32,040 nt of DNA from IMG/VR virus record IMGVR_UViG_3300027734_000212, positions 1-32,040 of that record. The stretch is one strand, 5' to 3'. The position numbers were made by a program, and so were the translations under genes. Within the stretch, counting starts at the first letter, position 1. Every line of letters begins with the position of its first letter. Source of the stretch: a virus. Shown here piece by piece: positions 1-32,040 of the stretch. The notes under the pieces are model-generated. The model was not told the origin of the DNA and did no database searches. It saw only the letters and a program-made list of their open reading frames with translations.

Positions 1-116
1 ATTGATACCATTGAAAAAGTAAAGTGGAAAATCATTGTTGATTCTTTGAATAGAAAAATAATAATCAAAAAAGATACTATCAATAAGATTCTGAAAGACA
101 CAATATTTCTGCGTGA
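1..116. repeat. Left copy of terminal direct overlap (circular junction)
   Basis: Bases 1-116 match 31925-32040 except at two positions: 19 (G here, A at 31943) and 84 (T here, C at 32008). Both copies lie in the same gene and keep the same frame. One change is Val to Ile, the other is silent. The simplest reading is a circular or circularly permuted genome whose contig ends overlap, with the two ends taken from slightly different strains. Confidence 0.85.
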
Positions 117-399
117 TAATGATTGCCTAAATAAGATTTCAAAATTGAAAAATGAATTGCAAGATTCATATCAATTCATTGAAGGTTTGCAGGAGAATTT
201 AAATAGGCAAGTTCCAGTTGTATATCAGACCTATAAAATAAAAGATACTGCGCTGATACAATCAAAGGATTATGAGATTAGTGGTTTGAAAAAAGATTAT
301 GATATTGTCAACGAAAAACGTATCAATTTATTGTGGTGGGTTATTATTTTATTAATATTATTTGGTCTCTCTTTTATCTTACATTTACTTAGAAAATGA
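1..399 (+). CDS. Putative unimolecular spanin, C-terminal part (start lies at 31769 across the junction)
   Basis: This is the 3' portion of a gene that begins at 31769; the joined protein would be about 184 residues. The part here is a charged, helix-prone stretch followed by a strongly hydrophobic segment near the C-terminus (around NLLWWVIILLILFGLSFIL) and a short basic tail. Together with the lipobox at the other end of the protein, this gives the layout of a one-protein spanin such as T1 gp11: outer-membrane lipoprotein, periplasmic linker, inner-membrane anchor. Such proteins join or fuse the two membranes in the last step of Gram-negative lysis. The stop overlaps the lysozyme start by ATGA (396-399), which suggests translational coupling. 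A TTG at 46 could be mistaken for the start. An Rz-like i-spanin is less likely because no partner lipoprotein is present. Confidence 0.7.
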   Translation: MDTIEKVKWKIIVDSLNRKIIIKKDTINKILKDTIFLRDNDCLNKISKLKNELQDSYQFIEGLQENLNRQVPVVYQTYKIKDTALIQSKDYEISGLKKDYDIVNEKRINLLWWVIILLILFGLSFILHLLRK

Positions 400-848
400 C
401 AACATCACAAAGAGCAGTTGATTTAATTAAAAATTTTGAAGGATTCTTCACTGACGCATATTTATGCTCAGCAGGAGTTCCAACAATTGGTTATGGCAGT
501 ACGATGTGGTCAGATGGAAAAAAGATTGTAATAGGTCAGAAAATCAGTTTGGATAATGCTGAAAAGTTATTGTTATGGGAATTGAGAAACAAAGAACATT
601 GTTTGAATAGATTATACTTGAATCAAAATCAGTTTGATGCATTGATGAGTTTTGTGTACAATGTAGGTTGCGGAAATTTACTGAAATCAACATTGTATAA
701 GAAGGCGTTGTTGAATCCAAATGATGTTACCATTAAAGATGAATTCATGAAATGGAATAAGGCGAGAGTGAAAGGTGTATTGACTGAATTGAAAGGATTA
801 ACAAAAAGACGTACTGAAGAATCAAAACTCTACTATGAACAAATCTGA
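396..848 (+). CDS. Endolysin, GH24 (T4/P1-type) lysozyme
   Basis: 150 residues, the usual length of a phage lysozyme that cuts the MurNAc-GlcNAc bond of peptidoglycan. The N-terminal signature NFEGF...AYLCSAGVPTIGYGS places Glu15, Cys24 and Thr30 with spacings of 9 and 6. This is the Glu-Cys/Asp-Thr arrangement of the family, in the Cys form known from P1 Lyz. Further family marks are FVYNVGCGNL in the middle and the C-terminal RRTEESKLYYE. There is no signal peptide or N-terminal anchor, so the enzyme should be cytoplasmic and depend on a holin for export, which fits the holin at 31479. It starts inside the spanin stop (ATGA) and overlaps the next gene by 14 bases. Confidence 0.93.
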   Translation: MTTSQRAVDLIKNFEGFFTDAYLCSAGVPTIGYGSTMWSDGKKIVIGQKISLDNAEKLLLWELRNKEHCLNRLYLNQNQFDALMSFVYNVGCGNLLKSTLYKKALLNPNDVTIKDEFMKWNKARVKGVLTELKGLTKRRTEESKLYYEQI

Positions 849-1824
849 AATTGCACGCAGTTACCGCGACAACTTTCCTGAAATGCCGACAATGAAACTG
901 GCGAGAATCATTTTCAAAGAACACAAACTTCAATTCAAGGATGTTGAAAATGTCAGGTCTGTATTAAGAAGGATTGAAGGAAAGAATGAAGGAACTGGAA
1001 AAAAATCTTTATTGAATCAAAAATACATAAGAGAGGAAGCAAGACCATTGAATCCATACAAACTACCAGAATCAGAGGAAACCATATACAAACCTTTTAT
1101 ATTCCCTAAACATAAGAAGGTAGGAATTTTATCTGATGTTCATTTACCATATCATTCACTGGATGCATTAACTGAAGCATTGACCGAATTAAAAAAAGAA
1201 AAGGTTGATGCTTTGTTGCTTAATGGAGATACAATAGATTGCCATCAATTGAGCAGATTTACTAAAGACCCAAAGAAACGAGATTTCAAATATGAATTAG
1301 ATTGTTTAAAATCATTCTTTGATAAACTGAAACAGATTCTTGATTGTAAGATTTATTTTAAGTTAGGAAATCATGAGCTCAGGTATCAACATTTCCTATT
1401 TCAGAAAGCACATGAGATAGCAGGAATAGAAGATTTTGAATTTGCAAATATCATTAAGGCGATAGAATACGATATCACGATGATAGAGGCGAATCAGTAC
1501 ATGAAGTTGAATGATTTGAATGGAATACATGGTCACGAATATATCGGAGGAATTTCAGCGCCTGTGAACGTTGCAAGAGGTTTGTATCTGCGTGGTAAGG
1601 TGTCAGCGTTTCAAGGACATAATCACGCAACGAGTGAGCATACTGAATCTGACATGAATGGTAAGATTACAACCACATGGTCAATTGGTTGTTTGTCGGA
1701 ATTAAATCCTGCTTATATGCCACTAAACAAATGGAATCATGGATTCGCATGGGTTGAACTGGATGAAAACGGAAGTGATTACAAATTTCATAATAAAAGA
1801 ATCTTTAAAGGAAAAACATTATGA
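835..1824 (+). CDS. Calcineurin-like metallophosphoesterase with N-terminal helical domain
   Basis: 329 residues. From about residue 96 all metallophosphoesterase motifs occur in order: SDVH (Asp101, His103), GD (131-132), GNHE (178-181), HGHE (232-235) and GHNH (261-264), so the two-metal site looks complete. Residues 1-50 are predicted helical and resemble a small helix-turn-helix (SEIARSYRDNFP...LARIIFKEH); this is an inference. The substrate is unknown; relatives cut phosphodiester or phosphomonoester bonds in nucleotides, nucleic acids or proteins. It sits downstream of the lysozyme and overlaps it by 14 bases, so it is probably expressed late. It overlaps the next gene by ATGA. The lysis operon is an odd place for a nucleotide or nucleic-acid enzyme. 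Confidence 0.88.
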   Translation: MNKSEIARSYRDNFPEMPTMKLARIIFKEHKLQFKDVENVRSVLRRIEGKNEGTGKKSLLNQKYIREEARPLNPYKLPESEETIYKPFIFPKHKKVGILSDVHLPYHSLDALTEALTELKKEKVDALLLNGDTIDCHQLSRFTKDPKKRDFKYELDCLKSFFDKLKQILDCKIYFKLGNHELRYQHFLFQKAHEIAGIEDFEFANIIKAIEYDITMIEANQYMKLNDLNGIHGHEYIGGISAPVNVARGLYLRGKVSAFQGHNHATSEHTESDMNGKITTTWSIGCLSELNPAYMPLNKWNHGFAWVELDENGSDYKFHNKRIFKGKTL

Positions 1825-2063
1825 CAAACGAAATCAAAAAAGAAGATGAAGAACTTGAAATGATAATGGAGTACACTGGCTTCATGGAATACATTCAAGG
1901 CGCATACTTTGCACTTTCATCAGTTGATGATTTAGATGTTGCCATCATGAATAAAGAAGATGAAAAACGAGTTAAACGAATCAGGCGTAAGTCAATCAAG
2001 ATAATTGATGAATGTCTGAATCAAATGTACGATGAGTTATTTGAGACAGATGAAGAAGATTAA
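1821..2063 (+). CDS. Small acidic protein of unknown function
   Basis: 80 residues, not recognised. It begins in an ATGA overlap with the phosphoesterase stop. The N-terminus is acidic (KKEDEELEM), the middle has a short hydrophobic/aromatic stretch (FMEYIQGAYFAL), then a basic patch (KRVKRIRRKSIK), and the end is acidic (ELFETDEED). It appears wholly cytoplasmic and helical. It is the last gene before a strong terminator at 2092-2120 and so closes the late/lysis transcript. Confidence 0.75.
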   Translation: MTNEIKKEDEELEMIMEYTGFMEYIQGAYFALSSVDDLDVAIMNKEDEKRVKRIRRKSIKIIDECLNQMYDELFETDEED

Positions 2064-2091
2064 TTGTTCTCGTGTTTTGTTTTTAATGGTA

Positions 2092-2120
2092 AACCTGATG
2101 TATCTACATTGGGTTTTTTT
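2092..2120 (+). terminator. Rho-independent terminator closing the late/lysis operon
   Basis: A 10-bp stem pairs AACCTGATGT (2092-2101) with ACATTGGGTT (2106-2115), including two G-U pairs. The loop is ATCT, and the run of seven T ends at 2120. It lies 28 bases after the last late gene. Its left arm is identical over 11 bases to the hairpin at 31702. Confidence 0.85.
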
Positions 2121-2148
2121 GTCACCAAAATTCAAAGATTTGTGAACT

Positions 2149-2169
2149 ATATCGGTTTTTTTCCGATAT
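2149..2169 (+). other. Hairpin with all-T loop
   Basis: ATATCGG (2149-2155) pairs perfectly with CCGATAT (2163-2169) around a loop of seven T. The T run is in the loop, not after the stem, so it is not a classic terminator. It might be a protein-binding site or part of an origin. Confidence 0.4.
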
Positions 2170-2304
2170 TGAATAAATATTTTTACAATTAATATTTGAG
2201 CTGAAACTCAATACTACACTGCATTTGATTATATTATGAAAAAATATTTTTGTTTTTTTTGAAAAATATTTGAAAAAATATTAGGTCAATTCAAAAATGC
2301 GTTC

Positions 2305-2312
2305 TATATTTG
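2305..2312 (+). promoter_or_regulatory. Early promoter, Bacteroidota -7 element
   Basis: TATATTTG fits the TAnnTTTG -7 consensus of Bacteroidota sigma factors exactly. It lies 39 bases before the first early gene. No clear -33 TTG is seen at the usual spacing; the nearest candidate is TTAGG at 2281. The A-rich leader (AACAAAACAAAACAATAAC) is typical of SD-less starts in this phylum. Confidence 0.6.
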
Positions 2313-2351
2313 TGTAACAAAACAAAACAATAACACTTAAAACAAAACACA

Positions 2352-2648
2352 ATGTCAACACAAAATCAAAAACCTGAACCTGAAAATGTAATTGATATTC
2401 CAACATTGAATGGTTGGAAAACATTTGAAAGAAATCGTGAGAAAGCAGATTCCAATGGAAATGAACATTGTCCATGTTGTGGCAAAGAAATAAAAAATCC
2501 TAAATATTTTATTAATTCAATTTATGGTGGTTGCATGTATCCAAAAGCAGATAAAAGAGAATATGCTGATGGTTGGGTTATGGGAGTAGGCAGTGAATGC
2601 AGAAAAAAATTACCAATTGATTATGTAATGACAGAAGAAGAATTATAA
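2352..2648 (+). CDS. Small putative zinc-binding protein, first early gene
   Basis: 98 residues. Cysteines at positions 40, 42, 43, 61 and 83 include HCPCCGKEI (39-47) and GSECRKKLP (80-88), which looks like a compact zinc ribbon. The N-terminal 20 residues are polar and probably disordered. The family is not recognised beyond that. As the first gene after the early promoter it may act early against host functions or in transcription control; that is inference from position only. The start is the first ATG after an A-rich leader with no Shine-Dalgarno. Confidence 0.75.
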   Translation: MSTQNQKPEPENVIDIPTLNGWKTFERNREKADSNGNEHCPCCGKEIKNPKYFINSIYGGCMYPKADKREYADGWVMGVGSECRKKLPIDYVMTEEEL

Positions 2649-2659
2649 AACAATCAGGG

Positions 2660-2683
2660 GTGCGACTGCAACGCACAATTTTT
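2660..2683 (+). terminator. Weak hairpin followed by T run, possible attenuator
   Basis: GTGCG (2660-2664) pairs with CGCAC (2672-2676) around the loop ACTGCAA, followed by AATTTTT. The stem is short, so at best it is a leaky terminator between the first and second early genes. Its loop shares CTGCAA with the loop of the terminator hairpin at 5416-5422. Confidence 0.3.
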
Positions 2684-2702
2684 AACCAATAAAAATCAAA
2701 CA

Positions 2703-2921
2703 ATGAATTACAAAAAAGAATGTTTGATGTTAGCAAAAAAACAATTCATTATAGACATACAAAAAGATATTGATTTCATTGAATTTAAAAAAAATTGCTA
2801 CAAAGGTAATTCCATTAATTACGGATGTATTGTGGTAAGTGATTCAAGTTGGTTGCTTAATTGTGGAATTTCAAGTCAAACAATTATTTCTAAATATTAT
2901 AAAGAAATATTATACACATGA
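2703..2921 (+). CDS. Small early protein of unknown function
   Basis: 72 residues, not recognised. The N-terminal half is helical and basic (KKECLMLAKKQFIIDIQKDI) and the rest is mixed, with three cysteines that do not form a known motif. It ends in an ATGA overlap with the next gene at 2918, so the two are probably made together. It is part of a run of small early genes, typical of phage accessory or host-takeover proteins. Confidence 0.65.
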   Translation: MNYKKECLMLAKKQFIIDIQKDIDFIEFKKNCYKGNSINYGCIVVSDSSWLLNCGISSQTIISKYYKEILYT

Positions 2922-3133
2922 AAAAGTTAATCAACAAAATCTTTAAAAGGAAAAAACAATTTCCGAAGCGTTACGCGGTTTATAATGGTAACTATTTTGT
3001 TGGATATTCTGAACCATTAAAATCTAAACAACACGCAGAAGAATATCTGATAAAATATTTTAAGTATTGCCATTTCAATCATGAAAATGCAACTTGCAGA
3101 ATTGTAAATCCTTTCAGAAAAAAAATGATTTAA
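2918..3133 (+). CDS. Small basic early protein of unknown function
   Basis: 71 residues, not recognised. It is strongly basic at the N-terminus (MKKLINKIFKRKKQFPKRY) and again at the end (NPFRKKMI), with an aromatic-rich middle (YNGNYFVGYSE, YLIKYFKYCHF). The charge would suit nucleic-acid binding, but nothing more specific can be seen. It starts in the stop of the preceding gene (ATGA) and is followed by 40 noncoding bases. Confidence 0.65.
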   Translation: MKKLINKIFKRKKQFPKRYAVYNGNYFVGYSEPLKSKQHAEEYLIKYFKYCHFNHENATCRIVNPFRKKMI

Positions 3134-3147
3134 TCAAATAAGTTTCT

Positions 3148-3155
3148 TATCTTTA
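3148..3155 (+). promoter_or_regulatory. Possible secondary early promoter element
   Basis: TATCTTTA differs from TAnnTTTG only in the last base. It sits 18 bases before the start of the RHH/AT-hook gene, in a 40-base gap. No -33 TTG is seen, so this is tentative. Confidence 0.25.
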
Positions 3156-3173
3156 TTCACTAAAATTTAAAAC

Positions 3174-3395
3174 ATGGAACAAAAAACAAGAGGTGGTGTG
3201 AGAAGCAATGCAGGTCGCAAACCATCCGCAAATCCAAAAACTGCATTTACTTTGTACATCGAAAAATCAATTATTCAGAATTTCGGTGGTCAAAAAGAAC
3301 TTAGGGAGTTTATTTACAAAACCATTAAAACAACACAACATGATTCTTCAACACACAATTCAATTCAGGAACAACAAACTTCACATAGTAGTTGA
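3174..3395 (+). CDS. Putative DNA-binding protein with AT-hook-like start and RHH-like fold
   Basis: 73 residues. The N-terminus GGVRSNAGRKPSANPK contains a GRKP core like an AT-hook. It is followed by a strand and two helices (AFTLYIEKSIIQNFGGQKE then LREFIYKTIK) that suit a ribbon-helix-helix dimer. The last 20 residues are polar and low in complexity. The likely role is a small repressor or DNA-organising protein acting on AT-rich DNA; this is inference from motif shape. Its 3' end overlaps the next gene (from 3340) in another frame. Confidence 0.6.
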   Translation: MEQKTRGGVRSNAGRKPSANPKTAFTLYIEKSIIQNFGGQKELREFIYKTIKTTQHDSSTHNSIQEQQTSHSS

Positions 3396-3570
3396 TTACA
3401 ATCCAGTTACAAACGATATAGATTTCTTCAACTACGCAACAATCGAAGATGAAAAATGTGAGGTGGATATATCTGACATGTTCACTTCATATCTAAACGG
3501 AGAGGAAATAATTGAAAAAATCGACTGGGATAAAATCTACAAAGAAACACAATATGAAAAAGATATTTGA
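3340..3570 (+). CDS. Small acidic protein of unknown function
   Basis: 76 residues from the ATG at 3340 (MILQHTIQFRNNKLHIVVDY). An in-frame start at 3208 is possible but would put 44 residues of poor quality inside the preceding gene, so I reject it. The protein looks like a small alpha/beta fold: strand-rich first half, then an acidic C-terminal half (SYLNGEEIIEKIDWDKIYKET). Function unknown. It overlaps the previous gene by 56 bases and the next by 17. Confidence 0.65.
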   Translation: MILQHTIQFRNNKLHIVVDYNPVTNDIDFFNYATIEDEKCEVDISDMFTSYLNGEEIIEKIDWDKIYKETQYEKDI

Positions 3571-3646
3571 CACAATTATCATCATTGCTGCGGTCTTATT
3601 AGGATTGTTCGGTGATGCCATTTATGAATCAATTTTTAACTTTTAA
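3554..3646 (+). CDS. 30-residue single-pass membrane microprotein
   Basis: ATG at 3554 opens a 30-residue frame: a short basic head (MKKIFD), one hydrophobic segment (TIIIIAAVLLGLFG) and a polar tail ending at 3646. It overlaps the end of the preceding gene by 17 bases and fills the gap before the next gene, which supports it being real. It would insert in the inner membrane. Phage proteins like this may block superinfection or alter the membrane, but no function can be assigned. Confidence 0.55.
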   Translation: MKKIFDTIIIIAAVLLGLFGDAIYESIFNF

Positions 3647-3656
3647 ACAAAATACA

Positions 3657-3878
3657 ATGAAAACAAGACTCATCAAAGAAACAGACGCATTTGGTAATGT
3701 AAATTACTTCACCGAATTAGACGAGCAATTTGTTGAAGGAAGTCTGGTACACATTCCGCTTGACCTTACGCTGGATGAAAAGAAAGCAAAAGTCAATGAA
3801 GCATTTGACCGATATAGTCAGATTCAGGAAAGCAAAGGAATGAAAACAAAAGAGGTTATAATTGAAAATGAATTCTAA
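3657..3878 (+). CDS. Small early protein of unknown function
   Basis: 73 residues from the ATG at 3657 (MKTRLIKETDAFGNVNYF), preceded by the usual A-rich leader AACAAAATACA. A longer in-frame reading from 3612 would overlap the membrane microprotein and is less likely. The sequence is mostly polar with a beta-like first half and a helical second half (LDEKKAKVNEAFDRYSQIQESKG). Not recognised. It is 20 bases upstream of the ERF gene and may belong to the recombination unit. Confidence 0.7.
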   Translation: MKTRLIKETDAFGNVNYFTELDEQFVEGSLVHIPLDLTLDEKKAKVNEAFDRYSQIQESKGMKTKEVIIENEF

Positions 3879-3898
3879 AACAAATAAAACAAAACACA

Positions 3899-4450
3899 AT
3901 GCAAAAATCAGAATCAATCAAAAATCTCACGAAGGCGTTGATAACGTTTCACGTGAAAGTTGACACAATCAAAAAGGATGCAAAGAATCCTTTCTTCAAA
4001 TCATCTTACGCATCACTCACAAACATTCTTGATGGAATCAATGATGCACTAATTGAAAGCGGATTATCTGTTGCTCAATTTCCTGAAGGTGATTATGGAT
4101 TGGAAACAATTCTCATGCACGAATCAGGCGAATGGATTCAGGCTAACTACACAATGAAACCAGTTAAGGATGACCCACAAAGCAGAGGTTCGGCTATTAC
4201 TTACGCAAGACGTTACGCATTGGCATCAATCCTATCACTAAACATTGATGATGATGATGATGGCAATGCTGCAACACATGGAAGTGCAACACCTTACGAG
4301 AATACAGAAAAAGCATGGTTGAATACTGGAACACCTGAGTTTGAAAAAGCAATGACATACATGAAAGGTGGTGGTTCAATTAATGCAATCAAGACAAAGT
4401 ACAAAATCCGTAAAGAGGTTGAACAAATGCTAACAACTCAAAATAAATAA
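3899..4450 (+). CDS. erf: ERF-family single-strand DNA annealing protein
   Basis: 183 residues. The ERF signature is clear: KKDAKNPFFKSSYASLTNIL (25-44) near the start and GSAITYARRYALASILSL (97-114) in the middle, followed by an acidic run of five Asp (117-121). The C-terminal third is variable and probably binds partners. ERF proteins form rings on single-stranded DNA and anneal complementary strands in phage recombination and genome circularisation. It stands at the head of a recombination/replication block (4453 and 4923 follow within a few bases). A parS-like palindrome lies inside its first codons (3945-3960). Confidence 0.9.
   Translation: MQKSESIKNLTKALITFHVKVDTIKKDAKNPFFKSSYASLTNILDGINDALIESGLSVAQFPEGDYGLETILMHESGEWIQANYTMKPVKDDPQSRGSAITYARRYALASILSLNIDDDDDGNAATHGSATPYENTEKAWLNTGTPEFEKAMTYMKGGGSINAIKTKYKIRKEVEQMLTTQNK
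3945..3960. promoter_or_regulatory. parS-like palindrome inside the ERF gene
   Basis: CGTTTCACGTGAAAGT contains the perfect 12-bp palindrome TTTCACGTGAAA. It agrees with the bacterial parS consensus TGTTTCACGTGAAACA at 13 of 16 positions, 13 of them contiguous. It uses CAC and GTG codons, which are not the favoured choices in so AT-rich a genome. ParB binding is inference. Confidence 0.35.
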
Positions 4451-4452
4451 CT

Positions 4453-4926
4453 ATGAATTACCTGCCATCTATTACTACTGAACTAACAAAATCACAAATC
4501 CAGATAGTCGCTGAAGGCTATCTGGATGAAGTGAGCAAGAACGGAAAAATCATTGAACTAACCGATTTGATTGCTAAGATGGAATATCTTATAAAGCAAA
4601 TCAGAGAGAATAAAGGTTATGTTGATGAGGTCAGAACTGAATTAATGAAGTTCGGCAGAGAATATGTAACACCATCAGGAACAAAGATTGAACTTGCAGA
4701 GGTCGGAACAAAGTATGATTTCACGCATTGTGGAAGTACTGAACTTCAGGAACTTGAAGAACTACAAGATAAGACAGAAGCAAGAATAAAATCGGTTAAA
4801 GATTTCCTGAAGACATTACCTGACGAAGGCATGATGGTTCTGAATCAATCAACTGGTGAATTAGAAATGGTTTTTCCACCTGCAAAAACAAGCACATCAT
4901 CATTTAAAACAACACTTAAAAAATGA
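4453..4926 (+). CDS. Coiled-coil protein of the recombination/replication block, unknown function
   Basis: 157 residues. Mostly helical: residues 35-75 and 95-120 carry heptad-like patterns (LIAKMEYLIKQIRENKG, LQELEELQDKTEARIKSVKDF). The middle part GTKIELAEVGTKYDFTHCG and the end VFPPAKTSTSSFKTTLKK read like a conserved family, and similar proteins are found next to recombinases in Bacteroidota phages, but no activity is known to me. It follows the ERF gene by 2 bases and overlaps the DnaA-like gene by ATGA. It may be a partner of the annealing protein. Confidence 0.75.
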   Translation: MNYLPSITTELTKSQIQIVAEGYLDEVSKNGKIIELTDLIAKMEYLIKQIRENKGYVDEVRTELMKFGREYVTPSGTKIELAEVGTKYDFTHCGSTELQELEELQDKTEARIKSVKDFLKTLPDEGMMVLNQSTGELEMVFPPAKTSTSSFKTTLKK

Positions 4927-5342
4927 ACTGCGAACCATGTATAAATGAATTTATACCACAAACAAAACGATTGACAAAAGATGAAATACTGGAAGCAATC
5001 TGCATGAAATATGGAATAGAAATCAGGCAAATGAAAGGTAAACGCAGAGATTATAATATTGTTGAAGCAAGACATTTACTTTGCTATGTTCTAAATTCAG
5101 ATAGTTATTTAAGGATGTACCTGCGCGAAATTGGAGAATTAATCAACCGACACCATTCAACAATTATTCATTCTATTGAGTATGTAAAAAGAACACTGGA
5201 GGTTGATGCTGGATATCGCAGAAAGGTTGCAGATTTATATATGCATCTCTATAACACAACAGAATATCTTCCAAGTTTCGTTCTTAATTTTGTGGAAAAA
5301 CAAAACAAAATAAAATCAATCTCTATTCAATTTATTGATTAA
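4923..5342 (+). CDS. Stand-alone DnaA domain IV-like protein
   Basis: 139 residues. Residues about 20-100 match the C-terminal DNA-binding domain of DnaA. VEARHLLCYVLNS corresponds to the helix with the conserved Arg, and REIGELINRHHSTIIHSIEYV (68-88) corresponds to the DnaA signature around RDHSTV. The ATPase domain and domain I are absent, so it cannot act as a full initiator. It could mark a phage origin, compete with host DnaA for DnaA boxes, or act as a repressor. It overlaps the preceding gene by 4 bases and ends right at a promoter element (5340-5347), so it terminates the first early segment. The domain assignment is firm; the role is inference. Confidence 0.8.
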   Translation: MNCEPCINEFIPQTKRLTKDEILEAICMKYGIEIRQMKGKRRDYNIVEARHLLCYVLNSDSYLRMYLREIGELINRHHSTIIHSIEYVKRTLEVDAGYRRKVADLYMHLYNTTEYLPSFVLNFVEKQNKIKSISIQFID

Positions 5343-5347
5343 ATTTG
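5340..5347 (+). promoter_or_regulatory. Promoter -7 element for the structured leader RNA
   Basis: TAAATTTG fits TAnnTTTG exactly and overlaps the stop of the DnaA-like gene. No clear -33 TTG is visible at 17-21 bases upstream. Transcription would start near 5354, just before the first hairpin. Confidence 0.5.
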
Positions 5348-5353
5348 TATAGC

Positions 5354-5440
5354 GAACTCTGAATATATTGCAGCTATTCAGAGATTCAATCCTCAACCTT
5401 TAAAAGGTCATAATGCTGCAATCATTGTGACCTTTTTTAT
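5354..5440 (+). ncRNA. Two-hairpin structured RNA with complementary (kissing) loops; leader/attenuator or small RNA
   Basis: Hairpin 1 pairs CTCTGAATA (5357-5365) with TATTCAGAG (5375-5383), a perfect 9-bp stem with loop TATTGCAGC. Hairpin 2 is the terminator at 5402-5436 with loop CTGCAAT (5416-5422). ATTGCAG in loop 1 (5367-5373) is the exact reverse complement of all seven bases of loop 2, so the loops can kiss. The unit has its own promoter element upstream and a T run downstream. It is therefore either an RNA of about 85-90 nt or the regulated leader of the gene at 5444, whose ATG follows the T run directly. No known family recognised. Confidence 0.6.
5402..5440 (+). terminator. Strong intrinsic terminator immediately before the gene at 5444
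   Basis: AAAAGGTCATAATG (5402-5415) pairs with CATTGTGACCTTTT (5423-5436) with one mismatch, loop CTGCAAT, then a T-rich tail. The next start codon is only a few bases after the tail, so the gene downstream needs read-through or a separate start of transcription. Confidence 0.85.
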
Positions 5441-5443
5441 TTT

Positions 5444-5674
5444 ATGCCAGTAAGAAAATATTATGAATGTACAGAAAGTTTCAATTCAATTGAATTTGAC
5501 ACTATTGAAACAATTGATAAACAAACATTTTTGTTTATTAAAACAAAACATGAAGATGGTCAATATATTGAAGTGAATTTGACAAGAATGGATTTGCTAA
5601 ATCTTATACAAGAATTAGAAAATATTAATGAAATTATTTATGATAAAGAAAAAGAAGGAGGTAACAATGCCTAA
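5444..5674 (+). CDS. Small acidic protein downstream of the attenuator-like leader
   Basis: 76 residues, not recognised. It looks like a small alpha/beta protein: strands FNSIEFDTIETIDKQTFLFI and YIEVNLTRMDLLNLI, then an acidic helical tail (QELENINEIIYDKEKEGG). Its ATG at 5444 follows directly on the T run of the terminator, with no room for a ribosome site outside the hairpin, so its expression is probably tied to that RNA structure. Its last codons contain the Shine-Dalgarno of the next gene, which it overlaps by 8 bases. Confidence 0.65.
   Translation: MPVRKYYECTESFNSIEFDTIETIDKQTFLFIKTKHEDGQYIEVNLTRMDLLNLIQELENINEIIYDKEKEGGNNA
5655..5662 (+). promoter_or_regulatory. Perfect Shine-Dalgarno for the replisome organiser
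   Basis: AAGGAGGT lies 4 bases before the ATG at 5667. It decides this start over the upstream in-frame TTG at 5628. I found no comparable site before the other genes of this window, where leaders are A-rich as usual in Bacteroidota. Confidence 0.75.
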
Positions 5675-6437
5675 AAGATTCACAGATACTGAAAAATGGA
5701 AAGACGATTGGTATCTTTCTTTGAATAATGATTACAGAATCATTTGGCAATGGTTGTTAGATAATTGCAATCATGCAGGAATTTGTAAGCCATCAATAAA
5801 TTTACTTAACATGATGTGTAACACATCAATAAGTGAATCAGATTTAATTTCAATTATGAATGGCAGAATATTGAAAATTAGCAACATTTGGTTTATTCCA
5901 AAATTTTTAAAATTTCAATATGGAACTTTAAATTCAAAAAAACCTGCGGTTGTTTCAGTAGTTAATGAATTGAAAAAAAATGATTTATTTCATTTAGTTA
6001 AAGAACTATTAGATAATGATTGTATAATGATTACAGAACCATTAGAGAATAGTTCCGTAACTATTAAAGATAAAGATAAAGATAAGGATAAGGATAAAGA
6101 TATAATTATTAATAAAAATGGTTTTTTCAAAGAATTAGATTTTGACGAACTACCTGAACAATACCAACGCAGTATTATTGAGCAAATGAAAATTCAAAAG
6201 CAAAAGGATATTGAATTAAATGTAGTACTTTCAATGTGGCAAATATTTAAAACACAAAATCTAACTGGTGACAAATTTTACAACAATCGTAACGAAGTAT
6301 ACAGACACTTTACAAACTGGATTAAAACACAAAAATTTGAACACAATGCAAAACCTGCCAATGAAAAGAGATTCGACGCATACCTTGAATTCGCTAACCG
6401 ATATAAAAAACCATCTAATGACGAAGCGGTTAATTGA
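5667..6437 (+). CDS. Putative replisome organiser / replication initiator
   Basis: 256 residues from the ATG at 5667. The N-terminal part (KRFTDTEKWKDDWYLSLNND, then RIIWQWLLDNCNHAGI) is of the type found in phage replication-initiation (replisome organiser) proteins, probably a winged helix. A KD repeat at about residues 134-145 forms a charged linker. The C-terminal half is helical, with FTNWIKTQKF near the end like phage replication proteins of the DnaD/O kind. These proteins bind the origin and bring in the helicase loader. No polymerase or helicase gene is present, so host enzymes must be recruited. It overlaps the next gene by 20 bases. The class is likely; the exact family is not certain. 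Confidence 0.6.
   Translation: MPKRFTDTEKWKDDWYLSLNNDYRIIWQWLLDNCNHAGICKPSINLLNMMCNTSISESDLISIMNGRILKISNIWFIPKFLKFQYGTLNSKKPAVVSVVNELKKNDLFHLVKELLDNDCIMITEPLENSSVTIKDKDKDKDKDKDIIINKNGFFKELDFDELPEQYQRSIIEQMKIQKQKDIELNVVLSMWQIFKTQNLTGDKFYNNRNEVYRHFTNWIKTQKFEHNAKPANEKRFDAYLEFANRYKKPSNDEAVN
6066..6101 (+). repeat. Hexanucleotide tandem repeat AAAGAT/AAGGAT (6 units)
   Basis: Three AAAGAT units, two AAGGAT and one AAAGAT follow one another in frame and encode (Lys-Asp)6, the linker of the replication protein. Changes in copy number would keep the frame and only alter linker length. Confidence 0.9.
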
Positions 6438-7101
6438 TTGTGAACCTAATGAAATCAATCAGCAACTTGCAAAGATTTATTTAATCATTGGATTGCGTCC
6501 ACAACACTTTCCTTCTGATTATGAGAATCAATTTTTGATTGACTATATAAAAACAAATCATGGTCAAAAAGGAATAGGAGAATTGTACTTTGCGTTTCAG
6601 TTAGCGGTTCAGGATAAGTTAGATATTGAATCTGCGAATCCTTATGACCAGTTTAGCGTGATATATTTTGAACGCATAATGATTTCATACCGCGCATGGC
6701 TGAATAAAAAATACATCGAAGAATCACAAGTTAGAATTGAACCAAAACAAATTGAATACAAAATGACAAATGAAGAAAAATGGCAGGAAATAAACGAATG
6801 GAAAGAGAAATCAGAAATTGATATTCGTATGATACCAATTTACCTTTATGAATGGTTAGAGGAATTTGGAGAGATAATGCTTGATAAAAATGAAAAGGTT
6901 AAGATTTATGAACAAGCATCACAGATGTACCTTTCAATCATGCGAAATGAGGCAGAGCAACAAAATAAATGGCAAGAATACAATCGTTACATCAACCAAC
7001 ATTCGTTAGGATTCAAACAAATTAAAGGCGAGTATGTACCTATACTTAGAAATCTATCAATGAGAATCGCAGTTTTTAAATATTTAAAAAACACAAAATG
7101 A
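6418..7101 (+). CDS. Replication-associated protein, possibly helicase-loader-like
   Basis: 227 residues from the ATG at 6418 (MTKRLIDCEPNEINQQLAKI). A longer reading from 6268 would lie inside the preceding gene and is rejected. Residues 1-100 read as a compact helical domain (YLIIGLRPQHFPSDYENQ; GIGELYFAFQLAVQDKLD; FERIMISYRAWLNKK) similar in look to proteins encoded after replisome organisers in Bacteroidota phages. The second half is helical and charged. No Walker A motif is present, so it is not a DnaC-type ATPase. A loader or adaptor role is inferred from position only. It overlaps the preceding gene by 20 bases and the next by 4. Confidence 0.55.
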   Translation: MTKRLIDCEPNEINQQLAKIYLIIGLRPQHFPSDYENQFLIDYIKTNHGQKGIGELYFAFQLAVQDKLDIESANPYDQFSVIYFERIMISYRAWLNKKYIEESQVRIEPKQIEYKMTNEEKWQEINEWKEKSEIDIRMIPIYLYEWLEEFGEIMLDKNEKVKIYEQASQMYLSIMRNEAEQQNKWQEYNRYINQHSLGFKQIKGEYVPILRNLSMRIAVFKYLKNTK

Positions 7102-7295
7102 AACAGACATCAATAGAATGGTTAATAGATGCTTTAGAAAATCCTAAATTAAAATGGGATGATATAAAAATACAAGCTAAAGAAATGCACAAGCAAGAGA
7201 TAATAGATGCGGTGTCTTATGGCAATAAAAATGAATTAATGGCATCACAAGAAATGTTTGCAGAACAATACTATCAAGAAACATTTAAAAATTAA
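7098..7295 (+). CDS. Small conserved-looking phage protein, unknown function
   Basis: 65 residues: KQTSIEWLIDALENP at the start, a helix IKIQAKEMHKQEIIDAVSYGN, and an end EQYYQETFKN. This pattern (TSxEWL...QAKEM...QIIDA...YYxETF) recurs in phages of Flavobacterium and relatives, where it has no known role. It begins in an ATGA overlap with the preceding gene and ends 3 bases before a small membrane protein. Confidence 0.75.
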   Translation: MKQTSIEWLIDALENPKLKWDDIKIQAKEMHKQEIIDAVSYGNKNELMASQEMFAEQYYQETFKN

Positions 7296-7298
7296 AAA

Positions 7299-7430
7299 AT
7301 GATTTTACAAATAATTTACTGGATGGTTTTAATCACTTTGGTATTGATAGGAATGCTATCATTTGCAATGATTTGGTTTTTTGCATTTGATTTCATTTAT
7401 CATTTCATAAAAGAAAAATTCACAAAATGA
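7299..7430 (+). CDS. 43-residue membrane protein
   Basis: ATG at 7299 opens 43 codons. Nearly the whole protein is hydrophobic (IIYWMVLITLVLIGMLSFAM then IWFFAFDFIYHFI) with a short basic tail KEKFTK, so one long or two short membrane segments. It fills the gap between its neighbours exactly: 3 bases after the preceding stop and an ATGA overlap with the nuclease start at 7427. That tight fit supports it. Function unknown. Confidence 0.65.
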   Translation: MILQIIYWMVLITLVLIGMLSFAMIWFFAFDFIYHFIKEKFTK

Positions 7431-7888
7431 ACAAAGAAATTTTCTTGAAGTATGGAAAGTTAGTAGAGGATAAATTTGCAAAATTATTTTCTGATAGCAT
7501 AGAATCAAATAAACAAGAAAATATCTATCAGCATTGGGATATAAAAGTTCCTATTAGAATTGATGTAAAAGGAATTAAAAAAATCTATCGTACAGATGAA
7601 AAACCAAATCAAAACTTTCATTGGATAGAATTAAAAGGAATTACTGGTAAATTAGGATGGCTATATGGTGAAGCAGAATTTTTTGCTTTTGAAACTGAAT
7701 CTTATTTTATCATAGTTGAAAAATTGAAATTACAAGATTGGATTTCAAAAAATATAGCAAAAGAATTTTTTGATGAACCTACAATAAATAAACTTTATCA
7801 ACGTTACAATAGGTTGGATATTTTAACGCTCATCAGCACTATAGATTTGTGTTATTTATCAACTGCAATAATTAAAAAAAATGATTAG
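7427..7888 (+). CDS. Probable PD-(D/E)XK-type nuclease-like protein
   Basis: 153 residues. The first half carries an arrangement that suits a restriction-endonuclease fold: Glu14 in helix 1, HWD at 36-38, DVKG at 46-49 and WIELKG at 66-71, then GKLGWLYGEAEFFAF. Asp/Glu and Lys residues are therefore spaced as in PD-(D/E)XK enzymes, though the exact family is not recognised. The second half is helical. It is adjacent to a clearer nuclease at 7881, which it overlaps by 8 bases, so the pair may process recombination or replication intermediates, or host DNA. Confidence 0.45.
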   Translation: MNKEIFLKYGKLVEDKFAKLFSDSIESNKQENIYQHWDIKVPIRIDVKGIKKIYRTDEKPNQNFHWIELKGITGKLGWLYGEAEFFAFETESYFIIVEKLKLQDWISKNIAKEFFDEPTINKLYQRYNRLDILTLISTIDLCYLSTAIIKKND

Positions 7889-8162
7889 AAAAACAGACGC
7901 GAACCAGAAGGATATAATGGACAAACTGAGATTGATTCCTCATCTATCAGTTTTCTCAACGCATACAATAGGCAAAGGATTCCCAGATATCATAATCGGA
8001 TACAAAGGAAAAAACTACATGATTGAGATTAAAGATGGTTCAAAGTGGAAATCTCAACAGAAACTAACTGCTGATGAACTGGTGTTTCACATGAAATGGA
8101 AAGGACAGATATGCACTTGCAATTCATTTGAGCAGGTGATGGAATTAATCAATGAATCCTAA
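7881..8162 (+). CDS. VRR-NUC-like nuclease (PD-(D/E)XK)
   Basis: 93 residues, the length of stand-alone phage VRR-NUC proteins. GKGFPDIIIGYKGKNYMIEIKDG (31-53) gives the catalytic Asp36 and Glu49-x-Lys51. The opening DANQKDIMDKLR and later QQKLTADELVFH are also typical. Members cut branched DNA or act as Holliday-junction resolvases, which would help clear replication and recombination products before packaging. It is the last gene of the early operon. Its 3' end overlaps the 3' end of the minus-strand gene by 18 bases, and no terminator is seen between them. Confidence 0.8.
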   Translation: MIRKTDANQKDIMDKLRLIPHLSVFSTHTIGKGFPDIIIGYKGKNYMIEIKDGSKWKSQQKLTADELVFHMKWKGQICTCNSFEQVMELINES

Positions 8163-9014
8163 GAAATAACCACCGAATTTTTTCTTCAATAGATTTTTTA
8201 ACTTTGATTCATCATTAAGAATATCACGAGCATATTTTGGGACTGCATACTTATTCCATTCTGATTCATTTAATTTCCTGAAATATCTATCATACATGAA
8301 TCCAATGACTGCACCTGAACCAAATTCATTGTAGCAATAGATTACAATTGGGTCTGTATATGGTTTCTTTTGAATGATAGTATCACGCTTTACAAAATAA
8401 CGTTTTGCTGAATCAAACTTCTGAATGTTTGGTACAATATGCAGAATCTTATTTCGTAAAATCAATTCATCTTCAGTTAGCAATGTATAAGGTTTTACAA
8501 CTACTGGAACATATAAAGGAATCTGAACAAGGTCACCAAAATAAATGCTTGATGAATCTTTATTCTCGTAAACATTTAAGATAACTGGTGCAATGCGATT
8601 GTCATAAATTGGAAATGGTGCATCTGAATTTACAATTTGATTTTCAAGTTCACGCTGATAGAATCTATTGTCATCAACATTGTTATAGTAATTTTTGTAA
8701 GTGATATCCTTGTACTTTGGATTCTCAGAGATAACTTTCAAAGTTCTACGAAGTACAAAAAACATCCTTCTTGCATCTTCAAGTTTATCAAATATCTCTT
8801 TCCTTTCATCAGTTGTCACCAGTTCAGTTGAATTAACTAAAGTATAAGATGAATTTTTATCATAAAATTCAACAACAACGATTGCATTGTTGTAAATAAC
8901 CAACGAATCTTGTTCAGTTGGGCAATCACATTTTGCACCATAAATATCTTTACATTGACTGAATGCAATTTGATTAGTCAATAATAGAATCAATGTTAAT
9001 ATCTGTCGCATCAT
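8145..9014 (-). CDS. Secreted protein of unknown function, only minus-strand gene (moron-like)
   Basis: 289 residues. The N-terminus is a good Sec signal peptide: basic MMRQ, hydrophobic ILTLILLLTNQIAF, then cleavage around AFS-Q, the usual form in Bacteroidota. The next residues CKDIYGAKCDCP hold three cysteines. The mature part is about 270 residues of mixed alpha/beta with many Tyr and Asp; no catalytic motif is recognised. No further membrane segment, so it should be periplasmic or secreted. It is convergent with the early operon and divergent from the sigma-like gene, and so must have its own promoter. This is the layout of a moron or an exclusion/host-modifying gene. An alternative start is the second Met. 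Confidence 0.75.
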   Translation of the reverse strand: MMRQILTLILLLTNQIAFSQCKDIYGAKCDCPTEQDSLVIYNNAIVVVEFYDKNSSYTLVNSTELVTTDERKEIFDKLEDARRMFFVLRRTLKVISENPKYKDITYKNYYNNVDDNRFYQRELENQIVNSDAPFPIYDNRIAPVILNVYENKDSSSIYFGDLVQIPLYVPVVVKPYTLLTEDELILRNKILHIVPNIQKFDSAKRYFVKRDTIIQKKPYTDPIVIYCYNEFGSGAVIGFMYDRYFRKLNESEWNKYAVPKYARDILNDESKLKNLLKKKFGGYFLGFID

Positions 9015-9021
9015 TTTTATA

Positions 9022-9049
9022 TTGTGTTTTCAAAAACTTTGTATCTTTC
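9022..9049 (+). promoter_or_regulatory. Candidate promoter for the late region
   Basis: TTG (9022-9024), 17 bases, then TATCTTTC (9042-9049), one base off TAnnTTTG. The predicted start of transcription lies just before the ATG at 9064. It sits in the only divergent intergenic space of the genome. Confidence 0.45.
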
Positions 9050-9063
9050 AACATCTTTATGTA

Positions 9064-9585
9064 ATGCACGATTGCAAAAAATATATTGAGGAAATCTACA
9101 ATCATCATGCATTTGTTTCTCTATTATCAAAAATCAAACCTAAAGAACTTCAGGATGATTTGAAGCAGGAAGTTGCACTGGTATTGCTTACAAAAGATTG
9201 TGAACAAATAAAAAGGTTACATGATGCAAATGAATTATTGCAATATTCTTTGAAGATTATATGGAATTTAGGAACATCTAAACAAACGCGATTTTATAGG
9301 ATGTTCAAAAAAAATGATTATGCAAATTTGTCTGAATATCTTGAAACGCTGAAAGGAACTGAACTTGTGACAGATTCGCAGATTAGAAACATTAACAAGA
9401 TACTGGATAGCAAATTAGATAAGAATGCAAACGAAGCACACGAATCAATGATATTCAGGAAGTATGTTGAATTAAATAGTGGAGAAAAGGTTGCAGAGTT
9501 TTTTGGCATTCCATCTATTCATTGTTACGAGGTTATCAGGAAAACAAAAAAGGAACTAATAAAAGCAATTAGAAATGATAGTTAA
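9064..9585 (+). CDS. Putative sigma-70-like (ECF-type) transcription factor
   Basis: 173 residues from the ATG at 9064; a TTG at 9022 in the same frame overlaps the promoter and is less likely. The first third resembles sigma region 2 (KELQDDLKQEVALVLL, like the EDL-Q-F pattern). The C-terminal part has a helix-turn-helix like region 4 (SGEKVAEFFGIPSIHCYEVI then RKTKKELIKAI). The length is right for an ECF factor. It stands at the head of the late gene block, where a sigma factor or late activator would be expected. It overlaps the next gene by 11 bases. The similarity is structural-pattern level, so another HTH regulator remains possible. Confidence 0.6.
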   Translation: MHDCKKYIEEIYNHHAFVSLLSKIKPKELQDDLKQEVALVLLTKDCEQIKRLHDANELLQYSLKIIWNLGTSKQTRFYRMFKKNDYANLSEYLETLKGTELVTDSQIRNINKILDSKLDKNANEAHESMIFRKYVELNSGEKVAEFFGIPSIHCYEVIRKTKKELIKAIRNDS

Positions 9586-9814
9586 TTTGTTAGCAGGATT
9601 TTTCTTTTCTTATTATTTCGTGAATGTTGCTGGGTTTCCAAACGCAATAAAAGCAGGGTTTAAGATGCAACGAGGTGCAAGGTTGAAACCTTTTGATTGT
9701 GTCACTTGTCTTTCAGTATGGACATCGGCAGCATTATTCTTTTTACCACATATTTATTCAGAATTTCTTTGCATCATATTTGGTGCAGGATTCATCGGTC
9801 AAAAAATCAAATGA
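9575..9814 (+). CDS. Small membrane protein with CxxC-W motif (DUF1360-like)
   Basis: 79 residues. Two or three hydrophobic segments (NLLAGFFFSYYFVNVAG; VWTSAALFFLPHIYSEF; LCIIFGAGFIG) surround the motif PFDCVTCLSVW (39-49), similar to the CxxC...W pattern of small DUF1360-type membrane proteins. It starts inside the sigma-like gene and ends in an ATGA overlap with the glycosyltransferase. It could anchor or assist the sugar-modifying enzymes, but this is inference from position. Confidence 0.6.
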   Translation: MIVNLLAGFFFSYYFVNVAGFPNAIKAGFKMQRGARLKPFDCVTCLSVWTSAALFFLPHIYSEFLCIIFGAGFIGQKIK

Positions 9815-10821
9815 AAGTATTAGGCATTGCACATCCGAATTCAGGTTGCGGTTATCATCGTATAGTTTTACCGCTTATGTTTATGCAAGACATAAGTGGA
9901 ATTTGCACAAACAAACCGACAGAAGAAGTTTTATCTGAACAATGGGATGTGCTATTTTACAATCGTGTTTCAATGTTTGATAATAATCTTGAAGAAACAA
10001 AGAAACAACTCGGATGCAAGATTGTAGTTGATATGGATGATTCATGGTTATTGCCAACGAACCATCTGAACTATTACGACTATAAAGACATGAATTCACG
10101 CATTGAAAATAATTTGCGATGTGCTGACCTTCTCACTTGTACCAATGAAAAATTGGCAAACCTTATCACAAATCTTAATGAAAACATTGTTATCGTTCCA
10201 AATGCTTTACCATATGGATATCACCAGTTCACAGATGAAAAAATTGAAGATGAAAAAATAAGAATATTTTGGTGTGGTGGAATCACTCATGAAGGTGATT
10301 TGGAATTATTAAAAAATCCTTTCAGGAAGTTAATGATGCACAAGCACAAAATCAAAATGGTTTTAGGTGGATATACTGCAACAGATGATTCTTCAAAGTT
10401 CTTGTGGGATAAAATGCTATCCTATTTCAGCAACTCAATGAAATTAGATTATGAAATAATTAATGGTACAACACCTGACAAATACATGAGTATGTATGAG
10501 AATGCAGATATTATGGTTGTACCTTTGCTTGAATCTGATTGGTCAGGTTGTAAATCAAATCTGAAGTTATTGGAGGCAGCGACAAAAGGTATTCCAGTAA
10601 TATGCAGTCATGTTAACCCTTACAAATTAGATACAGATGCACCAGTATTGTGGGTAGAAAACCAAACAGATTGGTTTAAGCATTTGAATTTCTTAATAAA
10701 TAATAAAAACGCGAGAGAAGATTATGGCGAGAAAATCAAAGAATGGGCAGTTAGAAAATACGATTTCTTCAGAATCAACAATGAAAGAAGAAACGCATTT
10801 GCTGAAACTTGCAGAGCATAA
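9811..10821 (+). CDS. Glycosyltransferase, GT-B fold, GT4-like
   Basis: 336 residues from the ATG at 9811; a reading from 9697 would run through the preceding gene and is rejected. N-terminal domain: GIAHPNSGCGYHRIVLP (5-21) and the acidic segment VVDMDDSW (72-79). C-terminal domain: IRIFWCGGITHEGDL (150-164), then YENADIMVVPL (229-239) and KSNLKLLEAATKGIPVI (248-264), the nucleotide-sugar binding Glu region of GT4 enzymes. It should transfer a sugar from an activated donor. It is the first of three surface-sugar genes. The target may be virion protein, host polysaccharide or phage DNA; the sequence does not tell. Confidence 0.85.
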   Translation: MKVLGIAHPNSGCGYHRIVLPLMFMQDISGICTNKPTEEVLSEQWDVLFYNRVSMFDNNLEETKKQLGCKIVVDMDDSWLLPTNHLNYYDYKDMNSRIENNLRCADLLTCTNEKLANLITNLNENIVIVPNALPYGYHQFTDEKIEDEKIRIFWCGGITHEGDLELLKNPFRKLMMHKHKIKMVLGGYTATDDSSKFLWDKMLSYFSNSMKLDYEIINGTTPDKYMSMYENADIMVVPLLESDWSGCKSNLKLLEAATKGIPVICSHVNPYKLDTDAPVLWVENQTDWFKHLNFLINNKNAREDYGEKIKEWAVRKYDFFRINNERRNAFAETCRA

Positions 10822-11011
10822 ACATATTTACGATTTCTTTATCAAAACTGGAGAGGTTGTAAATCTGCATCCACATATAAAGAATGAGATTGTAGATGCA
10901 TATCGTGTGGAGTTTCCACATTATCATTATAACATGGCTTGTTCTGCTTGTACAACTGAAATGCTTGTGCAGGTATATCGTTGGTACGAAAATAAAATCA
11001 ATGGAAAATAA
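10781..11011 (+). CDS. Small protein with CxxC, unknown function
   Basis: 76 residues from the ATG at 10781 (MKEETHLLKLAEHKHIYDFF). The end YNMACSACTTEMLVQVYRWY has a CxxC that may bind zinc. It overlaps the glycosyltransferase by 41 bases and the acyltransferase by 11. Similar short proteins with CSxCxxEML...YxWYE occur in Bacteroidota phages without known function. The upstream ATG at 10724 is less likely as it would deepen the overlap. Confidence 0.65.
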   Translation: MKEETHLLKLAEHKHIYDFFIKTGEVVNLHPHIKNEIVDAYRVEFPHYHYNMACSACTTEMLVQVYRWYENKINGK

Positions 11012-11486
11012 AATACATCCCACTGCAATCATTTATGACAATGTCATTTTAGGCACTGGTAATATCATTGGTGCATATTGCATTATCGGTTCACCTGCTG
11101 AATGGAAAGGGAAAGAAGATAAAACTGGAAATGTCATTATTGGAAACAATAACATAATTACTGGTATGGTCACAATTGATTCAGGAGTAAACAGACAAAC
11201 GTTTATCGGAGATAATTGTTATATCATGAAACACGCACACATCGGTCATGATGCAGTAATTGGTGATGGAGTTACGATTTCATGTGGTGCAAAGATTGGT
11301 GGTCATTCAATAATTGGAAATGATACAAATATAGGATTGAATGCAGTTATACATCAGAAGTGTATAATTCCACAAGGTTGCATGATAGGCGCAAGTGCAT
11401 TCGTTGGTAAAAAATCTCTATTAGCACCTTATCAAAAGTATGCAGGAGTTCCAGTTAAACACATTGGAGAAAATATAAAAAAATGA
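11001..11486 (+). CDS. Left-handed beta-helix acyl/acetyltransferase (LpxA-like)
   Basis: 161 residues from the ATG at 11001 (MENKIHPTAIIYDNVILGTG). Hexapeptide repeats run through most of the protein: NVIIGNNNIITGMVTID, FIGDNCYIMKHAHIGHDAVI, TISCGAKIGGHSIIGNDTNI and so on. His-rich turns (KHAHIGHD) match the active-site region of LpxA/LpxD-type enzymes. It should add an acyl or acetyl group to a sugar. Between two glycosyltransferases it probably finishes a glycan made by them. It overlaps the preceding gene by 11 and the next by 4 bases. Confidence 0.85.
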   Translation: MENKIHPTAIIYDNVILGTGNIIGAYCIIGSPAEWKGKEDKTGNVIIGNNNIITGMVTIDSGVNRQTFIGDNCYIMKHAHIGHDAVIGDGVTISCGAKIGGHSIIGNDTNIGLNAVIHQKCIIPQGCMIGASAFVGKKSLLAPYQKYAGVPVKHIGENIKK

Positions 11487-12118
11487 AAGTAGCAATATTA
11501 TTCCTTGACTACCTACGTCACGACCATACAAAACAAGCATTGCAATCAATCGCAAAGGCAGATTATCCATTTGACCTATTCACCATCAGACAAAAAGGTA
11601 TAGCAAAAGCATTGAACATCGGAATTGATATTACACGCGATTATGATGCGGTTGTAACTTGTGCAAATGATATAGAGATGCCAGATAATTGGTTGAATGA
11701 AATGGTTATCTATTCAGGAAACATTCCTGAAACTGGTATGTGTGGAATACATTGCGTTGAAAATATTGAAAAAATAATTGAAATAAATGGAATGTCAATA
11801 CATCCGACATTCACTGCGTTTGGAAATATACTGATGCCAAGAAAGGCAATTGATGCAATTGGTTATTATAATGAAGATTATGACCCTTACGGAATGCAAG
11901 ACGGAGATTATGCCTACCGATTAAATAAAAAGGGTTTCATCAATTATTACATACCAAATATGAAATCAAATCACATTGGCAATGATGTTGGAAACGGAAC
12001 AGAATACAGAAAGATGAAAGATGAAGGTCTTGCATTATCAGATGCAAAATGGAAACATTGGACATCTCATTACGATGAAACTGAAAACTACACAATATTT
12101 CAAAAGCAAATGCAATGA
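11483..12118 (+). CDS. Glycosyltransferase, GT-A fold, GT2-like
   Basis: 211 residues. The opening KVAILFLDYLRHDHTKQALQ, the acceptor/donor motif VTCANDIEMPDNW (58-70) with an acidic pair in place of a strict DxD, and FGNILMPRKAIDAIGYYNED (113-132) followed by MQDGDYAYRL (138-147) make a GT2-type enzyme. It has no membrane segment. It closes the sugar cassette and overlaps the next gene by ATGA. Together with the GT4 enzyme and the beta-helix acyltransferase it suggests the phage builds or alters a specific glycan. Confidence 0.8.
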   Translation: MKVAILFLDYLRHDHTKQALQSIAKADYPFDLFTIRQKGIAKALNIGIDITRDYDAVVTCANDIEMPDNWLNEMVIYSGNIPETGMCGIHCVENIEKIIEINGMSIHPTFTAFGNILMPRKAIDAIGYYNEDYDPYGMQDGDYAYRLNKKGFINYYIPNMKSNHIGNDVGNGTEYRKMKDEGLALSDAKWKHWTSHYDETENYTIFQKQMQ

Positions 12119-12465
12119 TACTATTAGGCGGACAAATAGAAGGAATAAATTCACGCAAGGATAAAACAATTAAACTGACAATCGGAACTCAGGAAATGAC
12201 ACCTGCGCAATGTGGTCAGATTTTTGAACTGCATCAATCATTCTGCTATATCGGATTAAAGAAAGAACCATTTACAAAAGATGAATCTGATGTATTAGAA
12301 TCATTAAAGACAGATTTTGCCAATGCAAAAACACCATCACAAAGGTTGCGAGGTATTCTCTATCTTAATTTTCAAAACAATCCTGAAGGATATATTGATT
12401 TCAATAGTTACTATTTGGCAAAAATGGAATTGATATGTGAACACTACAAATCAAAACTTGATTGA
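12115..12465 (+). CDS. Conserved-looking phage protein upstream of HNH/terminase, unknown function
   Basis: 116 residues. LGGQIEGINSRKDKTIKLTI and GTQEMTPAQCGQIFELHQSF at the start give a small beta-sheet plus helix. This pattern (a strand with KD-TIKLT-GTQE) is common just before terminase genes in Bacteroidota phages, but its job is unknown to me. It starts in the GT2 stop (ATGA) and its own stop TGA is part of the TTGA overlap with the HNH gene. Confidence 0.7.
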   Translation: MILLGGQIEGINSRKDKTIKLTIGTQEMTPAQCGQIFELHQSFCYIGLKKEPFTKDESDVLESLKTDFANAKTPSQRLRGILYLNFQNNPEGYIDFNSYYLAKMELICEHYKSKLD

Positions 12466-12722
12466 AAAACCATACTAAAATCTATTTCAAACATTTCGGT
12501 TATGACCTATCAGATTTTATATCATGTGAAGTATGTGACCGAGTCGCAGTTGATATACACCATATCAGATGCAGAGGTATGGGCGGAAGCAAAGAGCATG
12601 ATAACATCAACAACCTTATGGCATTATGCAGACAATGTCACATCCAGTTCGGCGATAAAAAACAACACATTGATTTCCTAATATTAAAACATAAAACAAA
12701 ACTACATGGAACTGACAATTAA
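12462..12722 (+). CDS. HNH endonuclease beside the terminase
   Basis: 86 residues. The HNH fold is clear: CEVCDRVAVDIHHIRCRGMG (22-41) with the first CxxC and the IHHI catalytic His pair, then NNLMALCRQCH (50-60) with the second CxxC and final His. No ATG precedes the motif. The TTG at 12462, which overlaps the preceding stop as TTGA, is the only sensible start. In HK97-like phages an HNH protein next to the terminase is needed for cos cleavage, so it probably works with TerS/TerL in packaging. Confidence 0.88.
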   Translation: MKNHTKIYFKHFGYDLSDFISCEVCDRVAVDIHHIRCRGMGGSKEHDNINNLMALCRQCHIQFGDKKQHIDFLILKHKTKLHGTDN

Positions 12723-12894
12723 AATGCATGACACAACTTTTTGCATCATCAGAAAAAATGATGACATCACATTGTCTGAACTTTATGAGCATTTCAATGC
12801 AATGCTAATTGGTTGTACTTTCACCAAACAACAGATTGAAAACTACATAACTGAAAAAGCAATTGAAATTGAAAACAATGAATCAATACTTTGA
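12706..12894 (+). CDS. Small phage protein between HNH and terminase, unknown function
   Basis: 62 residues: MELTIKMHDTTFCI, then ITLSELYEHFNAMLIGCTFT, QQIENYITEKAIEIEN. A strand followed by two helices; such proteins are often seen at this place in Bacteroidota phages. It overlaps the HNH gene by 17 bases. No known activity. Confidence 0.65.
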   Translation: MELTIKMHDTTFCIIRKNDDITLSELYEHFNAMLIGCTFTKQQIENYITEKAIEIENNESIL

Positions 12895-12901
12895 ATTTAA
12901 A

Positions 12902-12921
12902 ACATCGGAATTACATCGGAA
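12902..12921. repeat. Tandem 9-base direct repeat ACATCGGAA before the small terminase
   Basis: ACATCGGAA occurs at 12902-12910 and again at 12913-12921, a period of 11 bases (about one helix turn), directly before the TerS start. It could be a protein-binding site, for example for TerS, or chance. Confidence 0.35.
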
Positions 12922-13302
12922 ATGGCAAAGCAAGAAAAACAAAATCATGGAGGCAGTTTAACACGACCAGCAAAGGGTGAAACGATGAATCCTAACGGCA
13001 GACCAAGAAAGTATGTTTCCATCCTGAAGGATGCAGGTTATAAACTTGCAGAGATAAATGACACCATCCAGAACATGATGGCAATGGATTTGGAGGAATT
13101 GAAAAAGGTATACGATAATCCAAAGGCTACGATTCTTGAAAAGACAATCGCAAACGCGATGGTTAAGAGTTTGCAAAAAGGTTCGTTGTATTCTCTTGAA
13201 ACATTGCTGACAAGAGTGTATGGAAAGCCGAAAGAAACGTCAAGCGTTGAGAATAGTGGCAAGATAGAGTTTGTTATTACCAAAGGCAAAACAATCCTTT
13301 AA
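12922..13302 (+). CDS. terS: Terminase small subunit
   Basis: 126 residues directly before the large terminase. The opening is polar with NPNGRPRKYVSILKDAGYK (24-42), followed by helices EINDTIQNMMAMDLEELKKV, ILEKTIANAMVKSLQKGSLY and LETLLTRVYGKPKET. This helical pattern with an N-terminal NGRP segment recurs in small terminase-like proteins of Bacteroidota phages. TerS binds the packaging site and activates TerL. The tandem ACATCGGAA repeats lie immediately upstream. The assignment rests on position plus pattern. Confidence 0.7.
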   Translation: MAKQEKQNHGGSLTRPAKGETMNPNGRPRKYVSILKDAGYKLAEINDTIQNMMAMDLEELKKVYDNPKATILEKTIANAMVKSLQKGSLYSLETLLTRVYGKPKETSSVENSGKIEFVITKGKTIL

Positions 13303-13322
13303 ATCATCTTAAAATGCATTAA

Positions 13323-14483
13323 ATGACTATTGAAATACCTGAACTGCATCAGAATCAACAAGCAATCCTTGATAATCAGTCAAGGTTTCGCGTTGTAATG
13401 TGTGGCAGACGTTTCGGTAAATCTGAACTCGCACAGATTGAAATGATATATGAAGGAATCAAAGGAAACTCAATCGCATACATTACACCTACTTACGCAC
13501 TTGCAAAAACATTCTTTGCTAAACTTGCTAAGATTCTACCATTTGAAAACAACAAATCAGATTTGATTATTAACTTTCCAAATGGTGCATCCATCATGTT
13601 TTTTACTGGAGAACGGCTTGACAATCTACGAGGCAGGAAATTTCACTTCGTGGTAGTTGATGAGGCATCTTTCATTCCTGATTTAGAAAGCGGATGGTTG
13701 AATTCAATACGTCCAACGCTAACTGATTACAAAGGACGCGCATTGTTCCTATCAACTCCAAAAGGAAAGAACTATTTCTATTCACTATACCTGAAAGGAT
13801 TAAGCGGTGAGAACGATTGGAACTCTTTTAAGTTCACAACATATGACAATCCTTACATTGATAGGCATGAGATTGATGATGCTAAGATTCAATTGCCACA
13901 CGCAGTATTTGAGCAGGAATATCTTGCTAACGCGATGGAGAACGCGAGTAATCCATTTGGTAATGAACATATAAAGAACTGCATAAAAGAGCTATCAACA
14001 AAACCTGCAAAGTATTATGGTATTGATTTGGCAAAGTCAGTTGACTGGACTGCAATAGTAGGTTTAGATGAGGATGGTTGCGTGTGTTACTTTGACCGAT
14101 TCCAAAAGGATTGGAAACAAACAAAGGAAACAATATTAACGCTTGACAGAAGCATTCCAGTAATGATTGATTCAACTGGTGTAGGTGATGCCATCACAGA
14201 AGATTTGCAGAATAACTTTTCAAATATGCAAGGGTTCAAATACACATCAACGAGTAAACAACAACTGATGGAGTTACTTGCTTCATCAATACACAAACAG
14301 GAGGTTTGTTTTCCTGATGGTATTATCAAAGAAGAATTAGAGGTATTTGAATATCAGTTCACTGCAACTGGTGTTCGTTACAATGCACCACAAGGGTTTC
14401 ACGATGATTGTGTGAACGCATTGGCATTGGCAGTTCGGTGCAAGAATCAGTTTAAATTTTCAGGTGAATACTATTTCATATAA
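13323..14483 (+). CDS. terL: Terminase large subunit (ATPase-nuclease)
   Basis: 386 residues, slightly short but complete. ATPase domain: Walker A CGRRFGKSE (27-35), Walker B FVVVDEAS (109-116, Asp113-Glu114) and coupling motif LFLSTPKGK (141-149). Nuclease domain, RNase H-like: YYGIDLAKSVDW (231-242, Asp235), VMIDSTG (280-286, Asp283) and FHDDCVNALALA (359-370, Asp361/Asp362). It drives genome packaging into the prohead and cuts the DNA. It follows TerS by 20 bases, with an HNH nuclease just upstream. Confidence 0.95.
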   Translation: MTIEIPELHQNQQAILDNQSRFRVVMCGRRFGKSELAQIEMIYEGIKGNSIAYITPTYALAKTFFAKLAKILPFENNKSDLIINFPNGASIMFFTGERLDNLRGRKFHFVVVDEASFIPDLESGWLNSIRPTLTDYKGRALFLSTPKGKNYFYSLYLKGLSGENDWNSFKFTTYDNPYIDRHEIDDAKIQLPHAVFEQEYLANAMENASNPFGNEHIKNCIKELSTKPAKYYGIDLAKSVDWTAIVGLDEDGCVCYFDRFQKDWKQTKETILTLDRSIPVMIDSTGVGDAITEDLQNNFSNMQGFKYTSTSKQQLMELLASSIHKQEVCFPDGIIKEELEVFEYQFTATGVRYNAPQGFHDDCVNALALAVRCKNQFKFSGEYYFI

Positions 14484-14484
14484 T

Positions 14485-14510
14485 TTTTCACAAAAAAGAT
14501 ATAATATATT
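14485..14510 (+). promoter_or_regulatory. Candidate late control element, copy 1
   Basis: TTTTCA (14485-14490) and ATATAATAT (14499-14507) lie 3 bases before the ATG. The same pair occurs before the scaffold gene at 22975 with nearly the same spacing. A phage-specific late promoter or translation signal is possible. Confidence 0.3.
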
Positions 14511-15140
14511 ATGAAGGTCAGCATTAAGAAGTTTCAAGAACTATACTCAATTGCTCAATCAGATTTTGATGAACTGACAAAATCAAGTTTGCTCATTCAG
14601 AATCTGACTGGTAAAACAGAGGCAGAACTTGACAACATGAACATTGTGAAGTATGGTGCATTATGTAAGAAGGTCAATAAGTTATTTGAAAATTTCACTC
14701 AGGAACTGGACAATAAAAAACCGAAGCAATATATCAAAGTCAAATGTCAATGGTATTTCTTGAATTATGATATAAGAAATCAAAATGCAGGTAAGTATGT
14801 GGAGTTGGCAACATTCAGTGGTGACCTTGTAGGTAACCTGCATAAAATAATGGCAACGATGGCAACACCGATGGTATGGAGTTGGAAAGGATTAAAGTTA
14901 TATGAAGGTGAGGTTAATCATAACAAGATGGCTAACGATATGCAGGAAGTAGAATTTGAAGTTGCTTATCATGCAGCACTTTTTTTTTGCGCAGTTTTAA
15001 AGATGTCAATGGTGAGTTTGAATACTTATTTTCAGACACTGGAGAATCCGAAGGCAGCACACTTGGCAAAGAATTTAGCAAGAACTTTGGATGGTTATAC
15101 AATGCCAAAATGGTATCGGAATTTGAAGGTGTCAGCATAG
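14511..15140 (+). CDS. Phage protein with probable -1 frameshift (tail assembly chaperone candidate), 0-frame product
   Basis: 209 residues when read without shift. Residues 1-159 look like a real domain (KFQELYSIAQSDFDEL; IKVKCQWYFLNYDI; LVGNLHKIMATMATPM; EVEFEVAYHAALFF). After a run of nine T (14980-14988) the 0-frame continues for about 50 residues of poorer quality. The -1 frame continues with a better-looking sequence to 15271 and joins the next gene without a gap. A -1 shift would give a 253-residue protein. The lambda G/GT tail chaperone pair works this way, but this gene lies about 4.4 kb before the tape measure, so the chaperone role is inference. A homopolymer sequencing error is the main alternative. 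Confidence 0.7.
   Translation: MKVSIKKFQELYSIAQSDFDELTKSSLLIQNLTGKTEAELDNMNIVKYGALCKKVNKLFENFTQELDNKKPKQYIKVKCQWYFLNYDIRNQNAGKYVELATFSGDLVGNLHKIMATMATPMVWSWKGLKLYEGEVNHNKMANDMQEVEFEVAYHAALFFCAVLKMSMVSLNTYFQTLENPKAAHLAKNLARTLDGYTMPKWYRNLKVSA
14980..14988 (+). other. T9 run, candidate -1 slippery site
   Basis: The 0-frame codons are CTT TTT TTT TGC. T14981-T14987 forms the in-frame heptamer T TTT TTT, which allows full re-pairing after a -1 slip. The -1 frame then reads TTG CGC AGT. No strong downstream stem was found by eye. Confidence 0.5.
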
Positions 15141-15271
15141 ACGATGTGTGGAAGATTTCAACAATTCAGTTTCTGAATGATTTGAGTTATCTAAAAATGA
15201 AGCGTGAGGTGGATGATGAACATGAAAAACGATTGATGAATAAATATAAGTTGAATGCCAAGCCAAACTAA
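14987..15271 (+). CDS. C-terminal extension reached by -1 frameshift
   Basis: 94 residues in the -1 frame relative to the gene at 14511. It has no ATG near its beginning; the first codon after the slip is TTG. The sequence reads as a genuine protein domain: charged and aromatic, with EFEYLFSDTGESEG, FGWLYNAKMVSEFEGVSIDD and TIQFLNDLSYLKMKREVDDE. It covers the space 15140-15255 that would otherwise be noncoding and overlaps the next start (15255) by 17 bases as neighbours here usually do. It is best read as part of the upstream gene, made by frameshifting or split by an indel. Confidence 0.6.
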   Translation: MRSFKDVNGEFEYLFSDTGESEGSTLGKEFSKNFGWLYNAKMVSEFEGVSIDDVWKISTIQFLNDLSYLKMKREVDDEHEKRLMNKYKLNAKPN

Positions 15272-15887
15272 AAATCAGCAAATAAATCTTGAGAATGGTT
15301 TCATTCAATCAAAAGCGCAAGGTGGATATAAGGTTCTTGATATGAGGTCGTTAGATACATTATTAGGTGAATATGCAGAAAAATATAAACAAGAACTAAT
15401 TGCATCAATAGAACGGAAGCAGATAACGGCAAGTGGTGAGATGGAGAAAAATATCACATTCACTTTGAAAGATGTTAATGGAATCAAAGTGCTGGATATA
15501 TATTTAGTGGACTATGCAAAGTTCGTTGATAAAGGTGTGAAGGGTTGGGGTTCATCTAAGAATGCACCATCATCACCTTATTCATATAAGAATCCACCAA
15601 AAACAAATAGTGGTGGTAAATTTAGAGATAGCATAAAAAGATACATTCAAAGTGGTCATGCAAAAGTAAGTTCATTGGATGTAAAAAGATATGGTGCAGT
15701 AAGAGGTGAAAAGAAATCTAAATCTTTATTAGATGCAAGGGTTGATACATTGATGTATTTGATTAGAAAGTATGGAATCAAAACAACTAATTTCATAAAA
15801 GAACCAACGGAAAAAGTATTCAAAGATTTGTCGGTTAGAATTGCAGATGAATATGCAGTTAATATTTCAGTTCAAATAACTAAGTAA
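15255..15887 (+). CDS. HK97 gp10-like tail component
   Basis: 210 residues. The central part has the gp10-like layout: basic helical N-terminus (LLGEYAEKYKQELIASIERK), a strand pair (ITFTLKDVNGIKVLDIYL) and the DYAKFVDKGVKGWGSS motif, where Y..FV..G precedes a glycine-rich loop. The C-terminal half is helical (DARVDTLMYLIRKYGIK). Such proteins form the head-tail joint or tail completion ring. It overlaps the frameshift product by 17 bases and touches the next start by one base (TAATG). Confidence 0.6.
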   Translation: MPSQTKNQQINLENGFIQSKAQGGYKVLDMRSLDTLLGEYAEKYKQELIASIERKQITASGEMEKNITFTLKDVNGIKVLDIYLVDYAKFVDKGVKGWGSSKNAPSSPYSYKNPPKTNSGGKFRDSIKRYIQSGHAKVSSLDVKRYGAVRGEKKSKSLLDARVDTLMYLIRKYGIKTTNFIKEPTEKVFKDLSVRIADEYAVNISVQITK

Positions 15888-17080
15888 TGAGCATAACGAG
15901 TTTAATAAATCCATCAGGTAATGTGACTGCACAAGATTCATTGTGGCATATTGCCTATTCAGATAACTCAGGACAGACCGATTTCAAATATGTTTTTGAT
16001 TTGTATCATAATGGTCAGCAATTGGTAAGAACCAAAGTATTTCCTGAACCATCAAATGGTCGCGGTTATTTTGATGCATCAAATGTTATTAGGAATGAAA
16101 TGAAGTTTGATTGGTTCACTCCTACATCTGTAACAAAATCGTATCTCGTTTCACCTGATAATTCAGGACAATCATCTTTACAATATCAGGTAAGAGTTGG
16201 TGAAGATTTCAGTGGAGTGACTACATTGAACATGGCATCAGGAAATGTGCGTGTCTACAATTACATTCCATCAGTATTCAAAAGAAAGGTAGCAAGAAGC
16301 GAAGCGAACAACTGGACAACGAATAGACCATTCACCGCTAATGTAGGAAAGAATGATAAATTCTTAGTTGGTATAAGGCACAACGGAACAAAGATATATT
16401 TGAAAACTGAAGCATGGAATCCTAATACAAATGCATTTGATATTACCTGCATTGATTTAACTGGATATCAAGCACCTTCAGATGGTGGATTGGTTCGTAA
16501 GTTCACGCAGTTAGATATTGGATTTGATTCTATTAGTAATCTCGTTTCACAACCTTGTTTCAATTTCAATAGTAATACTTTCATGGATGTCAAGTTCTAC
16601 ACTAATTTATTAGATGTACAAGCATTCAGATTGTATTATGATTGTGATGAAAGATATACTCATGTAAATCTATACTTCATTAATTCTTACGGAATGTTTG
16701 ACACTGCAAGATTCAAACTTGCAAATAAGTTGAGCATGACAACAGAACGAAAGACATTTGAAAAGCGTGATTTCAAGTTCAGCAATACTTCTGTTGATTA
16801 TTATGATTCTCGTAATGTGTATAATGAAAGTAAAATCAATTACGGAAGCAAAACAGATTGGACATATAAGTTAACAATGGATTTTCCGACTGATGCTGAA
16901 TATCAATGGTTGTGGGAATTGATTGTTTCACCACAAGTGTATGCAGAGATTGATGGGTATTATTATCCAGTTTCAATAAAGAATACTAACTACGAATACA
17001 TTCAGCAGAAATGGGCAGGATTGAGAACATTGGAAATTGAATGTGATATTAATCAAACAAGATACGGATTCAGAAGATGA
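15887..17080 (+). CDS. Putative minor tail / tail-tip protein
   Basis: 397 residues, almost all beta-strand, with no signal peptide or membrane segment. Recognisable stretches are VFPEPSNGRGYFDASNVIRN (57-76), YTHVNLYFINSYGMFDTARF and EIDGYYYPVSIKNTNYEY near the end. Such a protein is regularly found before the tape measure in Bacteroidota phages and is most likely a virion tail or baseplate part. Its start overlaps the preceding stop by a single base, and its end overlaps the next gene by ATGA. The exact role is not known to me. Confidence 0.6.
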   Translation: MSITSLINPSGNVTAQDSLWHIAYSDNSGQTDFKYVFDLYHNGQQLVRTKVFPEPSNGRGYFDASNVIRNEMKFDWFTPTSVTKSYLVSPDNSGQSSLQYQVRVGEDFSGVTTLNMASGNVRVYNYIPSVFKRKVARSEANNWTTNRPFTANVGKNDKFLVGIRHNGTKIYLKTEAWNPNTNAFDITCIDLTGYQAPSDGGLVRKFTQLDIGFDSISNLVSQPCFNFNSNTFMDVKFYTNLLDVQAFRLYYDCDERYTHVNLYFINSYGMFDTARFKLANKLSMTTERKTFEKRDFKFSNTSVDYYDSRNVYNESKINYGSKTDWTYKLTMDFPTDAEYQWLWELIVSPQVYAEIDGYYYPVSIKNTNYEYIQQKWAGLRTLEIECDINQTRYGFRR

Positions 17081-19188
17081 CAAGATTATTCATAGAAGAT
17101 AACGAACTGGATATCAATGCGAATTTCTCGCAGCAGATAACCTATGCCATTGATGATTTGAATAACTTAGATTCAAAGAGTACATCATTTAGCAAAACAA
17201 TAGTTATACCTGCAACTGCAAACAACAATAGATTGTTTGGAAACATATTTGAGTTTTCAAATAGCAATTTTACGAATGATGTAGAACCAAATGTATTATA
17301 CAATTTTAATGCATCAAAATCAGCAAAGGCAAGAATTGAAATAGATGGATTGCAAGTGATGAAAGGTGTGTTGAGATTATTAGAGATTATTGTTTATGAT
17401 GACCATGTAGAATATGAGATTGCATTGTTTGGAGAACTCGGCGGTTTCTTCAGTAAATTAATTGCAAAGAAATTGAATGGAAATGTCAATGCAGTTGATG
17501 ATTTAGATTTTAGCGCATACAATACTAACTGGACATATTCAGCAATGACAAATAGTTGGGCAAATTGGAATGCAGGTAGTGGTATTATATTTCCAATAAT
17601 TGATTATGGTAATGTTAGCTACAATATTCCATCAACATCACCTACATATTTATCAAAAAAAGATTATCAATATACTGCATTCAGACCTGCATTTTTTGTT
17701 CGTGAAATCATTGATAAAATAATAACTAATTCAGGTTATACATGGGAAAGTGATTTCTTTGATAGTAACTTTTTCAAGCGTTTAATTATACCAAATAACC
17801 AAAAACGTTTGAGTAAATATACAAGCTATGAATTGAATGTTGCGACAACTGGATTCAATTATGTAACTGCTGATGGAACAAGCAAAGCGATGTCTTTTGG
17901 AATACTTACGGCTGTTGGTAACTTCACACCATCTTCAGGAAATACTATATTCACTTACGGAGGTGCTAATATAACGGCACAAGTTAACTTTAGATTGAAA
18001 GGAACATTCACAAGTTCAAATTCAATTCCTGCTGAGGTTAAAATAAAAATAAACGGAACACCAATAATAAGCATTCCTATTGGTGGTTATGCAGGAACAT
18101 CACAACCATTTGACGTGAATGGTAGTGGATTTATTGCATTATCAAATGGAAATGTATTAACTATTACAATTGAAAAAATAGGTGGCGGAACATGGACATA
18201 TTCTTTTGATACTGGTTCAACAAATCTCACAATAAATTCAGGTGCATTAGTTCCATCACCATTAGCATATTCTGAATACATCTACATGAATGATGTATTA
18301 CCAAGAAATATATTGCAGAAAGATTTCTTTGCATCTATTCTGAAGATGTTTAATTTGATGGTGACTGAGGATAAGTATATTGAAAAGCATTTGATAATAA
18401 CACCGAATGTTGATTTCTACAATTTAAGTCGCTCAAGTTATTTGGATTGGTCAGATAAAGTTGATAGGTCACAAGTCATAAAGATTAAACCAATGTCTGA
18501 AGTTAATGCGAGATTCTATGAATTCAAATACAAAGATGACACTGATTTTTATAATGATAAGTACAAGAAACAATACAATGAAACATACGGAAATAGAAAC
18601 TTTGACAATCAATTTGAATTTGCAAAAGAAACTTCAAGCGTTGATATAATATTTTCATCAACACCATTAGTAGGTTATTTAGGAAAAGATAAAGTTGTAA
18701 GCACAATTTTTAAGAAAACAAATGAAGTTGAAGAACAGATTGAATCAGTTATCAGGATACTTCAAGCAAAACAAATATCTGGTGTTACCAGTTGGAAAAT
18801 TTTGAATAGTAGTTCAGGAACGACAACTGAATTAGGAACACGAACAGATTATTTGTATGCAGGTCATTTTGATGACCCTGATGTTCCTGCTGCTGATATT
18901 AATTTTGGTGCAACAAAAGAACTTTATTTCACATTAGTTTCAGGTGCATTGAGCAATAATTTATTCAATGCTTATTATTCATCTTACATGGCTGAAATAA
19001 CCGATAAAGATTCAAGGTTATTGACCTGCAAGATGAAATTGAATAACAAAGATATTTTCAATCTTGATTTCGGCAGATTTATTTGGGTTGATGGGGTTTT
19101 ATATCGGTTGATTAAGATTGTTGATTTTGCAGATAACGAAGTTTGTGAGGTACAATTATTGCGAGTAATTTATACTACTTACTTATGA
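17077..19188 (+). CDS. Large tail/baseplate structural protein
   Basis: 703 residues, mainly beta. The N-terminal domain with DLNNLDSKSTSFSKTIVIPA (27-46) followed by NNNRLFGNIFEF is a recurrent feature of a large structural protein in Bacteroidota prophages. The middle is rich in Gly/Ser/Asn, and the end (RFIWVDGVLYRLIKIVDFAD) resembles a hub-like fold. It is flanked by other tail genes and overlaps both neighbours by ATGA. Likely part of the tail tip or baseplate hub; no enzymatic motif is seen. Confidence 0.65.
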   Translation: MTRLFIEDNELDINANFSQQITYAIDDLNNLDSKSTSFSKTIVIPATANNNRLFGNIFEFSNSNFTNDVEPNVLYNFNASKSAKARIEIDGLQVMKGVLRLLEIIVYDDHVEYEIALFGELGGFFSKLIAKKLNGNVNAVDDLDFSAYNTNWTYSAMTNSWANWNAGSGIIFPIIDYGNVSYNIPSTSPTYLSKKDYQYTAFRPAFFVREIIDKIITNSGYTWESDFFDSNFFKRLIIPNNQKRLSKYTSYELNVATTGFNYVTADGTSKAMSFGILTAVGNFTPSSGNTIFTYGGANITAQVNFRLKGTFTSSNSIPAEVKIKINGTPIISIPIGGYAGTSQPFDVNGSGFIALSNGNVLTITIEKIGGGTWTYSFDTGSTNLTINSGALVPSPLAYSEYIYMNDVLPRNILQKDFFASILKMFNLMVTEDKYIEKHLIITPNVDFYNLSRSSYLDWSDKVDRSQVIKIKPMSEVNARFYEFKYKDDTDFYNDKYKKQYNETYGNRNFDNQFEFAKETSSVDIIFSSTPLVGYLGKDKVVSTIFKKTNEVEEQIESVIRILQAKQISGVTSWKILNSSSGTTTELGTRTDYLYAGHFDDPDVPAADINFGATKELYFTLVSGALSNNLFNAYYSSYMAEITDKDSRLLTCKMKLNNKDIFNLDFGRFIWVDGVLYRLIKIVDFADNEVCEVQLLRVIYTTYL

Positions 19189-19583
19189 TTATAAAATACT
19201 TTGATGAATTTGAAGGTCAATGGATTGACGTAACTGGTAATACTGGTGCAATGCTCGTGAAGGGTGTTAATGATTGGAATACAACACAAGGTTATTTGGT
19301 TTTGAGTTTATTATTAAATCAAAGTACAAACCAAGACCCAACTTATACTGAACTGGAAAACACAACTGGATGTACTTATACAATAACAAGAAACTCAGCA
19401 GGTGATTATAGAATGGTTTTATCACAAGAAATATTGAGTCAAGGTAAAACGCAAATATTTATTCAACAATCAGATTCATCATTGATTCAAGTTCGTAGAA
19501 CAGATATAAATGAAATAAACATAAGAACTTTTGATGACAATGTTTTACTTTTCACAAGTTTAGAAATTAGAATATACAACTAA
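19185..19583 (+). CDS. Small structural protein before the tape measure
   Basis: 132 residues, predicted beta-rich (DEFEGQWIDVTGNTGAML; TYTITRNSAGDYRMVLS; NVLLFTSLEIRIYN). It starts in the stop of the large tail protein (ATGA) and ends one base before the tape measure start. The position suggests a minor tail protein. The usual chaperone pair is not found at this place, which supports the gene at 14511 as the chaperone candidate. Function not known. Confidence 0.6.
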   Translation: MIIKYFDEFEGQWIDVTGNTGAMLVKGVNDWNTTQGYLVLSLLLNQSTNQDPTYTELENTTGCTYTITRNSAGDYRMVLSQEILSQGKTQIFIQQSDSSLIQVRRTDINEINIRTFDDNVLLFTSLEIRIYN

Positions 19584-19584
19584 C

Positions 19585-21924
19585 ATGGCAACAAATACAG
19601 AAGTAAATGTTCGGATAAATGTAGACGCGAAAGGTGCAAATAATAGCGTTGGTAGTATTAAGAAGCAATTAAAAGATGCAACTGCTGAACTCATTGACAT
19701 GAGGCAAAAGTTTGGTGATTCATCAATTGAAGCAGCAAACGCAGCAAAGAAGGTTGCCGAATTAAAAGATGCCATTGGTGATGCAAAAAATATGGCTGAT
19801 GCATTTGACCCTGATGCAAAATTTAAAGCATTTGGTGCAACTCTACAAGGTGTTGCAGGTGGTTTTTCTGCAATACAAGGTGCGCAAGCATTATTCGGTT
19901 CTGAGAGTGAAGCAGTATCAAAAACACTTGCAAAGGTTCAGGGTGCAATGGCATTAAGTCAAGGAATTAACTCTGTTCTTCAGGCTAAGGATGCATTCAA
20001 AAACTTAGGTGCAGTTTTATCAAATAATGTTGTAATTCAGAAAGCATTGAATTTTGTGATGACTGGTTCATTCAAAACTCAAAAAGAATTATTAATTGCA
20101 AAAGAATCTGATGCTGCGGTAACAACTGCACAAACTGCTGCAACTACTGGTTTAACTATTGCTCAAAATATTGCAAGGGTTGCAGCTATTGCATTGCGTG
20201 GTGCAATTATGGCAACTGGTATAGGTGCAATAGTTATAGGAATCATAGCATTGATTCAAAAAATAATGGAATGGACTGGTGTAAGTGATGAAGCAGAAAA
20301 GAAACAACAAGAGATTGCAGTTGAATCAAATAAAAGAAACAAAGATTATTTTGACCAGAATTATAAGCGTCTGCAACAAGCGCAAGACCTTGCAATAAAG
20401 GAGGCAGAACTTGCAGGTAAATCGCAAAAAGAAATATTAGCATTAAGATTAAAAGGAAAGCAAGATGAAATTAATGCAATAGAATCAAGAAATAACGAAC
20501 TGCGGAAAATGTATAAAAGTGCAAACATTGATTTGCAAAATGCAGCAGTTGATGAACTTGAACAAAATAAAAAGAATCAAGAAGATTTAAACTTTGAAAT
20601 TAATAAAATAAAACAAGAAGGTAGGCAACAAGACCTTGACAATGTTAGAGCATACAATGACCAGTTAGAAGGATTGCAACAAAGCAATTATCTAAAGTCA
20701 ATAAAAAATGATGATAAAAGAGCAATTGAAAAATCAAAAATTGATTATGATAATAACATCAAAAAATTAAATGATGCTCAATATACTGAAGCACAAAGAA
20801 CAGAACTTGAAAAACAATATGCAATTCAGCGTGACCAAGAAATTTCTGCAATAAATGAATCAGCAAATAAAAGAGCAAAAGATAAAAGAGATGCAGTAAG
20901 CAAAGAAATTCAAACTGCAAATGATGCATTGAATAAACAATTGTTGAGTTTACAGAATGAATATACTTTGATGCAAATCAAAGATGAAGATGAGAGAGCA
21001 AAGAAGCGTTTGGATATACAATTACAAGCATCTATAAAAGAGGTTGAAAATAGCAAGGCAAGTGAAGCATTGAAATTTGACACAATCAGTCAATTGTATT
21101 TTAAATATACTGCTGATATTAAAGCAATAGAGGATGCAGCAGAAACAAAAAGAAAAGAAGATGCTGCAAAGAAAAGACAATCAGCAATAGATTTTGAAAA
21201 TGAAACATTCAAAATATTAGAAGAAAATAGGATTGAAAGAATAAAGAATGAAAATGACAAAGCATTTGAACAAGAATCTGCAAGATATCAAAATGAAATA
21301 GACCTTGCACTTGAAGCATTAAATAAAAAAGAAATTTTAGATGCTGAATATAAATCAAGACGAGAAGCAATTGAAACAATTCATCAGGCAAAATTAACTG
21401 ATATATCAAAAGCAGCAGATGAAGAACGAATTAAGAATGATGAAGCAGCGCATCAAAAAAGAATATCACAATACAAAGAAGTTGGTGATGCTGCAGGTGC
21501 ATTGTCGGATGTCATTGGAAAGCAAACTGCGGTAGGAAAAGGTTTGGGTGTAGCTCAGGCAACAATCAATACATACATTGGTGCAAGTGAAGTATTGAGA
21601 GCGAAATCAGTTCTACCTGAACCAGCAGGAACAATAGTTAAGATTGCAAATGTTGCTGCAATAATTGCAACTGGTATCAAATCAGTAAAAGCAATATTAG
21701 CAACCAAAGTTCCAAATCAAGGTGGTGGTGGAGGTGGTACAATACCATCAGTAGGTGGTGGAGTTACTGCACCATTATCAGCACAGATGACAACAACAAT
21801 GTTAAATCAAGGACAAATAAATCAATTATCTTCAGCAACAAATAGAGCATTTGTATTGGAATCTGATGTCACTGGAAATCAGGAAAGAATACAACGTTTG
21901 AATCGTGCTGCAAGAATCAGCTAA
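19585..21924 (+). CDS. Tape measure protein
   Basis: 779 residues, very rich in Ala, Lys, Glu, Gln and long helices. Coiled coil spans most of residues 230-620 (for example ESNKRNKDYFDQNYKRLQQA and the KxxIDxDNNIKKLNDAQ stretches). A hydrophobic segment at about 202-230 (LRGAIMATGIGAIVIGIIAL) may cross the host membrane during DNA entry. The C-terminus has a glycine run (GGGGGG) and a short tail. The length suggests a tail of roughly 115-120 nm under the usual 0.15 nm per residue rule. Being the largest helical protein among tail genes, it is the clear tape measure. Confidence 0.92.
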   Translation: MATNTEVNVRINVDAKGANNSVGSIKKQLKDATAELIDMRQKFGDSSIEAANAAKKVAELKDAIGDAKNMADAFDPDAKFKAFGATLQGVAGGFSAIQGAQALFGSESEAVSKTLAKVQGAMALSQGINSVLQAKDAFKNLGAVLSNNVVIQKALNFVMTGSFKTQKELLIAKESDAAVTTAQTAATTGLTIAQNIARVAAIALRGAIMATGIGAIVIGIIALIQKIMEWTGVSDEAEKKQQEIAVESNKRNKDYFDQNYKRLQQAQDLAIKEAELAGKSQKEILALRLKGKQDEINAIESRNNELRKMYKSANIDLQNAAVDELEQNKKNQEDLNFEINKIKQEGRQQDLDNVRAYNDQLEGLQQSNYLKSIKNDDKRAIEKSKIDYDNNIKKLNDAQYTEAQRTELEKQYAIQRDQEISAINESANKRAKDKRDAVSKEIQTANDALNKQLLSLQNEYTLMQIKDEDERAKKRLDIQLQASIKEVENSKASEALKFDTISQLYFKYTADIKAIEDAAETKRKEDAAKKRQSAIDFENETFKILEENRIERIKNENDKAFEQESARYQNEIDLALEALNKKEILDAEYKSRREAIETIHQAKLTDISKAADEERIKNDEAAHQKRISQYKEVGDAAGALSDVIGKQTAVGKGLGVAQATINTYIGASEVLRAKSVLPEPAGTIVKIANVAAIIATGIKSVKAILATKVPNQGGGGGGTIPSVGGGVTAPLSAQMTTTMLNQGQINQLSSATNRAFVLESDVTGNQERIQRLNRAARIS

Positions 21925-21935
21925 AAAATAAAATT

Positions 21936-22940
21936 ATGACACTACCAATTTATGAATTGAAAATCAGCGAGAATCTTAATGATGACGCTGAAGTAAACTA
22001 TGTTGCATTAGTAGATGCACCTGCAATTAAAAAGGATTTTATTGCATTTAGAGATGAGTTTGTTGAACCATCTAAAGGTGAACATAAAATAGATTTCTTA
22101 CCTCGTTGCATTTCTTATGTAGTTAATGAAGGAAAAGATAATCAACAAGCAGTTGCTATATGTAATTCAATATGGGAACAACACTTTGCAGGTGGTATTT
22201 CGTTTGATTATGACGAAACTATTTCAACCGATAGAGGCAAAGAACTTGCAAAGAAAAAAATTGCTGAAGGTAATGTTGTTTACATCATATCAGCAAGACA
22301 AGATGTTGAAGGTATGCTATCAACGGCAGATGAATTAGGAATACCACATTCAAAAGTTTATGCAACTGGTAGTAATAAGGCAAAGATTGAAAAGATAAAA
22401 TCATTAGGAATTCAAAAGCACTACGATAATAATGCAGATGTAATTGCTGAACTTGGAAACATTGGTGAAAAGTTTAGATTTGAAAGATTTGCTATTATTA
22501 ATGAAGACCAGCATATTATCTCAGGTCCACTAATGTTAGCTGATGAACTGATTTATAGAAACAATGAGAAATTTGGTGAGCATTATGTGAAGTTCAGCGC
22601 AGAAACAATCAAGCAGATTGCAATAAAATTTGCAAAGAAAAAATACAATCAGAATGTTAACCTGATGCATGATGCAAAGCAAAAGGTTGATGGAGTTACA
22701 ATGTTTGAAAGTTTTATTGTTGATAGGCAAAGAGGTATTATGCCGATGGTAGAATTTAAAGATGTTGCAGATGGTAGTTGGTTTGGCAGTTTCTATGTAG
22801 AGAATGATGAAGTTTGGTCAGCAATTAAAGATGGGACTTACAAAGGGTTTTCAGTAGAAGGATTGTTTGATTATGAACAACCTAAATCAGCAGAACAGAA
22901 CGCTTTAGAAACGATTGAGAAATTATTAAATCAACTTTAA
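21936..22940 (+). CDS. XkdF-like prohead protease with inserted HAD-like domain
   Basis: 334 residues in three parts. Residues 15-40 (DDAEVNYVALVDAPAIKKDF) and 181-313 (FAIINEDQHIISGPLMLAD; VNLMHDAKQKVDGVTMFESF; WFGSFYVENDEVW; YKGFSVEGLF) match XkdF-type prohead serine proteases, with His245 and Ser259 as candidate catalytic residues. Residues 54-84 carry an LPRCISYVVNEGK...QAVAIC segment often seen in phage head proteins. Residues 88-178 form a HAD-like insertion: SFDYDETIS (Asp91, Asp93, Thr95), VVYIISAR (Ser119), Lys around 148-153 and DNN (164-166). It precedes scaffold and capsid, as a maturation protease should. Confidence 0.8.
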   Translation: MTLPIYELKISENLNDDAEVNYVALVDAPAIKKDFIAFRDEFVEPSKGEHKIDFLPRCISYVVNEGKDNQQAVAICNSIWEQHFAGGISFDYDETISTDRGKELAKKKIAEGNVVYIISARQDVEGMLSTADELGIPHSKVYATGSNKAKIEKIKSLGIQKHYDNNADVIAELGNIGEKFRFERFAIINEDQHIISGPLMLADELIYRNNEKFGEHYVKFSAETIKQIAIKFAKKKYNQNVNLMHDAKQKVDGVTMFESFIVDRQRGIMPMVEFKDVADGSWFGSFYVENDEVWSAIKDGTYKGFSVEGLFDYEQPKSAEQNALETIEKLLNQL

Positions 22941-22949
22941 GTCATAGTA

Positions 22950-22974
22950 TTTTCAAACCTAAATATAATATGTT
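22950..22974 (+). promoter_or_regulatory. Candidate late control element, copy 2
   Basis: TTTTCA (22950-22955) and ATATAATAT (22963-22971) lie 3 bases before the ATG at 22975. It matches the element before 14511 at 17 of 19 positions from the A/T block into the start codon. It precedes the scaffold-capsid pair, which needs high expression. Confidence 0.3.
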
Positions 22975-23523
22975 ATGAATCACACAGAAATTCTCACAAA
23001 ATTGAAGCAGACATTCAGCGAATTAATGCAACAATCTCCTAAAAAAGACATGGTTAAAATGCTTGATGCGGTTTTGGCGGATGGCACTTCGGTTCAAATT
23101 ACTGAATTAGCAGTAGGTGGTATCGTTACAATCAACGGAGTTCCTGCACCAATGGGCGAACATGAGTTGCAAGATGGAACTATGATTGTTGTTGGTGATA
23201 ATGGTGCTATTATGGAAATTAAATCAGACCCAATTCAACCTGAAGAACCACCAATGATGGAAGATATGGGTGCAAAATTCAGCGCATTTGAATCTGCAAC
23301 TAACGAAAAATTCACTGCTTACGAAACTAAACTTTCAGCATACGAGCAAAAGTTTGCAGAGTTTGACGAAAGATTGAGTAAAGCAAATATTGTGATTGAA
23401 GGTTTGTTGAATCTGACGCAGACAATAGCTACAACTCCAACTGGCATTGCTGATGAATCAGTAAAAGCAAACAACAATTTCAAAGAAGAAAAAGAAAAAT
23501 CTTACGATATCCTATTCAGTTAA
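22975..23523 (+). CDS. Putative capsid scaffolding protein
   Basis: 182 residues between protease and major capsid protein, the standard place of a scaffold. The N-terminus is helical (EILTKLKQTFSELMQQS), followed by a small beta domain (GTSVQITELAVGGIVTINGV to GAIMEIKSD). After a Pro-rich acidic linker comes a coiled coil (GAKFSAFESATNEKFTAYET to DERLSKANIVIEGLL) and a polar end. Scaffolds are mostly helical, so the beta domain is a slight oddity; it may be an additional head or tether domain. The start is supported by the ATATAATAT element directly before it. Confidence 0.6.
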   Translation: MNHTEILTKLKQTFSELMQQSPKKDMVKMLDAVLADGTSVQITELAVGGIVTINGVPAPMGEHELQDGTMIVVGDNGAIMEIKSDPIQPEEPPMMEDMGAKFSAFESATNEKFTAYETKLSAYEQKFAEFDERLSKANIVIEGLLNLTQTIATTPTGIADESVKANNNFKEEKEKSYDILFS

Positions 23524-23542
23524 AAATTAAAATTAAATAAAA

Positions 23543-24502
23543 ATGGCACTTAGCTTAAGTTCACTTACATCGTATACTAAACAACTTACCAAACCACTTT
23601 TGTCAAGTGCGGTTTTTGGTGCAAAGACACAACAACTTATTAAAGATGGTGGTATCGTTATCCCACAAGCAAAATCGGTTGTTGCTATTCCTTTGATGGA
23701 TACTGATGCAGTTTTTCAAACTGATTCATGTTCTTTTGACCCTTCAGGTACAACGAGCATCACTCAGCGTACAATCACTGTTGGTAAAATCAAAGTAGAA
23801 GAAAAAATCTGTCCAAAAGATTTGGAAGCATACTTCACACAAGAGGCTTTGAAAGCAGGTTCTACTTACGAAGATTTCGGCAATGCTGATTTTCAGGCTG
23901 CTTATCTTGCAAAGAAAAATGCTCGTATTGCTGCTCAACTTGAAACTGCAATATGGCAAGGTGATGCAACAGGTTCAACTGCAAATACAAACAAATTTGA
24001 TGGTCTTTCAAAATTGATTGTTGCAGGTAGTCCAGTTGACGCAAACGTATCAGGTTACACTGGTGTTGCTACAATCACAACTATCACACAATCAAATGTT
24101 GTAGCTGCAACTGAAGGTATCTACAAGGCAATCCCTGCTGCGGTAATGGCAAAGGGTGATGTTAAGATTTTCGTAGGAAATGATTGGTATCGTTTGCTTA
24201 TCATGGCATACAGAGCATTGAATTTGTTCAGCTACAATCCACAAGATTCTCAGGCTGCAACTTTCATCTTGCCAGGTACTAACATTGAAATCGTTGCTGT
24301 AAATGGTTTGAATACAACTGGTGATGCATTCGCAATCAGTTTGTCAAACATCGCAATGGCAGTTGATTTGGTTGACGAAGAAGGTGCATATGATATGTGG
24401 TGGTCACGTGATAATAACGATGTGCGTTTCCGCGTAGCTTTCAAGATGGGTGTGAACGTAGCATTCACTAACGAGTGTGTGAAATTCATTGCTGCTATCT
24501 AA
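23543..24502 (+). CDS. Major capsid protein (HK97 fold)
   Basis: 319 residues. The N-terminal part LLSSAVFGAKTQQLIKDGG and the segments ITVGKIKVEEKICPKDLEAY, AYLAKKNARIAAQLETAIWQGD, IFVGNDWYRLLIMAYRALNL and MWWSRDNNDVRFRVAFKMGV are typical of Bacteroidota-phage capsid proteins with the HK97 fold. It follows protease and scaffold and is itself followed by a strong terminator, which suggests separate, high expression. It has little or no N-terminal delta domain, in keeping with a separate scaffold. The A-rich leader AAAATTAAATAAAA sits before the ATG. Confidence 0.88.
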   Translation: MALSLSSLTSYTKQLTKPLLSSAVFGAKTQQLIKDGGIVIPQAKSVVAIPLMDTDAVFQTDSCSFDPSGTTSITQRTITVGKIKVEEKICPKDLEAYFTQEALKAGSTYEDFGNADFQAAYLAKKNARIAAQLETAIWQGDATGSTANTNKFDGLSKLIVAGSPVDANVSGYTGVATITTITQSNVVAATEGIYKAIPAAVMAKGDVKIFVGNDWYRLLIMAYRALNLFSYNPQDSQAATFILPGTNIEIVAVNGLNTTGDAFAISLSNIAMAVDLVDEEGAYDMWWSRDNNDVRFRVAFKMGVNVAFTNECVKFIAAI

Positions 24503-24521
24503 TATCGGTTCGGTAAATAAT

Positions 24522-24552
24522 AAAAGGGTGGTGAGAAATACACCACCTTTTT
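24522..24552 (+). terminator. Terminator after the major capsid gene
   Basis: AAAAGGGTGGTG (24522-24533) pairs with CACCACCTTTTT (24541-24552) with one G-U pair, loop AGAAATA. It lies 20 bases after the capsid stop. Confidence 0.88.
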
Positions 24553-24575
24553 CATAAACTTAAAAATTAAATATT

Positions 24576-25118
24576 ATGCCCTGCGCAATTACATCAGGTT
24601 ACACAATAGAATGTCGCGATTCAGTCGGTGGCGTTCAGACAATATGGTTGATTGAGAATGCAAATCTTTATGATGCATCAGGTAATTCAACAATTACTTC
24701 AGCATCAGGAACAGTGACTGCATTGAACAAAAAGAGTGGTAAGAAGTTTTGGAAATTTGAAGTTCCGCGTGCTACCGCAATGACTATGAATGGTATCACT
24801 GCCAGTCAAGAAAACGGAACTATTTTCTACACACATCAGGTTGAGTTCCCTATCAATCAGCGTAACGCAACTATGAGAAATATCGTTGCAACACTTGCTT
24901 ACAATCGTCTGACATTCGTCACTCTTGAAGGTGATGGTGTTTATAGAATGTTCGGTAAATCATTTGGTCTATTTATGGATTCATCAGAGGGTGGTTCAGG
25001 TACTGCACTCGGTGATAGAAACGGATACGTTCTGAAGTTTTCAAGTCAAGAAACTGAAGATTTCTTGATAGTTCCTGCAAACATTGCATCAACTTTGGAA
25101 AACACTGGAACGGCTTAA
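24576..25118 (+). CDS. Putative major tail (tube) protein
   Basis: 180 residues, mainly beta. Start MPCAITSGYTIECRDSVGGV, with two early cysteines and a GG, a pattern frequent in probable tail tube or decoration proteins of Bacteroidota phages. Later parts are FWKFEVPRATAMTMNG and YTHQVEFPINQRNATMRNIV. It is bracketed by terminators on both sides (24522 and 25141), which suggests an abundant virion protein with its own transcript. A head decoration protein is the alternative. Confidence 0.5.
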   Translation: MPCAITSGYTIECRDSVGGVQTIWLIENANLYDASGNSTITSASGTVTALNKKSGKKFWKFEVPRATAMTMNGITASQENGTIFYTHQVEFPINQRNATMRNIVATLAYNRLTFVTLEGDGVYRMFGKSFGLFMDSSEGGSGTALGDRNGYVLKFSSQETEDFLIVPANIASTLENTGTA

Positions 25119-25140
25119 TTTGCTAACCAATGAAAAGTAG

Positions 25141-25170
25141 CCACCGACCGACAAAGTCGGTGGTTTTTTT
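25141..25170 (+). terminator. Terminator after the probable tail tube gene
   Basis: CCACCGAC (25141-25148) pairs perfectly with GTCGGTGG (25156-25163), loop CGACAAA, followed by seven T. It lies 22 bases after the stop and directly before the next start (25175). Confidence 0.92.
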
Positions 25171-25174
25171 ATTT

Positions 25175-25537
25175 ATGATACATCTAACAAAAGGAAATAG
25201 TGATACAATATTTACAACATCAGATACTATTTTGAATCTGACTGATAGATATTATTTCAAGTTCACGCATAGAACAACACAAGATATTGTTCAAATGTGG
25301 ATTCCAAATGAAGATAACATCGCAAGATTTCAAAAATTCACAATAATTACAAACGATTATTTTGCTAACTTTATAGAAGGGTTCTGGTCATATACTATAC
25401 AAATTGCAGTAACAAATAATGTTGTTCCAACAACACCAATTCTTGAAAGTGGTTATATGTACCTCCATCCTGAAACTGATTTTGTTCCGATAAAATATAA
25501 TGAACAATCAAATAATTTCAAAGCATACAATGGATAA
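25175..25537 (+). CDS. Small structural protein, unknown function
   Basis: 120 residues from the ATG at 25175 (MIHLTKGNSDTIFTTSDTIL). An earlier ATG at 25130 would read through the terminator hairpin and is rejected. The chain is beta-rich and aromatic (RYYFKFTHRTTQDIVQMW; GFWSYTIQIAVTNN; GYMYLHPETDF), looking like a small beta-sandwich. The position between tail tube and portal suggests a virion component. It overlaps the portal gene by 8 bases. Confidence 0.6.
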   Translation: MIHLTKGNSDTIFTTSDTILNLTDRYYFKFTHRTTQDIVQMWIPNEDNIARFQKFTIITNDYFANFIEGFWSYTIQIAVTNNVVPTTPILESGYMYLHPETDFVPIKYNEQSNNFKAYNG

Positions 25538-27644
25538 TTATAATTACATCACGCTTCAGTTTGACCAAGCACAACAACCTAAGTTTGAGGAAAAGAAAGG
25601 AAAGGGATATGTTGAGTATGGTAAGGACAATGACTATCCTACATACTTACTCGGACTATACAATGAATCACCTAAGCATGGTTCAATTGTAAAATCAAAA
25701 ACTGGTTATATTTACGGAAAAGGTTTTGAAGATAATGGTTCATGCAATTCAGCAGGTGAAACATGGAATGAAGTATTAAAGAAATGCATTGCTGATGATG
25801 AGTTATTTCGTGGGTATTATATGCAAGTGATATGGAATCGTGCAAAGCAAATTCAGGAGGTTTATCACATTGAATTTTCAAAGGTTAGAGTTAGTAAGGA
25901 TTTGACAAAATTCTACGTTAAAAACGATTGGAGTGACTTCAGAGAGAAGATGAGATGCTATGATGCATTTAACATCAATAATCCTTACGGAAGTCAGATA
26001 TTCTACAAAAAGGAATACAATCCAACAAGCGAGGTTTATCCATTGCCATCATATTTTCAGGGTTTGAATTACATTGAATCAGACATTGAAGTTTCAAGGC
26101 ATTTGCTCGGAATGGCAAAGCAATCTTTTGTCGGAAGTACATTGATAAACTTGAACAATGGCGACCCTATTAATGAGGAGAAACGCGGTGAAGTTGAAAG
26201 AGGTTTGTTGAAAAAGTTCACTGGTGATTCAGGTAAGCGTGTGGTAATCATGTTCAATAAGAGCAGAGAAAACGCTGCTGAGATTATTCCACTCGGAACA
26301 AGCACACTTACAAAAGAAGATTTCACGAATGTAAATAATTTGATTCAGCAAGAGATTTTTGTTGCTCATCAGATTATCAGTCCAGTTCTACATGGTATCA
26401 GTACAAGCGGTTCACTTGGTCAGCGTAATGAAATACGTGATGCTTACGAGATTTGGAATAATACTTATGTTACAGAAAGGCAACAAGAGTTTGAATATGT
26501 ATTTACTAAAATCAGAAACCTATCAGGAGAGCAAGGTGAATTTGTGATTAAACCAGTAGAACCTTTGAAATTTGAATTTACTGAATCAATCGTAAGTCAG
26601 AATTTGACAAAGGATGAAATCAGAGAATTGATGGGTAGAGAACCATTGGATTCTTCAGTTAAAACACAAGCACAAATTATCAGCGATAATATTAACGCAT
26701 TAAGTCCATTGGTTGCAAATAAGGTTTTGGAATCTATGACACCTGATGAAATCAGAAGTTTGGCTGGATTAATTCCTGCACCACCTTCAGCGCCTGCACC
26801 AAATGCATCAGCACCAACTCAGTCAGAAGTTCCAATGCAGTCAAATGATGCATTGAGAAATTTAACTGGCAGACAATATCAGAACGTTATGCGTATTGTT
26901 CGTCAGTTTGGGAATGGCAAACTGAAAAAAGAACAAGCGTCATTGATGCTTAAAAATGGTTTTGGTTTTACTGATGCTGATATAAATACTTTTTTAGGTA
27001 TTGACGATTCACCAATGACAGATGATGAGGTGCAACAATTTTCAATGGATAAAGATTTGTTTTTGCTTCAGGAACTTGAAAAGATAGGAAGCAAAAGAAA
27101 TGATTTTAATATACATATATCAAGAGGTGTTAATGAATCATTTGCTATTGAACTTGACCAATTAGAAGCAAATGTGTTATCAATATTGACAAAGGAAAAA
27201 GGAAAGGTAACACCTGAAATAATTGCTAAATCTTTGAAGGTTGATGTAGCTGAAGTTAATAAGATAATCAAGAACTTCATTGATGATGGTGTGATTGAAT
27301 CAGTAACATCTAAAATCAATGCAGAACCATCGTATAAAGTTATCAAACCAGTTTCTGAATTAGGTGGTGATAATTCAACGATTGAGTTTAAGATTATGTA
27401 TTCTTACGAGTGGCGTTTAGGTTTTACGGATTCTAATTTATCTACATCACGACCATTCTGTAAAAAGATGGTAGAATTAAGTAAGTCAGGTAAATTTTGG
27501 AATCGTGCAGATATTGAATCACTTAGTGTGCGTTTGGGTTATTCAGTATGGGATAGAGTCGGTGGTTGGTGGACAATGCCTAACGGCGTTCATTCTGAAC
27601 AATGCAGACATCAATGGGTTTCTCACCTTGTAACAAAAAAATAA
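25530..27644 (+). CDS. Portal protein with C-terminal winged-helix and MuF-like extension
   Basis: 704 residues from the ATG at 25530. Residues 1-410 form a portal: GKDNDYPTYLLGLYNESPKH near the start, ELFRGYYMQVIWNRAKQIQE, KQSFVGSTLI, IFVAHQIISPVLHGISTSGS and ERQQEFEYVFTKI. A Pro/Ala linker follows (about 414-437: PAPPSAPAPNASAP). Then come a helical part (about 443-500), a wHTH-like domain (about 537-590: EANVLSILTKEKGKVTPEII, AEVNKIIKNFIDDGVIES) and a C-terminal segment (about 630-704) with RPFCKKMVELSKSG and EQCRHQWVSH, like the end of MuF/SPP1 gp7-type minor head proteins. No separate MuF gene exists. The portal is the DNA entry ring of the capsid. Confidence 0.82.
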   Translation: MDNYNYITLQFDQAQQPKFEEKKGKGYVEYGKDNDYPTYLLGLYNESPKHGSIVKSKTGYIYGKGFEDNGSCNSAGETWNEVLKKCIADDELFRGYYMQVIWNRAKQIQEVYHIEFSKVRVSKDLTKFYVKNDWSDFREKMRCYDAFNINNPYGSQIFYKKEYNPTSEVYPLPSYFQGLNYIESDIEVSRHLLGMAKQSFVGSTLINLNNGDPINEEKRGEVERGLLKKFTGDSGKRVVIMFNKSRENAAEIIPLGTSTLTKEDFTNVNNLIQQEIFVAHQIISPVLHGISTSGSLGQRNEIRDAYEIWNNTYVTERQQEFEYVFTKIRNLSGEQGEFVIKPVEPLKFEFTESIVSQNLTKDEIRELMGREPLDSSVKTQAQIISDNINALSPLVANKVLESMTPDEIRSLAGLIPAPPSAPAPNASAPTQSEVPMQSNDALRNLTGRQYQNVMRIVRQFGNGKLKKEQASLMLKNGFGFTDADINTFLGIDDSPMTDDEVQQFSMDKDLFLLQELEKIGSKRNDFNIHISRGVNESFAIELDQLEANVLSILTKEKGKVTPEIIAKSLKVDVAEVNKIIKNFIDDGVIESVTSKINAEPSYKVIKPVSELGGDNSTIEFKIMYSYEWRLGFTDSNLSTSRPFCKKMVELSKSGKFWNRADIESLSVRLGYSVWDRVGGWWTMPNGVHSEQCRHQWVSHLVTKK

Positions 27645-27645
27645 A

Positions 27646-28437
27646 ATGAGCAAAAATATTCTTTTCATTACTGAGCAATTATTCAAAGAACGTACTGGTG
27701 CATCAAATGCAATAGATGGAAAGCAGTTGTTTCCTATGATAAAAGTAGGAGGTGATATATTTATTCAACCTGCACTTGGCAGTAGATTGTACAAGCGTTT
27801 AGAAGATGGAATTGAGGCAGGGAATTTAACTGCTAATGAAAAGACGCTTATTGATGATTATATTACTGATGCGTTGGTATGGTATACAATGAGCATGTTG
27901 CCTATAACAATGGGTTATCAATTATTTAGCAAAGGATTTTTGCAAAAGACAAGTGAAGAAAGCAACACACCATCTCGCGGTGATTTAGAATTGATTGAAC
28001 AAAAATATCAATCAATGGCTGAGTTTTATAAAACGAGATTGATAAAATATTTACAAGAAAATTACACGCTATACTATGAGTACTTTAATACTGGTAGTGG
28101 ATGGGATGTAATATTTCCTGAAGAGAAAGCATACAATTGCCCAATCTATTTAGGTCAAGATTATGAGATTAGCAATCCAAGATATGTAAATAGTAGTAGC
28201 GGTTATTCAAGTCCTTTGATTGTTTACTATACTGCGGTTGGAAATGAAACTACATTTAATGTTTCAGCACTTGCAGGTAGAACTTGTTTGGTTGCATCGC
28301 GTGGTGGTTTGGCAAAAGGTATAACGACAACGACAACGTCTGATACTGGTTATTTGCAAATCAATGGTCAAGTGGTTAGATTGCCAACTGGAGATGTTGC
28401 AATGGCAGGTGAATTGTTCACATTCCTTTATAGATAA
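27646..28437 (+). CDS. Head-tail adaptor-like protein (DUF6712-type) with beta C-terminus
   Basis: 263 residues. The first 145 residues are helical and match the connector type seen in Bacteroidota prophages: ILFITEQLFKERTGASNAID (4-23), QPALGSRLYKRLEDGI, LIDDYITDALVWYTM. The last 90 residues are beta (LIVYYTAVGNETTFNVSALA; TGYLQINGQVVRLPTGD), perhaps a virion-exposed domain. It starts one base after the portal stop, as expected for a head completion protein joining portal and tail. Confidence 0.65.
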   Translation: MSKNILFITEQLFKERTGASNAIDGKQLFPMIKVGGDIFIQPALGSRLYKRLEDGIEAGNLTANEKTLIDDYITDALVWYTMSMLPITMGYQLFSKGFLQKTSEESNTPSRGDLELIEQKYQSMAEFYKTRLIKYLQENYTLYYEYFNTGSGWDVIFPEEKAYNCPIYLGQDYEISNPRYVNSSSGYSSPLIVYYTAVGNETTFNVSALAGRTCLVASRGGLAKGITTTTTSDTGYLQINGQVVRLPTGDVAMAGELFTFLYR

Positions 28438-28439
28438 TT

Positions 28440-28607
28440 ATGAGCAAAGGATACAAGAAAGAATACATAGATAAAGTAAAACAAAAATTCAATGACGCGA
28501 AACGAAGTCATAACGGAAATCAAATCAATACTGGAAGCAAATGGAATGATTCAGTCAGTAGTTCCAAATCCACCAGCAAATTGGTTAATGTGGACAGAAC
28601 AACCTAA
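28440..28607 (+). CDS. Possible 55-residue small protein overlapping the next gene
   Basis: ATG at 28440, two bases after the preceding stop, opens 55 codons: a basic start (MSKGYKKEYIDKVKQKFNDA) followed by a polar Ser/Asn/Lys-rich end that reads a shifted frame of the next gene (116-base overlap). The first 17 codons fill a gap of 54 bases that would otherwise be untranslated. It may be a real small protein, a leader peptide coupling translation, or chance. Confidence 0.3.
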   Translation: MSKGYKKEYIDKVKQKFNDAKRSHNGNQINTGSKWNDSVSSSKSTSKLVNVDRTT

Positions 28608-28923
28608 ATTTCCGAATGCAAGTTTTGATATTTCAAATGGTCAATACAATGCAGGTCGCGAATTGGTTTACACAATAGAAATGTGGTTGCTTGATAAGAG
28701 TGGAGTTGATAATGAATTTGAGCAAGATGTGAGCAATGCTATGCACTTAGTAGGTGCAGATATTATGAATATATTAAGACAAGGATTCAAACAATATTCA
28801 ATCAGTACAAGTGTATCATGGACAAAGGTTGAAGAAAAGTTTGAGGATTATTTGACTGGAGTAACATTCAGTTTTGATTTATCAGTAGTTAACAATTTCA
28901 CTGCGTGTGATGTACCAAATTAA
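28492..28923 (+). CDS. Putative tail terminator / tail completion protein
   Basis: 143 residues. EVITEIKSILEANGMIQSVV (5-24) is an N-terminal helix, PPANWLMWTEQPKFPNASFD a loop, then strands ELVYTIEMWLLDKSG and TKVEEKFEDYLTGVTFSFDL. A helix-plus-sheet fold of this size after the connector gene is typical of the tail terminator or a neck protein. It is followed by the fibre gene at 28927. The assignment is by position and pattern. Confidence 0.5.
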   Translation: MTRNEVITEIKSILEANGMIQSVVPNPPANWLMWTEQPKFPNASFDISNGQYNAGRELVYTIEMWLLDKSGVDNEFEQDVSNAMHLVGADIMNILRQGFKQYSISTSVSWTKVEEKFEDYLTGVTFSFDLSVVNNFTACDVPN

Positions 28924-28926
28924 TTT

Positions 28927-31146
28927 ATGAAAAAATTACTTTTTATTCTGTTCGTTTGTTTTGTTTATTCTGCAAAATCGCAGGTATATCAGTTGATGCC
29001 ACAATATGGTTATCAGGTATTGAGAATGAGTTTTGATTCTACATTGCAGATTCCAACAACTTGTGGTGCGCCTACATTGAAAAGTGTATACAATACAAAG
29101 CGTGGTGCGATTGCATTTGATTCATGCAATAATAGATTCTATACTTACAATCCAAAAACTTTCACATGGTCTTTTTTAGGTTCAGGTGGAACAACTGATA
29201 CTACAAGTTTGAGCAATAGAATTAATCAAAGGATTGATTCATTAAAGCGTTCACGTGATAGTATATTTGCTCGTAAAAATGGTGTATTTGTTTTTCAATA
29301 TAAAGATTCAATCGGTAGTGGTGGAGGTACTGGATGGAATATAATAGGCAATACTACATTAACTGGAAATGTAACTATTGCTACACCATATAATATATCT
29401 TTTCTTGGAACAGATGAAAATCCAAAACAATTTAATGTGGTGGCAGATAATATAAATTTGGATGGTTCACAATTAAAAATAAGTGCGTTATCATCTGTAT
29501 CAGATACAACTTTGTACAAACCATTATCCATTGATGCAAATAATCAAGTTTATAAAATGCAAAATTGGATTACTGGTGGAGGTACAAGCATTGATACAAC
29601 AAACAAATGGGTAAATAACATAACAAGAACAATCGGAAAGGATTCAATCATTTACTACATAGGAAATACAAGATATGCGATTAAAGATAGTGTAGGTACA
29701 AATCCACCAGCAAGTGGTTATTATTTATCAATATCAGATAGCACTACACAAGACAATCCAACAGCAAATACACCAAGAGCAGTAAAATTTAATACAACAG
29801 ATTTAGCCAATGGGTTTTCTCTTAATACACAAACTGCGGTATTTGTAGGTACTATTAATAATGGAGGTGCAGGTGCAGGAACTACTTTAAATGTAACATC
29901 ATTAACATCTGGTAAGATTAAGGTAGGAATGGTATTAACAGGTGGCAGTATAACCGCAGGTACTTTCATATCGGCATTTATATCTGGGAGTGGGGGAATA
30001 GGTACTTACGAAGTTTCAGTTTCTCAACTTAAAACATCTGCTACATATACAGGAACAATGACATCTCAAATTGTATGTGCTAATACAGGTATATACAATT
30101 TACAATTTTCTTCTCAAATGGATAAGACAGATGCAGGTGTTGATTATGTAAATTTTTGGCTAAGAAAAAATGGAACTGATATAACTGCAAGTGCTGGAGT
30201 AATATCTTTACAAGGTAATTCACCAGCATATATGATGGCAGCATGGAATTATGTTATTCAATTAGTAGCTGGAGATACAATAGAATTATATTGGGGAAGT
30301 GCAGATATTAATATGAGCATAAGAGCAGAGAGTTCACAAACTACACCATTAGTTCATCCTGCTGTACAATCTACAATTTTTACAATTACACAACAATCTG
30401 GAATATTGGCAGGAACAGGAATTACTGCAATAGGTACAAGCGGAAATCAACAAACTGGTTCAGTTCAAACATTGGCAACAGGAACAAGTGGAACAGATTT
30501 TGCAATATCATCATCAAGCAATACTCAAACATTTAATTTGCCTACTGCATCAGCCACAAATAGAGGTGCATTATCTACAACAGATTGGAGTACTTTCAAT
30601 GGCAAAATAGGTGCATCAGATACTGCAACAATGCTTTCAAAATATCAGCGTTCAATTACTGCTGTAAAATATTCAGATACTGCATCAATGCTTTCACCAT
30701 ACGTTAGAAACACACCAACGATTGCTTATTTATCAAGTGATTTCAATACATCAAATACAACTGCAACAAATACAAATCTAACAATAGCAGTTGAAGCGAA
30801 TACGGCTTATAGAATAATGATAAATGGTTCAGCATCAAAAGCAACATCATCAACTGGAATGAAGATATCAATAGGTGCGCCAACTGGAACAACAATAAAA
30901 GCAAATGCATCACTTGGTCAAAATGCTATTTCTACAATTGTTAATTCATTTATTACATCAGTAAACTCACTTGGCTCAACTTTTGCAAATGGTGTAGCAG
31001 TTGAAGTACCATTTAGAGTTGAAGGAATAATAGTAACAGGTTCAACTGCAGGAAGCATCACACTTCAAGCAGCGACAGTTACTTCAAATGCTGCAACTAT
31101 TTACGCAAATACATTAATGACATTAACAAAAGCATACGCACAATGA
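28927..31146 (+). CDS. Large tail fibre-like protein with N-terminal signal peptide
   Basis: 739 residues. MKKLLFILFVCFVYSAKSQ is a clear Sec signal peptide (cut at S-Q), which is unusual for a virion protein. Next comes GAIAFDSCNNRFYTYNPKTF, then a short coiled coil (DTTSLSNRINQRIDSLKRSR). A long Gly/Thr/Ser/Asn-rich beta region follows, with GALSTTDWSTFNGK (about 546-560), a motif common in fibre proteins of Bacteroidota phages. Short repeats DTATMLSKYQ and DTASMLSPYV come after, then a C-terminal beta domain. It is probably the receptor-binding fibre or a surface protein derived from one. It is the last structural gene before lysis and overlaps the next gene by ATGA. Confidence 0.7.
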   Translation: MKKLLFILFVCFVYSAKSQVYQLMPQYGYQVLRMSFDSTLQIPTTCGAPTLKSVYNTKRGAIAFDSCNNRFYTYNPKTFTWSFLGSGGTTDTTSLSNRINQRIDSLKRSRDSIFARKNGVFVFQYKDSIGSGGGTGWNIIGNTTLTGNVTIATPYNISFLGTDENPKQFNVVADNINLDGSQLKISALSSVSDTTLYKPLSIDANNQVYKMQNWITGGGTSIDTTNKWVNNITRTIGKDSIIYYIGNTRYAIKDSVGTNPPASGYYLSISDSTTQDNPTANTPRAVKFNTTDLANGFSLNTQTAVFVGTINNGGAGAGTTLNVTSLTSGKIKVGMVLTGGSITAGTFISAFISGSGGIGTYEVSVSQLKTSATYTGTMTSQIVCANTGIYNLQFSSQMDKTDAGVDYVNFWLRKNGTDITASAGVISLQGNSPAYMMAAWNYVIQLVAGDTIELYWGSADINMSIRAESSQTTPLVHPAVQSTIFTITQQSGILAGTGITAIGTSGNQQTGSVQTLATGTSGTDFAISSSSNTQTFNLPTASATNRGALSTTDWSTFNGKIGASDTATMLSKYQRSITAVKYSDTASMLSPYVRNTPTIAYLSSDFNTSNTTATNTNLTIAVEANTAYRIMINGSASKATSSTGMKISIGAPTGTTIKANASLGQNAISTIVNSFITSVNSLGSTFANGVAVEVPFRVEGIIVTGSTAGSITLQAATVTSNAATIYANTLMTLTKAYAQ

Positions 31147-31352
31147 GCAACGCAGATTTGACAAACCTTTTAATTGGTATCGTTATTAGTTTGATTATCT
31201 ATGTGAGCAAAATCTTCATCTCAAAACTTGAAAATTTTGAAAAGATTGTGCAGTCAATTTTATTGTCAGATGTAGCAATGAAAAAAGACATTGAAAAAAT
31301 TAATGAAGATTTGAAAGACCACGAAACAAGAATACAAAAACTTGAAGCGTAA
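31143..31352 (+). CDS. Membrane-anchored coiled-coil protein of the lysis region
   Basis: 69 residues: one membrane segment (LLIGIVISLIIYVSKIFI, about 9-27) and a C-terminal coiled coil (FEKIVQSILL then KKDIEKINEDLKDHETRIQK). It resembles the small holin-accessory proteins of XhlA/BhlA kind in layout, though those have other orientations. It starts in the fibre stop (ATGA) and overlaps the small TTG-start gene at 31342 by 11 bases. A role in holin timing is inference. Confidence 0.65.
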   Translation: MSNADLTNLLIGIVISLIIYVSKIFISKLENFEKIVQSILLSDVAMKKDIEKINEDLKDHETRIQKLEA

Positions 31353-31482
31353 CGATGCCATATTATTTGCATTCATTTTGATGTTGAGCATCTATTTTGT
31401 AGATAATGTATGGTTAAGAGCAATAACATATTTAAGCAGTATTATTTTTTTATATTTTTTAATTCAAAACAATAAATTATGA
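31342..31482 (+). CDS. 46-residue two-segment membrane protein with TTG start, holin/antiholin candidate
   Basis: TTG at 31342 opens 46 codons ending in an ATGA overlap with the holin gene at 31479; it also overlaps the preceding gene by 11 bases. The product is basic at the start (MKRND) and has two hydrophobic stretches (AILFAFILMLSIYFV and LRAITYLSSIIFLYFLI) with a short charged turn. The gap between 31352 and 31479 would otherwise be empty. It is a good candidate for a pinholin-like or antiholin partner. Not recognised by family. Confidence 0.55.
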   Translation: MKRNDAILFAFILMLSIYFVDNVWLRAITYLSSIIFLYFLIQNNKL

Positions 31483-31697
31483 AATCAGGTTTCGGTAAAT
31501 TAAATGTTCAAGATTTTTTTAGAGGTTTGATTATTGCAGTATTAACTGCATTGGTTACTTTTTTATATAACACAATGGAATTAGGAGAGTTAGTTTTCAA
31601 CTGGAAACAAATTGCAACTACATCATTGACTGCTGCACTCGCGTATATAATCAAGAATTATCTTTCAAATAGTGAAGGTGCGTTCTTGAAGAAATAA
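31479..31697 (+). CDS. Putative holin
   Basis: 72 residues. Two hydrophobic segments: FFRGLIIAVLTALVTFLYNT (13-32) and IATTSLTAALAYIIKNYL (about 45-62), with N-terminal KSGFGKLNVQD and a charged end. This is the size and form of small phage holins that permeabilise the inner membrane. It is followed, after a hairpin, by spanin and lysozyme genes. The ATG overlaps the preceding stop by ATGA. Confidence 0.7.
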   Translation: MKSGFGKLNVQDFFRGLIIAVLTALVTFLYNTMELGELVFNWKQIATTSLTAALAYIIKNYLSNSEGAFLKK

Positions 31698-31701
31698 AAA
31701 A

Positions 31702-31723
31702 ACCTGATGTAGAAACATCAGGT
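31702..31723. terminator. Hairpin between holin and spanin, oriented like a minus-strand terminator
   Basis: ACCTGATGT (31702-31710) pairs perfectly with ACATCAGGT (31715-31723), loop AGAA. The run of A precedes it, so on the minus strand it would be followed by U. On the plus strand no T run follows at once. It may slow plus-strand transcription or stop antisense transcription. The left arm equals that of the terminator at 2092. Confidence 0.55.
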
Positions 31724-31768
31724 ACAAACACAAATTTTACTTAAAAAACGATACTCAAAATTAATACT

Positions 31769-32040
31769 ATGCGATTAATTATTGTATCGTGTGCATTACT
31801 TTTTATTGGTTGTTATTCTGAGAAACAAGCGCAAAGAGAATTGATTGAGGCACAACTGAAGCATCCTGAAGTGGTGAGTAAGTTTGTCGCAAAAAATTAT
31901 CCTTGCGATTCTGTCATTATGCGAATTGATACCATTGAAAAAATAAAGTGGAAAATCATTGTTGATTCTTTGAATAGAAAAATAATAATCAAAAAAGATA
32001 CTATCAACAAGATTCTGAAAGACACAATATTTCTGCGTGA
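31769..32040 (+). CDS. Putative unimolecular spanin, N-terminal part (continues at 1-399)
   Basis: Start codon and first 90 residues of the gene completed at 1-399. The N-terminus MRLIIVSCALLFIGC is a lipoprotein signal with lipobox F-I-G-Cys15 (Phe at -3 is tolerated in this phylum), so the protein should be lipidated and go to the outer membrane. The following residues (YSEKQAQRELIEAQLKHPEV) are helical and charged. Its far end carries an inner-membrane anchor, so one protein spans the periplasm. The gene lies between holin and lysozyme, as spanins often do. In a linear reading of this window it would be split and missed. Confidence 0.7.
   Translation, partial: MRLIIVSCALLFIGCYSEKQAQRELIEAQLKHPEVVSKFVAKNYPCDSVIMRIDTIEKIKWKIIVDSLNRKIIIKKDTINKILKDTIFLR
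31925..32040. repeat. Right copy of terminal direct overlap
   Basis: Matches 1-116 with two substitutions (31943 A for G, 32008 C for T) and ends where the window ends. Confidence 0.85.

Follow-up and report, generated by a model that had tools for sequence, protein, structure and literature searches.

Covarying complementary hairpin loops in a family of predicted leader RNAs found mainly before replication initiator, homing-type nuclease and DNA modification genes of uncultured phages

The window (the whole 32,040-nt stretch of viral DNA that was analysed) contains a compact leader located between a gene for a stand-alone DnaA domain IV protein and two ORFs, all on the plus strand. The features, from 5' to 3', are as follows.

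4923..5342, plus strand: upstream gene, outside the element, for a stand-alone DnaA domain IV protein (Pfam Bac_DnaA_C, E=1.5e-15)
5340..5347, plus strand: -7 promoter element TAAATTTG of the Bacteroidota type TAHHTTTG (sequence; consensus from PMC6847099)
5352..5352, plus strand: predicted +1 (G5347 set at -5, rule from PMC6847099)
5354..5387, plus strand: hairpin 1, a 9-bp stem (5357-5365/5375-5383) plus 3 bp across a bulge (RNAfold)
5367..5373, plus strand: loop-1 heptamer ATTGCAG, exact reverse complement of 5416-5422 (loop-loop covariation)
5388..5401, plus strand: single-stranded linker, 14 nt
5402..5436, plus strand: hairpin 2, terminator-like, 14 bp (stem 5402-5415/5423-5436; RNAfold and terminator scan)
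5416..5422, plus strand: loop-2 heptamer CTGCAAT, exact reverse complement of 5367-5373 (loop-loop covariation)
5433..5443, plus strand: U tract TTTTTTATTTT (T6-A-T4), abutting the start codon (sequence and terminator scan)
5444..5674, plus strand: 76-aa ORF, the first behind the element (ORF call)
5628..6437, plus strand: 269-aa ORF, probable replication initiator/replisome organiser

The sequence features named in the original prediction were all found in place. These were the promoter element at 5340 (5340-5347), which shares bases with the upstream gene's stop codon; a perfect 9-bp hairpin at 5357-5383, to which RNAfold added three pairs across a bulge (5354-5356/5385-5387) and whose loop spans 9 nt (5366-5374); a 14-bp hairpin at 5402-5436 with the loop CTGCAAT, seen in both sequence and RNAfold; exact complementarity of ATTGCAG in loop 1 to loop 2 at 7/7 positions; and a T run ending at 5443 with the ATG directly behind it at 5444. 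The 90-nt RNA gave a folding z of -5.5, and 0 of 200 shuffles folded equally well. A simple terminator scan of 4400-7400 returned hairpin 2 as its single site, where shuffles gave 0.8; the terminator match alone was not significant and comparative evidence was therefore needed for a case beyond chance. In the window and in the family described below, hairpin 2 runs directly into a U run in the manner of an intrinsic terminator, and it is from this combination that the terminator label is predicted.

Neither the 76-aa ORF nor the 269-aa ORF had a Pfam or PHROG match. A segment of the latter, MPKRFTDTEKWK (from ~5668), resembles the start of a protein from another locus (L773), MAKRFTDTEKWK, which stands directly behind that locus' own element, and the 269-aa ORF is a probable replication initiator or replisome organiser. 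At locus L177 a similar-looking gene was observed at the position equivalent to that of the DnaA domain IV gene. One near-identical relative (L002) carries the same leader, and both leader and upstream gene are nearly identical to those of the window (3418-3526 in L002, 5340-5446 in the window). Behind the leader the two phages carry entirely different first genes, indicating gene exchange right at the start codon.

Scanning for the two loops, with the promoter added in a second round, returned at least about a dozen unrelated leaders in which promoter, ATTGCAG hairpin, CTGCAAT hairpin, U tract and ATG followed in the order seen in the window, on stems that differed. The first pattern scan was palindromic and led to the family nonetheless. 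Since loop-based scans fix the loop sequence and so cannot test loop pairing, a protein-based search was used, in which leaders were chosen solely by the protein behind them (protein alignment A1, two Lin1244-type initiators). The element was present in 77 of 78 loci with upstream sequence, and all 44 distinct leaders selected in this way possessed both hairpins and exact 7/7 loop complementarity with varying loop sequences. Eight loop pairs occurred among these 44 leaders: ATTGCAG/CTGCAAT, GTTGCAG/CTGCAAC, GTACGAG/CTCGTAC, GTAGGAT/ATCCTAC, GTCGCAT/ATGCGAC, GTCGGAT/ATCCGAC, GTCGTAT/ATACGAC and the inverted ATGCGAC/GTCGCAT.

When hairpins were picked by stem strength alone, loops were exactly complementary in 37/44 leaders, and in the remaining seven the complementarity lay at the homologous hairpin, the automatic pick having fallen on an adjacent stem. 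Random dealing of the second loops among the 44 gave a mean of 8 complementary leaders and a maximum of 17. Covariation was seen in the stems, with two-sided changes at 14 of the 15 predicted pairs, and in the loops, which scored 0.51 where shuffles scored 0.15 and slid partners never exceeded 0.11, in a MAFFT alignment that had eight rows misaligned by two columns and non-pairs that all fell in groups of eight. A gap-free alignment of 26 distinct hairpin pairs showed Watson-Crick pairs in 182/182 loop cells and two-sided changes at five of the seven loop pairs; this set was selected for complementarity and served solely to illustrate the variation of the pairs. Exact complementarity is demanded by construction in the A3 counts and in the generic scan presented below, and the protein-selected set alone is free of that. 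Loop complementarity was kept by compensatory changes, as is characteristic of kissing loops, and the kissing proposed between the 5' hairpin and the start-codon terminator hairpin, a 7-bp loop-loop pairing, is strongly supported by this loop covariation. Relatives in which the stems were kept and loop complementarity lost, which would have spoken against it, were looked for and not found. The polarity of promoter, hairpin, hairpin, U tract and ATG, together with G-U pairs in the stems, argues for a structure formed in RNA rather than DNA.

To survey the family, a generic finder was used that required a promoter, a hairpin on any heptamer, a hairpin on its reverse complement, a T-rich run and an ORF ATG. 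Across 797 loci (6.25 Mb) it returned 141 distinct elements with 18 loop pairs, in comparison to 0 and 0 elements when the rule 'reverse complement' was replaced by the decoy rules 'reverse' and 'complement'. One rotated decoy at an earlier scan stage gave two matches, both true elements misread. An earlier, looser finder had also produced false matches at L252 and L274, which the energy-based finder dropped, and had misread L129, a true member with loops ATTGCAG/CTGCAAT. On this sequence comparison the element belongs to a widespread RNA family, whose members are all uncultured IMG/VR contigs. DNA and protein searches of INPHARED phages found no relative with the element, and a Porphyromonas phage with a related initiator (L378) had no match in the model search. 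Under strict filters and with no positive control, model R1 found none in 396 genomes from the order to which a Flavobacterium genome belongs and none in 395 genomes of that Flavobacterium genome's phylum. For GTDB genome contigs searched with one loop pair plus promoter, none of the matches listed had convincing hairpins after filtering.

The TAHHTTTG motif stands at the promoter position in 138/141 family elements. This motif is the promoter consensus of Flavobacterium johnsoniae, where its G lies at -5 (PMC6847099). With the G set at -5, 88 of 141 elements have the first nucleotide of loop 1 at +4 to +6, so that stem 1 would begin at about +1, and the median distance from +1 to the ATG is 90 nt. 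No clear upstream consensus for the sigma-ABfr -33 element TTTG was found among 79 elements. Because the promoter type matches, the hosts of these uncultured phages are most likely Bacteroidota.

The linker has a median length of 13 nt in the family and frequently contains AACTTATT; linkers of many members (e.g. L122, L299, L411) often hold AAGAACTTATT despite differing stems and loops. Linker length seemed to go with arm lengths, but this was rejected as an artefact of A/U-rich linkers refolding with the U tract. In some elements the U tract is short or interrupted. In most relatives hairpin 2 consists of a basal stem, an internal loop and an upper stem beneath the loop. An internal loop of the GAGUAG or GAAGAG kind was seen opposite CGAA or CGGA in many of the terminator hairpins, among them those of L132, L411, L698, L714 and L129. 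The internal loop below the kissing loop is a possible site of protein or tertiary contact. The second base of both loops is U and the sixth is A in 13 of 16 pairs, and in one of two newer pairs, and one loop of nearly every pair consequently carries U-N-R at positions 2-4. The YUNR U-turn is typical of the loops of fast antisense RNAs (PMC4485353); the leading Y is usually absent here.

Pfam analysis of 62 distinct downstream proteins identified NUMOD4 (12), HNH_3 (11), Lin1244_N (11), DUF6291 (6), HTH_36 (5) and MUG113/T5orf172 (4), along with Mom, N6_N4_Mtase, SNF2 helicase and others, and the genes behind the element are thus predicted to encode mainly replication initiators, homing-type nucleases and DNA modification enzymes. 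Genome pieces usually carry one element, before a replication gene, and sometimes more, before nuclease genes. A 65-kb viral contig (L146, genome G007) has an HNH gene with its own kissing leader between GroEL-like and GroES-like genes, these names having been assigned by eye from translations. At L572, L575, L577 and L582 a nuclease gene lies directly behind the leader, and further down is a piece matching solely the C-terminal half of the initiator type found at L122. The arrangement at these four loci points to shuffling of N-terminal modules behind the leader.

Variation between close relatives was analysed in 62 pairs that were >85% identical over the 150-nt upstream flank as well as over the gene's first 300 nt. 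Loops differed in 22 of these pairs, where the median leader identity was 64% in comparison to 96% in same-loop pairs. For example, L386 and L362 have flanks that are 99% and 97% identical and a leader of 62% identity, and L324 and L361 have flanks at 97% and 97% with a leader at 66%. The exchanged stretch runs from just past the promoter to the U tract, and the promoter flank and gene of the exchange pairs are 86-99% identical. In the L122 family both loops have changed while the interval between them is nearly constant. Such loop exchange goes beyond slow compensatory drift, and recombination between standing alleles would be its simplest mechanism. One locus (L755) has two HNH genes with near-identical leaders whose loops, GTTGAGG/CCTCAAC and GTTGCAG/CTGCAAC, are compensated on both sides. 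Co-resident elements of one genome had different loops in 5/5 pairs, as did a third element in G007, a difference that was not significant (chance of sharing 0.20). Heptamers matching an element's own loops were not enriched elsewhere in the genomes and no trans target was found.

The RNA family is undescribed in the databases and literature searched. Neither the window nor the members matched Rfam 15 at the gathering threshold, the best sub-threshold matches of the window being implausible, and a full-text literature search on kissing loops in phage leaders, with subscription papers outside its scope, found nothing alike. With HK022 put RNA a phage transcript begins with two hairpins about 1 nucleotide apart, and the RNA renders RNA polymerase resistant to distal terminators. 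The family is similar in having two hairpins at the predicted 5' end of a phage transcript, but the hairpins are separated by 14 nt in the window and a median of 13 nt in the family, hairpin 2 is terminator-like and placed on the start codon, and the loops covary; put membership was rejected on the spacing, and the likeness holds in outline only, as the original prediction had put it. ColE1 RNAI/RNAII have 7-nt loops that pair along their whole length and vary between alleles, as in this family, whereas here the pair is intramolecular and a separate antisense transcript was not found. The c4 antisense RNA (RF01695) is alike as a small phage RNA, and the family has no Rfam match.

Closest in logic are the pT181-type systems, antisense RNA transcription attenuators of replication initiator genes that similarly combine a leader before a replication gene, kissing hairpins and an upstream terminator (PMC3753616). 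The putative terminator lies directly upstream of an initiator for Lin1244_N, HTH_36 and DUF6291 members, although not in the nuclease cases. Unlike pT181, the complementary loop is in the same molecule and the family also precedes nucleases and DNA methylases. A convergent antisense RNA of the pT181 type was rejected, with TAHHTTTG, the sole promoter type looked for, absent from the antisense strand of the window at 5443-5800 and present on that strand in 7/141 elements in comparison to 14/140 control stretches. In T4 and Aeh1 homing endonuclease mRNAs (I-TevI, mobE) a hairpin at the translation start restrains expression (PMC3014915), and in the family, too, an RNA hairpin is found where translation of phage homing endonuclease genes begins. 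In T4 and Aeh1 it is the ribosome binding site that the hairpins sequester, whereas in the family the start codon is free and a U tract follows, and there is a second, kissing hairpin and a promoter of its own.

We consider it likely, with a probability of roughly 0.6, that the leader cassette works as a transcription attenuator with kissing loops and gates the gene that follows. The promoter would start an RNA of ~90 nt whose first nucleotides fold into a short hairpin, and past the linker the terminator-like hairpin 2 would form with a 7-nt loop able to pair fully with loop 1. Hairpin 2 and the U tract would end most transcripts before the gene, the gene would be expressed through read-through, and kissing with hairpin 1 would set the read-through frequency, with more or less termination both possible. 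As hairpin 2 abuts the start codon it would probably also hinder translation of the read-through RNA. Such a gate would suit the downstream genes: their products work on DNA, and making them at the wrong time could carry a cost. An RNA switch for these genes would fit the constant order of promoter, hairpin, terminator and ATG. No alternative (antiterminator) base pairing was found within the element, so that a switch would need tertiary structure or a protein. By our own estimate from A-form geometry, the ~13-nt linker would barely span a straight stack of stem 1, the 7 bp and stem 2, and kissing in cis may therefore be strained when hairpin 2 is fully closed. Kissing may in turn strain the base of hairpin 2 and so act against termination, the opposite sign being equally possible. 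Less firmly, since the RNA allele is swapped between otherwise near-identical phages, the loops may in addition allow the RNA of one copy to act on another copy of that allele, as happens in copy-number or immunity systems.

The constant adjacency to the ATG favours a gate over a source of short RNA. In a rival view the terminated ~90-nt RNA acts in trans, kissing same-allele leaders of co-infecting or sister genomes and silencing the initiator or nuclease gene there, much as plasmid incompatibility or antisense immunity works. This would agree with the exchange of loop alleles between phages that are 86-99% identical in promoter flank and gene, with the different loops of co-resident elements in every case, and with the U-N-R part of YUNR (PMC4485353) in nearly every pair. 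Both loops are, however, in one molecule where cis pairing comes first, the within-genome difference is not significant, YUNR mostly lacks its Y, the genomes show no enrichment of own-loop heptamers at other sites, and the exchange could be ordinary recombination. The case for trans action comes down to the allele exchange, and we regard this reading as unlikely. Also doubtful is a self/non-self RNA system, in which a private loop pair would control its own gene in cis and repress same-allele copies in trans.

An RNA like put, in which the two hairpins bind RNA polymerase so that downstream terminators are ignored, would share their predicted position at the extreme 5' end of a phage transcript; with hairpins ~13 nt apart rather than adjacent, a hairpin 2 that ends in a U tract and sequence unconserved beyond structure, it is very improbable. 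Chance, that is two unrelated hairpins with accidental loop complementarity, one being the terminator of the upstream operon, would agree with a terminator scan that alone was not above chance, but loop covariation and 141 copies against 0 decoys leave it with practically no probability, the comparative data having already refuted it. Rather improbable, though less so than either, is that the kissing hairpins stabilise the mRNA 5' end or delay translation, the U tract being an A/U-rich region before a start codon without Shine-Dalgarno. Hairpin 1 beginning at about +1 and hairpin 2 ending ~8-12 nt before the ATG are consistent with this, as are the tuning of initiation by start-codon-proximal structure in Flavobacterium (PMC6847099) and the inhibitory hairpins of T4 and Aeh1 homing endonuclease mRNAs (PMC3014915). 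The U run begins at the hairpin base in the fashion of an intrinsic terminator, however, the start codon itself is unsequestered, and T runs of at least 5 within 25 nt of the ATG occur in 40/58 elements in comparison to 22/309 other ORFs, the 58-element set being partly selected for T richness.

In summary, this analysis brings to light a structured RNA family whose paired loops clearly covary. It counts 141 or more distinct members with 18 loop pairs, and occurs in phages of which hardly any regulation has been worked out. If the self/non-self reading were true, loop alleles would be swapped between near-identical phages under selection for rarity, and the family would be a one-molecule phage counterpart of plasmid incompatibility in the form of a portable cassette carried by homing nucleases. 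The exchange of leader alleles makes the idea of RNA loops as identity tags between phages directly testable. For the attenuator reading, the constant architecture offers a compact natural model for the influence of kissing on intrinsic termination, and one likely RNA switch would link replication initiators, homing nucleases and DNA modification genes.
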